Positions 1-64,000 of a stretch of 64,000 nucleotides of DNA are shown here, piece by piece. The stretch is taken from NCBI GenBank assembly GCA_017449065.1, contig JAFSKF010000052.1, positions 62,001 to 126,000 on the forward strand, given 5' to 3'. Position 1 is the first letter of the stretch; each line of letters begins with the position of its first letter. Both the position numbers and the translations under genes were made by a program. Origin of the DNA: Bacteroidales bacterium. GTDB lineage: Bacteria > Bacteroidota > Bacteroidia > Bacteroidales > UBA3663. A model generated the notes under the pieces. That model ran no database searches and was not told where the DNA came from. It saw only the letters and a list, made by a program, of their open reading frames with translations.

Positions 1-23
1 TAATAATGTTTTTATTTCGGGCG

Positions 24-57
24 CAAAGTTACGAAGTTTCGCAATCGATAAAACAAA
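24..57 (-). promoter_or_regulatory. Bacteroidota-type promoter reading out of the window
   Basis: On the minus strand, TTTG (54-57) lies 22 bases upstream of TAACTTTG (24-31). This fits the Bacteroidota housekeeping consensus TTTG / TAnnTTTG, with a spacer slightly longer than the usual 19-21. It points leftward, so the next transcription unit starts outside the window. This separates that unit from the UpxY gene that ends at 143. Confidence 0.6.
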
Positions 58-142
58 TTAAAACAATTTTCTTAAAAATACTTAAATATGCAGGACTTTA
101 TGCCTATAAAATGCATTGCGCAGTTGACAAATTTGCACCGGC

Positions 143-799
143 TTAATAGCGGACATCCGGAATTTTCCGCATCGTTCCGCGGGGAACAATCTTAATCTGA
201 TCCTCCTTGATGGTGAGAGCAACCGCCAGATTGTCAGTGAGTCGCAACTGGAACAAGGCATTGCCTCTATCCCGAACTACTTCGCCTACAAATCCCTCGT
301 AAGGACCGCTGAGAATCTGTACCGTATCTCCTACTGAAGGTGTCACCAACGAGATGTCGGTTTCATGCTCGACAATCGTCCGGAACTGCACCATGACCTC
401 ATCATCGATGGCAGCCGGTTCCTTTTTGTCCTTATTATAAAGGAAAGCATTCACATAGTCGGCAATATACAAGCGACGGCGTTCCTCCAGACGGATGCGG
501 ACAAAAATAATGCCCGGAGTCAGCACAACCGGAACAATACGCGTTCTGTCCGACCATTTGTGCTTCTCTTCGCGAATAGGCACATAGGCTTCGATGGGAG
601 GATCGAGTTTGGCTAAAGCCCGGTTGGCCCTTCCCCGTTGCGTCCGGGCGTATGGATCGGGCACGCCGGTATAGGCCTCCAACAACTGACGTTCGTGCAA
701 AGGCGTGACATATATGGCATACCAATGCAGTTCCTTCTGCCGCCTTTCGCGCAAGATCCGTGCCTTTTCACTATCCGGCAACTCACTGATTGTTTTCAT
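143..799 (-). CDS. UpxY-family (NusG-like) transcription antiterminator
   Basis: This 218-residue NusG paralogue should bind RNA polymerase and stop premature termination in a surface polysaccharide operon. The NGN domain begins at a Trp-Tyr-Ala core (residues 26-28) and runs to about 130. A KOW domain follows at about 154-190, with the typical GDTVQILSGPYEGFVGEV core. I chose the ATG at 799 because GGAGAA lies just before it and the glycosyltransferase stop is at 811; an in-frame start at 853 would overlap that gene. UpxY genes are normally the first gene of capsule operons in Bacteroides, but here it is the last gene of a long operon. A promoter facing away follows at 24-57. Family assignment is firm; its target operon is inferred. 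Confidence 0.85.
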   Translation of the reverse strand: MKTISELPDSEKARILRERRQKELHWYAIYVTPLHERQLLEAYTGVPDPYARTQRGRANRALAKLDPPIEAYVPIREEKHKWSDRTRIVPVVLTPGIIFVRIRLEERRRLYIADYVNAFLYNKDKKEPAAIDDEVMVQFRTIVEHETDISLVTPSVGDTVQILSGPYEGFVGEVVRDRGNALFQLRLTDNLAVALTIKEDQIKIVPRGTMRKIPDVRY

Positions 800-810
800 G
801 CTTCTCCGTT

Positions 811-1860
811 TTATTGTATCAGCGATATAATGGCATGGGCCATCGTATCCCAACCGTACTTCTTCTTCTCTTCTTTGATTCCTGCCGCAAATACTTCCTT
901 ATGGGGATCTTTTGCAAAATCAGCAAGAGCAGCAGCTATGGCATCCACATGGGGTTCGACGGCATAGCCCACTTTCCCATCCGGGACAATCTCGGGCAAT
1001 CCGCCCACGCGGGTCACCAGCATCGGTTTCTCGAAATGATAGGCAATCTGCGATACGCCCGATTGGGTGGCACTCTTGTAGGTCTGCATAATGAGTTCTG
1101 CTGCTGAGAAATAGTAGCGAACCTCATGGTCGGGCACAAACTGCGTCTTCCAGATGATTGCCTCCTCAACGCCCAATTCCTGCGCTAAGGCATGATAGCG
1201 TTCCCGGCCGCTATAGAACTCGCCGGCTACTATCAGCTTGCATCCGTGTGCATCGAGGACATCCTTTGCCTTGGCATAGGCTTCGATCAGCCAATCCAGA
1301 CCTTTGTAATCGCGAATCAGACCGAAAAACATCAGGTAGCGATATTGCGGATCGAGCCCTAAGTAGCGGCAGGCTTCCTCATGGCTGACCGGTTCCCCGA
1401 AACTGTCGTACAACGGATGGGGCGACGCGACGGTTGGCATCCCGGGCACGAACTTATGCACATCGTCGCACACATTCTGCGAAAGCGCCGTCACGCCATC
1501 CACCGAATGGACCAGATACTTCGACAGGAACATATCGCCCAAACGCTTTTCGTGCGGAATGAAATTGTGGCAGAGCACCACCACTTTCGTCTTCCCGTTG
1601 CGACGGGCAATGCGAGCCGTCGTTCCCATACAAGGTGCCATGAAAGGAATCCAATAGGCAAATACCACCAGATCGGGCGCTTCTTTGCGGATGCGTCGTC
1701 CCAAACTGAACCAGGTGAACGGATTGACCGACGACAGTTTCCGTTCGATCTGCAAATCTGCCGGAGCAGGCTCTGAACTGTATTGGGTCTCGCCCGGGAA
1801 CAGCAGGCTCGGATACTGAAGCGTGAACGTATAGAGTTTGACCTGATGACCCTGTGCCAT
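811..1860 (-). CDS. Glycosyltransferase family 4, N-terminus lost by frameshift
   Basis: The product (349 residues from this start) has a GT-B, GT4-type C-terminal half. It contains FGLIRDYKGLDWLIEAY, the QTYKSATQSGVSQIAY segment and VGGLPEIV. It should add a sugar to the growing surface glycan from a nucleotide-sugar donor at the cytoplasmic membrane face. The intact gene almost certainly began at 1940: an ATG there overlaps the YfhO stop (ATGA) and encodes MNITIVGTAWPYRGGIA, the classic first strand and glycine-rich loop. That reading continues in the wrong frame, while ERLAREF directly precedes the methionine at 1860 in the correct frame. One extra base near 1888-1893 would restore a protein of about 376 residues, the normal length. 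As read, it is either a pseudogene or a sequence error. Confidence 0.75.
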   Translation of the reverse strand: MAQGHQVKLYTFTLQYPSLLFPGETQYSSEPAPADLQIERKLSSVNPFTWFSLGRRIRKEAPDLVVFAYWIPFMAPCMGTTARIARRNGKTKVVVLCHNFIPHEKRLGDMFLSKYLVHSVDGVTALSQNVCDDVHKFVPGMPTVASPHPLYDSFGEPVSHEEACRYLGLDPQYRYLMFFGLIRDYKGLDWLIEAYAKAKDVLDAHGCKLIVAGEFYSGRERYHALAQELGVEEAIIWKTQFVPDHEVRYYFSAAELIMQTYKSATQSGVSQIAYHFEKPMLVTRVGGLPEIVPDGKVGYAVEPHVDAIAAALADFAKDPHKEVFAAGIKEEKKKYGWDTMAHAIISLIQ

Positions 1861-1940
1861 AAACTCCCGTGCCAGACGCTCCGAAAGACGGCAATTCCGC
1901 CGCGATAGGGCCAGGCGGTACCCACAATGGTTATATTCAT
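1861..1940 (-). pseudogene. Out-of-frame 5' portion of the GT4 gene
   Basis: Codons from the ATG at 1940 give MNITIVGTAWPYRGGIAVF, a textbook GT4 N-terminus. After about 18 codons the reading diverges from the frame of the 811-1860 body. The frames join with a single missing base around 1888-1893 (after GGI-A-V, before the S-E-R-L-A-R-E-F reading). The start overlaps the stop of the upstream YfhO gene by ATGA, which supports this as the true start. Confidence 0.7.
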
Positions 1941-4390
1941 GATTGCAGATCGGAATTAGCAGGACGTTTCACCCAATCGTAAATACCCTTTATGAGACAG
2001 CCTAAAATGGTGGCATACATGATAATGATGAAAATCATGGCCAGATTGCTGCCTTTACGTACACTGTCCGGGTCGAACACAAAGCGCACCTGATGCTGTC
2101 CGGCGGGCACATTCAATGCCCTCAGCATATAGTTCACCCGATAGTGCTCCGCTTCCTTTCCGTCGATGCTGGCTTTCCAGCCGTAAGGATAATAGATCTC
2201 GGAGAAAACCAATGTGCCCGGATACTGGTTGCTGCAGGTATAGTTCAGCTCCTTGGGCGAATAAGAGTCGAGACGAACGGTAGCTGCCGAATCATGCTGA
2301 TTGACGATATGATCTTCTGCATATTGGGCAAAATCCTTGCCGACAATGGCTGTCTGATGCAAATCAACCTCCATCAGGCCGTCGCTTTCTTCATTCGGAG
2401 TCTCAACAACCTTCAGATTATCGACAAACCAGGCATTGCCCATGGCACCCGGATTATACTGAACAACCGGAGCATTGTTGTTATTCCGGTCGGGCACGAT
2501 GAAATAGCGGGTATTGAGCATATCGATGACCGGCTGGTGCATCTTCGAAAGATGCTCGTCGATGAGGTCCTGATAGCGGCGCAACTTGGCGGCAGAATAG
2601 CCACCGATGCTCTTCAAGCGGTAAGAAGTTCGGGCATCATTGAAAGGACTCACCGTCAGGTTGAACACACGATAGCTGGGATCGGTGTCGCGCAAGATCT
2701 GCTTTTCCCAAGCGGTTTCGCGGAAATGCCGGTCGATGTAAGTAGGGCTGACGAAATGGCTGCCGTTCATGAAACGTTTATCGACCGGCCACATATCGAG
2801 CAACACCAATGCGCCCAATGCAACAGCCAGCAAAGCGGTGCTGTTAAACTTCTTGCTTTGGGTATAGAAATACAGGAGTGCCGTACCTGCCAGCACGAAG
2901 CCCATGCTGCGCCAAAGGTCGGAGCGGAACATATCTTTGCGAGTGTCTTGCAAAAGGGCTGCCAACCATTCCGGCAACTGCTGATCGACGGCTCCGCTAA
3001 AGCCCGACGTTGTTGCCAAAGCCACGAACAAAAGTACAACCGTAACACCTCCCGCCATCAGGATCTCTTTGGCACAAGACAGTCCGTTCTTCTTGGCATC
3101 GACAATACGTTGCAGCGCCAGGAAGCCCATCAGCGGCATGGTGATCTCTGCAATGACCAGAATGCTCGACACGGCACGGAACTTGTTGTACATAGGCATA
3201 TACTCGAAGAAGAACCGCGTCGGTGCCATCCAATTATGTCCCCAGCTCAATATAATGCTAAGCAGGGTAACGGCAAGCAACGCCCATTTGTAGGGGCCTT
3301 TCACCACAAAGAGGCTCAAGATGAAAAGCAGACAAACCAAGGCGCCCATATAGACCGGTCCTGCCGTAAAGGGCTGATCACCCCAATAGGTAGGCGCAGA
3401 GGCACTGATCTGCTGAGCCTGCGAACGAGGCACGCCTTTTCGGATAAGTGTCTTACAGAATTCGCTGTCACTCCCCAAGTTATAATTGCTTGAACCGCCC
3501 ATATAATTCGGAATCAGGAAGGTCCAGCACTCATCGATACCATAACTCCAGGCTGTGGCATAATCCAAATCAAGGCCCTCGGTCTTGTTGTCTGTATCAG
3601 ACGTTTTCTCTAAATCAGAGTGTCCTCCGCGCATGGTTTCTTTGGCATATTCCAGATTACTGAAGGTCTTTCCGATGCCTGTTCCTACGCCTGTACCTAA
3701 ACCGATCAAAACGAGAAGTGCATTTAGGAAGAAGGTCTTCATTTCTTTTTTCTTCCATGCTATACATAGCTCTGCAATTCCAAAGGCGGCAAAGATGAAA
3801 AAGAGGTAGTAGGCCATCTGCGGATGCGGATAAAAGCCTGCCATTGTCCCAAGCATCGTCAAAATAATGCCAGTTTTGCGATGTCCGTGGAAAATCAGAT
3901 AGAAGCCGGCCAATGCCATTGAGATCAATGCCAGCGTGGATGTCTTGGTGTGATGGTTTGCAGCAATAATGATAAAGAAGTAACTGCTGAAAGTAATTGC
4001 TAATGCACCCACGATGGCCAACCACTTATCAACTTTCATGCTTCGGACCAAAGCAAAAAATCCGATGCAGTAGATCAGTACGATGGCGAAAACATTGCGA
4101 TGACCAGTCACCAGAATAAGACGGATGGGATTAATAAGAATATCGGATGGGATTAGTCCACCACCAATCTGATAGTTGGGCATTCCCGAGAACATCGAAC
4201 CTGTCCAAAATGAATAATCTCCGGTGTTTGCAGAATACTCTTCTGCTTCGTGTACGGCACCTCGCCATTGCAAGCCATCATTGGCTGCAATCAGTTTCCC
4301 TTCAAGTGAGGGATACATGTAGATGCCAGCAACTAAAACGAAACACGCCAAGGCCAGCAAATAGGGCCAGATTTTCTTAAATAAATTCAT
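1937..4390 (-). CDS. YfhO-family polytopic membrane protein
   Basis: This is an 817-residue integral membrane protein of the YfhO family, whose Gram-positive members help glycosylate lipoteichoic acid. It has about a dozen hydrophobic segments: the first at residues 7-29, a dense set to about 540, and one near the C-terminus. A large soluble region occupies about 560-780. The N-terminal MYPSLEGKLIAANDGLQWRG and the ANHHTKTSTLALIS region match the family. It probably acts as a GT-C-type transferase using a lipid-linked sugar on the periplasmic side. No Wzy polymerase is evident in this operon, so a role in polymer modification or extension is possible but inferred. Its stop overlaps the start of the downstream GT4 gene (ATGA), implying translational coupling. 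Confidence 0.8.
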   Translation of the reverse strand: MNLFKKIWPYLLALACFVLVAGIYMYPSLEGKLIAANDGLQWRGAVHEAEEYSANTGDYSFWTGSMFSGMPNYQIGGGLIPSDILINPIRLILVTGHRNVFAIVLIYCIGFFALVRSMKVDKWLAIVGALAITFSSYFFIIIAANHHTKTSTLALISMALAGFYLIFHGHRKTGIILTMLGTMAGFYPHPQMAYYLFFIFAAFGIAELCIAWKKKEMKTFFLNALLVLIGLGTGVGTGIGKTFSNLEYAKETMRGGHSDLEKTSDTDNKTEGLDLDYATAWSYGIDECWTFLIPNYMGGSSNYNLGSDSEFCKTLIRKGVPRSQAQQISASAPTYWGDQPFTAGPVYMGALVCLLFILSLFVVKGPYKWALLAVTLLSIILSWGHNWMAPTRFFFEYMPMYNKFRAVSSILVIAEITMPLMGFLALQRIVDAKKNGLSCAKEILMAGGVTVVLLFVALATTSGFSGAVDQQLPEWLAALLQDTRKDMFRSDLWRSMGFVLAGTALLYFYTQSKKFNSTALLAVALGALVLLDMWPVDKRFMNGSHFVSPTYIDRHFRETAWEKQILRDTDPSYRVFNLTVSPFNDARTSYRLKSIGGYSAAKLRRYQDLIDEHLSKMHQPVIDMLNTRYFIVPDRNNNNAPVVQYNPGAMGNAWFVDNLKVVETPNEESDGLMEVDLHQTAIVGKDFAQYAEDHIVNQHDSAATVRLDSYSPKELNYTCSNQYPGTLVFSEIYYPYGWKASIDGKEAEHYRVNYMLRALNVPAGQHQVRFVFDPDSVRKGSNLAMIFIIIMYATILGCLIKGIYDWVKRPANSDLQS

Positions 4391-4408
4391 TATTATGTAG
4401 TATTTTTA

Positions 4409-5539
4409 TTATTCTTGGAAAAGCATCTTGAATTTCTCGAGCGATGACGCATTCGAATACTTGTCGAGGAACAACTGCCGGGAATAGGTATTAAACCTCG
4501 GGCGTGGGTGACTAGTGAAATTTTGCAGCACTTCAATAAACTCTTCTGCGGTGTTGCACTTTCCTCCTATCCTACTGTACTCTCCTTCGTATCCTTCGAA
4601 GGCCTCCTGTGTTCCTACGATGTTTTTTCCATACATCAGACTCTCGCAAGTCTTAATTTTCATGCCGGAACCGCTAAAGATGGGGAGCACCATGATATCT
4701 GCCTCTTCAAAATAGGGACGTAAATCCGGAGCATCTCCAATAACCTCAATATCTTTAAGCTCGTGAGCTTCGGCTTTCAGTTTCGACATACCCTTTCCCA
4801 CGATGATCATCTCTATATCAACGAAAGGCTTGACATTCCTGACAAACCAGAGTATGCCCTTATTGTTAGGAGGGAAATAGGCTCCCAAAAACAAACACTG
4901 CGGGCGCTTTCGCGTTTGGACTTCTGTAAGAGAATCAGCAGGAACCAATCGGTCTGCCAAAGACACCGGAATGACATTCTCGAATTTCCGGCCATACATT
5001 GATTCTAATAAATCAGCGTCTCGTTGATTTATTGCAATGGGATTGTCTGCATACAAGCACGAATAGGCATCATTATTTGCCACACAACGAAGAAAAACCT
5101 GTTTGCCTGGCACCAAGCCTAATTTGGCATTGAAATAGATGGTCTCAACATTGTGAAAAAACACCATGATACGACCTTTGTAGCCTGCCTGTTTCAGTTG
5201 CTTTGCAATAATGCCGAACAAACTACGATCGATGAACACATAGTCGTAGGTGTGGGCAGATTGGGTGGAAGCTAAAGGCTGTTCTCCTAAGGCAATGCGG
5301 ACAATCTCTTTGACTCTTCCTGGTGTAAGGCCGTAGTAGTAGTTGAAAAGAGTAAAGTACAAACCTTTTACGTAACCCCAAAGAGTTTTCTTCCTATATT
5401 CATCATGAACATAGAAAGAATCCACATTCTCTTCTCCCAGAACCTGGCATATCTGAGTGTAGTTCCGGTAACTACCTTGTCCGCCTCCTTCCAGGATACC
5501 CTTACTTCGCTTATACCATATATATAATAGTTTTGCCAT
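4409..5539 (-). CDS. Glycosyltransferase, GT-B fold (GT1/GT4-like)
   Basis: The 376-residue product has a GT-B layout. The N-terminus contains a glycine-rich EGGGQGSYRNY (residues 18-28) in the acceptor domain. The C-terminal donor domain contains CLFLGAYFPPNNKGILWFV, IIVGKGM and the GSGMKIKTCESLMYG signature that contacts the nucleotide diphosphate. It probably transfers one sugar of the repeat unit. The donor cannot be told from sequence. It lies 18 bases upstream of yfhO and 34 bases downstream of the GT2 gene, in the same operon. This stretch and the next two genes look more AT-rich than the flanking sugar-nucleotide genes, as is common for exchangeable glycan cassettes. Confidence 0.8.
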   Translation of the reverse strand: MAKLLYIWYKRSKGILEGGGQGSYRNYTQICQVLGEENVDSFYVHDEYRKKTLWGYVKGLYFTLFNYYYGLTPGRVKEIVRIALGEQPLASTQSAHTYDYVFIDRSLFGIIAKQLKQAGYKGRIMVFFHNVETIYFNAKLGLVPGKQVFLRCVANNDAYSCLYADNPIAINQRDADLLESMYGRKFENVIPVSLADRLVPADSLTEVQTRKRPQCLFLGAYFPPNNKGILWFVRNVKPFVDIEMIIVGKGMSKLKAEAHELKDIEVIGDAPDLRPYFEEADIMVLPIFSGSGMKIKTCESLMYGKNIVGTQEAFEGYEGEYSRIGGKCNTAEEFIEVLQNFTSHPRPRFNTYSRQLFLDKYSNASSLEKFKMLFQE

Positions 5540-5573
5540 AGGATTTTCTTTTTTACTCCGTTCCGACTTTTAC

Positions 5574-6665
5574 TTAACGCCTAAATACTTTTACGTACAC
5601 GAACCGAGCAAATGTATCTACATAATGATTAATCTTTTCGAACCAAACAGGCCAACGTTTATGGAATCTGTGCCAATACTTTATATAATCGAAGCGCAGC
5701 AATTTGTTCTCAGGCCAAAGAACAAAATGAAATTGCAGGTCTTGACAAATGGGCCAAAAATGCTGATCCATCCGTTCCATTGCCTCGATATCAAAGTTTT
5801 CTCTGGGCGTATCCAAGAGATAAAGTTTGTATAACAACCGCATTCGGTTCTCAAAATACTGCTTCATCCATGATTTTCTAATATCAGACACTTCTCTGAT
5901 ATGTGCCTTGTAATAGGCAAGCATATTGTCCGAAAGCACTGTTTGCTGATTTAAAGTTCTGACAATTACTTTCGGATCCATGGTCTGTCCTGGACGATCA
6001 AGATTATACTGATACAGGTTCAAATTAAGGAATAATATGCTTTTTGCATAGAAAACAGGATAGCATGACCATTCGGTATCGGTGTATGAAATGCCTTCTG
6101 TTTGCTTATATTCAATCTTTCTTAGTAAGTCTGTTCTGTATGTCAACCCATGCATCAGAAAAAAACGAATATAACCATCTTTCAAAACATCGTCCAGTTC
6201 ATAAATACGTCCGTACTCATAAGGTTGCCGCCCCATTGTATTGTAACGAACCACTTCTCGCAAATCTTTAGGTCCCAGATTCGTAAACGGAGTTTGAATA
6301 ATATCAGTCTCTTTTGCTTTATCTTCCAAATCGTTCAGCTTCGACAAGAACTGAGACAAAACCAAAGTATCAAAGTAATCATCGGAATCAAGAATCTTCA
6401 CATACTTTCCGGTCGCAACTGGTAACGCAGCATTAATAGTAGATCCATAGTTGCCGTTAGGTTTATCGATTACCCTAATTACTGCGCTGTGCACAGACGC
6501 CCATTGACGAGCAACTTCAAGAGAATGATCCTTGGAGCCATCGTTAACCACAAGTGCTTCTAACCACGGTTCTGCACCTTGTGCTTTCACTAACGACTCC
6601 AAGCAACGTGGCAGCAATGCTTCCATGTTGTATGTCGGGATGATTATGGAAAGAAGTTTTTTCAT
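5574..6665 (-). CDS. Glycosyltransferase family 2
   Basis: This 363-residue inverting GT-A enzyme opens with LSIIIPTYNMEALLPRCLES (residues 4-23). ALVVNDGSKDHS and KYVKILDSDDYFD follow, the DSDD being the metal/nucleotide-sugar-binding acidic motif. About 200 C-terminal residues carry no recognisable motif and may recognise the acceptor. It should add one sugar of the surface glycan at the inner membrane face. It starts 5 bases after the licD stop, so the two are almost certainly co-translated. Donor and acceptor are unknown. Confidence 0.85.
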   Translation of the reverse strand: MKKLLSIIIPTYNMEALLPRCLESLVKAQGAEPWLEALVVNDGSKDHSLEVARQWASVHSAVIRVIDKPNGNYGSTINAALPVATGKYVKILDSDDYFDTLVLSQFLSKLNDLEDKAKETDIIQTPFTNLGPKDLREVVRYNTMGRQPYEYGRIYELDDVLKDGYIRFFLMHGLTYRTDLLRKIEYKQTEGISYTDTEWSCYPVFYAKSILFLNLNLYQYNLDRPGQTMDPKVIVRTLNQQTVLSDNMLAYYKAHIREVSDIRKSWMKQYFENRMRLLYKLYLLDTPRENFDIEAMERMDQHFWPICQDLQFHFVLWPENKLLRFDYIKYWHRFHKRWPVWFEKINHYVDTFARFVYVKVFRR

Positions 6666-6670
6666 AACTG

Positions 6671-7492
6671 TTATTTATATTCCGGCTCACACTCACTTTT
6701 GTCTAATACAGCAAAAAGCAGGTGTAACCGACGTTTCTCGGGAGCAGGCAATTTCATAAAATCTCCATATTCATTGGTCAGATAGCCTTCGGGATCAGCA
6801 GGTCCCATATACATCTTACCTTCAAACTCTATAGGCTTTAGGGGGAAAAGCTGTCCTTTTTTAGCTGAAAAGCCGTATGTTGTACGCTCGGGAGTCGGTC
6901 CATAGTAGGCTGTCCCGAACCATTTGAAGAACTCGAACAACCCCTTATGGAAGACATAAGATAATGGATATGCAAAATAGCTGATGATATTCTTGAAATT
7001 CAGCAACGGCTGGAAATGAAAGAAGCCATAGGCGAACGAGATGCGTTTTGCCAAATAATTGACAGCACTTTTCGGTAAGGCCGGATACTCGACACACTTG
7101 AACACATCGATAAAAATGCCCCGGTTATACTGATTCCGGAAACTTTCATAGTTTTGGAAGTAAAGCGACCGATTGTCCCGGATTTTACAGATGCCCTGCC
7201 CCATACCCGAGGCCGGCTCCGTCTTTTCGTTCTGCAGACTCAGATTATCGGGCAAAGACTGTATGCACACAGACTGGAATTTATCCCAATCTTCATGCCA
7301 CACAAAAATATCTATATCGTCGTCCCAAGGAATGAAACCTCCATGACGTACGGCTCCTAACAAAGTTCCTTCGGTCAGCCAATATCGGATGCCATTCTTT
7401 TGGCAAATATCGACAACAACATCCAGCATTTCGAGCATCCGAAGCTGTACTTCCCGCAATCTTCCCTGCGCCAAAGGTAATTCAACTCTCAT
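6671..7492 (-). CDS. LicD-family phospho/phosphono-transferase
   Basis: LicD proteins transfer phosphocholine and related phospho-groups from CDP- or CMP-activated donors to glycans. This 273-residue protein has the diagnostic GTLLGAVRHGGFIPWDDDID (residues 42-61), whose acidic triplet is the nucleotidyltransferase-fold metal site. It sits directly downstream of three phosphonate biosynthesis genes that include nucleotidyltransferase domains. The likely donor is therefore a CMP-phosphonate, and the product a phosphonate-decorated glycan. Family assignment is firm; the substrate is inferred from context. A 73-base gap with no clear promoter separates it from the dehydrogenase gene upstream. 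Confidence 0.88.
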   Translation of the reverse strand: MRVELPLAQGRLREVQLRMLEMLDVVVDICQKNGIRYWLTEGTLLGAVRHGGFIPWDDDIDIFVWHEDWDKFQSVCIQSLPDNLSLQNEKTEPASGMGQGICKIRDNRSLYFQNYESFRNQYNRGIFIDVFKCVEYPALPKSAVNYLAKRISFAYGFFHFQPLLNFKNIISYFAYPLSYVFHKGLFEFFKWFGTAYYGPTPERTTYGFSAKKGQLFPLKPIEFEGKMYMGPADPEGYLTNEYGDFMKLPAPEKRRLHLLFAVLDKSECEPEYK

Positions 7493-7565
7493 AACTTGTA
7501 ACTATTGCAAACAATTTGTTATTTCTACTTACTTTTATCGTATCTCAGAAATCAGCCTTCGAAAC

Positions 7566-8723
7566 TTAATTTATAATACTCTCATAAAGTTGCCGGATGG
7601 TTACTTCGTCAAGTTTAATAGGGTTGTTGCGTAACCTTACGGGGTTGACCGAAGTAGTAAGAAGCGTAAGTTCTGACGAACGAAGATCTGGTTCTGCGGT
7701 CGGACCTAAAATATCCAAGTCTTTCAGCATCCTACGGAAGGTGTTGATGGCTTGAATAGGGGAAGACTTGCACATAGCTTGTGCAATCTCCGAAAAAACG
7801 GAAGACAGATATTCGAAACCACGAGGTTCGTTGATTTTCGACATCTCTTCATTTTGTCCGCTTTGGGGAAGCACAGAAAGCATATACTCCCAAATTTCCG
7901 GAAGGCAAATGGCAACGGCATGGCCATGAGGCAACTTATACAATGAGGTAATCTTGTAGCTCATGGCATGAGCGGCAGTGGTAGCTGTAATATTGATGGC
8001 CCGACCGCTGTAGTTAGCGGCAAGCATTATCTTTGCCGCAGCCTCTTCGTCATTCTCAAAGATGTACTTCCGCCAGTTAGCCATAACGAGTTCAATCGCC
8101 TTACGACTATATTCATAGCTCTCTTCCGTAGAGTTCACGCTCCACCAGGATTCAATGCCCTGACACAATGCATCCATCATCGTGCACTTCTTCTGATAGA
8201 GCGGCAGGGTCTTCAGTACTTCCGGTGCCAGCAGGGCATAATCCGGCAATATTCCGTCATTGGTAACCGTCTGCTTGGATCCCTCATAGTACATCACGGC
8301 ATTATGAGTGGATTCACTACCGGTTCCGGCTGTCGTCGGGATGGCAATGAAAGGTATCTTAGTGCCGTCTATTGGTAGTCGCTGCGATACCAAAGGAGGA
8401 ATGATTGCTGCATTGCCTTCCTGTGCCAGCACAGCCAGCTTGATACACTTCGCCACATCGATGGCACTGCCTCCTCCCACGGCCAGAATCGTATCGCATT
8501 TGGAGGTTTTCAGCAGTTCTACGCCTTTGCACACTTGTTCATAAAGAGGATTAGGCGTGAAGTCGGAGAACTTCACTTTCTCCTCTGCCGGTAACGCCTC
8601 TATCGCATCCTTGATATTCAGGAAAGGATAGGAGGAATCGACAACCAGGAACAGCTTCCGGCATCCCACTTCTTGCAGGATGCCAGAAAGCCTCTCTATT
8701 CCATTTACTATTTGCTGGTTCAT
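7566..8723 (-). CDS. Iron-type alcohol dehydrogenase, probable phosphonoacetaldehyde reductase
   Basis: This 385-residue group III (iron-type) alcohol dehydrogenase has the NAD-binding GGGSAID (83-89) and TTAGTGSES (130-138). Metal ligands appear as Asp184, His252 (in AHAMSY) and His266 (in PHGHAV). The usual first histidine (DALxH) is glutamine here (DALCQ, Gln188). I believe this occurs in phosphonoacetaldehyde reductases but cannot confirm it. Next to phosphonopyruvate decarboxylase, the expected reaction is NAD(P)H reduction of phosphonoacetaldehyde to 2-hydroxyethylphosphonate. No 2-aminoethylphosphonate transaminase is present in the window, which favours the hydroxy product. The gene is 31 bases downstream of the decarboxylase. 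Confidence 0.8.
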   Translation of the reverse strand: MNQQIVNGIERLSGILQEVGCRKLFLVVDSSYPFLNIKDAIEALPAEEKVKFSDFTPNPLYEQVCKGVELLKTSKCDTILAVGGGSAIDVAKCIKLAVLAQEGNAAIIPPLVSQRLPIDGTKIPFIAIPTTAGTGSESTHNAVMYYEGSKQTVTNDGILPDYALLAPEVLKTLPLYQKKCTMMDALCQGIESWWSVNSTEESYEYSRKAIELVMANWRKYIFENDEEAAAKIMLAANYSGRAINITATTAAHAMSYKITSLYKLPHGHAVAICLPEIWEYMLSVLPQSGQNEEMSKINEPRGFEYLSSVFSEIAQAMCKSSPIQAINTFRRMLKDLDILGPTAEPDLRSSELTLLTTSVNPVRLRNNPIKLDEVTIRQLYESIIN

Positions 8724-8754
8724 ATGCGCACAGAAATCACAGATAACACAGAAA

Positions 8755-9876
8755 TCACTTTTTCAGGAATGCCATCAGAGCTTCCTTGTTTTGGACAGGT
8801 GTGGTAGTAGGTCTTCCCAAATCTTTACGGTTACCCTTCTTCACCTTCACCTCCACAAGAACCGGTCCTTCTGAGAGATTCTTCAATGCCTCGACCAGTT
8901 CTTCCTTATTTTCTACTGAGACTGTTGCCTTGTAACCCACTGCCTTTGCCACCGCAGGCAAATCAATCTTCAAGCCAACGGTAGGCTGACCGCCTACGCT
9001 GTCGTGTGCTCCGTTGTTGAACACTACGTGCACGTAGTTCTTAGGCTCCTTGCTGGCCACGATAGCCATGCTTCCCATGTGCATAATGGCAGCACCGTCT
9101 CCGTCAAAGCACCAGACACGGCGGTCGGGCTGTGCCATCGCAATACCCAGGGCAATCTGAGAGGCGTGCCCCATACTGCCTACGGTCAGGAAATCCCGTT
9201 CGTGACTCTGGTTCATGGCAGCACGGTATTCGAACAGCTCGCGGCTGATCATACCGGTGGTGCTCACGATGCAGTCCTTCTCGCCAAGGGCAGCGGCTAC
9301 GGTCCGGATGGCCTCTTCTCTTGAAAGGTTAAGGGTTATTGGTGATAGGTTATTGACGAGTTTATAGTCCTCGAAAGTATCTTTCTCTATCACCAGGGCA
9401 TAGACTTCCTTATTCCGGAGGGCCTTGACGGCTTTGGCTATCTGCTTTTCTGCCTTGTCTTCTTCCTTGCTCAATACGTCGAAGTTGATACCCATCGTAT
9501 TCAAGAGGCCGGTGGTTACCTTTCCCTGCTTGACGTGCTGCGGTTCGTCGTGTACCCCCGGGCGACCGCGCCACCCGATGAGCAACAGGACTGGGATGTT
9601 ATATACCTCCGGATCGGTAAGCGAGGCTATCGGGTTGATGATATTTCCCTCTCCGCTGTTCTGCATATACACGCAGGCGGGCTGTCCCGTTGCCAGATAG
9701 TGACCGGCAGCAATGCCAACGGCTGCACCCTCGTTGGCGGCAATGATGTTATGCCGTGCATCGCAATGGTCTGTGATGTAGGCACAGATGTTCTTCAGCA
9801 GGCTATCGGGAACACCTGCAAAGCAGTCAATACCGTTCTCTCTCAGTTTCTCAATAAAATATTCCGGACGTATCAT
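8755..9876 (-). CDS. aepY: Phosphonopyruvate decarboxylase
   Basis: This thiamine-diphosphate enzyme decarboxylates phosphonopyruvate to phosphonoacetaldehyde. That step makes the unfavourable PEP mutase reaction run forward. The 373-residue protein has the N-terminal PYR domain with the catalytic glutamate in ANEGAAVGIA (Glu50). The C-terminal PP domain has the TPP/Mg motif GDGAA (259-263) leading to FNN (286-288). NNGAHDSVGGQPT is typical of the family. Its ATG overlaps the stop of the upstream PEP mutase gene by one base (TAATG), so the two enzymes are translationally coupled. Function is well supported by sequence and by the neighbouring genes. Confidence 0.93.
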   Translation of the reverse strand: MIRPEYFIEKLRENGIDCFAGVPDSLLKNICAYITDHCDARHNIIAANEGAAVGIAAGHYLATGQPACVYMQNSGEGNIINPIASLTDPEVYNIPVLLLIGWRGRPGVHDEPQHVKQGKVTTGLLNTMGINFDVLSKEEDKAEKQIAKAVKALRNKEVYALVIEKDTFEDYKLVNNLSPITLNLSREEAIRTVAAALGEKDCIVSTTGMISRELFEYRAAMNQSHERDFLTVGSMGHASQIALGIAMAQPDRRVWCFDGDGAAIMHMGSMAIVASKEPKNYVHVVFNNGAHDSVGGQPTVGLKIDLPAVAKAVGYKATVSVENKEELVEALKNLSEGPVLVEVKVKKGNRKDLGRPTTTPVQNKEALMAFLKK

Positions 9877-11885
9877 TATTGCTCGGGGATTAAGGTGATG
9901 ATTTCTTTAATAGACATGCACTTGTCATCACACTCCTTGGCACGGTGGTTCTCCAGAATGGTGCGTGCGGCATTCTGCATGGCGGGGAAGCCTGTACGGG
10001 TAAGCTGGTTGGCGTAGATAACCACGTTCACGCCCCTGTCCTTGAACTCCTGTTCTGTTACCGTATTGAAGGAAGTAGGAACAACAACTATTGGCGTAGC
10101 GCTGTTCTTCTCTCGGAACTTCTCAACAAATTCGAAAATCTCAGCAGGATCTTTCTTGCGGCTGTGGATCATGATGGCATCAGCTCCTGCCTCGCTGAAA
10201 GCAAAGGCACGCTTCAGGGCATCTTCCATTCCCTGTTCCAGAATCAGAGACTCGATGCGGGCACAGATCATGAACTCCTTGGTCTTCTGGGCTTTCTTTC
10301 CGGCACGGATCTTCTCGCAGAAGTCAGGAATGGCTGCCTGTGTCTGTTTCACCTCGGTTCCAAAGAGGCTGTTTTTCTTGAGTCCCGTCTTGTCCTCGAT
10401 GATTACCATCGACACGCCCATACGCTCCAGCGAGCGGACGGTATAGACGAAATGTTCGGTCAGGCCGCCTGTATCTCCGTCGAAGATGATAGGCTTGGTT
10501 GTCACCTCCATGATGTCATCAATCGTACGGAAGCGGCTGGTCATATCCACCAGTTCAATATCGGGCTTGCCCTTGGCGGTGGAGTCGCAGAGCGAGCTAA
10601 TCCACATGGCGTCGAACTGGTAGGTCTTGCCCTCCTGCAGCACCTTGGTATTCTCTACAATCAGGCCGGTAATGCCGCTATGGGCCTCCATGGCAGTCAC
10701 CAGTCCCTTCATATTGATAAGCTTGCGCAGGCGTCCGCGACGGACATCCGGCATGCTGGCTTCTGCACGGTGGCTGGCATCCAGTTCCTTATACACCGGA
10801 TTGTTGCTGTAAGGATACTCGACCAGCTTGCCTCCGTATTCTGCAAGGATCTCACATACCTCCTGCCGGATCGGTTTCTGGAAGCCCTCGCACCAGTCGT
10901 TGCCGTGTACTACATAGTCGGGACGCAGGGCCTCAAGGTTCTCCTTATAAGAGAGTGTCTTCTGTTCCACCACACGCTCCACTCCGGCCAGGTTTTCGAA
11001 CAGAGCCTTGCGTTCGGTAAAGGGTATCAGCGGATAGCGCTTGTAGCTGCTCACTGCTTCGTCGCTCAGCACGCCCACCGTCAGGCGACCCAAGCGGCGG
11101 GCTTTGTTGATAATCGCGATGTGTCCGCTGTGGATGTACTCTGTGCTGAAGCACATATAGACCGTGCGCTCGTTGATTTCTGCCACCTTCTTGCTGACAA
11201 CCTCCAGGTCTTCAGGAGTGTCAATCTCTGCGCAGAGCATGTTCTTGACGTCGCAAGGACAGATCTTGCACCGGTCGCTGACCTCGTTGAAGGCGTTCTC
11301 TGCATAGCACTTGCGGTTGTCGCTCTCGCAGAACTTCTCAATATGCTGGAGCCATACCAGCCAGTCTTCTTTAAGTATCTTGTAGAGGGGCTGGGCGGCC
11401 ATGGCATTGTCGAAGAACTCAATGCCCACCTTCTCGATCCTGCCGTCCTTGATAACTGCCTTGAAGTCTTTCTCCGGCAGGGGCAAAGTGCTGCTTACTG
11501 CCATGCAGCTCACGGGGCTGTCGATGACGGCTTCCATCACGAGGCTCTCGAAGACCAGGTCGCCGTGCATCAGGATGATGTCGTCATCCTTCAGCTGCTC
11601 TTTCGCGCAATAGATGCTGTAGATGTAGTTGGTCTTGTCGTAGAGCGGGTTATTGACAAAGGTGAACTTGAGAGGCAGATGCAGGGCATCGCAATAGTCC
11701 ACCAGGACTTTGTCGTAATAGCCCGTGGTCATTACAACCTCATTGATTCCAAAAGACACCAGCAACTGCAGTTGGCGGCTTAATATCGTATTGTGAGTGG
11801 AAATCTCCGTCATACACTTCGGATGCTCGGAGGTGAGTACCCCCATCCGATGACCCAGACCACTGTTAAGAATTAACGCTTTCAT
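9876..11885 (-). CDS. aepX: Three-domain phosphonate enzyme: LicC/PntC-like nucleotidyltransferase + HxGH cytidylyltransferase-like domain + PEP mutase
   Basis: The 669-residue fusion has three catalytic-type domains. Residues 1-235 are a MobA/LicC-like nucleotidyltransferase (LNSGLGHRMG at 6-15, HPKCM at 21-25, HGDLVFE at 107-113, DTPEDLE at 222-228), the type that makes CMP-phosphonates. Residues 240-375 are a TagD-like cytidylyltransferase fold with HSGH at 252-255 and VVHGNDW at 325-331. Residues 385-669 are phosphoenolpyruvate mutase, with the diagnostic EDKTGLKKNS (497-506, consensus EDKxxxxxNS) and IIFDGDTGG (466-474). The mutase converts PEP to phosphonopyruvate. The N-terminal domain likely activates the finished phosphonate for LicD. 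The role of the middle domain is open. Mutase-nucleotidyltransferase fusions are known; two different nucleotidyltransferase folds in one chain is notable. Confidence 0.92.
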   Translation of the reverse strand: MKALILNSGLGHRMGVLTSEHPKCMTEISTHNTILSRQLQLLVSFGINEVVMTTGYYDKVLVDYCDALHLPLKFTFVNNPLYDKTNYIYSIYCAKEQLKDDDIILMHGDLVFESLVMEAVIDSPVSCMAVSSTLPLPEKDFKAVIKDGRIEKVGIEFFDNAMAAQPLYKILKEDWLVWLQHIEKFCESDNRKCYAENAFNEVSDRCKICPCDVKNMLCAEIDTPEDLEVVSKKVAEINERTVYMCFSTEYIHSGHIAIINKARRLGRLTVGVLSDEAVSSYKRYPLIPFTERKALFENLAGVERVVEQKTLSYKENLEALRPDYVVHGNDWCEGFQKPIRQEVCEILAEYGGKLVEYPYSNNPVYKELDASHRAEASMPDVRRGRLRKLINMKGLVTAMEAHSGITGLIVENTKVLQEGKTYQFDAMWISSLCDSTAKGKPDIELVDMTSRFRTIDDIMEVTTKPIIFDGDTGGLTEHFVYTVRSLERMGVSMVIIEDKTGLKKNSLFGTEVKQTQAAIPDFCEKIRAGKKAQKTKEFMICARIESLILEQGMEDALKRAFAFSEAGADAIMIHSRKKDPAEIFEFVEKFREKNSATPIVVVPTSFNTVTEQEFKDRGVNVVIYANQLTRTGFPAMQNAARTILENHRAKECDDKCMSIKEIITLIPEQ

Positions 11886-11945
11886 ATTTCATCAAAACTG
11901 AAAGTTGCTACTCAAAAATAAAAGTAGTTACAGTTTTTACGTATT

Positions 11946-12704
11946 TTATGGATTCAGTAATTGTCCGACCAGACCTGCAAGGTCATTCAGCTGCAACATA
12001 TTCGGACCATCGCTCAATGCCTGATCCGGATCGGGATGCACCTCGAAGAAATAGCCCGTTGCACCGAAGGCTTTAGCTGCGAGCGCCATCGAAGGAACAA
12101 ACTCCCGATTGCCTCCGGTCTTGCCTCCTGCTGCTCCGGGGCGTTGCACGGAATGTGTGCAATCCATAATCACCGTAGGAACCAGCTTCAGCATATCCGG
12201 AATGTTGCGGAAATCGACCACCAGGTTATTATATCCGAAAGTGTTGCCCCGTTCCGTAAGCCAGACATTCGGATTTCCGCTCTCCTTCACTTTCTGCACC
12301 GGATATTGCATATCCTGTCCGGAAAGGAACTGCGCCTTCTTGATGTTGACGGTCTTTCCGGTCTTTGCTGCCGCTACCAGCAGGTCGGTCTGACGGCACA
12401 AGAATGCCGGAATCTGCAAGACATCCACCACCTCAGCCGCAGGAGCCGCCTGCCAAGCCTCGTGAATATCGGTCAGCAGTCGCAAGCCATATTTGCTCTT
12501 GATGTCCGCCAGCATCTGCAAGCCCTTGTCCAAACCGGGACCGCGATACGATGAGATGGAAGTGCGGTTGGCCTTATCGAACGACGATTTGAAAATTATG
12601 TCGGTGCCCAATGTCCGATTGATTCGGACCAACTCGGAAGCCACGCTTTCCAGACATTCCATCGATTCGATGACGCACGGACCGGCGATAAATACAGGTG
12701 TCAT
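11946..12704 (-). CDS. kdsA: 3-deoxy-8-phosphooctulonate synthase (Kdo-8-P synthase)
   Basis: The enzyme condenses PEP with arabinose-5-phosphate to give Kdo-8-phosphate. The 252-residue TIM barrel shows FIAGPCVIES (5-14), FKSSFDKANRTS, the QIPAFLCRQTDLL segment, and the metal-site region MDCTHSVQRPG. It is about 30 residues shorter than the E. coli enzyme. The downstream PEP mutase also uses PEP as substrate. The arabinose-5-phosphate isomerase gene lies 26 bases upstream, so both early Kdo steps are supplied from this operon, but kdsB and kdsC are not in the window. Whether this is the cell's only copy or one dedicated to this glycan cannot be told here. Confidence 0.93.
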   Translation of the reverse strand: MTPVFIAGPCVIESMECLESVASELVRINRTLGTDIIFKSSFDKANRTSISSYRGPGLDKGLQMLADIKSKYGLRLLTDIHEAWQAAPAAEVVDVLQIPAFLCRQTDLLVAAAKTGKTVNIKKAQFLSGQDMQYPVQKVKESGNPNVWLTERGNTFGYNNLVVDFRNIPDMLKLVPTVIMDCTHSVQRPGAAGGKTGGNREFVPSMALAAKAFGATGYFFEVHPDPDQALSDGPNMLQLNDLAGLVGQLLNP

Positions 12705-12730
12705 ATTTCTTTTCTGCTGTTAATGTTTAT

Positions 12731-13705
12731 TTAAGCACAGGCAAACCAGTCGATAATGCCGCAGAACTGTTCCTGTTCATCGAGCACAATCAGCGCATGA
12801 ATGAAGTTCTTCTGCATCAGATCGCCCGCGTAGGAAATTTTATCGTTCACATGAATCAGTTTCGGATGACGGCTCATAATGTCCCCCACCTTCAATTTGA
12901 AGAAATCTTCGCGATACTTCTGCATGGCACGACGCACATCGCCATCGGTAATGATGCCTGCCACTTGAGACTTTGCAGGATCGTCCGGATCGGGAACCAA
13001 CGCCACCACCAGACCTTTCTTGCCTTCGCTGATTTTGATAATCACATCGGAAAGCATATCCAGCGGAGACACTTTCCAGGTTTCGAGCATCTCGGAATCC
13101 ATAAAATCGCGTACTCGTCCCAACAAGCGCTTGCCCAAACTGCCACCCGGATGGAACTGGGCGAAGTCACTCTCTTTGAAATTACGGGAACAGATCAGGG
13201 CACTTGCCAAAGCATCGCCCATGGCCAACGTGGCGGCTGTGCTCGATGTGGGCGCCAGGTTCAACGGATCAGCTTCACGCGCTACCGAAATATTCAGATG
13301 GACCTTCGAATAGCGGGCCAGCAGCGACTCCGAATTTCCGGAAATACCGATAATCGGAATATGCCGTTCCAAAATGAGCGGAATAAAACGGAGCAGTTCG
13401 TCGGTATTGCCGCTATAGGAAATCGCCATCACGACATCGCCCGAAGCAATCATGCCCAAATCGCCATGATAGGCATCCAGGGGGTTCAAATAGAACGAAG
13501 GGGTACCTGTCGAAGCCAATGTGGCTGCAATCTTACTACCGATATGGCCCGATTTACCAACACCGGTTACGATTACTTTGCCAGAACAATTCCGGATGAG
13601 CGCTACCGCCTCCTCGAACTCTTTTCCCATGCGGGGAATCAAATCGAGAATCGCCTGTGCCTCAATCTCCAGGCATCTGATACCGGTTTCAAGAATCTGA
13701 TTCAT
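12731..13705 (-). CDS. kdsD: Arabinose-5-phosphate isomerase (KpsF/KdsD, SIS + CBS domains)
   Basis: The product interconverts ribulose-5-phosphate and arabinose-5-phosphate, feeding KdsA next door. The 324-residue protein has an N-terminal SIS sugar-isomerase domain (about 35-180) with VTGVGKSGHIG, LNPLDAYHGDLGM and LAPTSSTAATLAMGDAL. Two CBS domains follow (about 200-320). This is the normal KdsD/KpsF architecture and length. It lies 31 bases after glf and 26 bases before kdsA. The choice between symbols kdsD and kpsF depends on whether the Kdo goes to LPS or to capsule, which sequence alone does not decide. Confidence 0.92.
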   Translation of the reverse strand: MNQILETGIRCLEIEAQAILDLIPRMGKEFEEAVALIRNCSGKVIVTGVGKSGHIGSKIAATLASTGTPSFYLNPLDAYHGDLGMIASGDVVMAISYSGNTDELLRFIPLILERHIPIIGISGNSESLLARYSKVHLNISVAREADPLNLAPTSSTAATLAMGDALASALICSRNFKESDFAQFHPGGSLGKRLLGRVRDFMDSEMLETWKVSPLDMLSDVIIKISEGKKGLVVALVPDPDDPAKSQVAGIITDGDVRRAMQKYREDFFKLKVGDIMSRHPKLIHVNDKISYAGDLMQKNFIHALIVLDEQEQFCGIIDWFACA

Positions 13706-13736
13706 CGTTCATTCTTCTATATTAAGGTTCCCGATA

Positions 13737-14867
13737 TTAAAGATCCACAGACAGGGCCTTTTCTATGACAGGAGCCATGTCGTAATACTTGTATTCAGCC
13801 AACCGACCTCCGAACAGCACGTTTCCTTCACGAGCTGCCAACGCACGATATTCGTCAGCCAAACGGTTGTTACGCTCGTCGTTCACCGGATAATAGGGTT
13901 CCATCCTCTCTTTGTATTCGGTGCTATACTCGCGAGAAATCACCGTCTTCGGACAATCATAGACCTGCTGCCCGAACATCTCGAAATGCTTGTGCTCGAT
14001 GATGCGGGTATAAGGGACGTCTCTTTCGGTATAATTGATGACGGCATTACCCTGATAGTTCGGTACATCGAGCGTTTCCGTCTCGAAACGGACCGTACGC
14101 CAGTCAAGTTTTCCTAACCGATAATCGAAATATTCATCAAGGGCTCCGGTATAAACCAGTTTGTCGGCCACCTCCTGCCAGTTCTGCTTGTACTCCTTGA
14201 AGAAATCGCAAGCCGTGCGTGTCTCCACTCCTTGCAGCAAAGCGTCAATCAGCACGTTGTAGCCTCCCTTGGGGATGCCTTGATACAAATCGTTGAAATA
14301 GTTGTTATCGAAAACCAAGCGGACCGGCAGGCGCTTGATGATGAAAGCCGGCAATTCGGAACAAGGCCTTCCCCACTGCTTTTCGGTATAGCCCTTAATC
14401 AGTGCCTCGTAAATATCTTTTCCGATGAGCACTTGTGCCTGTTCCTCCAGGTTGCGAGGTTCCAAGGCTCCTTCTGCCTTCATTTTCGCCAAAGCCTCGG
14501 ATTTTTGTTCCTCAATCTTCGCAGTAGCCTCTGCCGGGGTCGTCACTCCCCACATCTGATAGAACGTGTTCATATTGAACGGCAGATTGTATAACTTGTC
14601 CTTATAATTGGCAACCGGACAATTGGTGTATCGGTTAAACTCGACAAACGAATTGACAAAATCCCAGACTTCCTTGTTCGAAGTGTGAAAGATATGCGCA
14701 CCGTATTTGTGGACGTGAATACCTTCCTGGTCCTCACAATACACATTACCGCCCAAATGGCTGCGACGATCGATAACCAGGCAACGCTTTCCCAACTGAG
14801 TGGCCCGGTAAGCGATTACGGCACCGAACAACCCGGCACCTACAATCAGATAGTCATATCGTTTCAT
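13737..14867 (-). CDS. glf: UDP-galactopyranose mutase
   Basis: This FAD enzyme converts UDP-galactopyranose to UDP-galactofuranose, so galactofuranose is a predicted component of the glycan. The 376-residue protein starts with the dinucleotide-binding VGAGLFGAVIA (7-17). It continues with the family segments HKYGAHIFHTSN, EKQWGRP and GYTEKQW, and the C-terminal FGGRLAEYKYYDM. Length is normal. Its start overlaps the stop of the flippase gene by four bases (ATGA), giving tight coupling. Confidence 0.95.
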   Translation of the reverse strand: MKRYDYLIVGAGLFGAVIAYRATQLGKRCLVIDRRSHLGGNVYCEDQEGIHVHKYGAHIFHTSNKEVWDFVNSFVEFNRYTNCPVANYKDKLYNLPFNMNTFYQMWGVTTPAEATAKIEEQKSEALAKMKAEGALEPRNLEEQAQVLIGKDIYEALIKGYTEKQWGRPCSELPAFIIKRLPVRLVFDNNYFNDLYQGIPKGGYNVLIDALLQGVETRTACDFFKEYKQNWQEVADKLVYTGALDEYFDYRLGKLDWRTVRFETETLDVPNYQGNAVINYTERDVPYTRIIEHKHFEMFGQQVYDCPKTVISREYSTEYKERMEPYYPVNDERNNRLADEYRALAAREGNVLFGGRLAEYKYYDMAPVIEKALSVDL

Positions 14868-16363
14868 TTGCGTAACAGTTTTTCGTCAACAATCCGATTG
14901 ATTGGCTCAGAAATCCGAAGCTTGTACATCAGGAACAAGGCGGCAACAGCCAACAGAATGCTTCGTACAGCACCATCAGCAATGGCGGAATACCAAGACT
15001 GCGATTCATCGAGCAACGTCGGAATCAGGAAGTTCAAACCATACAAAAGTGCAATCAGTATCACTACACGCAAATGCGCCCAGGAAACCGGATGCACTTT
15101 CAAGGTTAACTGAACCAGACATTGCTGGAAACTATAGATCAGGATGCTGGCAATCAGCGTAGCCAAGGCTGCACCCGTCAGACCCAATATCGGAATGAAA
15201 TAAAGATTGGTGCCGTAGGTGATAAACGTCATCACGATGGTTATGATCAATGTCAGGTAATAGTATTTGGAGAAACTCATGATCACATTGCCAAAATTGA
15301 AGACACCGAACACGACCTTCGAAAGACCTAAGAAAAGCACAGCCCAACGTATCTGCGAATAAATCTCGCCATGAGGAATCAGGGCAAATATATTATCGAG
15401 ATTCACCCAGACAAAAAGCAGGATTACCGAAGCCGCCAGCATCTGATGGACACTCACCTGCCGGTACAAATCCTTCACTTTAAGCATATCATTGTCTTTC
15501 ATGGCCTGTGCCGCCAAAGGCGACGCAATGGGCGAAATATTGCGCAAAGGCATATTGGTCACTTCAGCAATATTCAGCGCAATGACATACACACCCACGT
15601 CGTACAGACCTTTCAGATTCGTCAGCTGGAAAACGTCCATCTGAGCCATCAGGTTGCCGCTGATAGCGGAAATCATCAGGAACCCGGTGTACCAACCGAC
15701 TTTTTTCCGCAGTTCCGGAGTAACATACGACCAATCATGGCGCATCTCCGCTCCTCCGATCCGGATGGAATAGAAGCCTGTCACCAGCATGCAGATTCCA
15801 TAGGCTATGATATAGGAAAGAATCAGTCCTGTTACGTCGATGAGCCTGAAGCCGTATGCCAGATACATACCCAATATAAACACTCGCATTCCCACTTCAC
15901 GAACCAGTTTGGGAATGGCGATTCGCATATTGATGTTGGCGTATGCTTCGAAGAACTGCCAAAAGGCCAGAACAACGAAGAGGGGAATGACGTAATAGAA
16001 GAAATCTCCAAACTGGGCATCTTTTTTACCGAAGTACTCGATTAAAGGTGTCTTGAAAATCAAATACAGCACCCCGAACACCAGACATCCGACAATCGGC
16101 AATAGCAGATAATAGTAGAAGAAACCATGATTGCCCGTTTTTTCATCCTTGAAATACGGGAAAAACCGCATGCCGCTGCTGGGTGCTCCTAACATTGCCA
16201 GCAGACTGATGATATAAGCCACCTCGTAGAGCACACGCGTCAGACCGATCACATCCGGATCGAGATATTTGGTCATGATGCAGAAAGTCGTGAAGATGCC
16301 TAACAAGACACCCACGTAGTTGACCGAAGTTGCTTTCACCGCCTGACGGATGACAATACCCAT
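14864..16363 (-). CDS. Wzx-type polysaccharide flippase (MATE/MOP superfamily)
   Basis: This 499-residue protein has about 14 hydrophobic segments and the usual flippase N-terminus (GIVIRQAVKATSVNYVGVLL at 2-21). It should move undecaprenyl-linked repeat units across the inner membrane. It overlaps glf by four bases and follows rfbD by 37 bases. No Wzy polymerase or initiating phosphoglycosyl transferase is recognisable in the window. Those functions must be encoded elsewhere, or the glycan is not made by a full Wzx/Wzy system. Family assignment is firm; the cargo is inferred. Confidence 0.88.
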   Translation of the reverse strand: MGIVIRQAVKATSVNYVGVLLGIFTTFCIMTKYLDPDVIGLTRVLYEVAYIISLLAMLGAPSSGMRFFPYFKDEKTGNHGFFYYYLLLPIVGCLVFGVLYLIFKTPLIEYFGKKDAQFGDFFYYVIPLFVVLAFWQFFEAYANINMRIAIPKLVREVGMRVFILGMYLAYGFRLIDVTGLILSYIIAYGICMLVTGFYSIRIGGAEMRHDWSYVTPELRKKVGWYTGFLMISAISGNLMAQMDVFQLTNLKGLYDVGVYVIALNIAEVTNMPLRNISPIASPLAAQAMKDNDMLKVKDLYRQVSVHQMLAASVILLFVWVNLDNIFALIPHGEIYSQIRWAVLFLGLSKVVFGVFNFGNVIMSFSKYYYLTLIITIVMTFITYGTNLYFIPILGLTGAALATLIASILIYSFQQCLVQLTLKVHPVSWAHLRVVILIALLYGLNFLIPTLLDESQSWYSAIADGAVRSILLAVAALFLMYKLRISEPINRIVDEKLLRK

Positions 16364-16400
16364 GTTTCTTCTACCGTTTATGCTTTATATTTTCTGAGAC

Positions 16401-17309
16401 TTATATCGCGCCCAAATTCTTCAGACAGGTTTTCAAAGAGTCTGTCCAATAGGGAACCTTGATGCCGTAAACCTCCTTGATCTTGGTTTTATCGAACACA
16501 GAATAGGATGGACGCACCACCGGTGACGGGAACTCGTTGGAGTGGCATGGCTGCACGTCGCAGGCGGTTTGTCCGCTATATTCAGCAATCATCTTGGTGA
16601 AATCGTACCAGGAACAAACGCCCTCGTTCGAGAAATGATAAACACCGGCCTTGCTATAAGCGTCAGCTGACGACTCCTGCCGGTAATCAGCCAAAACCGT
16701 CATGATGGCATTGGCCAGATCAAGGGCGTATGTGGGCGTACCCACCTGATCGAACACGACCTTCAAAGCGGGCTTGGTTGCTGTCAGATTCAGCATGGTT
16801 TTGCAGAAATTCTTTCCGAATTCGCTATAGAGCCAGGCGGTACGAATGATGACGTGCTTGCAGCCTGTTGCCTTGATTTTCTGTTCGCCGTGAAGTTTGG
16901 TCAGGCCATAGACACCGGAAGGAGTTCCCTGCTGATCTTCCTTGCAAGGAACATTGTAGGGATCTTTACCGAAAACGTAGTCGGTAGAAATCTGAATCAG
17001 CAGACCGTTTACCTCTTTCATAGCTTTGGCCAGGTTCTCCGGAGCCTCAGCATTCAGCTTCTCGCAAAGTTCCTGATTGGTTTCAGCGGCATCGACATTC
17101 GTCCACGCTGCACAATTGACAATAGCACCAACCCCCTGTTCCTTCACCATCCGGCGAATGGCTTCCAGGTCGGTAATATCAAGGTAAGTGGTTTCGCAAC
17201 CCTCCACTTGATTCACATCCGTAAAAATATACTCGTCAACCGACTGTTTGCTGACAATTCGCATCTCATTGCCCAACTGGCCGTTGGCACCTGTCACTAA
17301 GATTTTCAT
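16401..17309 (-). CDS. rfbD: dTDP-4-dehydrorhamnose reductase
   Basis: The enzyme performs the last step to dTDP-L-rhamnose. The 302-residue short-chain dehydrogenase-type protein has the NAD(P) loop TGANGQLGNEM (6-16), the ISTDYVFG segment and catalytic YxxxK in VYGLTKLHGE. The RTAWLYSEFGKNF segment is also characteristic. It is 11 bases after rfbC. The first two pathway genes (rfbA, rfbB) are absent from the window, so they must lie elsewhere. Confidence 0.95.
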   Translation of the reverse strand: MKILVTGANGQLGNEMRIVSKQSVDEYIFTDVNQVEGCETTYLDITDLEAIRRMVKEQGVGAIVNCAAWTNVDAAETNQELCEKLNAEAPENLAKAMKEVNGLLIQISTDYVFGKDPYNVPCKEDQQGTPSGVYGLTKLHGEQKIKATGCKHVIIRTAWLYSEFGKNFCKTMLNLTATKPALKVVFDQVGTPTYALDLANAIMTVLADYRQESSADAYSKAGVYHFSNEGVCSWYDFTKMIAEYSGQTACDVQPCHSNEFPSPVVRPSYSVFDKTKIKEVYGIKVPYWTDSLKTCLKNLGAI

Positions 17310-17320
17310 AGTTTTCCTGC

Positions 17321-17908
17321 TTAATAAAGTTTGTCATTGATATCGAAATCGAAACTTGTCAGATCTTTCAGACACGAATGCCTCAGATCCTTATCACTCA
17401 AAATGGCATCCTGCACCGGAATGCGCCAATCGATGCCCAACGAGGCATCCTGAATACTGATTCCGGCATCAGCTTCCGGATGATAGAACTCATCGCACTT
17501 ATATTGGAAAACCGCCGTCTCACTCAATACAGCAAAACCGTGAGCAAAGCCGCGCGGAACCAAAAACTGCAGATGATTCTCTTCGGTAAGTTCAACGGCC
17601 ACATGCTGACCGAACGTGGGACTTCCCTTTCGAATATCGACTGCCACATCGAGCACGGCACCTTTCACACAGCGTACCAACTTGGTTTGCGTGTAAGGCA
17701 TGCGCTGGTAATGAAGACCGCGCATGACTCCATAGGACGACATAGATTCATTGTCTTGCACGAAATTGATTCTGTGTCCGATAAGGGGAACGACCTTTTC
17801 ATCGAATTCCCTTTGCGAAAACGACTCGAAGAAATAGCCGCGTGCATCCTTGAAAACTCGGGGCTCTAAAACCAATACGCCAGGAATGGAAGTTTCAATT
17901 ACGTTCAT
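17321..17908 (-). CDS. rfbC: dTDP-4-dehydrorhamnose 3,5-epimerase
   Basis: The product is a 195-residue cupin-fold epimerase that acts just before RfbD in dTDP-rhamnose synthesis. Sequence landmarks are LEPRVFKDARGYFFESF near the N-terminus, NFVQDNESMSSYGVMRGLHY with the catalytic histidine, LVRCVKGAVLDVAVDIRKGS and VPRGFAHGFAVLSETA. Length is normal. The ATG lies a single base after the stop of the outer-membrane barrel gene, so that gene and rfbC share a transcript. Confidence 0.95.
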   Translation of the reverse strand: MNVIETSIPGVLVLEPRVFKDARGYFFESFSQREFDEKVVPLIGHRINFVQDNESMSSYGVMRGLHYQRMPYTQTKLVRCVKGAVLDVAVDIRKGSPTFGQHVAVELTEENHLQFLVPRGFAHGFAVLSETAVFQYKCDEFYHPEADAGISIQDASLGIDWRIPVQDAILSDKDLRHSCLKDLTSFDFDINDKLY

Positions 17909-17909
17909 A

Positions 17910-18623
17910 TCAATAAATTTGTTTGTTTCGTGGGATTCTGATCCGATGATGGAACCACAATGCCATCACAATCTGTACGGTGTTGTTTCGCGATGTCTCG
18001 AATACATCAGCCTTGGTATCGGGGAAAATGTTTCCCAAACCGAAATAATAACGACCCTGTAATTGCAGGCTTAACTGGTTCGAAAACTTGAACTCATAGC
18101 CCAAGCCTGCCTGAATGCCATAGTCGAACTTATATTCAACGCCCATGTCATGGTGAGCATATCCGTGATTGGAAGATGCGGCAATCGTTGGAAAATTAGC
18201 ATCGAGGGTGGCAGAAGTCTTGTCTGCTAAGAAATATCCTAATTTCGGACCGACATCGAATGAGATCTCATTACGTTTGCCGGCATTGAAATAGACATGT
18301 GCCATCAAAGGCACTTCCAGATAAGTCAGGTCTCGCTGAAAACTGTATTGCGGATAACTGTCGAAACGGTCCTTGATGCCTCGACGCGTCAGCAGGACTT
18401 CCGCCTGCAAACCGAAAAACTTTTCCTCGATATAGCGGACAGCCACACCTGCCGTATAACCCCGTGCCATGCTGGTGGTGACCGACGGATCGAACTCGTA
18501 GTCACTAAGTGCCACACCGCCCAATGCCGCAAACTGAAATTCTCTTGGCACCTTGGGCTGTGCCCAGACGGACGTTGCAAACAAGGCAAACAGCAGAAGA
18601 ATAATCGGACGTATATGTTTCAT
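17910..18623 (-). CDS. Outer-membrane beta-barrel protein (porin-like, PF13568-type)
   Basis: From the ATG at 18623 the protein is 237 residues and begins with a clear signal peptide (MKHIRPIILLLFALFATSVWA, then Gln-Pro). The rest is alternating hydrophobic and aromatic strands ending in an aromatic-rich last strand. It looks like the small barrels common in Bacteroidales. An in-frame start eight codons earlier would precede the signal peptide and is less likely. It lies between a periplasmic-binding-fold gene and rfbC with almost no spacing. It may be an export or surface partner of the glycan locus, or simply sit at its head; that role is inferred. The fold call is moderately sure, function unknown. 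Confidence 0.75.
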   Translation of the reverse strand: MKHIRPIILLLFALFATSVWAQPKVPREFQFAALGGVALSDYEFDPSVTTSMARGYTAGVAVRYIEEKFFGLQAEVLLTRRGIKDRFDSYPQYSFQRDLTYLEVPLMAHVYFNAGKRNEISFDVGPKLGYFLADKTSATLDANFPTIAASSNHGYAHHDMGVEYKFDYGIQAGLGYEFKFSNQLSLQLQGRYYFGLGNIFPDTKADVFETSRNNTVQIVMALWFHHRIRIPRNKQIY

Positions 18624-18649
18624 CGGATAAACAGATAACAAAAACAAGA

Positions 18650-20212
18650 TTACCTGATTTCAAATTTCTCGATTGTGGTAGAGGGCTTGAAATGAACCAG
18701 ACAGAAACCGGTATTCTGTAAGCACTGGCCCTCGTTCTGTTCGAAATTCAGCACACTCTGCAAGGTCTCGACAGGCATATCCGAATGATCTGCCTCCATG
18801 ACACGCCGGCTACCCAATTTGGCAAAAGCGTATGTTGCCACATCGTAACCTAACATTCCATATTTCGGATAAAGCGGAAGCAAGTCGCTACCGAACCAAT
18901 AGCGGTAATCTTCATAAAACGCCTGCACCTGGGAATCGAACGGATTGGCATAGAACTTGGTGAACATCCAAACGTTCAGGTCGTAGAAGAATTCCATAAA
19001 ATCGTTGGTATATTTCTGCCATTCCGGATAACCCAACACAGCAATCTGCCGGGAATTGTCGGAGCGCAGAGCATTATCCGACCGAAGGGTATCGCCTGTC
19101 AGTTGCACCCCATCCGGAATCACAACTTCTTCCATGCCGGGATTGGCATCGAGGAACAACTTGTTCTTCAGACTGGGGAAGAACCGGCGTAACATAGCAG
19201 TCGCCTGAATTTCGCTGTTTGGAGTTTCGAGCACATAGAAGACGTTGGTACCCGACAGATTCAGCGCGGAATCCATACTGACCACCGAATACGGGTCATT
19301 GAATGTGTAATCGCTATAATCGATTCCCCTGCTCCGCAATTCGGTTCTCAGCAGATTTGGGAACGGATCCAAATCGACCGTGAACAATGTATCTTTCACA
19401 AAGACGAACTGGTAATCGTGGAAACGCTCGATAAGTTCGGTTTGCAAGCGAGCGTAAAACGAGGTCTTAGGTGCGTTCAGCTGGAATAAATGGGTATAAC
19501 CTTCCACCAATTCTTTCCGGTAAGAGAAAGGACTGATAACCGGAATCTGATGACTTTCTCCGAACAAAGCCACCTGATCGACGTCTGCCGGATTCATCGG
19601 AGCCACAATCATCTGGGCCTGGAGCAAAGCTTCATCGGTCAGGATATCGCTCAAAGGACGCGTTGTCAGGTCGTAAGCCAGCACCCGCACATGCTTCCCC
19701 TCCTGCTGTGCCTGATTAACTGCCAACAGGAATCCCTTGTAGAACTCCACCATGCGCATTTGCATTTCGTCCTGCTTGGTGTTCTCCGATGCCAGATAGA
19801 ACGGAAGAATCACAGCTACGACGATTTCATTAGCCGGACGCCGCTGCACCGTCACAGGCTGGGTGACCTCCGGCTTTGTCTGTTCCGGTTCCGGCGTCGG
19901 TTCAACCACTGGCGAAGGTTCCACTGGAGCCGGTTCTACGCCTACTCTCTTTGCCAGCGTGTCGGCATGGATGGTAGGCTCATTTGTTTTTTTCTTTCCC
20001 CGCTTTCTGAACTTCAACGCGTTTTTACCGTTCTGTTCGGTTTGTTCGAAGGAAACCGTTTCCTGCTTTTCCTCCTTGGCCTTCACGGCCGCATCCAGCT
20101 TGGCATCGCGTTTTCCCTTTAATGGAGTGAATGTTAAGGACTGTGCCTGCAGTCCGTCTGCCAAGACGAAAGCCAGCACGAGCGTCATCAGTATGTTCAA
20201 CAATTTCTTCAT
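18650..20212 (-). CDS. Secreted type-1 periplasmic-binding-fold protein
   Basis: The 520-residue product starts at the ATG at 20212 with a signal peptide (MKKLLNILMTLVLAFVLADG, cleavage near LQAQ). A charged and proline-rich linker to about residue 135 follows. Then comes a Leu/Ile/Val-binding-protein-like bilobal domain from EIVVAVILPFYLA to the C-terminus, with MIVAPMNPADVDQV and QIPVISPFSYRKELVEGY. The open frame continues upstream to 20770 but would run across the tsaD start and both promoters, so that extension is rejected. It is the first gene of the long polysaccharide operon, 20 bases downstream of a near-consensus promoter. Similar proteins in Bacteroidales sometimes carry LysM domains; none is seen here. 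Ligand unknown. Confidence 0.75.
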   Translation of the reverse strand: MKKLLNILMTLVLAFVLADGLQAQSLTFTPLKGKRDAKLDAAVKAKEEKQETVSFEQTEQNGKNALKFRKRGKKKTNEPTIHADTLAKRVGVEPAPVEPSPVVEPTPEPEQTKPEVTQPVTVQRRPANEIVVAVILPFYLASENTKQDEMQMRMVEFYKGFLLAVNQAQQEGKHVRVLAYDLTTRPLSDILTDEALLQAQMIVAPMNPADVDQVALFGESHQIPVISPFSYRKELVEGYTHLFQLNAPKTSFYARLQTELIERFHDYQFVFVKDTLFTVDLDPFPNLLRTELRSRGIDYSDYTFNDPYSVVSMDSALNLSGTNVFYVLETPNSEIQATAMLRRFFPSLKNKLFLDANPGMEEVVIPDGVQLTGDTLRSDNALRSDNSRQIAVLGYPEWQKYTNDFMEFFYDLNVWMFTKFYANPFDSQVQAFYEDYRYWFGSDLLPLYPKYGMLGYDVATYAFAKLGSRRVMEADHSDMPVETLQSVLNFEQNEGQCLQNTGFCLVHFKPSTTIEKFEIR

Positions 20213-20238
20213 GTGCGTATATACGTGAAAATCGGTCG

Positions 20239-20270
20239 CAAAGGTAGTTCTTTTTACCGAATTCTCCAAA
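20239..20270 (-). promoter_or_regulatory. Promoter of the 20-kb polysaccharide operon
   Basis: On the minus strand, TTTG (20267-20270) is followed after exactly 20 bases by TACCTTTG (20239-20246). This is a full match to the Bacteroidota consensus. Transcription should start near 20232, giving a leader of about 20 bases before the ATG at 20212. No comparable promoter was found inside the operon down to 143. Confidence 0.8.
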
Positions 20271-20316
20271 CAATATTGAAAAAAAGTACACACACGCGAT
20301 ATTTTTTCATTTTTTC

Positions 20317-20348
20317 CTTGTCGGTTTCGTTTTTTTATTGTATCTTCG
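20317..20348 (+). promoter_or_regulatory. Promoter of tsaD operon
   Basis: CTTG (20317-20320), a 20-base spacer, then TATCTTCG (20341-20348). Each box differs from the TTTG / TAnnTTTG consensus by one base, and the spacing is optimal. It faces tsaD and is divergent from the polysaccharide operon promoter 47 bases away. Confidence 0.55.
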
Positions 20349-20441
20349 CGGCGCCCAAGTATGGACCCGCGTGCCCACATCCCATCTTTCGGGCAAAATA
20401 AAATGATCAGATAAGTTATTTCAAACGTATTTTTGTATTCA

Positions 20442-21467
20442 ATGAGTACAATTATTTTAGGCATAGAATCTTCGTGCGACGACACTTCTGCAGCTGTCCT
20501 TAAAGACGGTGTTTTGCTTTCGAACGTAATTGCCAGCCAATCGGTGCACGAGGCATACGGCGGCGTGGTTCCGGAACTCGCCTCCCGTGCACACCAACAG
20601 AATATTGTCCCGGTAGTCAGCGAAGCCATCAAACGCGCCGGCATCACTTCAGCAGATCTCTCTGCCATCGCCTTTACCCGAGGCCCGGGCCTGATGGGTT
20701 CTCTGCTGGTCGGTTTATCGTTTGCCAAAGGACTTGCTTCTGCTTTGAATATTCCAATGATTGACGTCAACCATCTTCAGGGACACGTGATGGCACATTT
20801 TGTCATGGAGAAGGACGTCCCAAAGGATGTTCCGACCTATCCGTTTCTCTGTCTCCTGGTTTCGGGCGGCAACAGCCAGATTATCCGTGTCAACAGTTAC
20901 AAAGACATGGAGGTGATCGGTCAGACCATCGACGATGCTGCCGGAGAAGCCTTCGACAAATGTGCCAAAGTGATGGGCCTGGGCTATCCGGGCGGACCAG
21001 TCATCAACCGGCTGGCCAACGAAGGCGATCCGAAAAAGTTCAAATTCGCTAAACCGCACATCGAGGGCCTGAACTATTCTTTCTCCGGATTGAAGACCTC
21101 GTTCCTCTACACGTTGCGCGACGAACTGAAAAAAGACCCGGACTTCATCGAAAAGAACAAGGCAGACCTTTGCGCGTCGTTGCAGGCAACCATCGTCGAT
21201 ATCCTGATGGATAAGGTAAAAAAAGCCGTAAAACAGACAGGTATCAAGCAGGTGGCTGTCAGCGGCGGCGTCTCAGCCAACAGCGGTGTTCGCGACGGAC
21301 TCTCTGCATTGGGTGAAAAATACGGATGGAAAGTCTTCCTTCCCCCGTTCAAATTCACCACCGACAATGCAGCCATGATTGCCATCGTCGGGCAGCATAA
21401 GTTCCTCGATCGGGATTTCTGCCCCTTCGATGCACCGTCGTTTGCCCGCGTCACCGACAAATTCTAA
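20442..21467 (+). CDS. tsaD: tRNA N6-adenosine threonylcarbamoyltransferase
   Basis: TsaD transfers threonylcarbamoyl to A37 of ANN-decoding tRNAs. The 341-residue protein opens with ILGIESSCDDTSAAVLKDG. It has the metal-binding HLQGHVMAHF, the LLVSGGNSQI nucleotide segment and a late TDNAAMIAIVGQ. Length is normal. The ATG at 20442 is chosen over an upstream in-frame TTG at 20433, which would only add three residues. Three genes follow in the same direction with gaps of 11-15 bases. Confidence 0.96.
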   Translation: MSTIILGIESSCDDTSAAVLKDGVLLSNVIASQSVHEAYGGVVPELASRAHQQNIVPVVSEAIKRAGITSADLSAIAFTRGPGLMGSLLVGLSFAKGLASALNIPMIDVNHLQGHVMAHFVMEKDVPKDVPTYPFLCLLVSGGNSQIIRVNSYKDMEVIGQTIDDAAGEAFDKCAKVMGLGYPGGPVINRLANEGDPKKFKFAKPHIEGLNYSFSGLKTSFLYTLRDELKKDPDFIEKNKADLCASLQATIVDILMDKVKKAVKQTGIKQVAVSGGVSANSGVRDGLSALGEKYGWKVFLPPFKFTTDNAAMIAIVGQHKFLDRDFCPFDAPSFARVTDKF

Positions 21468-21479
21468 AGCATTTCGCCT

Positions 21480-22154
21480 ATGATATTGCCATTGCTTGCT
21501 ATCACCATAGCCACAACCCTCCCCTGGGACACTGCCTACATTGACGAGCAGACCTATATCGACAACTTGGCTGACACGGTCCAAAGTGCCAGCCGGTCGT
21601 TCATCGGTCCGGGACCGATTCTGGTTCATTTTGAAGCGGAAATCGACCCGACTACGATGACTTATTTCGCCTGGGAAATTGCAAGCGATACGCAGTTCAA
21701 CGATATCGAATACCGGTTCTACGAAACCGACGTCGATTACACATTCTCAGAATCCGGCACCTATTATGCCCGTTTCGTGACCGACAACGCTGACAATACA
21801 GCGGCAACGGAATCGGAGCCTTATTCCATCCAAGTGACAGAATCATTATTACAGATTCCGAACCTGATTACCCCGGATTCGCCATCGGGCACCAATCAGG
21901 TATTCAAGGTGAAATATCAGTCGCTGACAAGTTTCGAGATGTGGGTCTATAACCGTTGGGGGCAACAGCTGTTCCACACCAAGGATCCGGCAGAAGGCTG
22001 GGACGGAACGCAAGGAGGAAAAGCCGTACCGACAGGTGCCTACTATTACATGGTGAAAGCCACCGGCACAGACGGAATCAAATATCGTCGCAAGGGTGAC
22101 ATCAACGTGCTACGTGTCAAAAAAGTGGATAATAGCACTACAGGCAGTTACTAA
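21480..22154 (+). CDS. Secreted protein with T9SS type-B sorting domain
   Basis: This 224-residue protein has a short hydrophobic N-terminus and an Ig-like middle (about 45-120). Its C-terminal domain has the hallmarks of the CHU_C / gliding-motility-associated type-B sorting signal: PNLITPDSPSGTNQVFKV, then VYNRWGQQLFHT and GWDGT, then GAYYYMVKATGTDG. Such domains direct proteins through the type IX secretion system in other Bacteroidota. Type IX components are not in the window, and many Bacteroides lack a full system. It sits between tsaD and a lytic transglycosylase. Its role is unknown. Confidence 0.75.
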   Translation: MILPLLAITIATTLPWDTAYIDEQTYIDNLADTVQSASRSFIGPGPILVHFEAEIDPTTMTYFAWEIASDTQFNDIEYRFYETDVDYTFSESGTYYARFVTDNADNTAATESEPYSIQVTESLLQIPNLITPDSPSGTNQVFKVKYQSLTSFEMWVYNRWGQQLFHTKDPAEGWDGTQGGKAVPTGAYYYMVKATGTDGIKYRRKGDINVLRVKKVDNSTTGSY

Positions 22155-22169
22155 TTCCATTTGTATATT

Positions 22170-23138
22170 GTGAAAAAGAATCTTCTTCTTTGTTTAACGC
22201 TCATCGCTTTGGCAGGAGCCGGTTTCTCTTTTCTGGCGTTCCGCTCATCCAGGAACCTGAAGCCGGAATTACCGATGATGCTGTCTTATTCAGCGACACC
22301 TCGCTTTGAACCGGAGTTCGATATTTACGGACAGAAAGTCGATTTGCGACGTTTCGACATGCACGAACGCTTTGAACGTGAGCTGACCAATATGTGCTAC
22401 TCGCATACCAACACTTTGCTCACCCTGAAACGTGCCAACCGCCTCTTTCCCATCATTATCCCGATTCTGAAAGAGGAAAATATTCCCGCAGACTTCATCT
22501 TCCTATGCTGCATCGAGAGCAACCTGAACATACGTGCCGTTTCACCGGTCAAGGCTGCAGGCCTGTGGCAGTTTATGGCAGAAACCGGACGTCGTTACGG
22601 TTTACAGATCGATTCGGAAGTCGATGAACGCTACAACACGGAGAAAGCGACTCGTGCGGCTTGCAAATATTTCCGCGAAGCCTACGAGAAGTATCATGAC
22701 TGGAATACGGTAGCCGCATCCTACAATGCCGGACAGAATGGTATTTCCCGACGTCTGGAATCTCAGCAACAGACAACCGCCCTTGACCTCCTTCTGGCAG
22801 AAGAGACCTCTCGGTATATGTTCCGCATCATGGCCATGAAAGAGATTTTCCGGGATCCGTACCATTATGGTTTCGTGCTTTACAGCGACCAGCTCTACCG
22901 TCCTATAGGCACAAAAGCGGTAAAGGTTTCACACACGATTCAGAACCTGACAGAATGGGCGGAAAAACAAGGATGCAGCTATTATCATCTGAAAGAGTTT
23001 AATCCGTGGCTTCGCGACAATAAGCTCACCGTCCGCTCCGGCAAGGAATACACCATCCTGATTCCGAATCCCGACGATATGCAATACGACGGCAAAACCT
23101 TCCCGATTTACAATCCCGACTGGGTGGTCGATAAGTAA
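22170..23138 (+). CDS. Lytic transglycosylase (MltD-like, SLT domain)
   Basis: The enzyme should cleave peptidoglycan glycan strands, leaving anhydro-muramyl ends. From a GTG at 22170 the protein is 322 residues and starts with MKKNLLLCLTLIALAGAGF, a signal peptide or membrane anchor. The SLT domain (about 95-220) has the catalytic glutamate in CCIESNLNIRAVSPVKAAGL (Glu116), then LWQFMAETGRRYGLQ and AASYNAGQNG. The C-terminal part resembles a degenerate LysM-like region (residues 255-310). A TTG start at 22161 would add three residues. No ATG is available. Confidence 0.88.
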   Translation: MKKNLLLCLTLIALAGAGFSFLAFRSSRNLKPELPMMLSYSATPRFEPEFDIYGQKVDLRRFDMHERFERELTNMCYSHTNTLLTLKRANRLFPIIIPILKEENIPADFIFLCCIESNLNIRAVSPVKAAGLWQFMAETGRRYGLQIDSEVDERYNTEKATRAACKYFREAYEKYHDWNTVAASYNAGQNGISRRLESQQQTTALDLLLAEETSRYMFRIMAMKEIFRDPYHYGFVLYSDQLYRPIGTKAVKVSHTIQNLTEWAEKQGCSYYHLKEFNPWLRDNKLTVRSGKEYTILIPNPDDMQYDGKTFPIYNPDWVVDK

Positions 23139-23149
23139 CCGAAATTGCC

Positions 23150-23788
23150 ATGATCGAATATCTTGACAACCTCGACAAAGAGCTGATTCTGTGGCTCAAC
23201 TATGACGGCGGACCCTGGTTTGACCAGTTGTGGTACTTTGTGGCTGGGAAATTCACCTGGTTGCCTTTGTACCTCTTCCTGCTGTGGCTGCTGTACCGGC
23301 AGTGCAAACCGCTGAAGTTTCATGGCAAGCATTTTGTCTTAATTCTGCTGATCACAGTACTGGTAGTCGTGTTATGCGACCAGATTGCTTCGGGATTGAT
23401 CAAACACTGGGTGGAACGGCCTCGTCCCTCGCGTTCCGATTCAGGGATTTCCGACATGATCCATATTGTCAACCATTACCGTGGCGGACATTACGGCTTT
23501 GTGTCCAGCCACGCCTCCAACACCTGGGGAATCGCCCTTTGGTTCATGCTGCTTTGGCGCAAAGGCGGACAATTCCGTCCGCTTAAGCAAGGCATGGGCA
23601 TTATTTTTACCGTCCTTATTGCCTACTCCATCTTGAATTGTTACAGTCGCATTTATCTCGGAGTTCACTATCCCGGCGACATCCTCGGAGGACTGGTTGT
23701 CGGCACTATCGTGGCACTTTTTTGCTACTTTGTGGTATATCGATATACCAAAAAATGGCTTAAAATTGACAATTCTTCGTCCAACTAA
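23150..23788 (+). CDS. PAP2-family membrane phosphatase
   Basis: This 212-residue membrane protein has about five hydrophobic segments and the three PAP2 phosphatase motifs: KHWVERPRP, SSHASNTWG and SRIYLGVHYPGD. Members dephosphorylate undecaprenyl pyrophosphate, lipid A or phosphatidic acids at the periplasmic face. The position after a lytic transglycosylase fits envelope lipid recycling, but the substrate is not determined by sequence. It is the last gene of the tsaD run. Confidence 0.88.
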   Translation: MIEYLDNLDKELILWLNYDGGPWFDQLWYFVAGKFTWLPLYLFLLWLLYRQCKPLKFHGKHFVLILLITVLVVVLCDQIASGLIKHWVERPRPSRSDSGISDMIHIVNHYRGGHYGFVSSHASNTWGIALWFMLLWRKGGQFRPLKQGMGIIFTVLIAYSILNCYSRIYLGVHYPGDILGGLVVGTIVALFCYFVVYRYTKKWLKIDNSSSN

Positions 23789-23807
23789 TCATTTTCTCTG
23801 AAAAACA

Positions 23808-23839
23808 TTTGGACGTTACAAAGTTTTTTTCTATCTTTG
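23808..23839 (+). promoter_or_regulatory. rpmE2 promoter
   Basis: TTTG (23808-23811), 20 bases, TATCTTTG (23832-23839): a perfect Bacteroidota promoter. Transcription should begin near 23846, giving a leader of about 100 bases before the L31 start codon. Confidence 0.85.
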
Positions 23840-23846
23840 CACCCGC

Positions 23847-23946
23847 AATTAAAAACAGCTTTGGCCTATTGAAAGCGTACAAGAAAGGTTTTACCTTTGC
23901 CAATCGGAGCCGCTCAAGGTAGGGTCTCAGCATAAAAAACAATAAT
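23847..23946 (+). promoter_or_regulatory. Structured leader of rpmE2, candidate ribosomal-protein leader
   Basis: The 100-base untranslated leader contains a perfect hairpin AAAGGT/ACCTTT (23884-23889 with 23893-23898). It is enclosed by TTGGC (23861-23865) pairing with GCCAA (23899-23903). Leaders that bind their own ribosomal protein are common for L31 in other phyla. The pairing is seen directly; autoregulation is inferred. Confidence 0.4.
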
Positions 23947-24198
23947 ATGAAAAAAGGTATTCATCCCGAAAACTATCGTCCTGTTGTATTCAAGGACATG
24001 TCTAATGAAGTGACATTCATCTCACGTTCTACAGTTAACACAAAAGAGACCATCGAGATTGATGGCGTAGAGTATCCTTTGGTAAAGCTTGAAATCACTT
24101 CAGCCAGCCACCCATTCTACACTGGCAAGCACAAGCTCGTCGATACTGCAGGTCGTGTTGATAAGTTCTTGAACCGCTACAAAAAGATCAGCAAGTAA
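23947..24198 (+). CDS. rpmE2: 50S ribosomal protein L31, type B
   Basis: This 83-residue protein of the large ribosomal subunit begins [20 protein letters not shown] and contains [23 protein letters not shown]. It has no CxxC zinc motif, so it is the zinc-independent (type B) form. It stands alone with its own promoter, a structured leader and a downstream intrinsic terminator. Confidence 0.97.
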
Positions 24199-24222
24199 TT
24201 GCTAATCCTATCATAAAAAACT

Positions 24223-24259
24223 AAAGAGGCAGACACGCTATGTGTTTGCCTCTTTTTTG
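24223..24259 (+). terminator. Intrinsic terminator after rpmE2
   Basis: AAAGAGGC (24223-24230) pairs with GCCTCTTT (24248-24255), with an inner ACAC/GTGT pairing, and a run of T follows. It lies 25 bases after the rpmE2 stop. Confidence 0.85.
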
Positions 24260-24380
24260 TGCTCCCACCCTTTTTGCTGAGCCTATGCTCTCACATTACT
24301 GCCAAAATGTCGTATCTTTATATTGGCATGATTTTTGCTACGTTATACGTACACGGTACAGAAAATATAAATAGCAACGA

Positions 24381-25238
24381 ATGAAAAAGAGAATCAGCAC
24401 TTCGACAGAGACTATCGCACGCAAAGACCTGAAAGCGGTGGAATACTATACTACGCAGGTGGAGCGCAACAGCTTGCTTACGGAAGAGGAAGAAAAAGAG
24501 ATTGCCAGCAAGGCACATCAAGGAGATCAGGACGCCATCGACAAGCTGGTGACCGGAAACCTGCGCTTTGCCTTCCAGATTGCCAAAAACTACATCGGTA
24601 TGGGCATTCCGTTCGAAGACCTGATTCAGGAAGCCAACTTCGGACTGACCCGTGCTGCCCGCGATTTCGACCCTGCACAAGGTGTCCGATTTATTAGCTA
24701 TGCCGTCTATCGTATCCAGGAAGCCTGCACGTATGCCATCAACAAATATAGCCGTACCATTCATGTGCCTCGTGAAAAGTCGGAATTAATTGGCAAAATC
24801 AACCGCACTATTCAGGAGATGAAGATGGAATCGTCGAGTGAAGAAGTAGATTATGAAAATGTTGCAAAACTGCTCGATCTGAAAGAAGCGGATGTGAAGG
24901 AAGCCCTCTCGTGGGACAAGCCCATCAGTTCCATCGACAATGCCTTCGACGAGGACGGAGACCTCACAATAGGAGGCACGTTGGCTGGTGACGACTTTGC
25001 TGATGCCAACCTGATGAAGCAAGCAGACCAACAGCAATTGTGCCGCTTCCTGCATGCCACCCTCAACGAAAACCAGCTTTATGTCATTAAGCACTATTAC
25101 GGCATCGGAAGCAAAGCACGCACCTTTGCCGAGATTGCCGCAGAGATGTCACTTTCCAGCGAGCGCGTCCGACAGATCCGCAACGAAAGCCTGAAAGCCA
25201 TGCGCAGCAAGGGAAGGCTTTTTAAACTCTCGGAATAA
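24381..25238 (+). CDS. Alternative RpoD/SigA-like sigma factor
   Basis: The 285-residue sigma-70 factor has regions 1.2 to 4.2: LVTGNLRFAFQIAKNYIGMG (region 2.1-2.2), IPFEDLIQEANFGLTRAARD, FDPAQGVRFISYAVYRIQEA (2.3-2.4) and a C-terminal helix-turn-helix with FAEIAAEMSLSSERVRQIRN. The primary sigma of Bacteroidota reads roughly WWIRQSI at 2.3; this one reads VYRIQEACTYAINKYSRT, so it is probably a group-2-like alternative factor. A lone TATCTTTA (24313-24320) lies upstream with no good partner box. Its regulon and signal are not apparent. Confidence 0.88.
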   Translation: MKKRISTSTETIARKDLKAVEYYTTQVERNSLLTEEEEKEIASKAHQGDQDAIDKLVTGNLRFAFQIAKNYIGMGIPFEDLIQEANFGLTRAARDFDPAQGVRFISYAVYRIQEACTYAINKYSRTIHVPREKSELIGKINRTIQEMKMESSSEEVDYENVAKLLDLKEADVKEALSWDKPISSIDNAFDEDGDLTIGGTLAGDDFADANLMKQADQQQLCRFLHATLNENQLYVIKHYYGIGSKARTFAEIAAEMSLSSERVRQIRNESLKAMRSKGRLFKLSE

Positions 25239-25271
25239 TCGCACTCTGATTACTCGGAATACTTAGACTCT

Positions 25272-27335
25272 CTAATAAATCGCCTCAATCGTAGCACCCG
25301 GGAAATAATGGTTCAATATTTCCCGGTATTTTTTTCCCTGTTGGCTCATGTTGGCAGCACCGATCTGGCACAAACCGACACCGTGTCCCCAACCTTTACC
25401 TTTCAGCGCAAAGACCGGTTCGCCTGTAGCCGCATCCGTCTGCTTCTCTACATCAAAAGCAGAACTGTAGAGGTGCGTTTCCGACAAAGCCTTTCGAATC
25501 AGCAACTCCTTACCGATACGGACAGAGCCTCCCTCGCCCACCACTTCCAGCAAATAGATTCTACCCGAAGATCCCCGTTTCAGCGGCTTCAGGTCGATAA
25601 TGCTTCCCAACTGCAATACCTGCCGGTGTTCGTCCGACTCTTCATCGGGGAATTCTGCCAACAGGCGACGCTTCAAGAGTTCCGAAAGCTCGCTTTGCCG
25701 GTAACGAACGACCCAGTCGTGGAAGTCGAGGGTGCGCTGGTCGTAGTCATTCAACACCAGTTTCAGCACCTTCTCGTCGTGGGTATCGCACCAAGGGTCA
25801 TCCACACAAGTCAGATAATCGTAGTCACGATCCTGCCAGCAGGTGCTGAACAGTTCCGTCTTTCCGCCACAGCACTTGCTGAAGCGGGCATCACAGATCT
25901 CATGATTCTTATCAAGCAGCACCATGCCGCGTGTCTCTTCTACCGCTTGAGCCACCAACGGTGAATGCTGGCGCGTAATGCCCTGATAGCGCTGGCAGTG
26001 GTCGTCAGCACAGACATCGTAAAGCCGGTGGTCGTCGTGGTCCCAGATTCTGGCAATCAGATTCGGTGCCGCTTCATGGGCAAGCACGCCATTGCAAGCA
26101 CCTGTGTTCTTCCGGTCTTCCACCTCCGACTTGAGCTGACGTAGCACCCAACTGCGCGAAATAATGGCATGTGTTTTCAGGAGTTCCAGATTGTTTGTGG
26201 CGCTCATCTCCGACGAAATCACGCTTTTCAGATATTCCTCCACTGGCACAATATTGATGGCATGCAGTTCTCCCTCTCGGGCAATGATACGCAAGGCCCC
26301 CATAAAAGACTGGTCTTCCTGCTGCTGCCAGTGGAACTGCTTACCGATGGTCACCCCTTCCAAAGTGAACGGTGAAGACGTAGTGTGGTATTCTTCAATC
26401 TCGTGCTTCTCCGCCCGGTTCGAACCGTAATCCATCACGTGCAGCATCCGATTCTCTCCCAGATAATTCACAGCATGCGTACGTTCCTCAGCAGAAAAAC
26501 AGATCTGCTGTCCTTCCATGACACCCACATGAAGCATCGGTTCCTGCCAGCGGCATTGACGGAAGATATCGTTCAACAACGGAGCGTCCATTTTCTCGAA
26601 GTCCTCGCGACGTGCCAACGGCACCAAGCCACAGAACTCAAGGGCAGCCGGACTTATCAGCACCTGTTCTTCTCCTTCCTGAAAATATTGCTTTGGTCGA
26701 TGGCACTTACGGTCGATCACCAGCCAGTGGCAATCCGCACCATCCGTCCAGCAAATGATGTTTTTACTGTCCGATTCCTCCTCGCTCGCCACTTGCGGCA
26801 TTTTCGAAGTCACTCCGATGTCCTGCCATTGGTCCCAGGTCCATCGCGTAACCGGCACCAATTCCTTCGGAACCGCCTGAAAGTGCATATGATCGGGAGC
26901 TGATGCGCCACTGTTGGCACCGTTGAAGAAAATCAGGTAGTCGGGGAACATGTCCGCCAGGAAGGCCATATCCCAGGCACGACCGACAAAACTCTGCCGT
27001 TCGTGCTTTTGGCTCACCAAAGTGAAATGCCGGTCGGTGATCGGGTACGGATTCACCATCAGATTGTAGATTCTTCCCGATGGCAATACCTTGATTTCCA
27101 CCTTCTGCTGTTCAGGCGGCAAAGCGGCATCGCACAGGAAACACGGACGCTCTACTTTTCCATCGACCACCTTGGCAGCCGCACTTTTCATGCGTGCGGG
27201 GTTGAACATCACATCGTAACACCTTCCGCCTATTGTCACCTCCTTATGCTGTGCAGATGCTAATTCCTCGTAACGACGACGGGCATCGGGCCATACAGCC
27301 AACTGTCCGGCAAAGAAACGTTCTATCTCAATCAT
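25272..27335 (-). CDS. DUF4922 (HIT/GalT-like) and SpoIID/LytB fusion
   Basis: The 687-residue protein joins two unrelated domains. Residues 1-300 are DUF4922, with CFLC (65-68) and the histidine-triad-like HMHFQ (149-153) of galactose-1-phosphate uridylyltransferase and sugar-nucleotide phosphorylases. Residues about 350-687 are a SpoIID/LytB domain: [13 protein letters not shown] near the start and [15 protein letters not shown] near the end. SpoIID proteins act on denuded peptidoglycan outside the cytoplasm, yet no signal peptide is visible. The start overlaps the stop of the upstream GT2 gene by eight bases, so the two are translated together. Joint function is unknown; a link to envelope glycan is inferred. 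Confidence 0.85.
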
Positions 27336-28707
27336 CCTGTTTATCGTTGTTTAAGCGCATCCGGGCCTGCAGTTCGATGGTTCGGATGCGGTCTTTGTAT
27401 AAATTGTTACGGTTAATCTTTTCGCGCGAAAGAGCCGCGTCGGAATTGCCACTCCAGCGTCTGCAATTATAGAGCGAATGGTAGATTCTTCCGATACGGT
27501 ACTGACGGGAAATGCGCAACATGGCGGCATAATCCTCTCCGTAACTGGTATTAGGCAACGGATGTCGCCGCAACAAATCGCGACGGAAAGCACGAGGTGC
27601 CCCCAAGCCGTTGATGCGAAGTGCATTGTTCATACCGTTCTCCGGAGTCCACTCCCGATGGTCAATCAGTCCTGGTGGCAACGGATTCAGATCGAAATCC
27701 GTCAGGCTGTAACTGCCTACCACCGCCATAGCATCCTGTTCCTCAAATGTCTTCACGATTTGCATCAGGGTGTCCGGACCGCTATACATATCGTCGGAAT
27801 CGAGCTGCATCACAAACTTTCCGCACGCTTCGCTGTTGACTGCCTTGTTCCAGCATCCTCCGATCTTCAGCGTAGTCTCTTCCGGAACGATGTGCACCAC
27901 ACGGGCATCCCCATTAGCCAAGTCACGGATTACTTCGGTGGTTCCATCGGTGGAATGGTTATCAACAACAATCACATTGAAATCGAATGCAGTTTGCTGA
28001 TCGAGTGCAGAACGGATAGCATCTCCGATGGTCTTCACACGATTATAGACAGGTATGACCACAGAAACCAAGCACGCAGACTTCTCCCTTTCGCTTTCTG
28101 ACGACAGAAGGTCATTGGCATCAATTAGGGCATCCAGATCCTGCAAGTGCCGCGTCACGACTTTTTCATATTCCAGTTGCACCTCCCGATTCCGCGGATT
28201 CACATAATCGAACTGCGAGGAGGCATCGACTGCTGCGGGTGTAAAACGATAGCCCACCTCGTTCAAGTGGAACGGTAGGGCACGGAGCGAGAGAATCAAT
28301 CGCCACTGGTACCAAGCCGCAAACTTCAGGTGAGCATCGTAGCTGACATCATCCTCTTCATCGACCCAATCGCCATGAATGAATCCGTCTGCCTCCAGCA
28401 CCGCCTGGCTTCGCAACAGCACCAGAGGTCCGAAGTCGAAGTCATCGCGCAAAGATCCGAACTGATAATCGATGCAAGCCAGTTCCTCGCCTTGCTGACG
28501 GAAGTCTGTATATAACATCGTCGCATCAGCATCGGTCAGCACATTCTGCATCCGTCGGAGTTCCGCATCGGTCATCTCATATTCGCCTTCTTGCAGTTGC
28601 AGCAACAGAAACTCACAACCCGATGCTTCTACTTGCCGCGCCACATCGTGCAGTTGTCCAGACGAGGCCAATGTGCCGTGCAGATTATAATAAAAGGTGT
28701 TTTGCAT
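27328..28707 (-). CDS. Glycosyltransferase family 2 with N-terminal extension
   Basis: From the ATG at 28707 the protein is 459 residues. The first 185 or so have no clear family. From about 190 there is a GT2 domain with [43 protein letters not shown] (the DSDD metal site) and [12 protein letters not shown] with the likely catalytic acid. An upstream in-frame start at 28797 would cross the promoter boxes and is rejected. It is the first gene of a two-gene unit with the DUF4922-SpoIID protein. Acceptor unknown. Confidence 0.82.
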
Positions 28708-28725
28708 AAGGGATTTTTCGATTAA

Positions 28726-31731
<3,006 letters not shown>

Positions 31732-31742
31732 GTATTAACGAT

Positions 31743-33875
31743 ATGAGATTCCTGCTCGCCCTGTGGCTTTTGTGCCTGCCGTTGGCCTCTCGGGCTGTCG
31801 ATGACTACTTCTGGACCTCTCCGTCGCACGATTCCTCCGAGTCGATGCCATTGGGAGGCGGTGATATAGGTATGAATGTATGGGTGGACGATTCGACGTT
31901 CACTACCCATTGCTATGTGTCGCAATCCGGCTGGTTCGACGAGAATAACACCTTGCTCAAAGCGGGATTGCTGCACATCTCTCCGCTCGATTCCCTGAGC
32001 CGTCGGAACCCGGCATCCGTCAATTCCTTCGAACACCGGCTGTGTCTGCGCGACGGCTACCAGCGGATTCGCATTGACGATATGGAAATCACGCTTTGGG
32101 TGGATGTCTGGAAACCTGTGATCCACATCGAAGCCAACGTTCCTGTCGAGGTCCGCTATGAAAGCTGGCGCACGAAAAATATCCCCCTGACGCGTGCCGT
32201 CGGTCAGCAGTCGTCGTGGAAATGGATAGTACCGGAAGGAACGGTTACCCATCCTGATCAGACTCGTCTCTTGAAGAACAGCAAATACGGCAGTCTGCTT
32301 TTCTGGCACCAAAATACCGACACTACCGTTTTCGACTACACCGTGCACCAACAGCAACTCGATGCCTACTCCGATCAACTCTGGAATCCCCTGAAAGGGC
32401 GCATCTTTGGCGGATGTCTCAAGCAACTCTCGCAGCAGCATTTCGTCCTGACGCTTTGCAATGCGCAATTTCCTGACGGAGACCGCACCAAACAATGGGT
32501 TAGTTGGTACCGGCAAGTCAGGAAAACAGGAAAATCGATTCGCTCCGATCACGACAGAAAAGCCACCCGAAAGTGGTGGAATAAGTTTTGGCAGCGTTCG
32601 TACATCGAAGCGGGTCCCTCCTGCTCCGACACCGTGCGTCTCATGGTGCGCAACTACAATCTGTTCCGCTATCTGCTGGGATGCAATGCCCACCCGTCGG
32701 ACAAGGGTGAACGATGGCCCAGCAAGTTCAACGGCGGACTTTTTACGTTCCATCCGTTAGATGCTGATACCACGCAGCAGAAAATCGAACGGGAACATCC
32801 GGGCTTAGTGACTCCCGATTACCGCAAATGGGGCGGCGGCACGCACACTGCCCAGAACCAGCGTCTGCTCTATTGGCCTCTCCTGCGCACCGGCGATTCC
32901 GATGCGTTGCGCGGACAGTTCGACTATTATCTGCGTCTATTGCCTGCTGCTGAACTACGCAGCCGCCACTATTGGAACATTGAGGGAGCCTGTTTCTGCG
33001 AACAGCTCGAAAACTTCGGGCTACCGAATCCTGCGGAATATGGCAAGCATAAGGATGGAGGTGATCCGGGCATCGAGGACAACAAATGGCTGGAATATGA
33101 ATGGGACACGGCTTTGGAATTTGCCCAAATGATGCTAATGGCCAAATATCCGGAGGCTGAGAAGTTTGCCTTATCGTGTGTGCGCTTCTTCAATCATTTC
33201 TACAGTCGCAACGGCGAACCCTTCACCCTCTATCCCGGATCGGGTTGCGAAACCTACAAACGCGCCAAGAATCCGGCTTCCACTTTGGCTGCACTGCATC
33301 AGGTGACTTCGACGCTGCTCAACTCCGGACGCCTCACGAAAGCAGAGCGCACTGAGTTAGCAGATTTTCTCCAGCGTCTTCCCGCACTGCCGCTCTGCAA
33401 GCAAGCCAGCCGGACTGCATCCGACAGCGTTGTCTGCTATGCACCGGCTGAATCGTGGGAGCGCATTCAGAACGTCGAGACGCCGCAACTCTATCCCGTC
33501 TGGCCTTGGCGCATGGCTGACCCGGAAATCGGACGAAACTCCTACCTGAACGATACCACCGCTTTGAAGCACCGCTCCTATATTGGCTGGAAACAGGACA
33601 ATATCTGGGCAGCATGCCTGGGCCTCACCGACGAAGCCTTCCGCCTTACCGCCCAGAAACTGCTGGCCCATCCCTACCGCTTCCCTGCGTTCTGGGGTCC
33701 CGGCTTCGACTGGATGCCCGACCTGAACTGGGGTGGTTCCGCCATGATCGGTCTGCAGGAAATGCTTTTTCAGGAAACACCCGACGGCCAATACCTCTTC
33801 CTCCCCGCCTGGCCCAAAGATCAGGAAATCCACTTCAAATTCTACGACCGGCAAGGGAAAGCAGTAGTTTACTGA
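31743..33875 (+). CDS. DUF5703 glycoside-hydrolase-like secreted protein
   Basis: The protein is 710 residues with signal peptide MRFLLALWLLCLPLASRA. It then reads DDYFWTSPSHDSSESMPLGG GD-style DUF5703 N-terminal sequence and a helical (alpha/alpha)6-barrel-like body. Body landmarks are GLFTFHPLDAD, WGGGTHTAQNQRLLYWPLL and WGPGFDWMPDLNWGGSAMIG. Activity is not established for this family; association with plant or host glycan degradation is usual. It starts 11 bases after the GH2 gene, so they form one unit. The 3' end may be shifted: after AVVY-stop, another frame continues LINPSGTNVSWKEYQ-stop to 33919, resembling a natural C-terminus. Confidence 0.82.
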   Translation: MRFLLALWLLCLPLASRAVDDYFWTSPSHDSSESMPLGGGDIGMNVWVDDSTFTTHCYVSQSGWFDENNTLLKAGLLHISPLDSLSRRNPASVNSFEHRLCLRDGYQRIRIDDMEITLWVDVWKPVIHIEANVPVEVRYESWRTKNIPLTRAVGQQSSWKWIVPEGTVTHPDQTRLLKNSKYGSLLFWHQNTDTTVFDYTVHQQQLDAYSDQLWNPLKGRIFGGCLKQLSQQHFVLTLCNAQFPDGDRTKQWVSWYRQVRKTGKSIRSDHDRKATRKWWNKFWQRSYIEAGPSCSDTVRLMVRNYNLFRYLLGCNAHPSDKGERWPSKFNGGLFTFHPLDADTTQQKIEREHPGLVTPDYRKWGGGTHTAQNQRLLYWPLLRTGDSDALRGQFDYYLRLLPAAELRSRHYWNIEGACFCEQLENFGLPNPAEYGKHKDGGDPGIEDNKWLEYEWDTALEFAQMMLMAKYPEAEKFALSCVRFFNHFYSRNGEPFTLYPGSGCETYKRAKNPASTLAALHQVTSTLLNSGRLTKAERTELADFLQRLPALPLCKQASRTASDSVVCYAPAESWERIQNVETPQLYPVWPWRMADPEIGRNSYLNDTTALKHRSYIGWKQDNIWAACLGLTDEAFRLTAQKLLAHPYRFPAFWGPGFDWMPDLNWGGSAMIGLQEMLFQETPDGQYLFLPAWPKDQEIHFKFYDRQGKAVVY

Positions 33876-33912
33876 TTAACCCGTCCGGTACCAATGTAAG
33901 CTGGAAAGAGTA

Positions 33913-35088
33913 TCAGTAGTTAAGTCCGAAGTTCCACAACGGTACGATGATACCGTGTCCGGTTTCTATGTCATCTCTCACTACGATACCGTTCGGAATA
34001 TCCGCTATTTGTTTCCTGCCTTTCTTGTGTCCGCCAACCTCGAAGGTATATTGTCCGATGCAGAAGTCAGATTCCTTTGAACTGACGACATCGTTGTTGA
34101 CGCGCATCTGATTATAGAAGAACGTCTCACGCAGATTGCCTATATTAGGATTACCGCCTGCCAGTATGGTCATCAGCGTCGGATTATCGATATACACTTT
34201 TTCGACCTTGCCAAGTCCGCGCAATCCACCGGTGCTGTCGCGCAACTGTCCTATCATACCTGCTTTTTCCAGATAAACAAGATAGTCGGGAACGTTATTC
34301 TTGCTGATTCCGATTTCGCGAGCCAGATTATCTGCGTTTGGCTTGAAGGGAGCCAATTCCGAGATGACGGACAGCAGCTGTTTGAGCTTACGGGCGGTCG
34401 AGGCTTTCATGTCTGCATACATAGGAATATCGCTTTCGACTGTCTGCGATACGACTTGCTGCATACGGCGTGAGAAACCTTCCTCTTTGCTGAAAGGATA
34501 ATAACCATTGGCGAGATATTGGCGGAAAAGGGGAAGGGGATGTTCGACATCCGGCAATGTAGCTTCTCCTGCAAGTATTTCACTGATGTCATAAGGTCGC
34601 GTCTCAATGTTGTGGAAAAGCCTGAGATATTCTCTGAACGAAAGCCCTTGCATAGTGTAGAGCAGAACACGACGGCTCAGGTCTGCCTCTCCTTGCTGTA
34701 TGTCAAGGACAGAAGAACCCGTGAAGGTAACATGTAGGGCAGGATGCATATCGTGAATCTGCTTAAGTTCCCTTGACCAGCCTTTATATTTGTGAACCTC
34801 GTCAATATAAAGGTGTGAGCCTCCTTCCTTGACGAACTCATCTGCAAGGTCAGTTAGACGATTGGTGGAGAAATAGACGTTGTCTGCAGTCACGTATAGG
34901 CGCTGTCCGTCTCTGCGATGTTCCGCCAGATGTTGCAACATCATTGTCGATTTTCCGACGCCGCGAGGTCCCACTATACCAATGAGTCTGCTCTCCCACG
35001 GAATGACATCATACATATACCGATGCATAGTCATAGGTGTGAGGCTTATAAGCTCATCCATGTAGGCATAAAGAATATTTTCTACCAT
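33913..35088 (-). CDS. AAA ATPase, AAA_14/DUF4143 family
   Basis: The 391-residue protein has a Walker A motif GPRGVGKST (40-48) and Walker B in HLYIDEVHKYKGW. A sensor-like FTGSSVLDIQ follows, then a C-terminal winged-helix/nuclease-like DUF4143 region (LSVISELAPF..., NNVPDYLVYLEKAGMI, FEVGGHKKGRKQ). Such ATPases are scattered, often laterally moved genes of unproven function. The ATG at 35088 was chosen because the -7 box covers the upstream TTG. It is flanked by repeats and gene remnants. It overlaps the possible extended end of the DUF5703 gene by a few bases, tail to tail. Confidence 0.82.
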   Translation of the reverse strand: MVENILYAYMDELISLTPMTMHRYMYDVIPWESRLIGIVGPRGVGKSTMMLQHLAEHRRDGQRLYVTADNVYFSTNRLTDLADEFVKEGGSHLYIDEVHKYKGWSRELKQIHDMHPALHVTFTGSSVLDIQQGEADLSRRVLLYTMQGLSFREYLRLFHNIETRPYDISEILAGEATLPDVEHPLPLFRQYLANGYYPFSKEEGFSRRMQQVVSQTVESDIPMYADMKASTARKLKQLLSVISELAPFKPNADNLAREIGISKNNVPDYLVYLEKAGMIGQLRDSTGGLRGLGKVEKVYIDNPTLMTILAGGNPNIGNLRETFFYNQMRVNNDVVSSKESDFCIGQYTFEVGGHKKGRKQIADIPNGIVVRDDIETGHGIIVPLWNFGLNY

Positions 35089-35118
35089 GTTTGCGTGTGT
35101 GTTTTGTGTTTGTCGCCG

Positions 35119-35187
35119 CAAATATACATAAAAAATCCCTCAATGAGGGAGATTTTTTCAAAAAAAAGCACTCATTGAGGGATTTTT
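35119..35187 (-). promoter_or_regulatory. -7 box with paired operator-like inverted repeats
   Basis: TATATTTG (35119-35126, minus) is a -7 box 31 bases before the ATPase start. Just upstream, AAAAATCCCTCAATGAG (35131-35147) is repeated perfectly in inverted orientation (35171-35187), 23 bases apart. The left copy is itself a palindrome, TCCCTCAATGAGGGA (35136-35150). No TTTG box is present at the usual spacing, so the repeats occupy the -33 region. This looks like a regulator site. Confidence 0.55.
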
Positions 35188-35257
35188 AGTAATATATACC
35201 AGCAAATTGCCACACACGCAATAGAAATGTCGCTCAACAATCATTTTGGGGGCTACA

Positions 35258-35290
35258 GTAAATTCGTCCGACAGTGTCGGATGAATTTAC
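35258..35290. repeat. Near-perfect 33-base palindrome
   Basis: Two 16-base arms around a central G: GTAAATTCGTCCGACA and TGTCGGATGAATTTAC, one mismatch. It sits in a stretch without genes between the ATPase and a gene remnant (35188-35575). The same stretch also holds the two inverted repeats below and no coding sequence that I can support. A partial relative (CCGACATCGGATGAA) occurs at 36858-36872. Confidence 0.75.
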
Positions 35291-35356
35291 AAAACGTCGC
35301 TTTTTAATCCGTCAACTTGATTCAGTCGTAAGACGCAAAACTGACAACCTAAATCA

Positions 35357-35391
35357 GCAAACTACAGGTCTGTGAACATAATGTAGTTCGC
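35357..35391. repeat. Inverted repeat (10-base arms)
   Basis: GCAAACTACA (35357-35366) and TGTAGTTCGC (35382-35391) pair with one mismatch around a 15-base loop. Could be a remnant of a structured RNA or a terminator lacking a T run. Confidence 0.5.
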
Positions 35392-35420
35392 AGCGAGCAG
35401 TACCGTCCCAGAAGGCAAGT

Positions 35421-35496
35421 TCCTAAGCCCTACCCAAGTCCTACCCAAGCCCTTGGAGCACCTTAAGACTTGGGTAAGGCTTGGGTAGGACTTAGG
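35421..35496. repeat. Long inverted repeat built of tandem 11-base units
   Basis: The left arm (35421-35454) contains CCTACCCAAGT/C units in tandem. The right arm (35465-35496) contains their complement (ACTTGGGTA...GGCTTGGGTAGG). The arms of about 32 bases pair with few mismatches around a loop of about 10 bases, so transcription in either direction gives a strong hairpin. Confidence 0.75.
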
Positions 35497-35575
35497 TAGA
35501 GAGATTCAAACAACGAGGACTTCTTATAGAGGATGATGCTGAAGCGAACAGAATTTTCGACACGGATTGGGTGCT

Positions 35576-36211
35576 TTATTCCGGCTTCCCCTCTTCTATC
35601 TTAAGCCCCAGATGAAAGTAATCAGAGATGCGTTTCAGGTCTTCAATCTTGGTCTTGTTGCCAATGTTGGAATAGATGTACCAACCATCGCATTCGTGCT
35701 GCCAAATGCGACCGGGTACAGTGGGACGCTTGTCACGGCTGACGAGGCTATAGCCGCCACCATGTTGGATGTTCAGGGCGGATACACGTCCCAGACCAAT
35801 CTTTCTGAGAGTATTAATGAAGGTATCAATGGCCTGACGATGCCAGATGATGGTGCCGTCAGGGAAGGTTACCTTCATGCCCTTCGTCGTGTTCTCTATA
35901 TGCTTCTTGGGCTCATGGGGATCTGCATCCACGGGGTCTACCTCACTCTTTACTGGTATGCTGTTACGAGGTGTCAGCACCTTTGCTCCAGTCATTTCGC
36001 TAATCTTTGCCTTACGGCTCAGGGCTACGCTGATAGGTTCGCCGGGATGGTACTCCACTACTAACACCAAGTCTCGCTTGATAGGTTCTAATCGAGGTGC
36101 GATGTCGCTGCCCAAAGCGGGAAGAATCTCTTCCTTGATGATTTCCTCTTCCAACTCTTCTACCGGGTGTAGTGCGACTGCTCGATGTCCTCTTTCAACA
36201 GCCGCAGACAT
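35576..36211 (-). CDS. Hypothetical protein, conserved C-terminal domain
   Basis: I cannot name this 211-residue protein. The first 20 residues are an out-of-frame reading of the helicase fragment that overlaps it. From ILPALGSDIAPRLEPIKRDL it looks like real protein. The second half (MKVTFPDGTIIWHRQAIDTF..., GRVSALNIQHGGGYSLVS, GWYIYSNIGNKTKIEDLKRI) resembles a domain I recall at the C-terminus of assorted Bacteroidales proteins. It overlaps the helicase fragment by 52 bases in another frame, so a deletion joining two unrelated genes is likely. Could be expressed from an internal start, or be a remnant. Confidence 0.5.
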   Translation of the reverse strand: MSAAVERGHRAVALHPVEELEEEIIKEEILPALGSDIAPRLEPIKRDLVLVVEYHPGEPISVALSRKAKISEMTGAKVLTPRNSIPVKSEVDPVDADPHEPKKHIENTTKGMKVTFPDGTIIWHRQAIDTFINTLRKIGLGRVSALNIQHGGGYSLVSRDKRPTVPGRIWQHECDGWYIYSNIGNKTKIEDLKRISDYFHLGLKIEEGKPE

Positions 36212-36495
36212 TCGTCCTTCACCTCCTCTTCTGCGCCAAAGAACAGTTCTCCCTTTTGATGGGCACGGGCGATGTACTTATCCACATCGATGCCAATCAG
36301 GATGCGCACTTTGTTGATGTTGTCAAGGAATGGGCGTAAGGAAAAATAGCCTGACGCACGGAGAAAGCCCACCACGGCATCAAGGTTCTTCACTTGAGGG
36401 TTGTTCATCAGAATGCCCTCAAACTCTTTCATCAGTGTGTTCCCATCCCGATTAGTGAAGAAATGGGAGGAAATCGGTATGTCTTGGTTTTCCAT
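36160..36495 (-). pseudogene. N-terminal fragment of a PLD-type helicase
   Basis: The 111-residue open frame from the ATG at 36495 contains FFTNRDGNTLMKEFEGIL, LDAVVGFLRASGYFSLRPFL, RILIGIDVDKYIA and LFFGAEEEVKDECLR. This is the start of the large phospholipase-D-domain SNF2/DEAD helicases seen in accessory and defence-like islands of Bacteroidales. It stops at HYTR, before the HxK motif and the entire helicase part (normally around 1000 residues). It is therefore a truncated remnant. Family recognition is from memory of the N-terminal pattern, so moderately sure. Confidence 0.6.
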
Positions 36496-36570
36496 TCGCT
36501 CAGATACTTTCGGTCGTTGTTGTTCTGACTGATAGCCCCAAGCGTCAGGTATTATATAGTATAAAGACAC

Positions 36571-36661
36571 AAAAAAGCGTGGGCATCGACTGCTGCTCGT
36601 TCCCACTGTTTAGGCCCTAGGAAGCCATCTCTATAGAACGAACAGAGTGTGATACCCACGC
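36571..36661 (-). ncRNA. Structured RNA element ending in a terminator hairpin
   Basis: On the minus strand GCGTGGGTATC (36651-36661) pairs with GATGCCCACGC (36577-36587) over 11 bases, and six T follow at once (36571-36576). The 63-base loop contains further pairing (GAACGA with TCGTTC) and the palindrome CCTAGG. This is more structure than a simple terminator needs. It lies in the leader of the helicase fragment, so it could be an attenuator or the 3' end of a small RNA starting near the promoter at 36885. Confidence 0.5.
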
Positions 36662-36688
36662 GGGAGATATATACCATGCACCGAAAAG

Positions 36689-36721
36689 CGTGCAAGAGGG
36701 CACAGTTTGCCCTCGGCACGC
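36689..36721 (-). ncRNA. Strong hairpin in the same leader
   Basis: GCGTGC pairs with GCACGC around an inner perfect stem GAGGGCA/TGCCCTC (36696-36702 with 36708-36714) and a five-base loop. It is 28 bases from the terminator-type element at 36571-36661 and probably belongs to the same RNA. No convincing protein is encoded between 36496 and 37161. Confidence 0.5.
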
Positions 36722-36884
36722 CCCGGTTGCGTATATACACATCCGTCACGGTCACCTCTGCGTTTGTCTTTGATCAGAATTTGAATTTCCTAGGTTCAAA
36801 CAACCAAAGTACAAAGCGTTAGTGTCGCTTAATTATTATGTCGCTGCAATCATCCACCCGACATCGGATGAACCATTGCAGCCA

Positions 36885-36913
36885 CAAAGGTACGACAAAT
36901 TTTTCGAAACAAA
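36885..36913 (-). promoter_or_regulatory. Possible promoter of the structured leader
   Basis: On the minus strand, TTTG (36910-36913), 17 bases, then TACCTTTG (36885-36892). Boxes match but the spacer is shorter than usual. It would produce a leader of about 380 bases through both hairpins before the helicase fragment. Confidence 0.4.
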
Positions 36914-37014
36914 GAAAATTTTAAGTATTTTTTACATTGACGAGCCACTTTTTCAAGAATGCGGGCCAATTATAGGAAAAGCACAGCAAAAAACGAAAGG
37001 AACGATTTCCTACG

Positions 37015-37155
37015 TTCCGGAGTTCGCACCGACACTCGGGGAAACGTTTCAAATCTTCCGGAAGTGCTACCGACACAGCGGATTTCATTTCTCAAGCTCC
37101 GGAGTTGCTGCCGCTTCCGTCAGAACGAACTCTGGAAGATTTGAAACGCTTCCCG
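37015..37155. repeat. Three degenerate 41-base tandem repeats with a 15-base inverted repeat
   Basis: Units starting at 37015, 37056 and 37097 share (T/C)TCCGGAG-TxC-x-CCG and repeat every 41 bases. Overlaid on these, CGTTTCAAATCTTCC (37045-37059) is perfectly inverted at 37134-37148, with extended arms 37037-37061 and 37132-37155. The block lies directly after the stop of the TPR gene at 37162. Confidence 0.65.
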
Positions 37156-37161
37156 TGAAAG

Positions 37162-38562
37162 CTACAGCGTTCTCCAACCGTAAGCCTGAGAGACTTCGTT
37201 GTATTTTTTGATCAGCGGACGAGGATTTTTGCACTTCGGACTCTGGAAGCGCTTGAACAAAATGGTGCGGATGGCTTCGGGAATGCTCTCATCGGTGCGT
37301 TCCGTATCATTCTCGAAAGCTTTGTAATAATAAGGCAGTGCCAATTCATACAGAGGGACACAGACATCGTAGATATCGTCAAACTCCCGCTGTTCAATCA
37401 TATATTGCTCCCTTTCAACGGCACGATTATAATAGATGCGGCCTAACGAAGAATAACTGATCAGCAAAGTGGTGTCCATACCGATAGCCGTCTGATAGGC
37501 CTGCTCTGCACCGAACAGATTGCCGGCTTCATCGAGCAGACGTCCTTTCAGTTCCACATTCCTGGCATTGCCGGGTGTATTCTGAATCACATCATCAATG
37601 ACGGTCAACGCCTTCTTGTGATCCCCCCTGCCTAAATACAGATTGAGCAGGTTTTGCGCAAACCAGGCCTCATCTTCTATCACCGAATCTGCTTCAATCA
37701 AAGTCTTCTCGTAACGGACCGTATCGCCCAAAGCCAAATACTTCTGGCAAAGCTGCTGATAGATTCGGTTCGACTCGATACCGACGGTCTTTGCTGCCTC
37801 CAGCTCAGCAATCATCAGGCTATCGTCGTCTATCTGTACCGCTGTGACGGCACAAGAAAAAATGAGCTGTTTGCGGATGGAATCCGTTCTGTATTTGTCG
37901 AAATCAGCTTTCATCGCCGCATTGGAATTCGCATAGGCAAGCAGCATCTCATCGTCGAGCGCCTCTTTGGCCAGAGCAAAGTAGGTGTGTGCCTGCTTGT
38001 AATCCTTCTGTTTATAGTAATAGCCGGCATTGGCCCGGAAACCCTGCGTGGTGCGGAACAGGTCGTAGGCCTGATCCTGCATCAGCTGCAGTTCTTTTTT
38101 ACTCAGCGATTTTCCCTTTTCCTGTGTTTCGGAAGCGCGGACGGACATCCGATATGCCTTGGAATAGTATTGGAATCCGGCTGAAGTGCTGGCATAAATA
38201 ACTTTGACATCGATATTTTTGTTGGAGGCCGGCTTGTTGCGTTCCGTCTGGAAACACAGATATTCCGTATTGGCCGCCTGACGAAAGACTTGCAGATTGT
38301 CTTTGCCCATCGGGCTTTGGAAACACTTATCCAAATAGGTTCGTGCCTTGTTAAAATCGGGTGCAGATTTATTGTTGGTATAATATCTGGCGTTCTTCAG
38401 CCAGAATTTCAGCGAATCGCGCATCGCCTTCCGCTCTTTCTGCTCTTCCTTCGAGAGCGATGCGGCAGGTTCGGGTTCGCTTGGGACAGCAACGGTACGT
38501 GCCTCAACGCTTGAGGCAGAAAATAAGAGAGCTACAGAAAAAAACAGTAAAAATTTACGCAT
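37162..38562 (-). CDS. Secreted TPR protein (paralogue of 38676-40016)
   Basis: This 466-residue protein has the signal peptide MRKFLLFFSVALLFSASSVEA and is rich in paired helices of TPR type (for example YYYKQKDYKQAHTYFALAKE and SSLGRIYYNRAVEREQY). Its C-terminal section (YELALPYYYKAFENDTER..., then SQAYGWRTL) matches the end of the neighbouring protein (KALPYYEAAYAFDTER..., SAAYGFE). The two are therefore tandem duplicates. Function unknown; probably a periplasmic scaffold. A terminator lies between them, and no clear promoter was found for this gene. Confidence 0.8.
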   Translation of the reverse strand: MRKFLLFFSVALLFSASSVEARTVAVPSEPEPAASLSKEEQKERKAMRDSLKFWLKNARYYTNNKSAPDFNKARTYLDKCFQSPMGKDNLQVFRQAANTEYLCFQTERNKPASNKNIDVKVIYASTSAGFQYYSKAYRMSVRASETQEKGKSLSKKELQLMQDQAYDLFRTTQGFRANAGYYYKQKDYKQAHTYFALAKEALDDEMLLAYANSNAAMKADFDKYRTDSIRKQLIFSCAVTAVQIDDDSLMIAELEAAKTVGIESNRIYQQLCQKYLALGDTVRYEKTLIEADSVIEDEAWFAQNLLNLYLGRGDHKKALTVIDDVIQNTPGNARNVELKGRLLDEAGNLFGAEQAYQTAIGMDTTLLISYSSLGRIYYNRAVEREQYMIEQREFDDIYDVCVPLYELALPYYYKAFENDTERTDESIPEAIRTILFKRFQSPKCKNPRPLIKKYNEVSQAYGWRTL

Positions 38563-38592
38563 GTGCAAACAAGGAAAAGTCTTCTTTCCTTT

Positions 38593-38639
38593 CGAAAAAA
38601 CATAGTAGCCTGGAGCAAGTGTGTTTCCAGGCTACTATG
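38593..38639 (-). terminator. Intrinsic terminator after the TPR gene of the gyrA operon
   Basis: CATAGTAGCCTGGA (38601-38614) pairs perfectly with TCCAGGCTACTATG (38626-38639) around an 11-base loop. In the minus direction six T follow. It ends the transcript of the M23 peptidase, gyrA and TPR genes. Confidence 0.88.
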
Positions 38640-38675
38640 ACTATGTCTGTTGACCGCATGAAAGCGGTCCGTTAA

Positions 38676-40016
38676 TTATTCAAAACCGTAAGCGGCACTC
38701 ACCTCAGCACGCTTAGCCGTCAATTCCTTACCCTTGGCAGAGCTGGATCCGGCCTTCGAAATCTGACGACCGTAGAGCGTACGCAAAGCAATGGCAATAC
38801 CTTTATCCTTACGTTCTGTATCGAAAGCGTAGGCAGCCTCATAATATGGCAAAGCCTTGTCGTAGTAAGGAGCAGCCTGACGGTCACCCTCGTCGAACTT
38901 CTTCTTGCCATAGTATTCATCCTCGACAGCCAGAGCACGGTTGTAGTAATAACGGCCTAAGCTGGAGTTCACAGAAGCGCTGCTTGGATCGAGAGAAAGA
39001 GCACGCTCATAGAAGGTAAGAGCCTCTTCGATGTTACCCTGCTGCTCGAGCAACTGTCCCTTGGTGTTCACCAGTGTGATGTTGTTTGGATCGCCGGCAA
39101 TCGCCTTATCCAAGAAAACAGAAGCTGAATTCAAATCACCGCGATTGATATAAACATTGATCAGGTTGGTGATGTACCAAGGCTCGCTGGGCAGACGGGT
39201 AGCACCATCCTTCAAAGTCTCCTCGAACTTAACGGTATCGTCGAGAGCATAGTAATCGAGCGCCAACGACTGGAGCACCTGATTGAGCTGAGTTTCGTCG
39301 GTAGCATGATCCTTCAAGTACAAAAGCTCCTTGATAGCCTCTACGGTATCGTTCAGCATATACTGGGCAACCGAGAAGCAGTTTAGAGACAGATTGTTGA
39401 TAGTAGAATCTGCCGTGTAAAGCTCAACGACAGCGCTTGCCAACGGATTGCTGGTGAGCACCTCATCCTTACCGGCCACCTTGGCGGCACGGAACGCAGC
39501 CAGACACTTGTCGAACTCTTTGGTCTGATAATATACGTTACCGATCATCGACAGACCGGAAGTCTGGTTGTAGATCGAGAAAGCACCCTGCTGAGCACCT
39601 TCGATGATCTTCTTGTTGCCCTTAGCATTGTCGTAGGCCTGCTTGAAATATTCATAGCCACTCTTGGCAGCAGCAGCATAGGCAGGATAATCCTGAGCCT
39701 GACCGGCAGCCTGCAAGGCAGCATTCTGAATCTGACCGGCCTGCAAGTAGAACTCGCCGTTGTTCTTCGAGATTTCCATAGCCTCAGCCTTCTTCAATGC
39801 CTCTTGTGCGGCATCCAAGACAGCCTTATCGGGAATAGAACCATCGACGGTAATGGCTTTCTTTGCAACTTTCATGTAACCGGAGAACTCTTTCTCAAGG
39901 GCCTTCTGTGCAGCCTTCTGAGCTTTCAGTTCTTCCTTTGTCTGAGCATTTGCATCAACACAGCAAGCACCTCCTACCAGGAGCAGTGCAATTGCAGAAA
40001 GAATAATCTTCTTCAT
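38676..40016 (-). CDS. Secreted TPR protein downstream of gyrA
   Basis: This 446-residue protein has the signal peptide MKKIILSAIALLLVGGACC, with processing near ANAQ. An alanine/lysine-rich coiled segment follows, then several TPR-like repeats (LDYYALDDTVKFEETL, YITNLINVYINRGDLNSASV, SSLGRYYYNRALAVEDEYYG). It probably acts as a periplasmic protein-protein interaction scaffold; the partner is unknown. It starts 37 bases after gyrA and ends at a strong terminator. It is paralogous to the next gene. Confidence 0.82.
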   Translation of the reverse strand: MKKIILSAIALLLVGGACCVDANAQTKEELKAQKAAQKALEKEFSGYMKVAKKAITVDGSIPDKAVLDAAQEALKKAEAMEISKNNGEFYLQAGQIQNAALQAAGQAQDYPAYAAAAKSGYEYFKQAYDNAKGNKKIIEGAQQGAFSIYNQTSGLSMIGNVYYQTKEFDKCLAAFRAAKVAGKDEVLTSNPLASAVVELYTADSTINNLSLNCFSVAQYMLNDTVEAIKELLYLKDHATDETQLNQVLQSLALDYYALDDTVKFEETLKDGATRLPSEPWYITNLINVYINRGDLNSASVFLDKAIAGDPNNITLVNTKGQLLEQQGNIEEALTFYERALSLDPSSASVNSSLGRYYYNRALAVEDEYYGKKKFDEGDRQAAPYYDKALPYYEAAYAFDTERKDKGIAIALRTLYGRQISKAGSSSAKGKELTAKRAEVSAAYGFE

Positions 40017-40053
40017 AGTGTTTGAGATTGAAAAGTTATTTGATTTGTTTACA

Positions 40054-42858
40054 TTAAGACTCTGTATCGGGTTCAGGGTTTAATTCCTGAGCCTCATTGT
40101 TCACATCGGATGACTCATTGAACAGGGCTTCATCGGATGGCAAAGTATCGACTGCGGCTTCGACGTTGTCTTCTTCCTCCTCGCTGATGACGCGGCAGAC
40201 AGAAGCAATGACATCGTTCTTCTTGGCGAGATCGATGAGCTTGACACCCTGAGCCGCACGACCCATCACGCGGACGCCCTGTCCGGTTTCAGGATCATAC
40301 TTGCAATGCAGACGGATCACGATACCCGACTTGTTGATAATCATCAGGTCGTCGAGGTCGCAAACCTTCTTCAAGGCAATCAGGCGACCGGTCTTGCTGG
40401 TGACGTTCAGCGTCTTCACGCCCTTACCGCCACGACGGGTGATACGATAACCGGTGATGTAGCTGCGCTTGCCGTAGCCTTTTTCGCTGACCACAAGAAT
40501 AGAGTAGTTGTCCGGATTATCGAAATCTTCCGGTTCTTCTTCAGCCTCCTCTTCTGCGGCTTCAGCCTCACGGGCTTCTTCCTCCTGTGCAACATCGAAC
40601 ATATTAGAAAGAGTGAGCTCCTGCTGCTCTTCTGCCTCGTTCTCGTTTTCGTTGTTTTCAGCATCGCTCTCCTCGCCCATCGGAACGCCCGGATAAGGCA
40701 GAGCCACCATGCCTACAATCTTATCTTCGCCATCGTCGTCGAGACGCATACCGCGAACACCGGTAGCCACACGACCCATAGTGCGCACGTTGGTTTCCGG
40801 GAAGGTAATGGCCCGACCGTTGCGGTTAGCCAATACGATGTGCTGCCTGCCATCGGTCATAACAACTTCCACCACGCGGTCGCCCTCCTGCAAATTGATG
40901 GCATTGATACCATTGGCACGCGGACGGGCATAGGCAGAAAGTTTGGTCTTCTTGACAATACCCTTCTCGGTTACGAATACCAGATAATGGTTCTCGTTGA
41001 AGTCGGTATCCGCAAACGATTCGACTTTCAGGAAAGCAGTCACCTTGTTGTCTGCAGAAGTGTTCAGCAGATTCAGGATTGCACGACCCTTCTGGTTCTT
41101 GGCGAACTCCGGAATATTGTAAACCTTCATCCAGAATGCCTGACCCTGTTCGGTGAAGAACATCAGCCAGTTGCGGTTCTTAGCCGCATACATATATTCG
41201 ATGAAGTCGTTGTCGCGAGTACCGGCACCCTTGCTACCGACCCCGCCGCGACTCTGCGCCTTGAAGTCAGACAACTTGGTGCGTTTGATGTAGCCCATGT
41301 GCGAAATAGTAATGACCACATCATCGTTCGAAATGAAGTCCTCCTCGTTGAAGTTTCCTCCACGATAATCGATGACCGTGCGACGCTCGTCACCGTATTT
41401 CTCCTTGATTTCAATCAGTTCGTCCTTGACAACCTTCATACAAAGGGCTTCGTCAGCCAGAATCTGCTTGAAATATTCGATCTGCTTCATCAAATCCTCG
41501 TACTGCTGCTTCAACTCCTCGATACGCAAGCCAGTCAGCTGCGACAGACGCATATCGACAATGGCCTTCGACTGCAATTCGTCGATGTTGAAACGCTCTT
41601 CCAAACCGCGCTGGGCATCTGCCGGAGTGCGGCTGGCACGAATGATGCGAACCACCTCGTCGATGTTATCGCAGGCAATAATCAAGCCCTCCAGAATGTG
41701 GGCCTTTTTCTCTGCCTCAGCCAGATCGAACTTGGTGCGACGGATAACAACCGTATGACGGTGATCCACGAAGTAACGAACCAGATCCTTCAGATTGAGC
41801 AGTTTTGGCATACCCAATGCATTCGGTGCCTCCGGAATTGGAACCAGAGCGATGTTGTTAACCGAGAAGTTGGCCTGAAGTTCCGTCATCTTAAACAGTT
41901 TGTTCAGCACCACATTCGGGTTGGCATCGCGCTTCAGCTCGATCACGATACGCATACCCTGACGGTCCGACTCATCGTTGGCATTGGCAATGCCTTCGAT
42001 CTTTTTCTCGTCAGCCAGATTGGCTATATGCTTGATGAGTTCTGCCTTATTGACTCCGTAAGGGATTTCGGTCACAACGATATTGATGTGCTGACCCTCG
42101 TCCTCGATTTCTGCTTTCGAACGGATCACGATGCGACCGCGACCGGTTTCATAGGCCTCCTTGACACCATCATAACCGTAGATGATACCGCCGGTCGGGA
42201 AATCCGGAGCCTTGATATATTCCATCAGACCCTCGACGGTGATTTCCGGATTATCGATATAAGCGCAAATACCATCGATACACTCCGACAGATTGTGTGT
42301 AGGCATATTGGTGGCCATACCTACGGCAATACCGTTAGCACCGTTCACCAACAGCGTCGGGATGCGGGTCGGTAATACTTTCGGTTCTTTCAAGGTGGCA
42401 TCGAAGTTATCCATCATATCGACGGTATCTTTCTCGATATCGCGAAGCATTTCCTCCGAGATCTTGCTCAAACGGGCCTCCGTATAACGCATGGCAGCCG
42501 GGCTATCGCCATCGACAGAACCGAAGTTACCCTGTCCATCGACCTGCAGGTAACGCAGGTTCCAAGGCTGTGCCATACGAGCCAAGGCTCCATAAACCGA
42601 GCTATCGCCATGAGGGTGGAACTTACCCAACACCTCACCTACGATACGTGCACATTTCTTTGTAGGCTTGTCGTAAGTGTTTCCGATCTGGTCCATACCA
42701 TAAAGCACACGGCGATGCACTGGCTTGAAGCCGTCGCGCACATCCGGGAGGGCACGGGACACAATGACGGACATTGAATAGTCGATATACGACTTGCGCA
42801 TTTCCTGCTCAATGTTCACATTGATGATGCGATCGTTTTTTTGAACGTTTTCTTCCAT
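40054..42858 (-). CDS. gyrA: DNA gyrase subunit A with acidic insert
   Basis: Gyrase A breaks and rejoins DNA during negative supercoiling. The 934-residue protein has the N-terminal MRKSYIDYSMSVIVSRALPD, HPHGDSSVYGALARMAQPW with the catalytic region, and GxxGIAVGMATNMPTHN. The C-terminal beta-pinwheel follows. It is about 90 residues longer than usual for the order as I remember it. Most of the excess is an acidic insert (about residues 728-777, GEESDAENNENENEAEEQQE and a further Glu/Ala run). A second acidic stretch forms the tail. At the E. coli Ser83/Asp87 positions it has Ser and Gly; Gly may be natural here, so resistance is not implied. It lies between an M23 peptidase and a TPR gene in one operon. 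Confidence 0.96.
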   Translation of the reverse strand: MEENVQKNDRIINVNIEQEMRKSYIDYSMSVIVSRALPDVRDGFKPVHRRVLYGMDQIGNTYDKPTKKCARIVGEVLGKFHPHGDSSVYGALARMAQPWNLRYLQVDGQGNFGSVDGDSPAAMRYTEARLSKISEEMLRDIEKDTVDMMDNFDATLKEPKVLPTRIPTLLVNGANGIAVGMATNMPTHNLSECIDGICAYIDNPEITVEGLMEYIKAPDFPTGGIIYGYDGVKEAYETGRGRIVIRSKAEIEDEGQHINIVVTEIPYGVNKAELIKHIANLADEKKIEGIANANDESDRQGMRIVIELKRDANPNVVLNKLFKMTELQANFSVNNIALVPIPEAPNALGMPKLLNLKDLVRYFVDHRHTVVIRRTKFDLAEAEKKAHILEGLIIACDNIDEVVRIIRASRTPADAQRGLEERFNIDELQSKAIVDMRLSQLTGLRIEELKQQYEDLMKQIEYFKQILADEALCMKVVKDELIEIKEKYGDERRTVIDYRGGNFNEEDFISNDDVVITISHMGYIKRTKLSDFKAQSRGGVGSKGAGTRDNDFIEYMYAAKNRNWLMFFTEQGQAFWMKVYNIPEFAKNQKGRAILNLLNTSADNKVTAFLKVESFADTDFNENHYLVFVTEKGIVKKTKLSAYARPRANGINAINLQEGDRVVEVVMTDGRQHIVLANRNGRAITFPETNVRTMGRVATGVRGMRLDDDGEDKIVGMVALPYPGVPMGEESDAENNENENEAEEQQELTLSNMFDVAQEEEAREAEAAEEEAEEEPEDFDNPDNYSILVVSEKGYGKRSYITGYRITRRGGKGVKTLNVTSKTGRLIALKKVCDLDDLMIINKSGIVIRLHCKYDPETGQGVRVMGRAAQGVKLIDLAKKNDVIASVCRVISEEEEDNVEAAVDTLPSDEALFNESSDVNNEAQELNPEPDTES

Positions 42859-42895
42859 TGTTTGTTATATCTGTATTTTATTTCTTTTCGTCTCT

Positions 42896-43825
42896 TTATT
42901 TGTATCTGATACGTTGCCCGATGCGGAGGGTCGAACGCGAACGGATGCCGTTCAGATCACAAAGCCGGGAAACGGTTGTTCCGTAACGGCGGGCAATGGC
43001 TGCCAGGGTATCGCCCTGCTTCACGCGATGATAGGCTGCCGTTCCGTTTCCTGCCAGTCCCTGAGCCACCTGCCGGGCTCTTTTCTGCCGGAACTCGTAG
43101 AATTCCGACTTAGGACGGAAAGTGTTCAGGTCAATCACCTGTGCAGGATCGAGAGCGATGCCATAGTATCGGAACTCGAGATGCAGGTGCGGTCCCGTAC
43201 TTCTTCCCGTACTTCCGCCCAATCCGATAGGCTGTCCGGCCCGTACCGTATCGTTCTGATTTACGATAAACTTCGACAAGTGCCCGTAAACGGTTTCCAT
43301 CCCGTTAGGATGGCGCAAAACGTAGTAATAACCATAACCACGACGATCGAATTTCCGGATGCGGACTTTCCCGTCCCAGGCGGCACGAACCGTATCTCCC
43401 GGATATAACTTCAAATCAACGCCCTTATGCATTCTTCTCTTGCGCCAGCCGTATGGGGAATTGACCCGACCGATGACGGGAGGCACAAAACCTTTCATCG
43501 GAATAAATGCAGAATCCGGAATAGCAATACCCGCCTTACCTAAGAGCGGATCGACATGATCGTCATCCCAACCGGCATCCAGATCGAGCGTTGAATACAG
43601 GTTAAAGGGTTCCTCCGTCTCCTCGTTCTGATTGGTCAGCGAATCAACCATTGCCTGAAAACGCTGCGAGTTATCCTGTTCTGCCTGCAACTGTTCGTGC
43701 ATACGCTTATGGACATCAGGCACAACATCTGCGCGACCCGATACCGTAAGAATCATACCCACTAACACAAGCACCACCGACAACTTGCACATCGTTTTTG
43801 CTATATGGAAAAATATATTTTGCAT
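42896..43825 (-). CDS. M23 peptidase with LysM domain
   Basis: This 309-residue envelope protein has an N-terminal hydrophobic signal (about residues 10-30). Its M23 zinc endopeptidase domain (about 115-220) has HKGVDLKLYPGDTVRAAWDG, YGHLSKFIV and GPHLHLEFR; the GRSTGPHLHLEF signature provides metal ligands. A LysM domain occupies the C-terminus (VKQGDTLAAIARRYGTTVSR). It should cut or bind peptidoglycan cross-links. The first metal ligand is present as His in HKGVD. It heads the operon with gyrA, 37 bases upstream of it. Confidence 0.9.
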   Translation of the reverse strand: MQNIFFHIAKTMCKLSVVLVLVGMILTVSGRADVVPDVHKRMHEQLQAEQDNSQRFQAMVDSLTNQNEETEEPFNLYSTLDLDAGWDDDHVDPLLGKAGIAIPDSAFIPMKGFVPPVIGRVNSPYGWRKRRMHKGVDLKLYPGDTVRAAWDGKVRIRKFDRRGYGYYYVLRHPNGMETVYGHLSKFIVNQNDTVRAGQPIGLGGSTGRSTGPHLHLEFRYYGIALDPAQVIDLNTFRPKSEFYEFRQKRARQVAQGLAGNGTAAYHRVKQGDTLAAIARRYGTTVSRLCDLNGIRSRSTLRIGQRIRYK

Positions 43826-43844
43826 CAACATCGATAAATCGGGG

Positions 43845-43876
43845 CAAATTTACTCATTTTTTTTGGAATAGCCAAA
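43845..43876 (-). promoter_or_regulatory. Promoter of the M23 peptidase-gyrA-TPR operon
   Basis: On the minus strand, TTTG (43873-43876), 20 bases, TAAATTTG (43845-43852): full consensus. Confidence 0.8.
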
Positions 43877-43895
43877 CAAAACACTTATTTTTTCT

Positions 43896-43903
43896 TATCT
43901 TTG
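43896..43903 (+). promoter_or_regulatory. -7 box for the TSCPD gene
   Basis: TATCTTTG lies 58 bases before the start codon. No TTTG is present at -33. The upstream region overlaps the -33 box of the divergent promoter, so the two may compete. Confidence 0.5.
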
Positions 43904-43961
43904 CAGCAAAATCTTCGACTTTGTCGAAACAAAGACAATATATTATTCAAAAATATCCATT

Positions 43962-44216
43962 ATGAAAGAGGTTAACTACGTTACCAGCGGCACTTGCTCG
44001 CGCATGATACACGTTGAACTGGATGACAACAACATTGTTCAGAACGTTCAGTTTGTGGGCGGTTGCCATGGAAATACCCAAGGAATTTCAGCCCTCGTTA
44101 AGGGACAGAAAGCTGAAGATATCATCCAGCGGGTGAGAGGAATCAAATGCGGCGCAAGACCGACTTCCTGTCCAGATCAGCTGAGCTTTGCCTTGGAACA
44201 GGCGATTCAACAGTAA
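43962..44216 (+). CDS. TSCPD-domain protein
   Basis: This 84-residue protein is a stand-alone TSCPD domain. The name-giving sequence is at residues 68-72 (PTSCPD), with cysteines at 12, 35, 63 and 70 that likely bind zinc. The domain is otherwise found at the C-terminus of some ribonucleotide reductases. The free-standing form is widespread but has no defined function. Own promoter box, and a terminator shared with the converging TPR gene. Confidence 0.88.
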   Translation: MKEVNYVTSGTCSRMIHVELDDNNIVQNVQFVGGCHGNTQGISALVKGQKAEDIIQRVRGIKCGARPTSCPDQLSFALEQAIQQ

Positions 44217-44259
44217 CACAATAAGAACGCTACGCTATATTAGCGATATTCCAGACACA

Positions 44260-44292
44260 AAAAAACGAGAGCTTTTCGCCCTCGTTTTTTAT
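44260..44292. terminator. Bidirectional intrinsic terminator
   Basis: AAAAACGAG (44261-44269) pairs with CTCGTTTTT (44281-44289), with A and T runs on the two sides. It serves both the TSCPD gene (+) and the converging TPR gene (-). Confidence 0.85.
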
Positions 44293-44310
44293 TTTGCTAT
44301 CCGGTTAACA

Positions 44311-45762
44311 TTAATCAGGAATTACGATATTGATGTTCATCCAACCTGGGATGTGGTAGGAAGAACCTGCCTGAATACCCTTCATGAACAACTGCGACTT
44401 CTCTGGATAAGCTTTCTTGTAGGCCTGGATCATCGAGTTGATTTCAGGAGCACGGTTCGGTTCAGCAGCCTTGGCACGCTGCAACTCCTCAACGGCTGCC
44501 ATATATACGGTTGACCGTACAACAGCGTCTTCATTCGGGAATACCATTTCGCCTGACTGACGATACATATCAGCAATGAAGATGTACGGATCTGCAGAAC
44601 TCTTGTCGAGAGCGATACTCTGACGGCAAAGTTCACGACCCTTGCTGAAGTTCTTCTTATACTTGTAGTAAACGTTGGCTTCGAGCAACAGGACATCAGC
44701 CTTGTCTTCCGGCTGTACGGCAAACGAGAGAGATTCCTCCAAGTACTTGATGGCGTTGTCCCAGTCCTGATTCTTCATAGCGAGCTGAGCCATACCCTTA
44801 GCAGATGCCATCGAAGGAGACAAAGCGTAAGAATACTCGGAAACCTTGAAGTAGAGCTCGGTTTCGCGACCGGTCTTGCTGCGGCCCAACAGCTTCGAAA
44901 CGTTGTTCAGGAACGTAGCGTCATCCTTCTTGCCTTCCACCTGTGGCTCGAACACACTTACCAAAGTCTCGACATCAGCAGCGCCAGAAGCGGCAAAGTT
45001 TCCGGTCAAAGCAGTCTTCTGAGTCTTGATGAACGAAATGAACTGCTGGCAGAGCAAAGTATCCTTGGCAGCCTTCTCGTCGTTGGCAGGACTGTCATCG
45101 ACCAATGCCTTCTGATCGGTTTCCAGACGCTTGTACCAGTTATCGAGCGAACCGTCGATATATTCCGAACCCTTCATGTAGTTGGCAATATAGTCAGCCT
45201 TGAAATTCGGATCTGCCTGGAACTTCTTCTGCGAAACGTTCACCCACTGCACCAGCACCTTGGCATCAGCCTCATCCTTCAACGAGGTCACACTTTCAGT
45301 GAGCCAGTTGTATGCCAGATTGACGTCTGCGTTCTTGCCGTTGAAAGCCAGATAGTAGTTGGCCTTGTTGCCCAAAATCTTGGCAGCGGGCATCTTTTCG
45401 TCGTTACCGAAATACTTGATGCGGTTATCGTACAAGCCCATCAGCTCATCAACGTGCTTCTTACGAGCCTCAACGTCCTTAGCCTTGATGGCCTGATTGA
45501 TCAGGTCGATCAGAATCTTCTCACCCTGAATGTAGAGATTCTTGTTGTAGTCGGGCACTGCCTCGTAAAGAGGTGCCCAGAACTCGTAAGCTTCCTTGTA
45601 GTTTTTCTGCTTAGAATACTCGAAATACAATGAGTTGTTTTCCAAAACAGTATTGCCGTTCGAGCACTGTTTCTCATCATTCGGATTTGGAGTCTGAGCC
45701 ATCAGTCCTGAAGCGCTCATGGCGATAACAGCTCCAAACAAAATCTTAAAAGATGTCTTCAT
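44311..45762 (-). CDS. Secreted TPR protein
   Basis: The 483-residue protein has signal peptide MKTSFKILFGAVIAMSASGL, with cleavage near LMAQ. Many helical pairs follow, including NKNLYIQGEKILIDLINQAI, AMKNQDWDNAIKYLEESLS and DPYIFIADMYRQSGEMVF. The C-terminus ends in SSYHIPGWMN.... Typical of a periplasmic TPR family of Bacteroidales; function not known. It follows the outer-membrane barrel gene by 95 bases with no clear promoter, so the two may be co-transcribed. Confidence 0.82.
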   Translation of the reverse strand: MKTSFKILFGAVIAMSASGLMAQTPNPNDEKQCSNGNTVLENNSLYFEYSKQKNYKEAYEFWAPLYEAVPDYNKNLYIQGEKILIDLINQAIKAKDVEARKKHVDELMGLYDNRIKYFGNDEKMPAAKILGNKANYYLAFNGKNADVNLAYNWLTESVTSLKDEADAKVLVQWVNVSQKKFQADPNFKADYIANYMKGSEYIDGSLDNWYKRLETDQKALVDDSPANDEKAAKDTLLCQQFISFIKTQKTALTGNFAASGAADVETLVSVFEPQVEGKKDDATFLNNVSKLLGRSKTGRETELYFKVSEYSYALSPSMASAKGMAQLAMKNQDWDNAIKYLEESLSFAVQPEDKADVLLLEANVYYKYKKNFSKGRELCRQSIALDKSSADPYIFIADMYRQSGEMVFPNEDAVVRSTVYMAAVEELQRAKAAEPNRAPEINSMIQAYKKAYPEKSQLFMKGIQAGSSYHIPGWMNINIVIPD

Positions 45763-45857
45763 AAGATGTATATAGTTAAAAGTTTACAAATAATCGTTTT
45801 CAAAAAGAGTTCCGTTTACTCATTAGACTCGTCCGCTCTCCATTGGTTTAACCGGCA

Positions 45858-47168
45858 TCAGAACAACCGGCTCCGGTAGAACATCATTTCGTTGAATGTG
45901 ATACCCACCGTGAAATGCAGATAGTTCTCGCTCAGCATGTGGCTCTTCGAGGGCTGCAAATGGGTGTATGCAACCGAGAAGTTGAAGACGCTTCGCTTGT
46001 TCAATGTAGGCATACCGATGCCGCACGATACCGAATATTCTGTATTCTGGCTGCCATAGGTTTCGATGTACGAACTCTTTATCGAGGCGCCCATGCGGTA
46101 GAGGCACGTCTGGAAATAGTTCTGTGCATACGTTTTCGGGCGATATTCTGCTCCAAATGCCACTTTCGAGATGTTCTGATACACATCGTCTGCTTTATTC
46201 AGATTAGCATCGAAACCCGCCACCTTCGACCAGTTCTCGAAACTGTATTCGCCCGTCAGCGTCAGACGTCGGTCGTACTGGTAGCTCACTCCGGCTCCGA
46301 ATTTCAACGGGGCATACAACGTTATTTTACTGGATGTACTCACCGTGTCCGACCCTGATACCTTCGTCACATCGCTATGCACCGACAGTGGCGTACGTGG
46401 GGCAAACGTGGCCCCGAAAACCAGATTTCTCGATGGCCCCAGCAGATGCGTATATTGTGCGCCCAGCAACACATCAAAACCCTTTACGGTGAAGTTTCTT
46501 CCGGAATAGGTACTGTTGCTCTGTCCGCTGCTCACATACATCGAACCTGCATGTTCCACCGTACCGCAAATGTAACCAATAGATGCACCCAGATTCAGCG
46601 TCTGCGTCCTCGCCTTCAGGGGTTCCCACGCCAACGACAACTGGAAGTGCTGCAAACCGCCGTTTCCGGAATAGGAATTGCTATACACCAGTGTATCGTT
46701 GCTGGTCAGCGCATTTCCGATGGCTTCCTTGCTCTCGTTTCCATACTCATAACCCACCATCGAGTAAGGCGTATAAGCAATAGATCCTGCAAATCGGTTC
46801 CACAAAGGAAAATGGAAAGTCATATAGCTGAAGCCGGCATTCCAATCGTATTCGTGCGAGCCGTTTTCGCTCACCGAAAACCATTCTGCATCCAATCCTG
46901 TATCGAACAGCAACGTCAATGTATCGATGGCTGTCAACGATGCCGGATTGTACAGGTTCGTATATAAATTGGAACGCAAAGCAATACCAGCGTCACCCAT
47001 AGCTCGGGTACTGGTATTACCCACGGTTCCTAATTTACCGAAACCATAGCGCGTATATGGAGAAGAGGTCAGGTTGCTCGGATTCAAATTCTGAGCAAAG
47101 CCTGCCGTGCACAGAATTGCCAAGCAGAAGGCAACCAGACACGAAACTTCTTTCTTATTTATTATCAT
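45858..47168 (-). CDS. Outer-membrane beta-barrel protein (PorV/FadL-like)
   Basis: This 436-residue protein has a signal peptide (about residues 8-25, cleavage after FAQ). It has the SSPYTRYGFGKLG, STRAMGDAGIALRS and YNPASLTAIDTL pattern of FadL/PorV-related barrels, followed by regular alternating strands. It might carry hydrophobic ligands or, like PorV, assist type IX secretion. The T9SS-type sorting protein at 21480 makes that worth noting but does not prove it. Confidence 0.78.
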   Translation of the reverse strand: MIINKKEVSCLVAFCLAILCTAGFAQNLNPSNLTSSPYTRYGFGKLGTVGNTSTRAMGDAGIALRSNLYTNLYNPASLTAIDTLTLLFDTGLDAEWFSVSENGSHEYDWNAGFSYMTFHFPLWNRFAGSIAYTPYSMVGYEYGNESKEAIGNALTSNDTLVYSNSYSGNGGLQHFQLSLAWEPLKARTQTLNLGASIGYICGTVEHAGSMYVSSGQSNSTYSGRNFTVKGFDVLLGAQYTHLLGPSRNLVFGATFAPRTPLSVHSDVTKVSGSDTVSTSSKITLYAPLKFGAGVSYQYDRRLTLTGEYSFENWSKVAGFDANLNKADDVYQNISKVAFGAEYRPKTYAQNYFQTCLYRMGASIKSSYIETYGSQNTEYSVSCGIGMPTLNKRSVFNFSVAYTHLQPSKSHMLSENYLHFTVGITFNEMMFYRSRLF

Positions 47169-47201
47169 TTAATTCTCTCGATAGCTCATGAATACAGCGT
47201 G

Positions 47202-47232
47202 CAAAGATACATAATTATATCTACACAACAAA
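47202..47232 (-). promoter_or_regulatory. Promoter of the outer-membrane barrel gene
   Basis: On the minus strand, TTTG (47229-47232), 19 bases, TATCTTTG (47202-47209), 34 bases before the start codon. Confidence 0.8.
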
Positions 47233-47260
47233 ATATTTAAAGTTTTTTAACTATCCGATT

Positions 47261-48868
47261 TTACTCCCATTCGATGGTCGAAGGCGGTTTTGAGGAAATG
47301 TCGTAGCATACGCGGTTCACGCCCCTCACCTTGTTGATGATTTCGTTCGAAACCTTCGCCATGAAATCGTATGGCAGATGTGCCCAGTCTGCAGTCATCG
47401 CATCGGTCGATGTGACGGCACGCAATGCCACTGGGTGCTCGTAGGTACGTTCATCGCCCATTACGCCCACGCTACGCACGGTGCTCAGCAATACGGTACC
47501 TGCCTGCCAGATCTGGTCGTAAAGGCTTACTTCAATCTCGCCGTCCTTCATATCAGCAGGAACGCCAGCAGCCAGCACGCGACGGGCTTCCTCGCCGCTC
47601 AGTTTGACCTTATAATCGCGCAGGCCGTGAATGTAAATGTCATCGGCATCTTGCAGAATACGCACCTTTTCCGGCGTGATGTCGCCCAAAATACGCACAG
47701 CAAGGCCCGGTCCCGGGAACGGATGACGTGTGATGAGGTGCTCCGGCATACCTAACTGGCGTCCCACGCGACGCACTTCGTCCTTGAACAGCCACTTCAA
47801 AGGCTCGCACAAACTGAGGTGCATTTCCTTGGGCAGACCGCCCACGTTGTGGTGGCTCTTGATCACCTTACCCGTAATATTCAGGCTCTCGATGCGGTCG
47901 GGATAGATGGTTCCCTGTGCCAGCCATTTGGCATCCTTAATCTTCTGTGCTTCTGCATTGAACACCTCCACGAAGTCGCGACCGATAATCTTGCGCTTCT
48001 GTTCCGGATCGGTCACACCAGCCAGATCGGAGAAGAACTTCTCGGAAGCATCCACACCGATTACGTTCAGGCCCAGGCACTCGTAGTCGTGCATCACGTC
48101 GCGGAACTCGTTCTTGCGGAGCATACCGTGATCGACGAAGATACAAGTCAGGTTCTTGCCAATGGCACGATTCAGCAATACGGCCGCCACCGAACTGTCA
48201 ACGCCGCCCGACAAACCGAGAATCACGCGGTCGTTGCCCACCTGTGCCCTCAATTCAGCAACGGTGGTATCCACGAAACTGGCGGCACTCCAATCCTGCT
48301 TGCTTCCGCAGATGTTCACAACGAAGTTCTTGAGCAGCTGCGTTCCCTGCACCGAATGGAACACTTCCGGATGGAACTGCACCGCCCAAACCGGATTCTT
48401 GGTCGATGCGTAAGCGGCATATTTCACATTGGCGGTCGATGCGATGCACTTGCAATCTTCCGGAATGGCTGTAATGGTATCGCCGTGACTCATCCAAACC
48501 TGGCTGTTAGGCACAAAGCCCTCAAACAGCGGATTTGCGGCATCGAACTGCTGCAAGTTGGCGCGTCCGTATTCGCGACTGTCTGCTTTCTCGACCTTGC
48601 CGCCGTTGGCATAGCTGATGAACTGTGCGCCATAGCAGATTCCGAGCACCGGGATGCGACCGACAAACTGGCTCAAATCGACTTTGAAAGCCTCCGGGTC
48701 GTGCACAGAATACGGGGAACCGCTTAAGATAACGCCAATGACGGAATCGTCGCCTTGCGGAAACTTGTTGTAGGGAACAATTTCACAGAAGGTGTCGAGT
48801 TCGCGCACTCGTCGTCCAATCAGCTGAGTGGTCTGCGAACCGAAATCGAGAATGATGATTTTCTGCAT
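47261..48868 (-). CDS. guaA: GMP synthase (glutamine-hydrolysing)
   Basis: GuaA converts XMP to GMP using glutamine. The 535-residue protein has a class I glutamine amidotransferase domain ([18 protein letters not shown] at 7-24, nucleophile in LGICYGAQF). It also has the ATP-pyrophosphatase P-loop [12 protein letters not shown] and the C-terminal dimerisation domain with [11 protein letters not shown] and [13 protein letters not shown]...PPSTIEWE. It is normal except for slight extra length. No consensus promoter was found directly upstream; the 130-base gap to the TPR gene holds a 22-base tandem repeat. Confidence 0.97.
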
Positions 48869-48929
48869 TGTTTAATATTTAAAAATGTATATAATTTTTA
48901 CTTCCTGTCCTGCTACCGATTTTTGCCGC

Positions 48930-48995
48930 CTAACTGGAGAAAATTTGCTGCCCAACTGGAAAAAAATTTTTCTCTAACTGGGGCGCAAAAATCCG
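48930..48995. repeat. Three degenerate 22-base tandem repeats
   Basis: CTAACTGG / CCAACTGG / CTAACTGG begin at 48930, 48952 and 48974, an exact 22-base period, each followed by an A-rich then T-rich stretch. They lie just upstream of guaA and downstream of the TPR gene. Confidence 0.65.
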
Positions 48996-48999
48996 CGTA

Positions 49000-51195
49000 T
49001 TATTCCTGCGCCCGTTTCAGCACCGCGTAAGCCTGAGCCAAGCCCAGTTCTCCCGCCTTGCTGAGGTCGGCAATACCGGCTTTGGTTTTACCGATGCGCA
49101 GATTGATCAGCCCTCGGTTGTAATAGGCTTCCGCAAAGTTCGGATAGAGCCGGATGGCTTCGTTCAGATTATCGACGGCCTCGTCGAAATTGTTCAGTTT
49201 GGCAGAAATGAACGCCCGGTTGTAGTAGGCATACACAAACGACGGAGCCAGCTTGATCACCTTGTCCAAGTCGCGCAATGCCAACTCGCACTCCACTTTG
49301 CGCACCTGCGCCTGACGTTCTGCTTCCAGGCGCGCCCTTTCCTGCGCCGTCAGCGTACCGTTGTTCACGCGGATGTTCAAGCCGTTCGACGGTACCGTTG
49401 CAGCCTGCTGGCTGCCCACAGCTGCCAAAGCCGTATTCTTCAGTTCATCGTCGATGTTGCTGTTTCTCGTGCCTGCCAATCCGGCCCGCTCGTCGATCTC
49501 CAGTTGCCGGAAACGGAGCACAGCTCGGTTGAAGTACGCCAGGATGAAGTTATCCTTACGCATCAGCACCTCGTTCAGATCGGTCAAAGCGCTTTGGTAA
49601 TCCTGCACCAGCATATAATCCAGGCTTCGCCCGAAGAACGAAATGACGTTGCCTCCATTCAGGCCAATCAGACGGCTGTAGTCGTCAATGCTGGCGAAAT
49701 GTGCCCTTACCTGCGACTGGGTCAGCATGGGTTCGTTGTTCACGCACTTCAAGCGCTGCGACAGCAAGCCTGCCCGGTTGAAATCGCTCAGATTCTTCTC
49801 GAAATAGATCAGCTGGCGGGTCTCTTCGTGCTTCTCGTAGTAGGTCAGCACAAACATTGGCTGCATATCCACGCTGCTCTGCTTGTCCTGCACACGTCCG
49901 CGAAGTTCGTTGCTGTAGCGCTGGTTCTCGTCGCCCACGCTGCTCGTGATAAGCCGGTTGAACTTGCGTATGTTTTTGTCGCTCTCCCTGCGTGTCCGTT
50001 CATCGTCAGTCAGTTCGTCATCCGCCAGATCGGTTTCCGCCTCCACTTCCTCCACCGTCTTTCCGGCTGCGATGCGTTTCCGTTCGCGTTCTTCATGCTC
50101 CTGCTTCACGCGGTTCTGCACAGCAAATGCCAGCCGGTAGTCATCATCCGACTGCTTCGATTGCCCCAACTTCCGTCGCGCCTCGCTTCGGGCATACAGC
50201 ACGGGGAAATAGTTGGGGTGCTGTTCGTAAACCAACGTATAGTCGTCGATGGCGCCTTGCAGATCGCCCACCTCATCGCGCAAGATAGCACGATTATAGA
50301 TGGCAAACGTATTGTCCGGTTCCTGGGCAAGCACGGCAGTAAAATCGTCGATGGCGCGATTGCGGTCTCCCACCTGCGCCCTCAGCAGACCTCGGTTGTA
50401 ATGTCCGACGGTGCTGTTCGGATCCAGTTCCAACGCCGTATCGTAATCACCGATAGCACCGTTCAGATCATCGGAATTATATTTGATGAATGCGCGGTTG
50501 ATGTAGTAGGAAGGCTGCTCCGGATCCAGTCGGATGGCCCGGTTCATATCCTCCATCGCCAACTGATGTTCCTCCTGCTGTTCCAGAATCATCGAACGCA
50601 GAGCGAAAGCGAAAGAGTTGCCTTTGTCGAGTTCGATGGCTTTATTCAGAAGTTCCAATGCCTGCAAACTGTCGCCCAATTCGATTTTCAGCTGGGCACG
50701 CGTCATGTAAGCTGACGGCTCGTTAGGAAAGAGTTCAATAAAATGCTGGAAACAGCTGTCTGCCGTCTGGTATTCCTTTTTCAACGCATAGCTCACGCCC
50801 AATGCCCGCAGGAACGTCTTGTTCTCCGGCTGTTCCTTGAGGCCCGCCTGAAAATCGGCAATCGCTTCGTCGTAGAGGTGCATATTCTGGCGGGCGATGC
50901 CGCGCACCTGATAGGCGGTTGTGATGAACGGGTTCCGCTCCAGACACGCCGTTGCATCCTGCTCTGCACCCAAGTAATCGTCCAAATAGATTTTGGCGAT
51001 GCCCCGATACAGATAGGGTTCCGGCAGGTAAGGCTTTACACCGATCACCTCGTTAAAGTATTGGATGGAGAGGACATAATCCTCGAAATAGAGCGCATTG
51101 CGGCCAATAATCATCACGCGATCTGTATTGATCTGCGCCCACGCACAGGTCAGACACGACAGAAAGCAGAACAGGAATACCGTAATACGCTTCAT
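49000..51195 (-). CDS. Large secreted TPR protein
   Basis: This 731-residue protein has signal peptide MKRITVFLFCFLSCLTCAWA. An unbroken array of canonical 34-residue TPRs covers about residues 30-345 (for example AIGDYDTALELDPNSTVGHY and AIDDFTAVLAQEPDNTFAIY). A charged linker follows (350-420), then a less regular middle, and two more canonical TPRs at the end (AVDNLNEAIRLYPNFAEAYY). It probably organises an envelope complex; no partner is evident. Own consensus promoter, divergent from the AmpG-like transporter. Confidence 0.88.
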   Translation of the reverse strand: MKRITVFLFCFLSCLTCAWAQINTDRVMIIGRNALYFEDYVLSIQYFNEVIGVKPYLPEPYLYRGIAKIYLDDYLGAEQDATACLERNPFITTAYQVRGIARQNMHLYDEAIADFQAGLKEQPENKTFLRALGVSYALKKEYQTADSCFQHFIELFPNEPSAYMTRAQLKIELGDSLQALELLNKAIELDKGNSFAFALRSMILEQQEEHQLAMEDMNRAIRLDPEQPSYYINRAFIKYNSDDLNGAIGDYDTALELDPNSTVGHYNRGLLRAQVGDRNRAIDDFTAVLAQEPDNTFAIYNRAILRDEVGDLQGAIDDYTLVYEQHPNYFPVLYARSEARRKLGQSKQSDDDYRLAFAVQNRVKQEHEERERKRIAAGKTVEEVEAETDLADDELTDDERTRRESDKNIRKFNRLITSSVGDENQRYSNELRGRVQDKQSSVDMQPMFVLTYYEKHEETRQLIYFEKNLSDFNRAGLLSQRLKCVNNEPMLTQSQVRAHFASIDDYSRLIGLNGGNVISFFGRSLDYMLVQDYQSALTDLNEVLMRKDNFILAYFNRAVLRFRQLEIDERAGLAGTRNSNIDDELKNTALAAVGSQQAATVPSNGLNIRVNNGTLTAQERARLEAERQAQVRKVECELALRDLDKVIKLAPSFVYAYYNRAFISAKLNNFDEAVDNLNEAIRLYPNFAEAYYNRGLINLRIGKTKAGIADLSKAGELGLAQAYAVLKRAQE

Positions 51196-51216
51196 TCTTT
51201 TTATAAATTACGGGCG

Positions 51217-51248
51217 CAAAGGTAGCAAAAAAAAGGCAAGGTTACAAA
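51217..51248 (-). promoter_or_regulatory. Promoter of the large TPR gene
   Basis: On the minus strand, TTTG (51245-51248), 20 bases, TACCTTTG (51217-51224): full consensus. Confidence 0.8.
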
Positions 51249-51263
51249 AAATCATCCCAAAAG

Positions 51264-51295
51264 TTTGTGTATTTTGGCAACTTTTATTACATTTG
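51264..51295 (+). promoter_or_regulatory. Promoter of the AmpG-like transporter gene
   Basis: TTTG (51264-51267), 20 bases, TACATTTG (51288-51295): full consensus, about 35 bases before the start-site-to-ATG interval. It is back to back with the TPR promoter. Confidence 0.8.
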
Positions 51296-51336
51296 CCGCC
51301 AAAATCAAGATATTTTCACTTTTTTTATGTCGTAAA

Positions 51337-52611
51337 ATGAGCAGATTGAGAACTTGGAGTTGGGTTTTGAGCGCCAATTTCAGCGAAGGATTGCCCTACA
51401 CCATCGTCAACACGGTGCTGATTGCTTTGCTAGCGGATATGGGGGTCAGCAACGGTCCCGCTGCGATGATTCCGTCGCTGCTGGCGCTGCCCTGGATGTG
51501 GAAGTTCCTCTGGAGCCCGTTCATCGACACCCATAGCACCAAACGCCGCTGGATGCTGCTGACGCAAGCAATCATGGCGGTCGTTTTCTTTCTGATTGCC
51601 CTTTCGCTGCAACAAAGCTGGTGGCTGCCGGTCGTAGTGGGCGGCAGCGCGTTGGCGGCCTTGGCTTCTGCCACTTACGATGTTTCGTGCGACGGCTACT
51701 ACATGCTGGCTTTGCCCCCCAAGGATCAGGCGTTCTTTGTCGGTATCCGCAGCACCGCCTATCGTCTGGGCATGCTGTTTGCCAGCGGCGTCTTGCTCAT
51801 TCTGGCCAAAGAAGGTACGCCTTCTGCCTGGCAACGCACTTTCTATATTATCGCCGCTTTGATGCTTCTATTGGCAGTTTGCCATAAGTTCCTGCTACCG
51901 AAAGTTACGAAAGACGCTGCGTCCCACCCTCAGCAAACAACAGAACAGCGTTCCATCCGCGAGGTGCTGAAAAGCTTCGTGCAACTGCATGCCGGTAAGG
52001 AGCTGCTGTTTATGCTCCTGTTTATTTTCACCTATCGATTGGGCGAAGCGTTCCTCTCGAAGGTGACCATCCTGTTTCTGAAAGACGGTATCGGACAAGG
52101 CGGCATGGGGCTCAACAACGAGCAGTACGGCTACCTGTACGGCACCTTTGGCACGCTTTCATTAGTGATTGGCGGCATTCTGGGCGGCATCTGCGTGAGT
52201 CGCTGGGGCTTGAAGCGTTGCATCATCCCGATGGTGCTGGCGCTCGATCTGCCCGATCTGCTCTACGTCTGGCTTTCCTACGGGGCTTTGTCCGCTGAGA
52301 TTCCTTCGCTGGCTGTCATCGGTTCGTGCATCAGCATCGAGCAGTTTGGCTATGGCTTCGGTTTTACCGCCTACATGATCTATCTGCTGGAATGCGCCAA
52401 AGGACCTTACGAAACTTCGCATTACGCATTCCTGACGGCTTTGATGGCGTTTGGGCTGCTGATTCCTTCCACGCTGTCTGGCTATATACAGGAAGCACTC
52501 CATAGCTACTATTCTTATTTCGCTATGGCGTGCTTGCTGACCGTTCCCGGCATTCTGATGTCTATCTGGTACGTAAAGCGCGCATCGCATTCAGCACCGC
52601 AATCACGGTAA
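51337..52611 (+). CDS. MFS transporter, AmpG/PAT-like
   Basis: This 424-residue, about 12-helix major facilitator begins with WVLSANFSEGLPYTIVNTVL, as in AmpG and acetyl-CoA transporter (PAT) family proteins. It then has LPWMWKFLWSPFIDTHSTKR, the typical AmpG loop. AmpG imports anhydro-muropeptides for cell-wall recycling; that substrate is plausible but unproven here. The ATG at 51337 is preferred over an in-frame codon within the promoter. The 3' end overlaps the converging P-type ATPase gene by 50 bases. Confidence 0.85.
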   Translation: MSRLRTWSWVLSANFSEGLPYTIVNTVLIALLADMGVSNGPAAMIPSLLALPWMWKFLWSPFIDTHSTKRRWMLLTQAIMAVVFFLIALSLQQSWWLPVVVGGSALAALASATYDVSCDGYYMLALPPKDQAFFVGIRSTAYRLGMLFASGVLLILAKEGTPSAWQRTFYIIAALMLLLAVCHKFLLPKVTKDAASHPQQTTEQRSIREVLKSFVQLHAGKELLFMLLFIFTYRLGEAFLSKVTILFLKDGIGQGGMGLNNEQYGYLYGTFGTLSLVIGGILGGICVSRWGLKRCIIPMVLALDLPDLLYVWLSYGALSAEIPSLAVIGSCISIEQFGYGFGFTAYMIYLLECAKGPYETSHYAFLTALMAFGLLIPSTLSGYIQEALHSYYSYFAMACLLTVPGILMSIWYVKRASHSAPQSR

Positions 52612-54568
52612 CGCCTACATCTGCGAACACCGCCATCCACATATTGGCGAAACCTAACGTTGCCAAAAGCAATACCAGCACTTTCACGCCAATGGCGAAC
52701 CAGATGTTCTGTCGGGCAATACCGATGGTACGACGTGCAATCCGTATCGCCAATGCGATCTTCGACGGTTCATCATCCATCAGCACCACATCTGCGGCTT
52801 CTATAGCGGCATCGCTGCCCAAACCTCCCATCGCAATACCCACATCAGCACGTTTCAGGACGGGTGCATCGTTGATGCCGTCGCCCACAAACGCCAACGG
52901 AGAACCAGATTGCAAAAGCTGTTCCACGTGCGCTACCTTATCCGTAGGCAGGAGCTCGGCATAGCAGGTATCGATGCCCAATTCGCGTGCCACATGCTCT
53001 CCCACTTCCCGACGGTCGCCGGTCAGCATTACAGTTTGCTCAACGCCTAATTTCTTCAGTTCCTGAACCGCTGTCTGACTGTCTGTTTTCACCTGATCGC
53101 TGATGGCAATATGTCCTGCATACCGGCCTTCCACAGCTACGTGCACCAACGTACCGACAGCGTGTGCACAGCACTCGCAACGCACCTCCTCTTCCGACAT
53201 CAGGCGCCGCATCATCTTCCGGTTTCCTACGCAAACCTCCCGGCCGTTCACCATAGCCCGAATACCTTCTCCTGCCACTTCTTCCACGTTAGTAATAACG
53301 CATCCGTCGTGTTCTTCCTCCGGATAGGCATCCCGCAGGGCTTGGGCGATGGGGTGCGTCGAATAGTGCTCCACATGAGCAGCCAGATGCAGCAATTCGT
53401 GAGCATCGATAGGATGTTCGTTCAAAGGAGAAGGAATATTCGGATGAACAACATCCACTGCAAACACGCCGTGCGTCAAGGTACCGGTTTTGTCGAACAC
53501 CACCGTCCGGACTTTTGCCAATGTGTCCAAATAGTTGGCGCCCTTCACCAGAATACCGCGACGCGAGGCACCTCCAATACCGCCAAAGAACGAGAGCGGC
53601 ACACTAATGACCAATGCACATGGGCAACTTACCACCAAGAAGACCAAAGCGCGATACAGCCACGTAGCGAAGTTGGCGGTATAGCTTTCGGTAAAGGCTG
53701 GCGCCACCAAAGCCAACACTAAGGCGACACCGACCACGATGGGCGTATAGATACGGGCGAACTTCGTGATAAACGATTCGCTCTTCGACTTCGACTCGCC
53801 GGCATGTTCAATCAGATCGATGATTTTCGATACGGTCGATTCTCCGAAAATACGGGTGGTACGCACCCGCAGCACACCTGTCTGGTTCACGCATCCCGAC
53901 ATCACTTCTTCCCCGATGCTCACTTCCCGAGGCACGCTTTCGCCCGTGAGTGCCATCGTGTTCAAGGCGGAGGTTCCCTCAACCACTTCGCCGTCCAAAG
54001 GCACTTTCTCTCCGGGTTTGATGACAATCACTTCACCAATCTGCACCTCATCGGGCGATACTGTGGTTACTACGCCTTCCCGTTCCACATGGGCATAATC
54101 CGGACGGATATCCATCAGATGACTGATGCTCTTCCGGCTTTCGCCTTCCGCATAGCCTTCAAACAGTTCGCCCACCTGAAAGAACAGCATGACAAATACC
54201 GCCTCGGGAAACTGGCTTTCTGCTCCCGGCAGGAATCCGATGCTCAATGCACCCAAGGTGGCAATCGTCATCAGGAACTCTTCATTCAGTGCCTCCCCTT
54301 CCAATAATCCTTCGATGGCTTCTTTCACGGTTCCCCAACCTACCACAAGGTACGGAACCAGATATACCAGCAGCAACTGCCAGGTTTCCAGTTCGAACCG
54401 ATGTTCCACCCAAACGGCAACTGCCAGCAGAACGGCTGCCAACAGAATCAGCACGAGCCGCTGCTTCGTGCTCATCTCTTCCTCCTCATGATGGTGTTCG
54501 TGAGAATGCTCGTGATGGTGTTCCGCACCTGCCTCACAACTCTTGCAGTGATGATGTTCGCTACACAT
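52562..54568 (-). CDS. Heavy-metal P1B-type ATPase (Zn/Cd exporter, ZntA-like)
   Basis: The 668-residue pump has the metal-site SCPCALVIS, phosphorylation motif DKTGTLTHG, HPIAQAL and hinge GDGINDAPVL. The last helices end in FADVGVTVIAVLNA as in ZntA-type Zn2+/Cd2+ exporters. Instead of a ferredoxin-like metal-binding domain, the N-terminus is a His-rich tail (residues 5-27: HHH, HHHEHSHEHHH) with three cysteines. It should export zinc, cadmium or lead. The C-terminal codons overlap the end of the opposite MFS gene by 50 bases. Confidence 0.92.
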   Translation of the reverse strand: MCSEHHHCKSCEAGAEHHHEHSHEHHHEEEEMSTKQRLVLILLAAVLLAVAVWVEHRFELETWQLLLVYLVPYLVVGWGTVKEAIEGLLEGEALNEEFLMTIATLGALSIGFLPGAESQFPEAVFVMLFFQVGELFEGYAEGESRKSISHLMDIRPDYAHVEREGVVTTVSPDEVQIGEVIVIKPGEKVPLDGEVVEGTSALNTMALTGESVPREVSIGEEVMSGCVNQTGVLRVRTTRIFGESTVSKIIDLIEHAGESKSKSESFITKFARIYTPIVVGVALVLALVAPAFTESYTANFATWLYRALVFLVVSCPCALVISVPLSFFGGIGGASRRGILVKGANYLDTLAKVRTVVFDKTGTLTHGVFAVDVVHPNIPSPLNEHPIDAHELLHLAAHVEHYSTHPIAQALRDAYPEEEHDGCVITNVEEVAGEGIRAMVNGREVCVGNRKMMRRLMSEEEVRCECCAHAVGTLVHVAVEGRYAGHIAISDQVKTDSQTAVQELKKLGVEQTVMLTGDRREVGEHVARELGIDTCYAELLPTDKVAHVEQLLQSGSPLAFVGDGINDAPVLKRADVGIAMGGLGSDAAIEAADVVLMDDEPSKIALAIRIARRTIGIARQNIWFAIGVKVLVLLLATLGFANMWMAVFADVGVTVIAVLNAMRALRTR

Positions 54569-54596
54569 ATATTATTACAGTTTAATCTTTCAGCTG

Positions 54597-54604
54597 CAAA
54601 GTTA
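54597..54604 (-). promoter_or_regulatory. -7 box of the P-type ATPase gene
   Basis: TAACTTTG on the minus strand, 28 bases before the start codon. TTTG copies upstream are at 14 and 25 bases, neither at the ideal spacing, so a metal-responsive activator may be needed (inferred). Confidence 0.45.
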
Positions 54605-54638
54605 GGGCTTTGTTTTTGCAAACGGGTTGCAAAGTTTC

Positions 54639-55532
54639 TCACCTTTTATCCTGCTTGCGGTACTGGTTAGGTGAAACGCCCTTGATTTTGGTGAACAGGC
54701 GGCTGAAATAGTACGGATCTTCGAACCCGACCTTGAAACAGATCTGATTGACTTTCATGTTCGTGGTGGCAAGCAATACCGCCGCTTCTTCAATCTTCAG
54801 CTGGTTGAAATAGGTAACAGGACTTTGTTTCATCTGCGCCCTGAACAGATGCGAGAAATGCGAGGTGCTGTAGCCCACATAATCCGCCATCTGCTGGATG
54901 GTCAGATGCTTCTCCAGATTCTCGTGCATAAAGTGCAAGGCAGCCTGCACCACCCGATGCCCTTCTTCCTCATCTGCCGGTTGCCACACACTTCTGTAGG
55001 TGTCAATGTAGCGCAACGTGCCCAGATAGTAGTGGAACAGGCAGGAAGCATAATGCAGGTGTTCCGGATCGAAGCCCTGGCTCAGGGTCTGGAAAATCTC
55101 CTCGAAGATATTGGTGCGCGTACTGATACGGCTGCTCATTTCCGGACGGATCTCTTTCGGGCCGGTGAGCCCCTCCGCATAATACGGAGCCAGATTCCCA
55201 CCGAAATGAATCCAGTAGATGGTCCACGGTTGCGACGGATGAGCGGCATAACTGTGGGGCAAGCCGGCAGGCAGAATGAAATACTGATTGGCCTGCACCT
55301 CAAACGACTGACCTCCCACCTGATAAGTGCCCGCTCCGTTCACACAATAGATAAATACGTATTGCCCGATACCCTGCGGACGCTCGATGCCGTGATGGGC
55401 AGCTTCGGGATAATAACCGATATCGGTGATGTGGAGCGCTGACAGCAACGGATCGGACGTGAATCCCTCCTGCACATAGGGAGGCAGCACGATTCCTCGC
55501 GAACCGGAAAAACCTTCTTTAATCTTCATCAT
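54639..55532 (-). CDS. AraC-family transcriptional regulator
   Basis: The 297-residue regulator has an N-terminal cupin ligand-binding domain (FIYCVNGAGTYQVGGQSFEV, FILPAGLPHSYAAH). The C-terminal AraC double helix-turn-helix has LTIQQMADYVGYSTSHFSHL and the signature CFKVGFEDPYYFSRLFTKIK. It is divergent from a sugar-porter gene 150 bases away, so it most likely controls that unit in response to a sugar. The methionine at 55532 or 55529 is the likely start: the -7 box sits just upstream, so the mRNA would have almost no leader. An upstream in-frame start at 55610 would cover the promoter. Confidence 0.88.
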   Translation of the reverse strand: MMKIKEGFSGSRGIVLPPYVQEGFTSDPLLSALHITDIGYYPEAAHHGIERPQGIGQYVFIYCVNGAGTYQVGGQSFEVQANQYFILPAGLPHSYAAHPSQPWTIYWIHFGGNLAPYYAEGLTGPKEIRPEMSSRISTRTNIFEEIFQTLSQGFDPEHLHYASCLFHYYLGTLRYIDTYRSVWQPADEEEGHRVVQAALHFMHENLEKHLTIQQMADYVGYSTSHFSHLFRAQMKQSPVTYFNQLKIEEAAVLLATTNMKVNQICFKVGFEDPYYFSRLFTKIKGVSPNQYRKQDKR

Positions 55533-55536
55533 GGCA

Positions 55537-55544
55537 CAAAGATA
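55537..55544 (-). promoter_or_regulatory. -7 box directly at the AraC start codon
   Basis: TATCTTTG on the minus strand ends only 4 bases before the ATG at 55532. There is no TTTG at -33. If used, transcription starts within a few bases of the ATG (leaderless or nearly so). Confidence 0.5.
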
Positions 55545-55629
55545 GCCCTTTCTACCGAAGATTTTTGCACTATTTTTCGAAATTGTTTCTCCAATAACAG
55601 GAAAATCCATTTATTTTACGTAATTTTCT

Positions 55630-55661
55630 ATTTCCGCATTGCAAATAAAGCACTACCTTTG
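55630..55661 (+). promoter_or_regulatory. Promoter of the sugar-porter gene
   Basis: TACCTTTG (55654-55661) matches the -7 consensus and is 23 bases before the ATG. Upstream TTTC (55631-55634), 19 bases away, is one base off the -33 box, as expected for a promoter helped by an activator such as the divergent AraC protein. Confidence 0.55.
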
Positions 55662-55684
55662 CACCGTCAAAACGAACATACATC

Positions 55685-56989
55685 ATGAATGATTCTAAAG
55701 GTTTCCTATTCTTTATCTGCTGCGTCAGCGCCATGGGCGGACTGCTTTTCGGTTACGACTGGGTGGTGATTGGCGGTGCCAAACCGTTCTATGAGCTTTA
55801 TTTCAGCATTGACGGTAACCCGTTCATGCAGGGTGTTGCCATGACTACCGCCCTGGTGGGGTGTCTGGCAGGTGCTATGGTGGCTGGCGCTTTGGCTGAC
55901 CGCTACGGACGCAAGCCCTTGCTCACCACAGCTGCCGTCTTCTTTACAGTCAGTGCTCTTGCAACAGGCTACTTCAACAGTTTCATCCTGTTCAATGTGG
56001 CACGTTTCATTGGCGGTATCGGTATCGGTGTGGCTTCCGCGCTTTCGCCTATCTACATTGCTGAGGTGAGTCCTGCCAACATTCGCGGACGCATGGTCAG
56101 CATCAACCAGATGACCATCGTGCTGGGCATTCTGGCAGCACAGATTGTCAATATGCTCCTGGCTCGGGACACGTCTGATGCTGCATCGCAAGCCTGGAAT
56201 CTGGAATGGGGCTGGCGATGGATGTTCTGGGCAGAGACAGCTCCTGCCGCACTCTTCTTAGTGCTGAGTTTCTTCATTCCCGAATCGCCGGTCTTCGTGC
56301 AGCTCAAGCAGCACCGGAAAGCGGTTGCAGCAGGTGCATCCGCAGCCAAAGAAGCCGGACTCAGCGAGTTGTTCACACCGAAATACGCCCGTGTGCTCCT
56401 GCTCGGTCTGGTGGTAGCTGTGTTCCAGCAATGGTGCGGCACCAATGTGATCTTTAACTATGCCCAAGAGATTTTTGTGGGTGCAGGCTTTAACGTCGAT
56501 GGTATGTTTATCAATATCGTGATTACAGGCATCGCCAATGTGATATTTACCTTTGTGGCGCTCTATACCATCGAGAAATGGGGACGTCGCACGCTGATGC
56601 TGATCGGAGCTGGCGGACTGGGTCTGATTTATCTGATACTTGGCACCTGCTATTATTTAGAAATGACCGGCATGCTGATGGTGGCACTGGTCGTGGCTGC
56701 CATTTCGTGCTACGCAATGACGCTCGGTCCGGTCACCTGGACGCTCCTTGCTGAAATCTTTCCCCATCGCGTGCGTGGCATTGCCATGGCGACTTGCACC
56801 TTTGCGCTATGGGTGGGCTGTTGCACCCTCACGTTCTTCTTCCCGCCCATGAATGCCACGCTTGGCACCTACGGCTCCTTCTGGGTCTATGCCGGCATCT
56901 GCATCTGCGCCTTTGTTTTCCTCTATCGCCGTTGCCCTGAAACCAAGGGCAAGAGCCTCGAAGAACTGGAAAAGGAACTGACATCTTAG
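55685..56989 (+). CDS. MFS sugar:proton symporter (sugar porter family)
   Basis: The 434-residue, 12-helix transporter begins GGLLFGYDWVVIGGAKPFYE. It has the family motifs GALADRYGRKPL, PESP after helix 6, and a terminal PETKGKSLEELE. It imports a monosaccharide; xylose, arabinose or galactose are all possible. With the divergent AraC regulator and the downstream DUF5107 protein it forms a sugar-utilisation unit. No sugar kinase or isomerase is in the window, so the sugar cannot be named. Confidence 0.9.
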   Translation: MNDSKGFLFFICCVSAMGGLLFGYDWVVIGGAKPFYELYFSIDGNPFMQGVAMTTALVGCLAGAMVAGALADRYGRKPLLTTAAVFFTVSALATGYFNSFILFNVARFIGGIGIGVASALSPIYIAEVSPANIRGRMVSINQMTIVLGILAAQIVNMLLARDTSDAASQAWNLEWGWRWMFWAETAPAALFLVLSFFIPESPVFVQLKQHRKAVAAGASAAKEAGLSELFTPKYARVLLLGLVVAVFQQWCGTNVIFNYAQEIFVGAGFNVDGMFINIVITGIANVIFTFVALYTIEKWGRRTLMLIGAGGLGLIYLILGTCYYLEMTGMLMVALVVAAISCYAMTLGPVTWTLLAEIFPHRVRGIAMATCTFALWVGCCTLTFFFPPMNATLGTYGSFWVYAGICICAFVFLYRRCPETKGKSLEELEKELTS

Positions 56990-57005
56990 CAGACAAAACA
57001 AACGT

Positions 57006-57073
57006 CCCTTTTACTCCCCTTTTACATCCCTTTAACTCCCCTTTAACTCCCCTTTAACTCCCCTTAATTACTC
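57006..57073. repeat. Six tandem 11-base repeats between two genes
   Basis: Units start at 57006, 57017, 57028, 57039, 57050 and 57061, an exact 11-base period. The consensus is CCCTTTAACTC, with the first two and last units diverged. They fill the gap between the sugar porter and the DUF5107 gene and end 10 bases before its ATG, where a ribosome would bind. Confidence 0.85.
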
Positions 57074-57082
57074 TTATATATT

Positions 57083-60000
57083 ATGGTCAAAGCTTGGCGT
57101 GAAGACGTGATCTTCCCAACCTACGAAGTTGGCAAACCCGAAAAGAATCCTATTTTTCTGGAGAAACGCGTTTATCAAGGTTCATCAGGTGTGGTTTATC
57201 CCTATCCTGTTATTGAAAGTATCAGCAACGAAAAGGTCGATAAGACCTATCATGCGGTTTATATCGAGAACGAATACATCAAGGTGATGATTCTGCCCGA
57301 ACTGGGCGGACGTGTGCAAATGGCATACGACAAGATCAAGCAACGTCATTTCATCTATTTTAATCATGTCATCAAACCGGCGCTGGTAGGCTTGCTCGGT
57401 CCCTGGATTTCGGGCGGCATCGAGTTCAACTGGCCGCAGCACCACCGTCCATCCACCTATATGCCCGTCGATTGCACCATCGAAGAAAGCAAAGACGGGT
57501 CGGTAACGGTCTGGGTGAACGAACGCGAGCGGATGTTCCATCAGCAGGGACAAGCCGGATTCACGCTTCGTCCGGGGTGTGCTTATCTCGAAATTCACGG
57601 CCGTCTCTACAATCCGACTCCCACGCCACAGACTTTCCTGTGGTGGGCAAATCCGGCTGTGGCTGTCAACGATCAGTACCAAAGCGTCTTCCCGCAGGAC
57701 GTCAACGCGGTGTTCGACCACGGCAAGCGTGCCGTCAGCTCTTTCCCGATTGCCACGGGTACCTATTATAAGATGGACTATAGTGCTGGTGTCGATATTT
57801 CGAACTACAAGAACATCTTTGTGCCAACCTCCTATATGGTGGCCCAATCGAAATACAACTTCGAGGGCGGTTACGAGAACGACACGCAGGCCGGTATGCT
57901 GCATGTGGCAGACCATCACTTCTCACCTGGCAAGAAACAGTGGACCTGTGGCAACGGCGACTTCGGACGTGCATGGGATCGTGCCCTTACCGATACTGAT
58001 GGACCCTATATCGAGCTGATGGCAGGTGTCTATACCGAAAACCAGCCCGACTTCACCTGGCTGATGCCATACGAGGAAAAGACCTTTGTGCAATACTTTA
58101 TGCCCTACCGCGAACTGGGCTTGGTGAAGAATGCCAGCAAGGATTTCATGATCAACGTGGCAGACGAAAGCATCCAAATTTTCGCCACCTCACGCCAGCA
58201 CGTGACCCTATCGGTGAAGAACGATGCCGGACGAACCTTACTGGAAGAGGAACTTGACCTCGGTCCGGAAGATGTTTACAGCAAGCACATTACAGGTCTC
58301 GATGCTGCCCATGTGCATGTGCGTCTGCTGCAGAACCGTCGCGTGGTGCTCAGCTACGATCCCGAACCCGACGAAATCACTCCGATTCCCGATGCCGCTG
58401 AGGCTGCCTTATTGCCTGCTGAGATCAAGACCAACGAACAGTTGTACCTCACCGGTTTGCATCTCGAACAGTACCGTCATGCCACCTGGTCAGCACTCGA
58501 CTACTATGAGGAAGCGCTTCGCCGCGACCCGCTCGATGTGCGTTGCAACAATGCCATGGGTCTGTGGTACATTCGTCGCGGGCGATTCCAGAAGGCTGAG
58601 AGCTACCTGCGCACAGCGGTAAAGGTGCTGCAGAAACGCAATCCGAACCCCTACGACGGCGAACCGCTTTACAACCTGGCGCTATGCCTAAAGTATCAGG
58701 GCAAGATTGATGAAGCCTACGACTGGGCGTATAAATCGACTTGGAATGCCGCCTGGCAGCAAGCCGGTTACCTGATGTGTGCCCAGATTGCCTGCATGCG
58801 ACAGGATTTCGAAGAGGCGCTCTATCTTATCGACAAGTCACTCATTTCGGGCTGGCACAATCACAAAGCCCGCGCCTTGAAGGCTGCCATTCTTCGCAAA
58901 CTGCATACCGATGCCTCCGAGTTCGAGGCTTTCGCCAAGGAAGCGCTTGCCATCAATCCGTTTAACTACGGTGTGCTGTTCGAACTGGGACGCATCGATG
59001 ATATACAGCGACTCATGCACGGCGATGCCAATAACTACGAGGAAGTGGCGCTCGATTATGCTGATGCCGGTCTCAAGGAGGAGGCGGTGCAGATACTGGA
59101 TCTTGCCATCCGGACAGGAGCCGCCACGCCTATGACCTATTACTACAAGACCTGGCTGACTGGTTCGGAATCCGATCACGCTGCAGCTCAGGCACAGCCG
59201 CAAGACTTCTGTTTCCCGAACCGTGCAGAAGCCGTCATGGCTCTCTCCGAGTATCCTGACGATCCGCGTGCCTGCTACTATTTAGGCAATCTCTACTACG
59301 ATCGCCGCCAGTACGATCTGGCTCGCGAACTTTGGGAAAAATCTGCGGCTCTCGAACCCGGGTTCCCCACTGTGCACCGCAATCTGGCCTTGGCCTATTT
59401 CAACAAGTGTAATGACGCCAAGCGTGCCGTAGCGGAAATGGAAACGGCTTATCGCCTTGACGAAACGGATGCTCGTATCCTGATGGAACTCGACCAGCTT
59501 TACAAACGCTTGCAATATGCGCACGATTTCCGCCTGAAGTTCCTGCAGCAACATCCTGCTGAAGTGGCAAAGCGCGACGACCTCGTTTTGGAAGAGATTA
59601 CCTTGCTCAATCAGGTGGGTCGATACGAAGAGGCCAAAGAGAAAATCGCCAGCCATTGGTTTCATGTCTGGGAAGGCGGCGAAGGCAAGGTGAGCGGACA
59701 ATACCAGATCTGCCGCGTGGAACTGGCGAAACAGCTCATCGGTCGTGCCGGGCAAGAGGCATCGAGCGACAATCGGAAAAAGGCCCTTCTCGATGCCATT
59801 TCATTGCTACAGGAGTGTCTGGTCTTCCCGCACAATCTTGGCGAAGGCAAACTCTATGGCGCGCAGGACAACGACTTCTACTTCTTCTTAGGCAAGGCCT
59901 ATGCGATGCTTGCTGATTTGTCGGAGAACGAAGCAGACAAGAAGCAACTTCTGCAACGCTCGACGGACAACTACCGGTTGGGTACTGCCGGACCTACCGA

Positions 60001-60367
60001 ACCGGCGGCAGCCATGTATTACAACGATGCCAAGCCCGACAAGATTTTCTATGCCGCCCTCTGCTATCGTGCCTTGGGAGACGAGAAAGCCGCTCGCGGA
60101 CTGTTCCACAAACTGATTTCCTATGGCGAAAAGCATATCTTCGATCACATCACGATGGACTATTTTGCCGTTAGCCTGCCCGACCTGCTGGTGTGGGACG
60201 GCAACCTTGACGAAGCCAATCGGATTCATTGCAACTATATGCTCGCCTTAGGCAACTATGGACTGGGCAATGCCGCCCAAGGAGCCAAATACCTTTCTAC
60301 GGTATTGGCCCTCAACGTGAATCACGATGGTGCCCGCGCCTTGCAGAGTTTTGTATCGAAGGGGTAA
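57083..60367 (+). CDS. DUF5107-TPR protein
   Basis: The 1094-residue protein has an N-terminal DUF5107 domain (about residues 40-360), a galactose-mutarotase-like beta-sandwich, with VMILPELGGRVQMAYD, ISGGIEFNWPQHHRPSTY and GFTLRPGCAYLEIHGRLYN. Many TPR repeats fill about 440-1085 (SALDYYEEALRRDPLDVRCN, LARELWEKSAALEPGFPTVH). No signal peptide is seen, so it is probably cytoplasmic. DUF5107 proteins occur next to sugar transporters and AraC regulators, and may bind or epimerise a sugar; activity is unproven. It is separated from the porter by six 11-base repeats. Confidence 0.87.
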   Translation: MVKAWREDVIFPTYEVGKPEKNPIFLEKRVYQGSSGVVYPYPVIESISNEKVDKTYHAVYIENEYIKVMILPELGGRVQMAYDKIKQRHFIYFNHVIKPALVGLLGPWISGGIEFNWPQHHRPSTYMPVDCTIEESKDGSVTVWVNERERMFHQQGQAGFTLRPGCAYLEIHGRLYNPTPTPQTFLWWANPAVAVNDQYQSVFPQDVNAVFDHGKRAVSSFPIATGTYYKMDYSAGVDISNYKNIFVPTSYMVAQSKYNFEGGYENDTQAGMLHVADHHFSPGKKQWTCGNGDFGRAWDRALTDTDGPYIELMAGVYTENQPDFTWLMPYEEKTFVQYFMPYRELGLVKNASKDFMINVADESIQIFATSRQHVTLSVKNDAGRTLLEEELDLGPEDVYSKHITGLDAAHVHVRLLQNRRVVLSYDPEPDEITPIPDAAEAALLPAEIKTNEQLYLTGLHLEQYRHATWSALDYYEEALRRDPLDVRCNNAMGLWYIRRGRFQKAESYLRTAVKVLQKRNPNPYDGEPLYNLALCLKYQGKIDEAYDWAYKSTWNAAWQQAGYLMCAQIACMRQDFEEALYLIDKSLISGWHNHKARALKAAILRKLHTDASEFEAFAKEALAINPFNYGVLFELGRIDDIQRLMHGDANNYEEVALDYADAGLKEEAVQILDLAIRTGAATPMTYYYKTWLTGSESDHAAAQAQPQDFCFPNRAEAVMALSEYPDDPRACYYLGNLYYDRRQYDLARELWEKSAALEPGFPTVHRNLALAYFNKCNDAKRAVAEMETAYRLDETDARILMELDQLYKRLQYAHDFRLKFLQQHPAEVAKRDDLVLEEITLLNQVGRYEEAKEKIASHWFHVWEGGEGKVSGQYQICRVELAKQLIGRAGQEASSDNRKKALLDAISLLQECLVFPHNLGEGKLYGAQDNDFYFFLGKAYAMLADLSENEADKKQLLQRSTDNYRLGTAGPTEPAAAMYYNDAKPDKIFYAALCYRALGDEKAARGLFHKLISYGEKHIFDHITMDYFAVSLPDLLVWDGNLDEANRIHCNYMLALGNYGLGNAAQGAKYLSTVLALNVNHDGARALQSFVSKG

Positions 60368-60507
60368 TAAATTTAGGGTCACATCCCACAAACTTCCGTC
60401 CATCGAGCGTCAGACAATCTTTGGTTGGGAAAAAGAAACGTCGAGGAGGCATTTAGAAGTAAAATAAAGATTTCTTGGGCTACATTTACTCTTTTTCTTC
60501 AAAAAAG

Positions 60508-60539
60508 TTTGGCTATTTCAAAATAAAGCTGTACCTTTG
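60508..60539 (+). promoter_or_regulatory. Promoter of the Abi_2 gene
   Basis: TTTG (60508-60511), 20 bases, TACCTTTG (60532-60539): full consensus. The leader runs from about 60546 to 60604. Upstream, 60368-60507 shows no gene that I can support. Confidence 0.8.
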
Positions 60540-60549
60540 CACCACTAGA

Positions 60550-60599
60550 ACCCGCCAAGCCTCTCAACGATGCTCAAATGTGCGGGTCGTTTTATTTTT
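60550..60599 (+). promoter_or_regulatory. Attenuator-like hairpin in the Abi_2 leader
   Basis: ACCCGC (60550-60555) pairs with GCGGGT (60582-60587), and a T-rich tract (CGTTTTATTTTTAT) follows directly before the start codon at 60605. This has the layout of an intrinsic terminator inside the leader. A conserved RNA motif named abiF has been described beside Abi_2-family genes; a match here is untested. Confidence 0.45.
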
Positions 60600-60604
60600 A
60601 TACA

Positions 60605-61507
60605 ATGAGCAATAGAATTCCATTCCAGAAGCCGTACACCAGTGCACACGACCTAGTCAGTCTCTTGCAGTCACGAGGCTTGACGGTCGCATACACAGTT
60701 AAGGCAGAAAGTTATCTCGAATATATAGGCTATTACCGCCTGTCAGCCTATATGTATCCTTTATTACAGATACCCAAGGAGCAACACCGCTACAAACCGA
60801 ACACCTCATTCGACCAAGTGATGATGCTCTACCGTTTCGACAAGAAACTTCGCCTGCTTATATTCAATGAGATAGAGAAAATCGAAGTGGCAGTACGCAG
60901 CGCGATTGTCAATATCGGCAGCGACATGACGGGCAATCCCTTCTGGATGACCGACAGTAGCAATTTCATTGACCAAGGCAAATTCCATCATACAATGGAC
61001 TTGATAGACGCAGAACTTCACCGCTCACGTGAAGATTTCATCGTCCACTTCAAGCAGACATATTCCGATGCCTATCCTCCTGCTTGGATATTGGCTGAAG
61101 TACTCCCCTTCGGAGTCATCACCAATATCTTCAGCAATATCAAGGTCGCCCGAATTAAGAAGAACATCGCTCGGAGATTTGGTTTACAAGTGGCACCTTT
61201 TGAGTCGTGGCTTACCATTGTAACCCTGACCCGCAATTCCTGTTGCCATCATGCTCGTGTGTGGAACAAGCAGAATACCATACGTCCGATGCTTCCCAAT
61301 CGCATGGCTGGAAACTGGATAACACTTCCCACGGATGCGCTACGAATCTATTTCAACCTCTGCATCATCAAGTATTTCCTGAACATCATTTCCCCACATA
61401 ACGACATGAAGGCTAAGATTGATGCGCTTCTTGCCAACTATCCAGCCATTGACACCGTAGCCATGGGGTTCCCCCGTGGGTGGGAACGTGAACCGCTGTG
61501 GCAATAG
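60605..61507 (+). CDS. Abi_2-family abortive-infection protein (HEPN superfamily)
   Basis: This 300-residue protein of the Abi_2 family (AbiD/AbiF-like) has YIGYYRLSAYMYPL (40-53), KLRLLIFNEIEKIEVAVRSA (81-100) and the HEPN-type RNase motif RNSCCHH (210-216, RX4-6H). These proteins halt phage infection, probably by cleaving RNA when triggered. The start at 60605 is preferred because an in-frame ATG at 60578 lies within the leader hairpin. It stands alone with its own promoter between metabolic and envelope genes, a typical position for a mobile defence gene. Confidence 0.85.
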   Translation: MSNRIPFQKPYTSAHDLVSLLQSRGLTVAYTVKAESYLEYIGYYRLSAYMYPLLQIPKEQHRYKPNTSFDQVMMLYRFDKKLRLLIFNEIEKIEVAVRSAIVNIGSDMTGNPFWMTDSSNFIDQGKFHHTMDLIDAELHRSREDFIVHFKQTYSDAYPPAWILAEVLPFGVITNIFSNIKVARIKKNIARRFGLQVAPFESWLTIVTLTRNSCCHHARVWNKQNTIRPMLPNRMAGNWITLPTDALRIYFNLCIIKYFLNIISPHNDMKAKIDALLANYPAIDTVAMGFPRGWEREPLWQ

Positions 61508-61522
61508 ATACTGTCTATATAC

Positions 61523-63001
61523 TTATTTTTTCAAAATAATCACTTTCGCGGTCTGATTATTCATCTTGGGCATTGTTCTTCCCACGGGGGCACCGATATA
61601 CGTCGGATCTGAAATCACAAACTTGCGTCCGTTCAGCTGAATGTAATCACCCGACACCTCTTCTGTGAAGGCCACCGCTGCTGCCAAATGTCCCGGATAG
61701 AACACCAGGATACAGTCCAGACCAACAAGGTCACGCACCAGTCGGGTGAACAAAATTGACCGGTCTTCACAATCGCAGTAGGGATAAAACAGCGTCTCTT
61801 CTGCAAAGAAAGCACGGTCTCCGCCCCACACCTTATCGTCATACTCGTACACGAAACCCGTCTGCACCAGATTCAACAAACGCGACACGGCTTCAAGTTC
61901 TGACAATCCAGACAACAGTTTCTTCAGCGTCGGATACACTTGGCTCTTCACTTGACCGTCTATCGGTGTATTAGCATACATTGCCCAACGCGTCATTACG
62001 TTGCCATCCAGCATCGAAGACGGATAGGTGTTATAGAAGTCAATCAGGTTCTTATTCACCGATACCGAAACCTTGACATCGCTGTACTTCTTGGATGTGA
62101 TAGTTCTGGATGCTGTGTTCGACGGTGAAAAACGCTGATTGTCCTGAATCATCAGCGACAGCCCCTTTTCCTTCGGGAAAGAAGCCTGACAGATGTAAAG
62201 TCGGGAAGGCAGCGCCTCGACCCCATAATACAAATCGGTTCCCAAAGTATATGAGTTCCGGTCGAAGATCTGATGCTTGCTTGCAAACAGCATATACAAC
62301 TTGTTTCCATCCGAAGCCAGACGCATCTTATAACCCGACTGCATATACAGATAAGCCAGCATCAGTGCACTTTCATTCGTTCCCTGTCCGCAAACCTGAT
62401 CCGACAACGCCTTCAGCATCTGCACGTATCCCCAGTCGCTCAGCCCCAGGTCTTTTCTCATCGCCAGGCAATCGCGCAGCATATTGTCGTACTTTCGGGC
62501 ATCGATGTTTGCCAAGGCTTCTGAAACGGAGGTTTCACTGCAGCCTCGCATCACAATGCGGTCTGCCTCATCAAAGCGAACCTGACCCTGCGTACCGAAA
62601 AAAGTAAAATCGACGGTTTTTGCCGTCACCACCGGCACTTCTTTAATAGGTTCCACAGGTTGTGGCTGAGGCTCCACCGGAACTGGCTTAATCACCTCTT
62701 CGATGATGACAGGCTTATCCTCCACCGGTTTGTTTTTTTCTTCCTCGGGTATTACTACGGGAGGATCCGGATTCTCCTTTGGTTTGGGCACCGGTTTCGT
62801 TTCTTCGAAGCTCTTCCAAGGGTTCCTGACAAACTCCACATAATCGTCCATGCATTTCTTTCTGAAGTCCTCGAAATCCTGACGGACAGACTTTCGGAAT
62901 TCTTCGAACGAAGCATGAAGATCCTTGGTATCTAAATTTTGGGCATGGCCTTGCACCAAGCCAAAGACCATGCCCAAAATCAGTAGTTCACAACGTTTCA
63001 T
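61523..63001 (-). CDS. Secreted transglutaminase-like protein with proline-rich linker
   Basis: The 492-residue protein has signal peptide MKRCELLILGMVFGLVQGHA and a short helical region to about 65. A Pro/Glu/Val-rich linker (70-120) resembles a TonB-like spacer. The large domain ends in a cysteine-protease-like triad: Cys411 in CDCEDRS, His438 in GHLAA and Asp465 in ISDPTY. That order and spacing fit the transglutaminase-like superfamily, which includes peptidases and amidases. Substrate unknown. It starts 2 bases after the 63004 gene ends, so they are co-translated. Confidence 0.78.
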   Translation of the reverse strand: MKRCELLILGMVFGLVQGHAQNLDTKDLHASFEEFRKSVRQDFEDFRKKCMDDYVEFVRNPWKSFEETKPVPKPKENPDPPVVIPEEEKNKPVEDKPVIIEEVIKPVPVEPQPQPVEPIKEVPVVTAKTVDFTFFGTQGQVRFDEADRIVMRGCSETSVSEALANIDARKYDNMLRDCLAMRKDLGLSDWGYVQMLKALSDQVCGQGTNESALMLAYLYMQSGYKMRLASDGNKLYMLFASKHQIFDRNSYTLGTDLYYGVEALPSRLYICQASFPKEKGLSLMIQDNQRFSPSNTASRTITSKKYSDVKVSVSVNKNLIDFYNTYPSSMLDGNVMTRWAMYANTPIDGQVKSQVYPTLKKLLSGLSELEAVSRLLNLVQTGFVYEYDDKVWGGDRAFFAEETLFYPYCDCEDRSILFTRLVRDLVGLDCILVFYPGHLAAAVAFTEEVSGDYIQLNGRKFVISDPTYIGAPVGRTMPKMNNQTAKVIILKK

Positions 63002-63003
63002 AC

Positions 63004-63690
63004 TTAAAGTCGGTTTTTGATCAGGTCATCGACAACGCCTTTCAGTTCGTCGCCCTCAGCCTCCAGTTCCTTCTGCATATTCCGTTTCAGACGGGCAGCC
63101 AGTTCCTTCTTGTCGAATGCCACACGCACCTGCACCTGATAACTGTTGTTCTTCAAAGTGCGATAGATGGACATGACCGGAATGGCATTGGTGATCGACT
63201 GATCGACAATCGCTTTCACACGCTGGTTGAATTTATCGTTGGCAGTACTTGAAATGACTCCGTTCTGTGCATTGTCCAAGGCCTGTTGCCAGGCAGCAGC
63301 CAATTGGGTTTCCATCATCGAAGCCACTTCTGTCAGCGCTGCGGCACGGGCTGCAGCATAGCCTGCATTGTAGGAACCCGAAGTCTGCATAGCCGTATGC
63401 TGCAAGTAGCGCTTTGCAGGAGCTCCGTTCTCATCTGCCATCAGCTCCATACCGAGCAATTGGCTCTGCATCAGTTGCTGTTCGATGGTAGGATCGCCAG
63501 CTGGCACCACCCAACCTTCTTTCTTCAGTTCTTTAGCCTGCTTCTTCACGTCCTTGGTCGGTTTGCTCTTCAGCATCTTCATGTTGATCTCATTCAGTTC
63601 TCTCTGCTGCTTTGCCAGTTCAACGGCGGTCTGAGCGTAAGTAAAGGTTGTCATCATGGCTACTGCCAAACATAAAAACATCTTTTTCAT
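63004..63690 (-). CDS. Small secreted hypothetical protein, partner of the transglutaminase-like gene
   Basis: I do not recognise this 228-residue protein. It has signal peptide MKKMFLCLAVAMMTTFTYA and is mostly helical. A lysine-rich stretch (38-58), an alanine-rich middle (YNAGYAAARAAALTEVASM) and a C-terminal half with VMSIYRTLKNNSYQVQVRVA follow, like periplasmic LPP20-type proteins but with no lipobox. It is directly upstream of the transglutaminase-like gene, two bases apart, suggesting a shared envelope task. Confidence 0.7.
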   Translation of the reverse strand: MKKMFLCLAVAMMTTFTYAQTAVELAKQQRELNEINMKMLKSKPTKDVKKQAKELKKEGWVVPAGDPTIEQQLMQSQLLGMELMADENGAPAKRYLQHTAMQTSGSYNAGYAAARAAALTEVASMMETQLAAAWQQALDNAQNGVISSTANDKFNQRVKAIVDQSITNAIPVMSIYRTLKNNSYQVQVRVAFDKKELAARLKRNMQKELEAEGDELKGVVDDLIKNRL

Positions 63691-63787
63691 AACAGTAATT
63701 TTTAAAGGTTTATACTATTTGTTGTTTGTTTCTTTGCCTATTAAAGCCGGATTGTCGGGAAAGTAACCCAACGGAATTAAAAAAATT

Positions 63788-64000
63788 TCAGATTTTTTCC
63801 AAAAGTTGTTCTGCTTCCTCCATATGTTCACAGAACTCCGGATATCTCAGGTATTTCCGGATCTCTTTCTTGGCAGACCGGTTCTGCCCTTTCTTCAGCA
63901 GCAGGTAGATGTACGTCCACCGGAGTTCGCTGTTCACGGTTCTTTCCAGATTCCGGCTATAGACCAGATCTTCGTCTTCGCCCAAGTAGTCGTTCCATTC
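63788..64000 (-). CDS. 3' end of an unidentified gene (partial)
   Basis: The last 70 codons of a gene that enters from the right edge are open to base 64000. The reading EWNDYLGEDEDLVYSRNLER, then YIYLLLKKGQNRSAKKEIRK, ends EEAEQLLEKI. The basic helical tail is reminiscent of C-termini of some GT2 glycosyltransferases, but this is weak. An in-frame TTG at 63985 is not a convincing start. Confidence 0.55.
   Translation of the reverse strand, partial: EWNDYLGEDEDLVYSRNLERTVNSELRWTYIYLLLKKGQNRSAKKEIRKYLRYPEFCEHMEEAEQLLEKI

Follow-up and report, generated by a model that had tools for sequence, protein, structure and literature searches.

An AbiF-type HEPN RNase gene with an abiF RNA in its leader in a Bacteroidales genome, and solitary copies of this RNA in bacteria and phages

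The analysed stretch of DNA (the window, 64,000 nucleotides of a Bacteroidales genome) carries at 60605-61507 (+) an abiF gene coding for an Abi_2/HEPN RNase of 300 amino acids. An Abi_2/HEPN gene had been recognised here in a preliminary description, and the domain search bore this out: PF07751 (Abi_2) was matched with 188.5 bits against a cut-off of 25.6, it was the sole Pfam family matched by the protein, and PADLOC labelled the product AbiD. Comparison with the PDB chain 8vz6_A revealed 267 identical residues out of 300 (89%), equal length, and conservation of Arg210 and His215 of the HEPN motif RNSCCH (R-x4-H, residues 210-215, encoded at 61232-61249, +). According to the parts of the two papers available to us, 8VZ6 (identifier given in PMC12737573) is the structure of an AbiF from a host named Prevotellaceae bacterium (PMC12373285), in which two copies of its non-coding RNA accompany a homodimer of the protein (PMC12373285, PMC12737573); the R210A+H215A protein is inactive (PMC12373285), and RNA binding, inhibition of the protein and toxicity have been reported both for 8vz6 and for AbiFCd of C. 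difficile (PMC12373285, PMC12737573). ATG 60605, which gives 300 residues as in 8vz6, is most likely the start codon; the longer frame from ATG 60578 was rejected, since this codon lies inside the RNA described below and 8vz6 begins at the homologue of 60605. The four neighbouring genes scanned code for a sugar transporter, a DUF5107/TPR protein (present in other genomes of the genus as well) and two proteins with no Pfam match; none of the four matched a defence gene in PADLOC. The AbiF protein could be a housekeeping RNase.

The leader was compared in 77 relatives picked by their protein alone, 71 of which were testable (in the other 6 the contig ended before or within the leader). A Bacteroidota-type promoter was located at 60508-60539 (+), consisting of TTTG (60508-60511), a gap of 20 nt and TACCTTTG (60532-60539), an arrangement which fits the promoter pattern of Bacteroidota. 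The corresponding TAnnTTTG box stands 17-18 nt ahead of the RNA core in 71 of the 71 testable relatives. The promoter previously called perfect is not of the sigma-70 type: a scan of 59000-62600 gave 3 such sites, none of them near 60505-60540.

The covariance search proposed in the preliminary description yielded a match to the abiF RNA model, RF03085, at 60551-60587 (+), with 58.5 bits (E 2.8e-9; gathering threshold 37), the one single match across 56000-64000. The outer stem is formed by 60550-60555/60582-60587 and the inner stem by 60558-60560/60572-60574. The hairpin reported earlier is this outer stem, in which ACCCGC can potentially pair with GCGGGT, and the T-rich tract just ahead of the start was also confirmed, the order 3' of the hairpin being CG, TTTTATTTTT (60590-60599, +), ATACA and ATG 60605. 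The 19 specified bases of the RNA core occurred once in the window and in none of 100 shuffles, and the fold of 60545-60601 reached -14.2 kcal/mol (z -2.48, only single folds being computed), which 3 of 200 shuffles equalled. A short, AbiFr-like antitoxin RNA would thus extend over 60545-60599 (+), both ends being placed by the promoter position, the T-tract and the fold. What had been called a terminator-like hairpin is best read as an antitoxin RNA; together with the T-tract, a presumed leaky terminator, it probably also acts as such ahead of the toxin gene. Termination in the leader is suggested by the T-tract, since the corresponding place holds 7-12 T among 14 bases in 71 of 71 relatives; a generic terminator scan of 59000-62600, which permits loops of 3-8 only, gave 0 sites.

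In all 71 testable relatives promoter box, RNA core and T-rich tail stood ahead of the gene with near-fixed spacing. For every relative the longest alignment at the DNA level was confined to 60423-61526 of the window, so that promoter, RNA and gene travel together. A shared neighbourhood was considered and discarded: the flanking genes of the window were absent beside the 77 relatives, one stretch of 186 bp (72%) in L086 excepted. In the leaders of L023, L031, L033 and L042 the apical loop of the RNA, which is of the class designated I, holds inserts of about 30-80 nt, and the flanking core is kept.

We consider it very probable that the locus is an AbiF-AbiFr toxin-antitoxin pair. RNA, gene, promoter box, T-tract, catalytic motif and conservation were observed here, and by analogy the locus would act like its homologues. 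The earlier suggestion of a non-coding RNA partner for a toxin-like protein gained support from the RF03085 match and from the AbiF of 8vz6, to which the protein is 89% identical and which was reported to be solved with an inhibitory RNA. In the proposed mechanism a single promoter would give rise to a short RNA of about 55 nt folding into the abiF hairpin; the U-tract would stop most transcripts, and occasional read-through would supply the abiF mRNA. The RNA would bind the AbiF HEPN dimer and block its RNase activity, until infection or stress cuts the supply of RNA, whereupon AbiF would be freed, RNA cleaved and growth stopped. The release step is our assumption, and release by phage takeover is treated as speculative also in the available part of PMC12373285. 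It is plausible that the leader in addition attenuates abiF expression, since the homologous C. difficile leader is reported to terminate transcription (PMC12373285, available in part).

The same genome harbours a second abiF gene (locus L002), whose product is 35% identical to that of the window and which has no RF03085 match; its leader contains a different hairpin in two copies. These divergent copies (L002:1183-1241 and 1428-1486; G000:C29) score 47.3 and 48.2 bits with the model R1 introduced below; a short broken frame follows the first and an intact gene the second. Among 393 genomes of the order, 43 full-length Abi_2 genes lacked an RF03085 match (L002 set aside); all 43 were examined, and 27 had a divergent, covarying RNA. 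Its build comprises an outer stem, an inner stem (CGCT/AGCG or similar), a 3' bulge mostly of 6 bases and a T-tract. In an Rfam scan of 40 loci (39 of the 43 plus L002) none reached the gathering threshold (37), four giving RF03085 scores of 26.3-32.2 bits. In an alignment of 19 divergent sequences (18 distinct) 92.1% of the cells pair, against 34.7-46.3% when the partners are slid, and two-sided changes occur in 21 cells, distributed over 7 of 12 pairs, against 5.2 in shuffles. The model R1, built from these 19 RNAs, finds the window RNA at its exact place, although with no more than 15.2 bits (E 0.05); on account of this match and the shared layout both RNAs are taken as one family. The public model covers only part of the abiF RNA family.

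The pairing of RNA and gene was then counted with thresholds of at least 37 bits for RF03085 and at least 33 bits for R1; since the order also supplied the loci behind R1, its matches there arise partly by construction, and the search outside the order is independent. Within the order (4 RF03085 rows below 37 bits, the R1 rows below 33 bits and 14 weak Abi_2 rows being left out) 71 RNA sites were found in 55 genomes, 50 of them with Abi_2 at most 500 nt downstream. Outside the order, which had been held out, 23 of the 28 full-length Abi_2 genes counted have an R1 site of at least 33 bits upstream, and Abi_2 follows 29 of the 53 sites reaching that score (11 R1 rows below 33 bits, 2 rows from the genome of the window itself and 9 others, 3 of the order and 6 weak, were left out). 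The remaining sites, 21 of the 71 within the order and 24 of the 53 beyond it, had no Abi_2 downstream, toxin-less counts which carry a detection bias, as decayed RNAs go unseen.

Seen from the side of the gene, an RNA or RNA candidate adjoins 52 of the 59 full-length Abi_2 genes of the order. A threshold-passing site was present at 43 of the 59, a third hairpin variant at five more (15-24 bits with R1 in the four loci fetched), and in four loci a candidate lies 3' of abiF: L232 with 22.7 bits, L241 with 14.8, L234 with 12.2 and L221 with 6.5 (R1), the last score being not significant and this candidate being placed by eye beside L234 and L241. The candidate of L232 is on the opposite strand and convergent; those of L221, L234 and L241 are on the strand of the gene and have a TAnnTTTG box ahead of them. 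An RNA of this family can probably be placed 5' or 3' of its gene, and the 3' candidates favour a partner acting in trans. They also bear on the alternative that the leader is a cis attenuator only, a conditional terminator sensing a phage or stress signal, whose released RNA has no function. Such an attenuator would account for the hairpin and T-tract right ahead of the start codon in the 71 testable relatives and for the termination that the leader was reported to bring about in C. difficile (PMC12373285, available in part), but an RNA 3' of the gene, as in these four homologous loci, cannot attenuate it, many RNAs have no abiF gene downstream, and an RNA-protein complex and action in trans have been reported for homologues; we regard this alternative as highly unlikely.

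For 7 of the 59 genes no RNA was found. Five of these seven form one outside clade in the tree (support 100/100), and the leaders of the other two resemble those of the clade members. The loci L243-L247 constitute a deep Abi_2 clade with the motif RNxxxHG, where no abiF-like RNA was found and which may be controlled differently. When the RNA labels (I, II, IIb, III, none) were laid on a tree of 72 proteins, 8 changes were required against 36.6 in shuffles (among the class I rows L098-L109 were chosen for having the RNA, L020-L096 were not so chosen): the RNA class follows the protein tree. The RNxxxH motif was present in 71 of the 71 proteins compared.

Nine genomes of the order with toxin-less RNA sites (G034, G169, G185, G199, G284, G286, G315, G328, G340) have no match in the Abi_2 search of the order. 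A toxin fragment persists at 7 out of 25 RNA sites that lack an abiF gene, therefore toxin decay explains part of these loci; internal toxin deletions leave the RNA standing. Decay explains less easily L165 and L009, where RNAs of two different classes follow each other in tandem with no toxin. Decay being common in relatives, as these seven sites illustrate, it could be supposed that the locus of the window too is decayed or silent and its gene out of use; its frame, however, is open for 300 residues, and no damage is seen in catalytic motif, promoter box or RNA, which makes this extremely unlikely. A search for another protein partner at 29 toxin-less loci found downstream ORFs recurring in three locus pairs only: abiF remnants in L005/L008, one small unrelated gene pair in L271/L274, and ORF6N and RhuM genes in L009/L166. 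In the last pair (L009:383-1538, -; L166:468-1365, +) the RNAs end 11-23 nt ahead of the ORF6N/RhuM genes, and both are PADLOC candidates PDC-S05. Solitary class II RNAs were also seen at L188:1501-1551 (-) and L199:1474-1523 (-), ahead of other gene pairs with the look of toxin-antitoxin systems, presumably HEPN/MNT-like in L188 and DUF3791/DUF3990-like in L199.

Solitary copies of the RNA were met in viruses as well (IMG/VR stretches L275-L383, phage isolate regions L384-L394). The class I core was found in 98 IMG/VR stretches and the reversed control pattern in 0; two class II patterns added 4 and 7 sites, giving 109 in all, on records that are possibly fragments and near copies. At 3 of the 109 sites AbiF lies at most 400 nt downstream, at 101 it is absent over that distance, and the other 5 are too close to an end. 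RF03085 was run on 40 class I stretches, chosen among the 98 for their long records: the cut-off was passed in 30, the other 10 gave 27-36 bits, and Abi_2 was found in 1 of the 40. Among 87 distinct viral sequences 66.2% of the cells pair, against 45.9% in shuffles (largest 51.9%) and 39.8-51.9% when slid, and 160 double changes stand against 73.7 (largest 99): the viral stems vary and compensate. A tRNA gene, in every case on the strand of the RNA, lies within 150 nt at 33 of the 109 sites; random positions drawn from these stretches gave 9.5 (largest 15).

In phage isolates, blastn with two queries of 38 nt hit 7 and 75 records, overlapping, several of the 7 weakly, and 53 of the 75 being from Mycobacterium. 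The RF03085 cut-off was passed at the place in 10 of 11 isolate regions, Arthrobacter phage Mimi failing, and a search of the 11 for AbiF found none, the control L310 being detected. In Lolly9, S-SZBM1 and S-CREM1 4 nt separate the end of the RNA from a following tRNA gene, and in Mimi the RNA has tRNA genes on both sides; Acj61 has a tRNA array whose nearest gene is about 1.9 kb from the RNA, and in two Aeromonas T7-like phages the RNA stands among late genes, between connector and scaffold. AbiF-like proteins occur in 78 phage records, which share no genus but 'Bacteriophage sp.' with the RNA-bearing ones, though a distant AbiF could escape.

In the accessible text of PMC9964418 an abiF sRNA is noted in the lytic cyanophage S-CREM1 and in three phage genomes in Rfam, its function being given as unknown, a statement repeated in the accessible part of PMC12197685. 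Judging from sequence, we tentatively propose that phages encode solitary abiF RNAs, often by tRNA genes, as decoys against the AbiF RNase of the host during infection, a proposal which in our estimate falls slightly short of an even chance; solitary and tandem toxin-less units of bacterial genomes, such as L165 and L009, might in that case act as anti-addiction copies rather than being simply relics of lost toxins. If this reading were true, the phage abiF RNA would be an RNA counter-defence, and phage tRNA arrays would gain a neighbour with a clear role. The wider RNA family, its probable placing on either side of the gene and the phage copies lacking the toxin matter more than the pair in the window that led to them, and a direct test of phage protection from AbiF is now possible. 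Our literature search found no paper proposing an anti-AbiF role or divergent RNA classes, most subscription papers, including the original 8vz6 paper, being outside its reach.

Among known systems the type III toxin-antitoxin system ToxIN works alike, with an RNA antitoxin upstream of an RNase toxin and read-through of a terminator. ToxIN has tandem RNA repeats and another toxin fold; in contrast, the window has one RF03085 match in 56000-64000, and its protein matches Abi_2 as sole Pfam family. The AbiD/AbiF proteins of Lactococcus plasmids have the Abi_2 family in common with the window protein, their sequences being distant; phage resistance is known for them, not for the window gene, from literature cited in the available part of PMC12373285. 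In the same source AbiFCd-RCd22 of C. difficile likewise has an abiF motif RNA in the leader, one promoter for RNA and toxin and a HEPN RNase, and RCd22 neutralises AbiF in cis and in trans, its terminator lowering read-through; it differs in having two motifs and a separate terminator hairpin, whereas the single motif of the window has the T-tract behind its own stem. On the phage side only, the Racr RNA anti-CRISPRs (PMC10651486, available in part) offer a parallel, being solitary copies of the RNA of a defence system carried by viruses; they mimic CRISPR repeats, and in the part of that paper available no type VI units were found among them. The neighbourhood of RF03085 and AbiD/F is noted in the accessible part of PMC12165695, and the AbiF-AbiFr system has been put forward in print as the ancestor of CRISPR-Cas13. 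With PbAbiF-AbiFr (8vz6; Zilberzwige-Tal et al., via the available parts of PMC12373285 and PMC12737573) the window shares 267 of 300 residues, length, R210/H215 and the RNA partner, 33 residues being different in this comparison of the proteins. The pair in the window belongs to the already described AbiF-AbiFr system; the new lead comes from the solitary RNA of phages.
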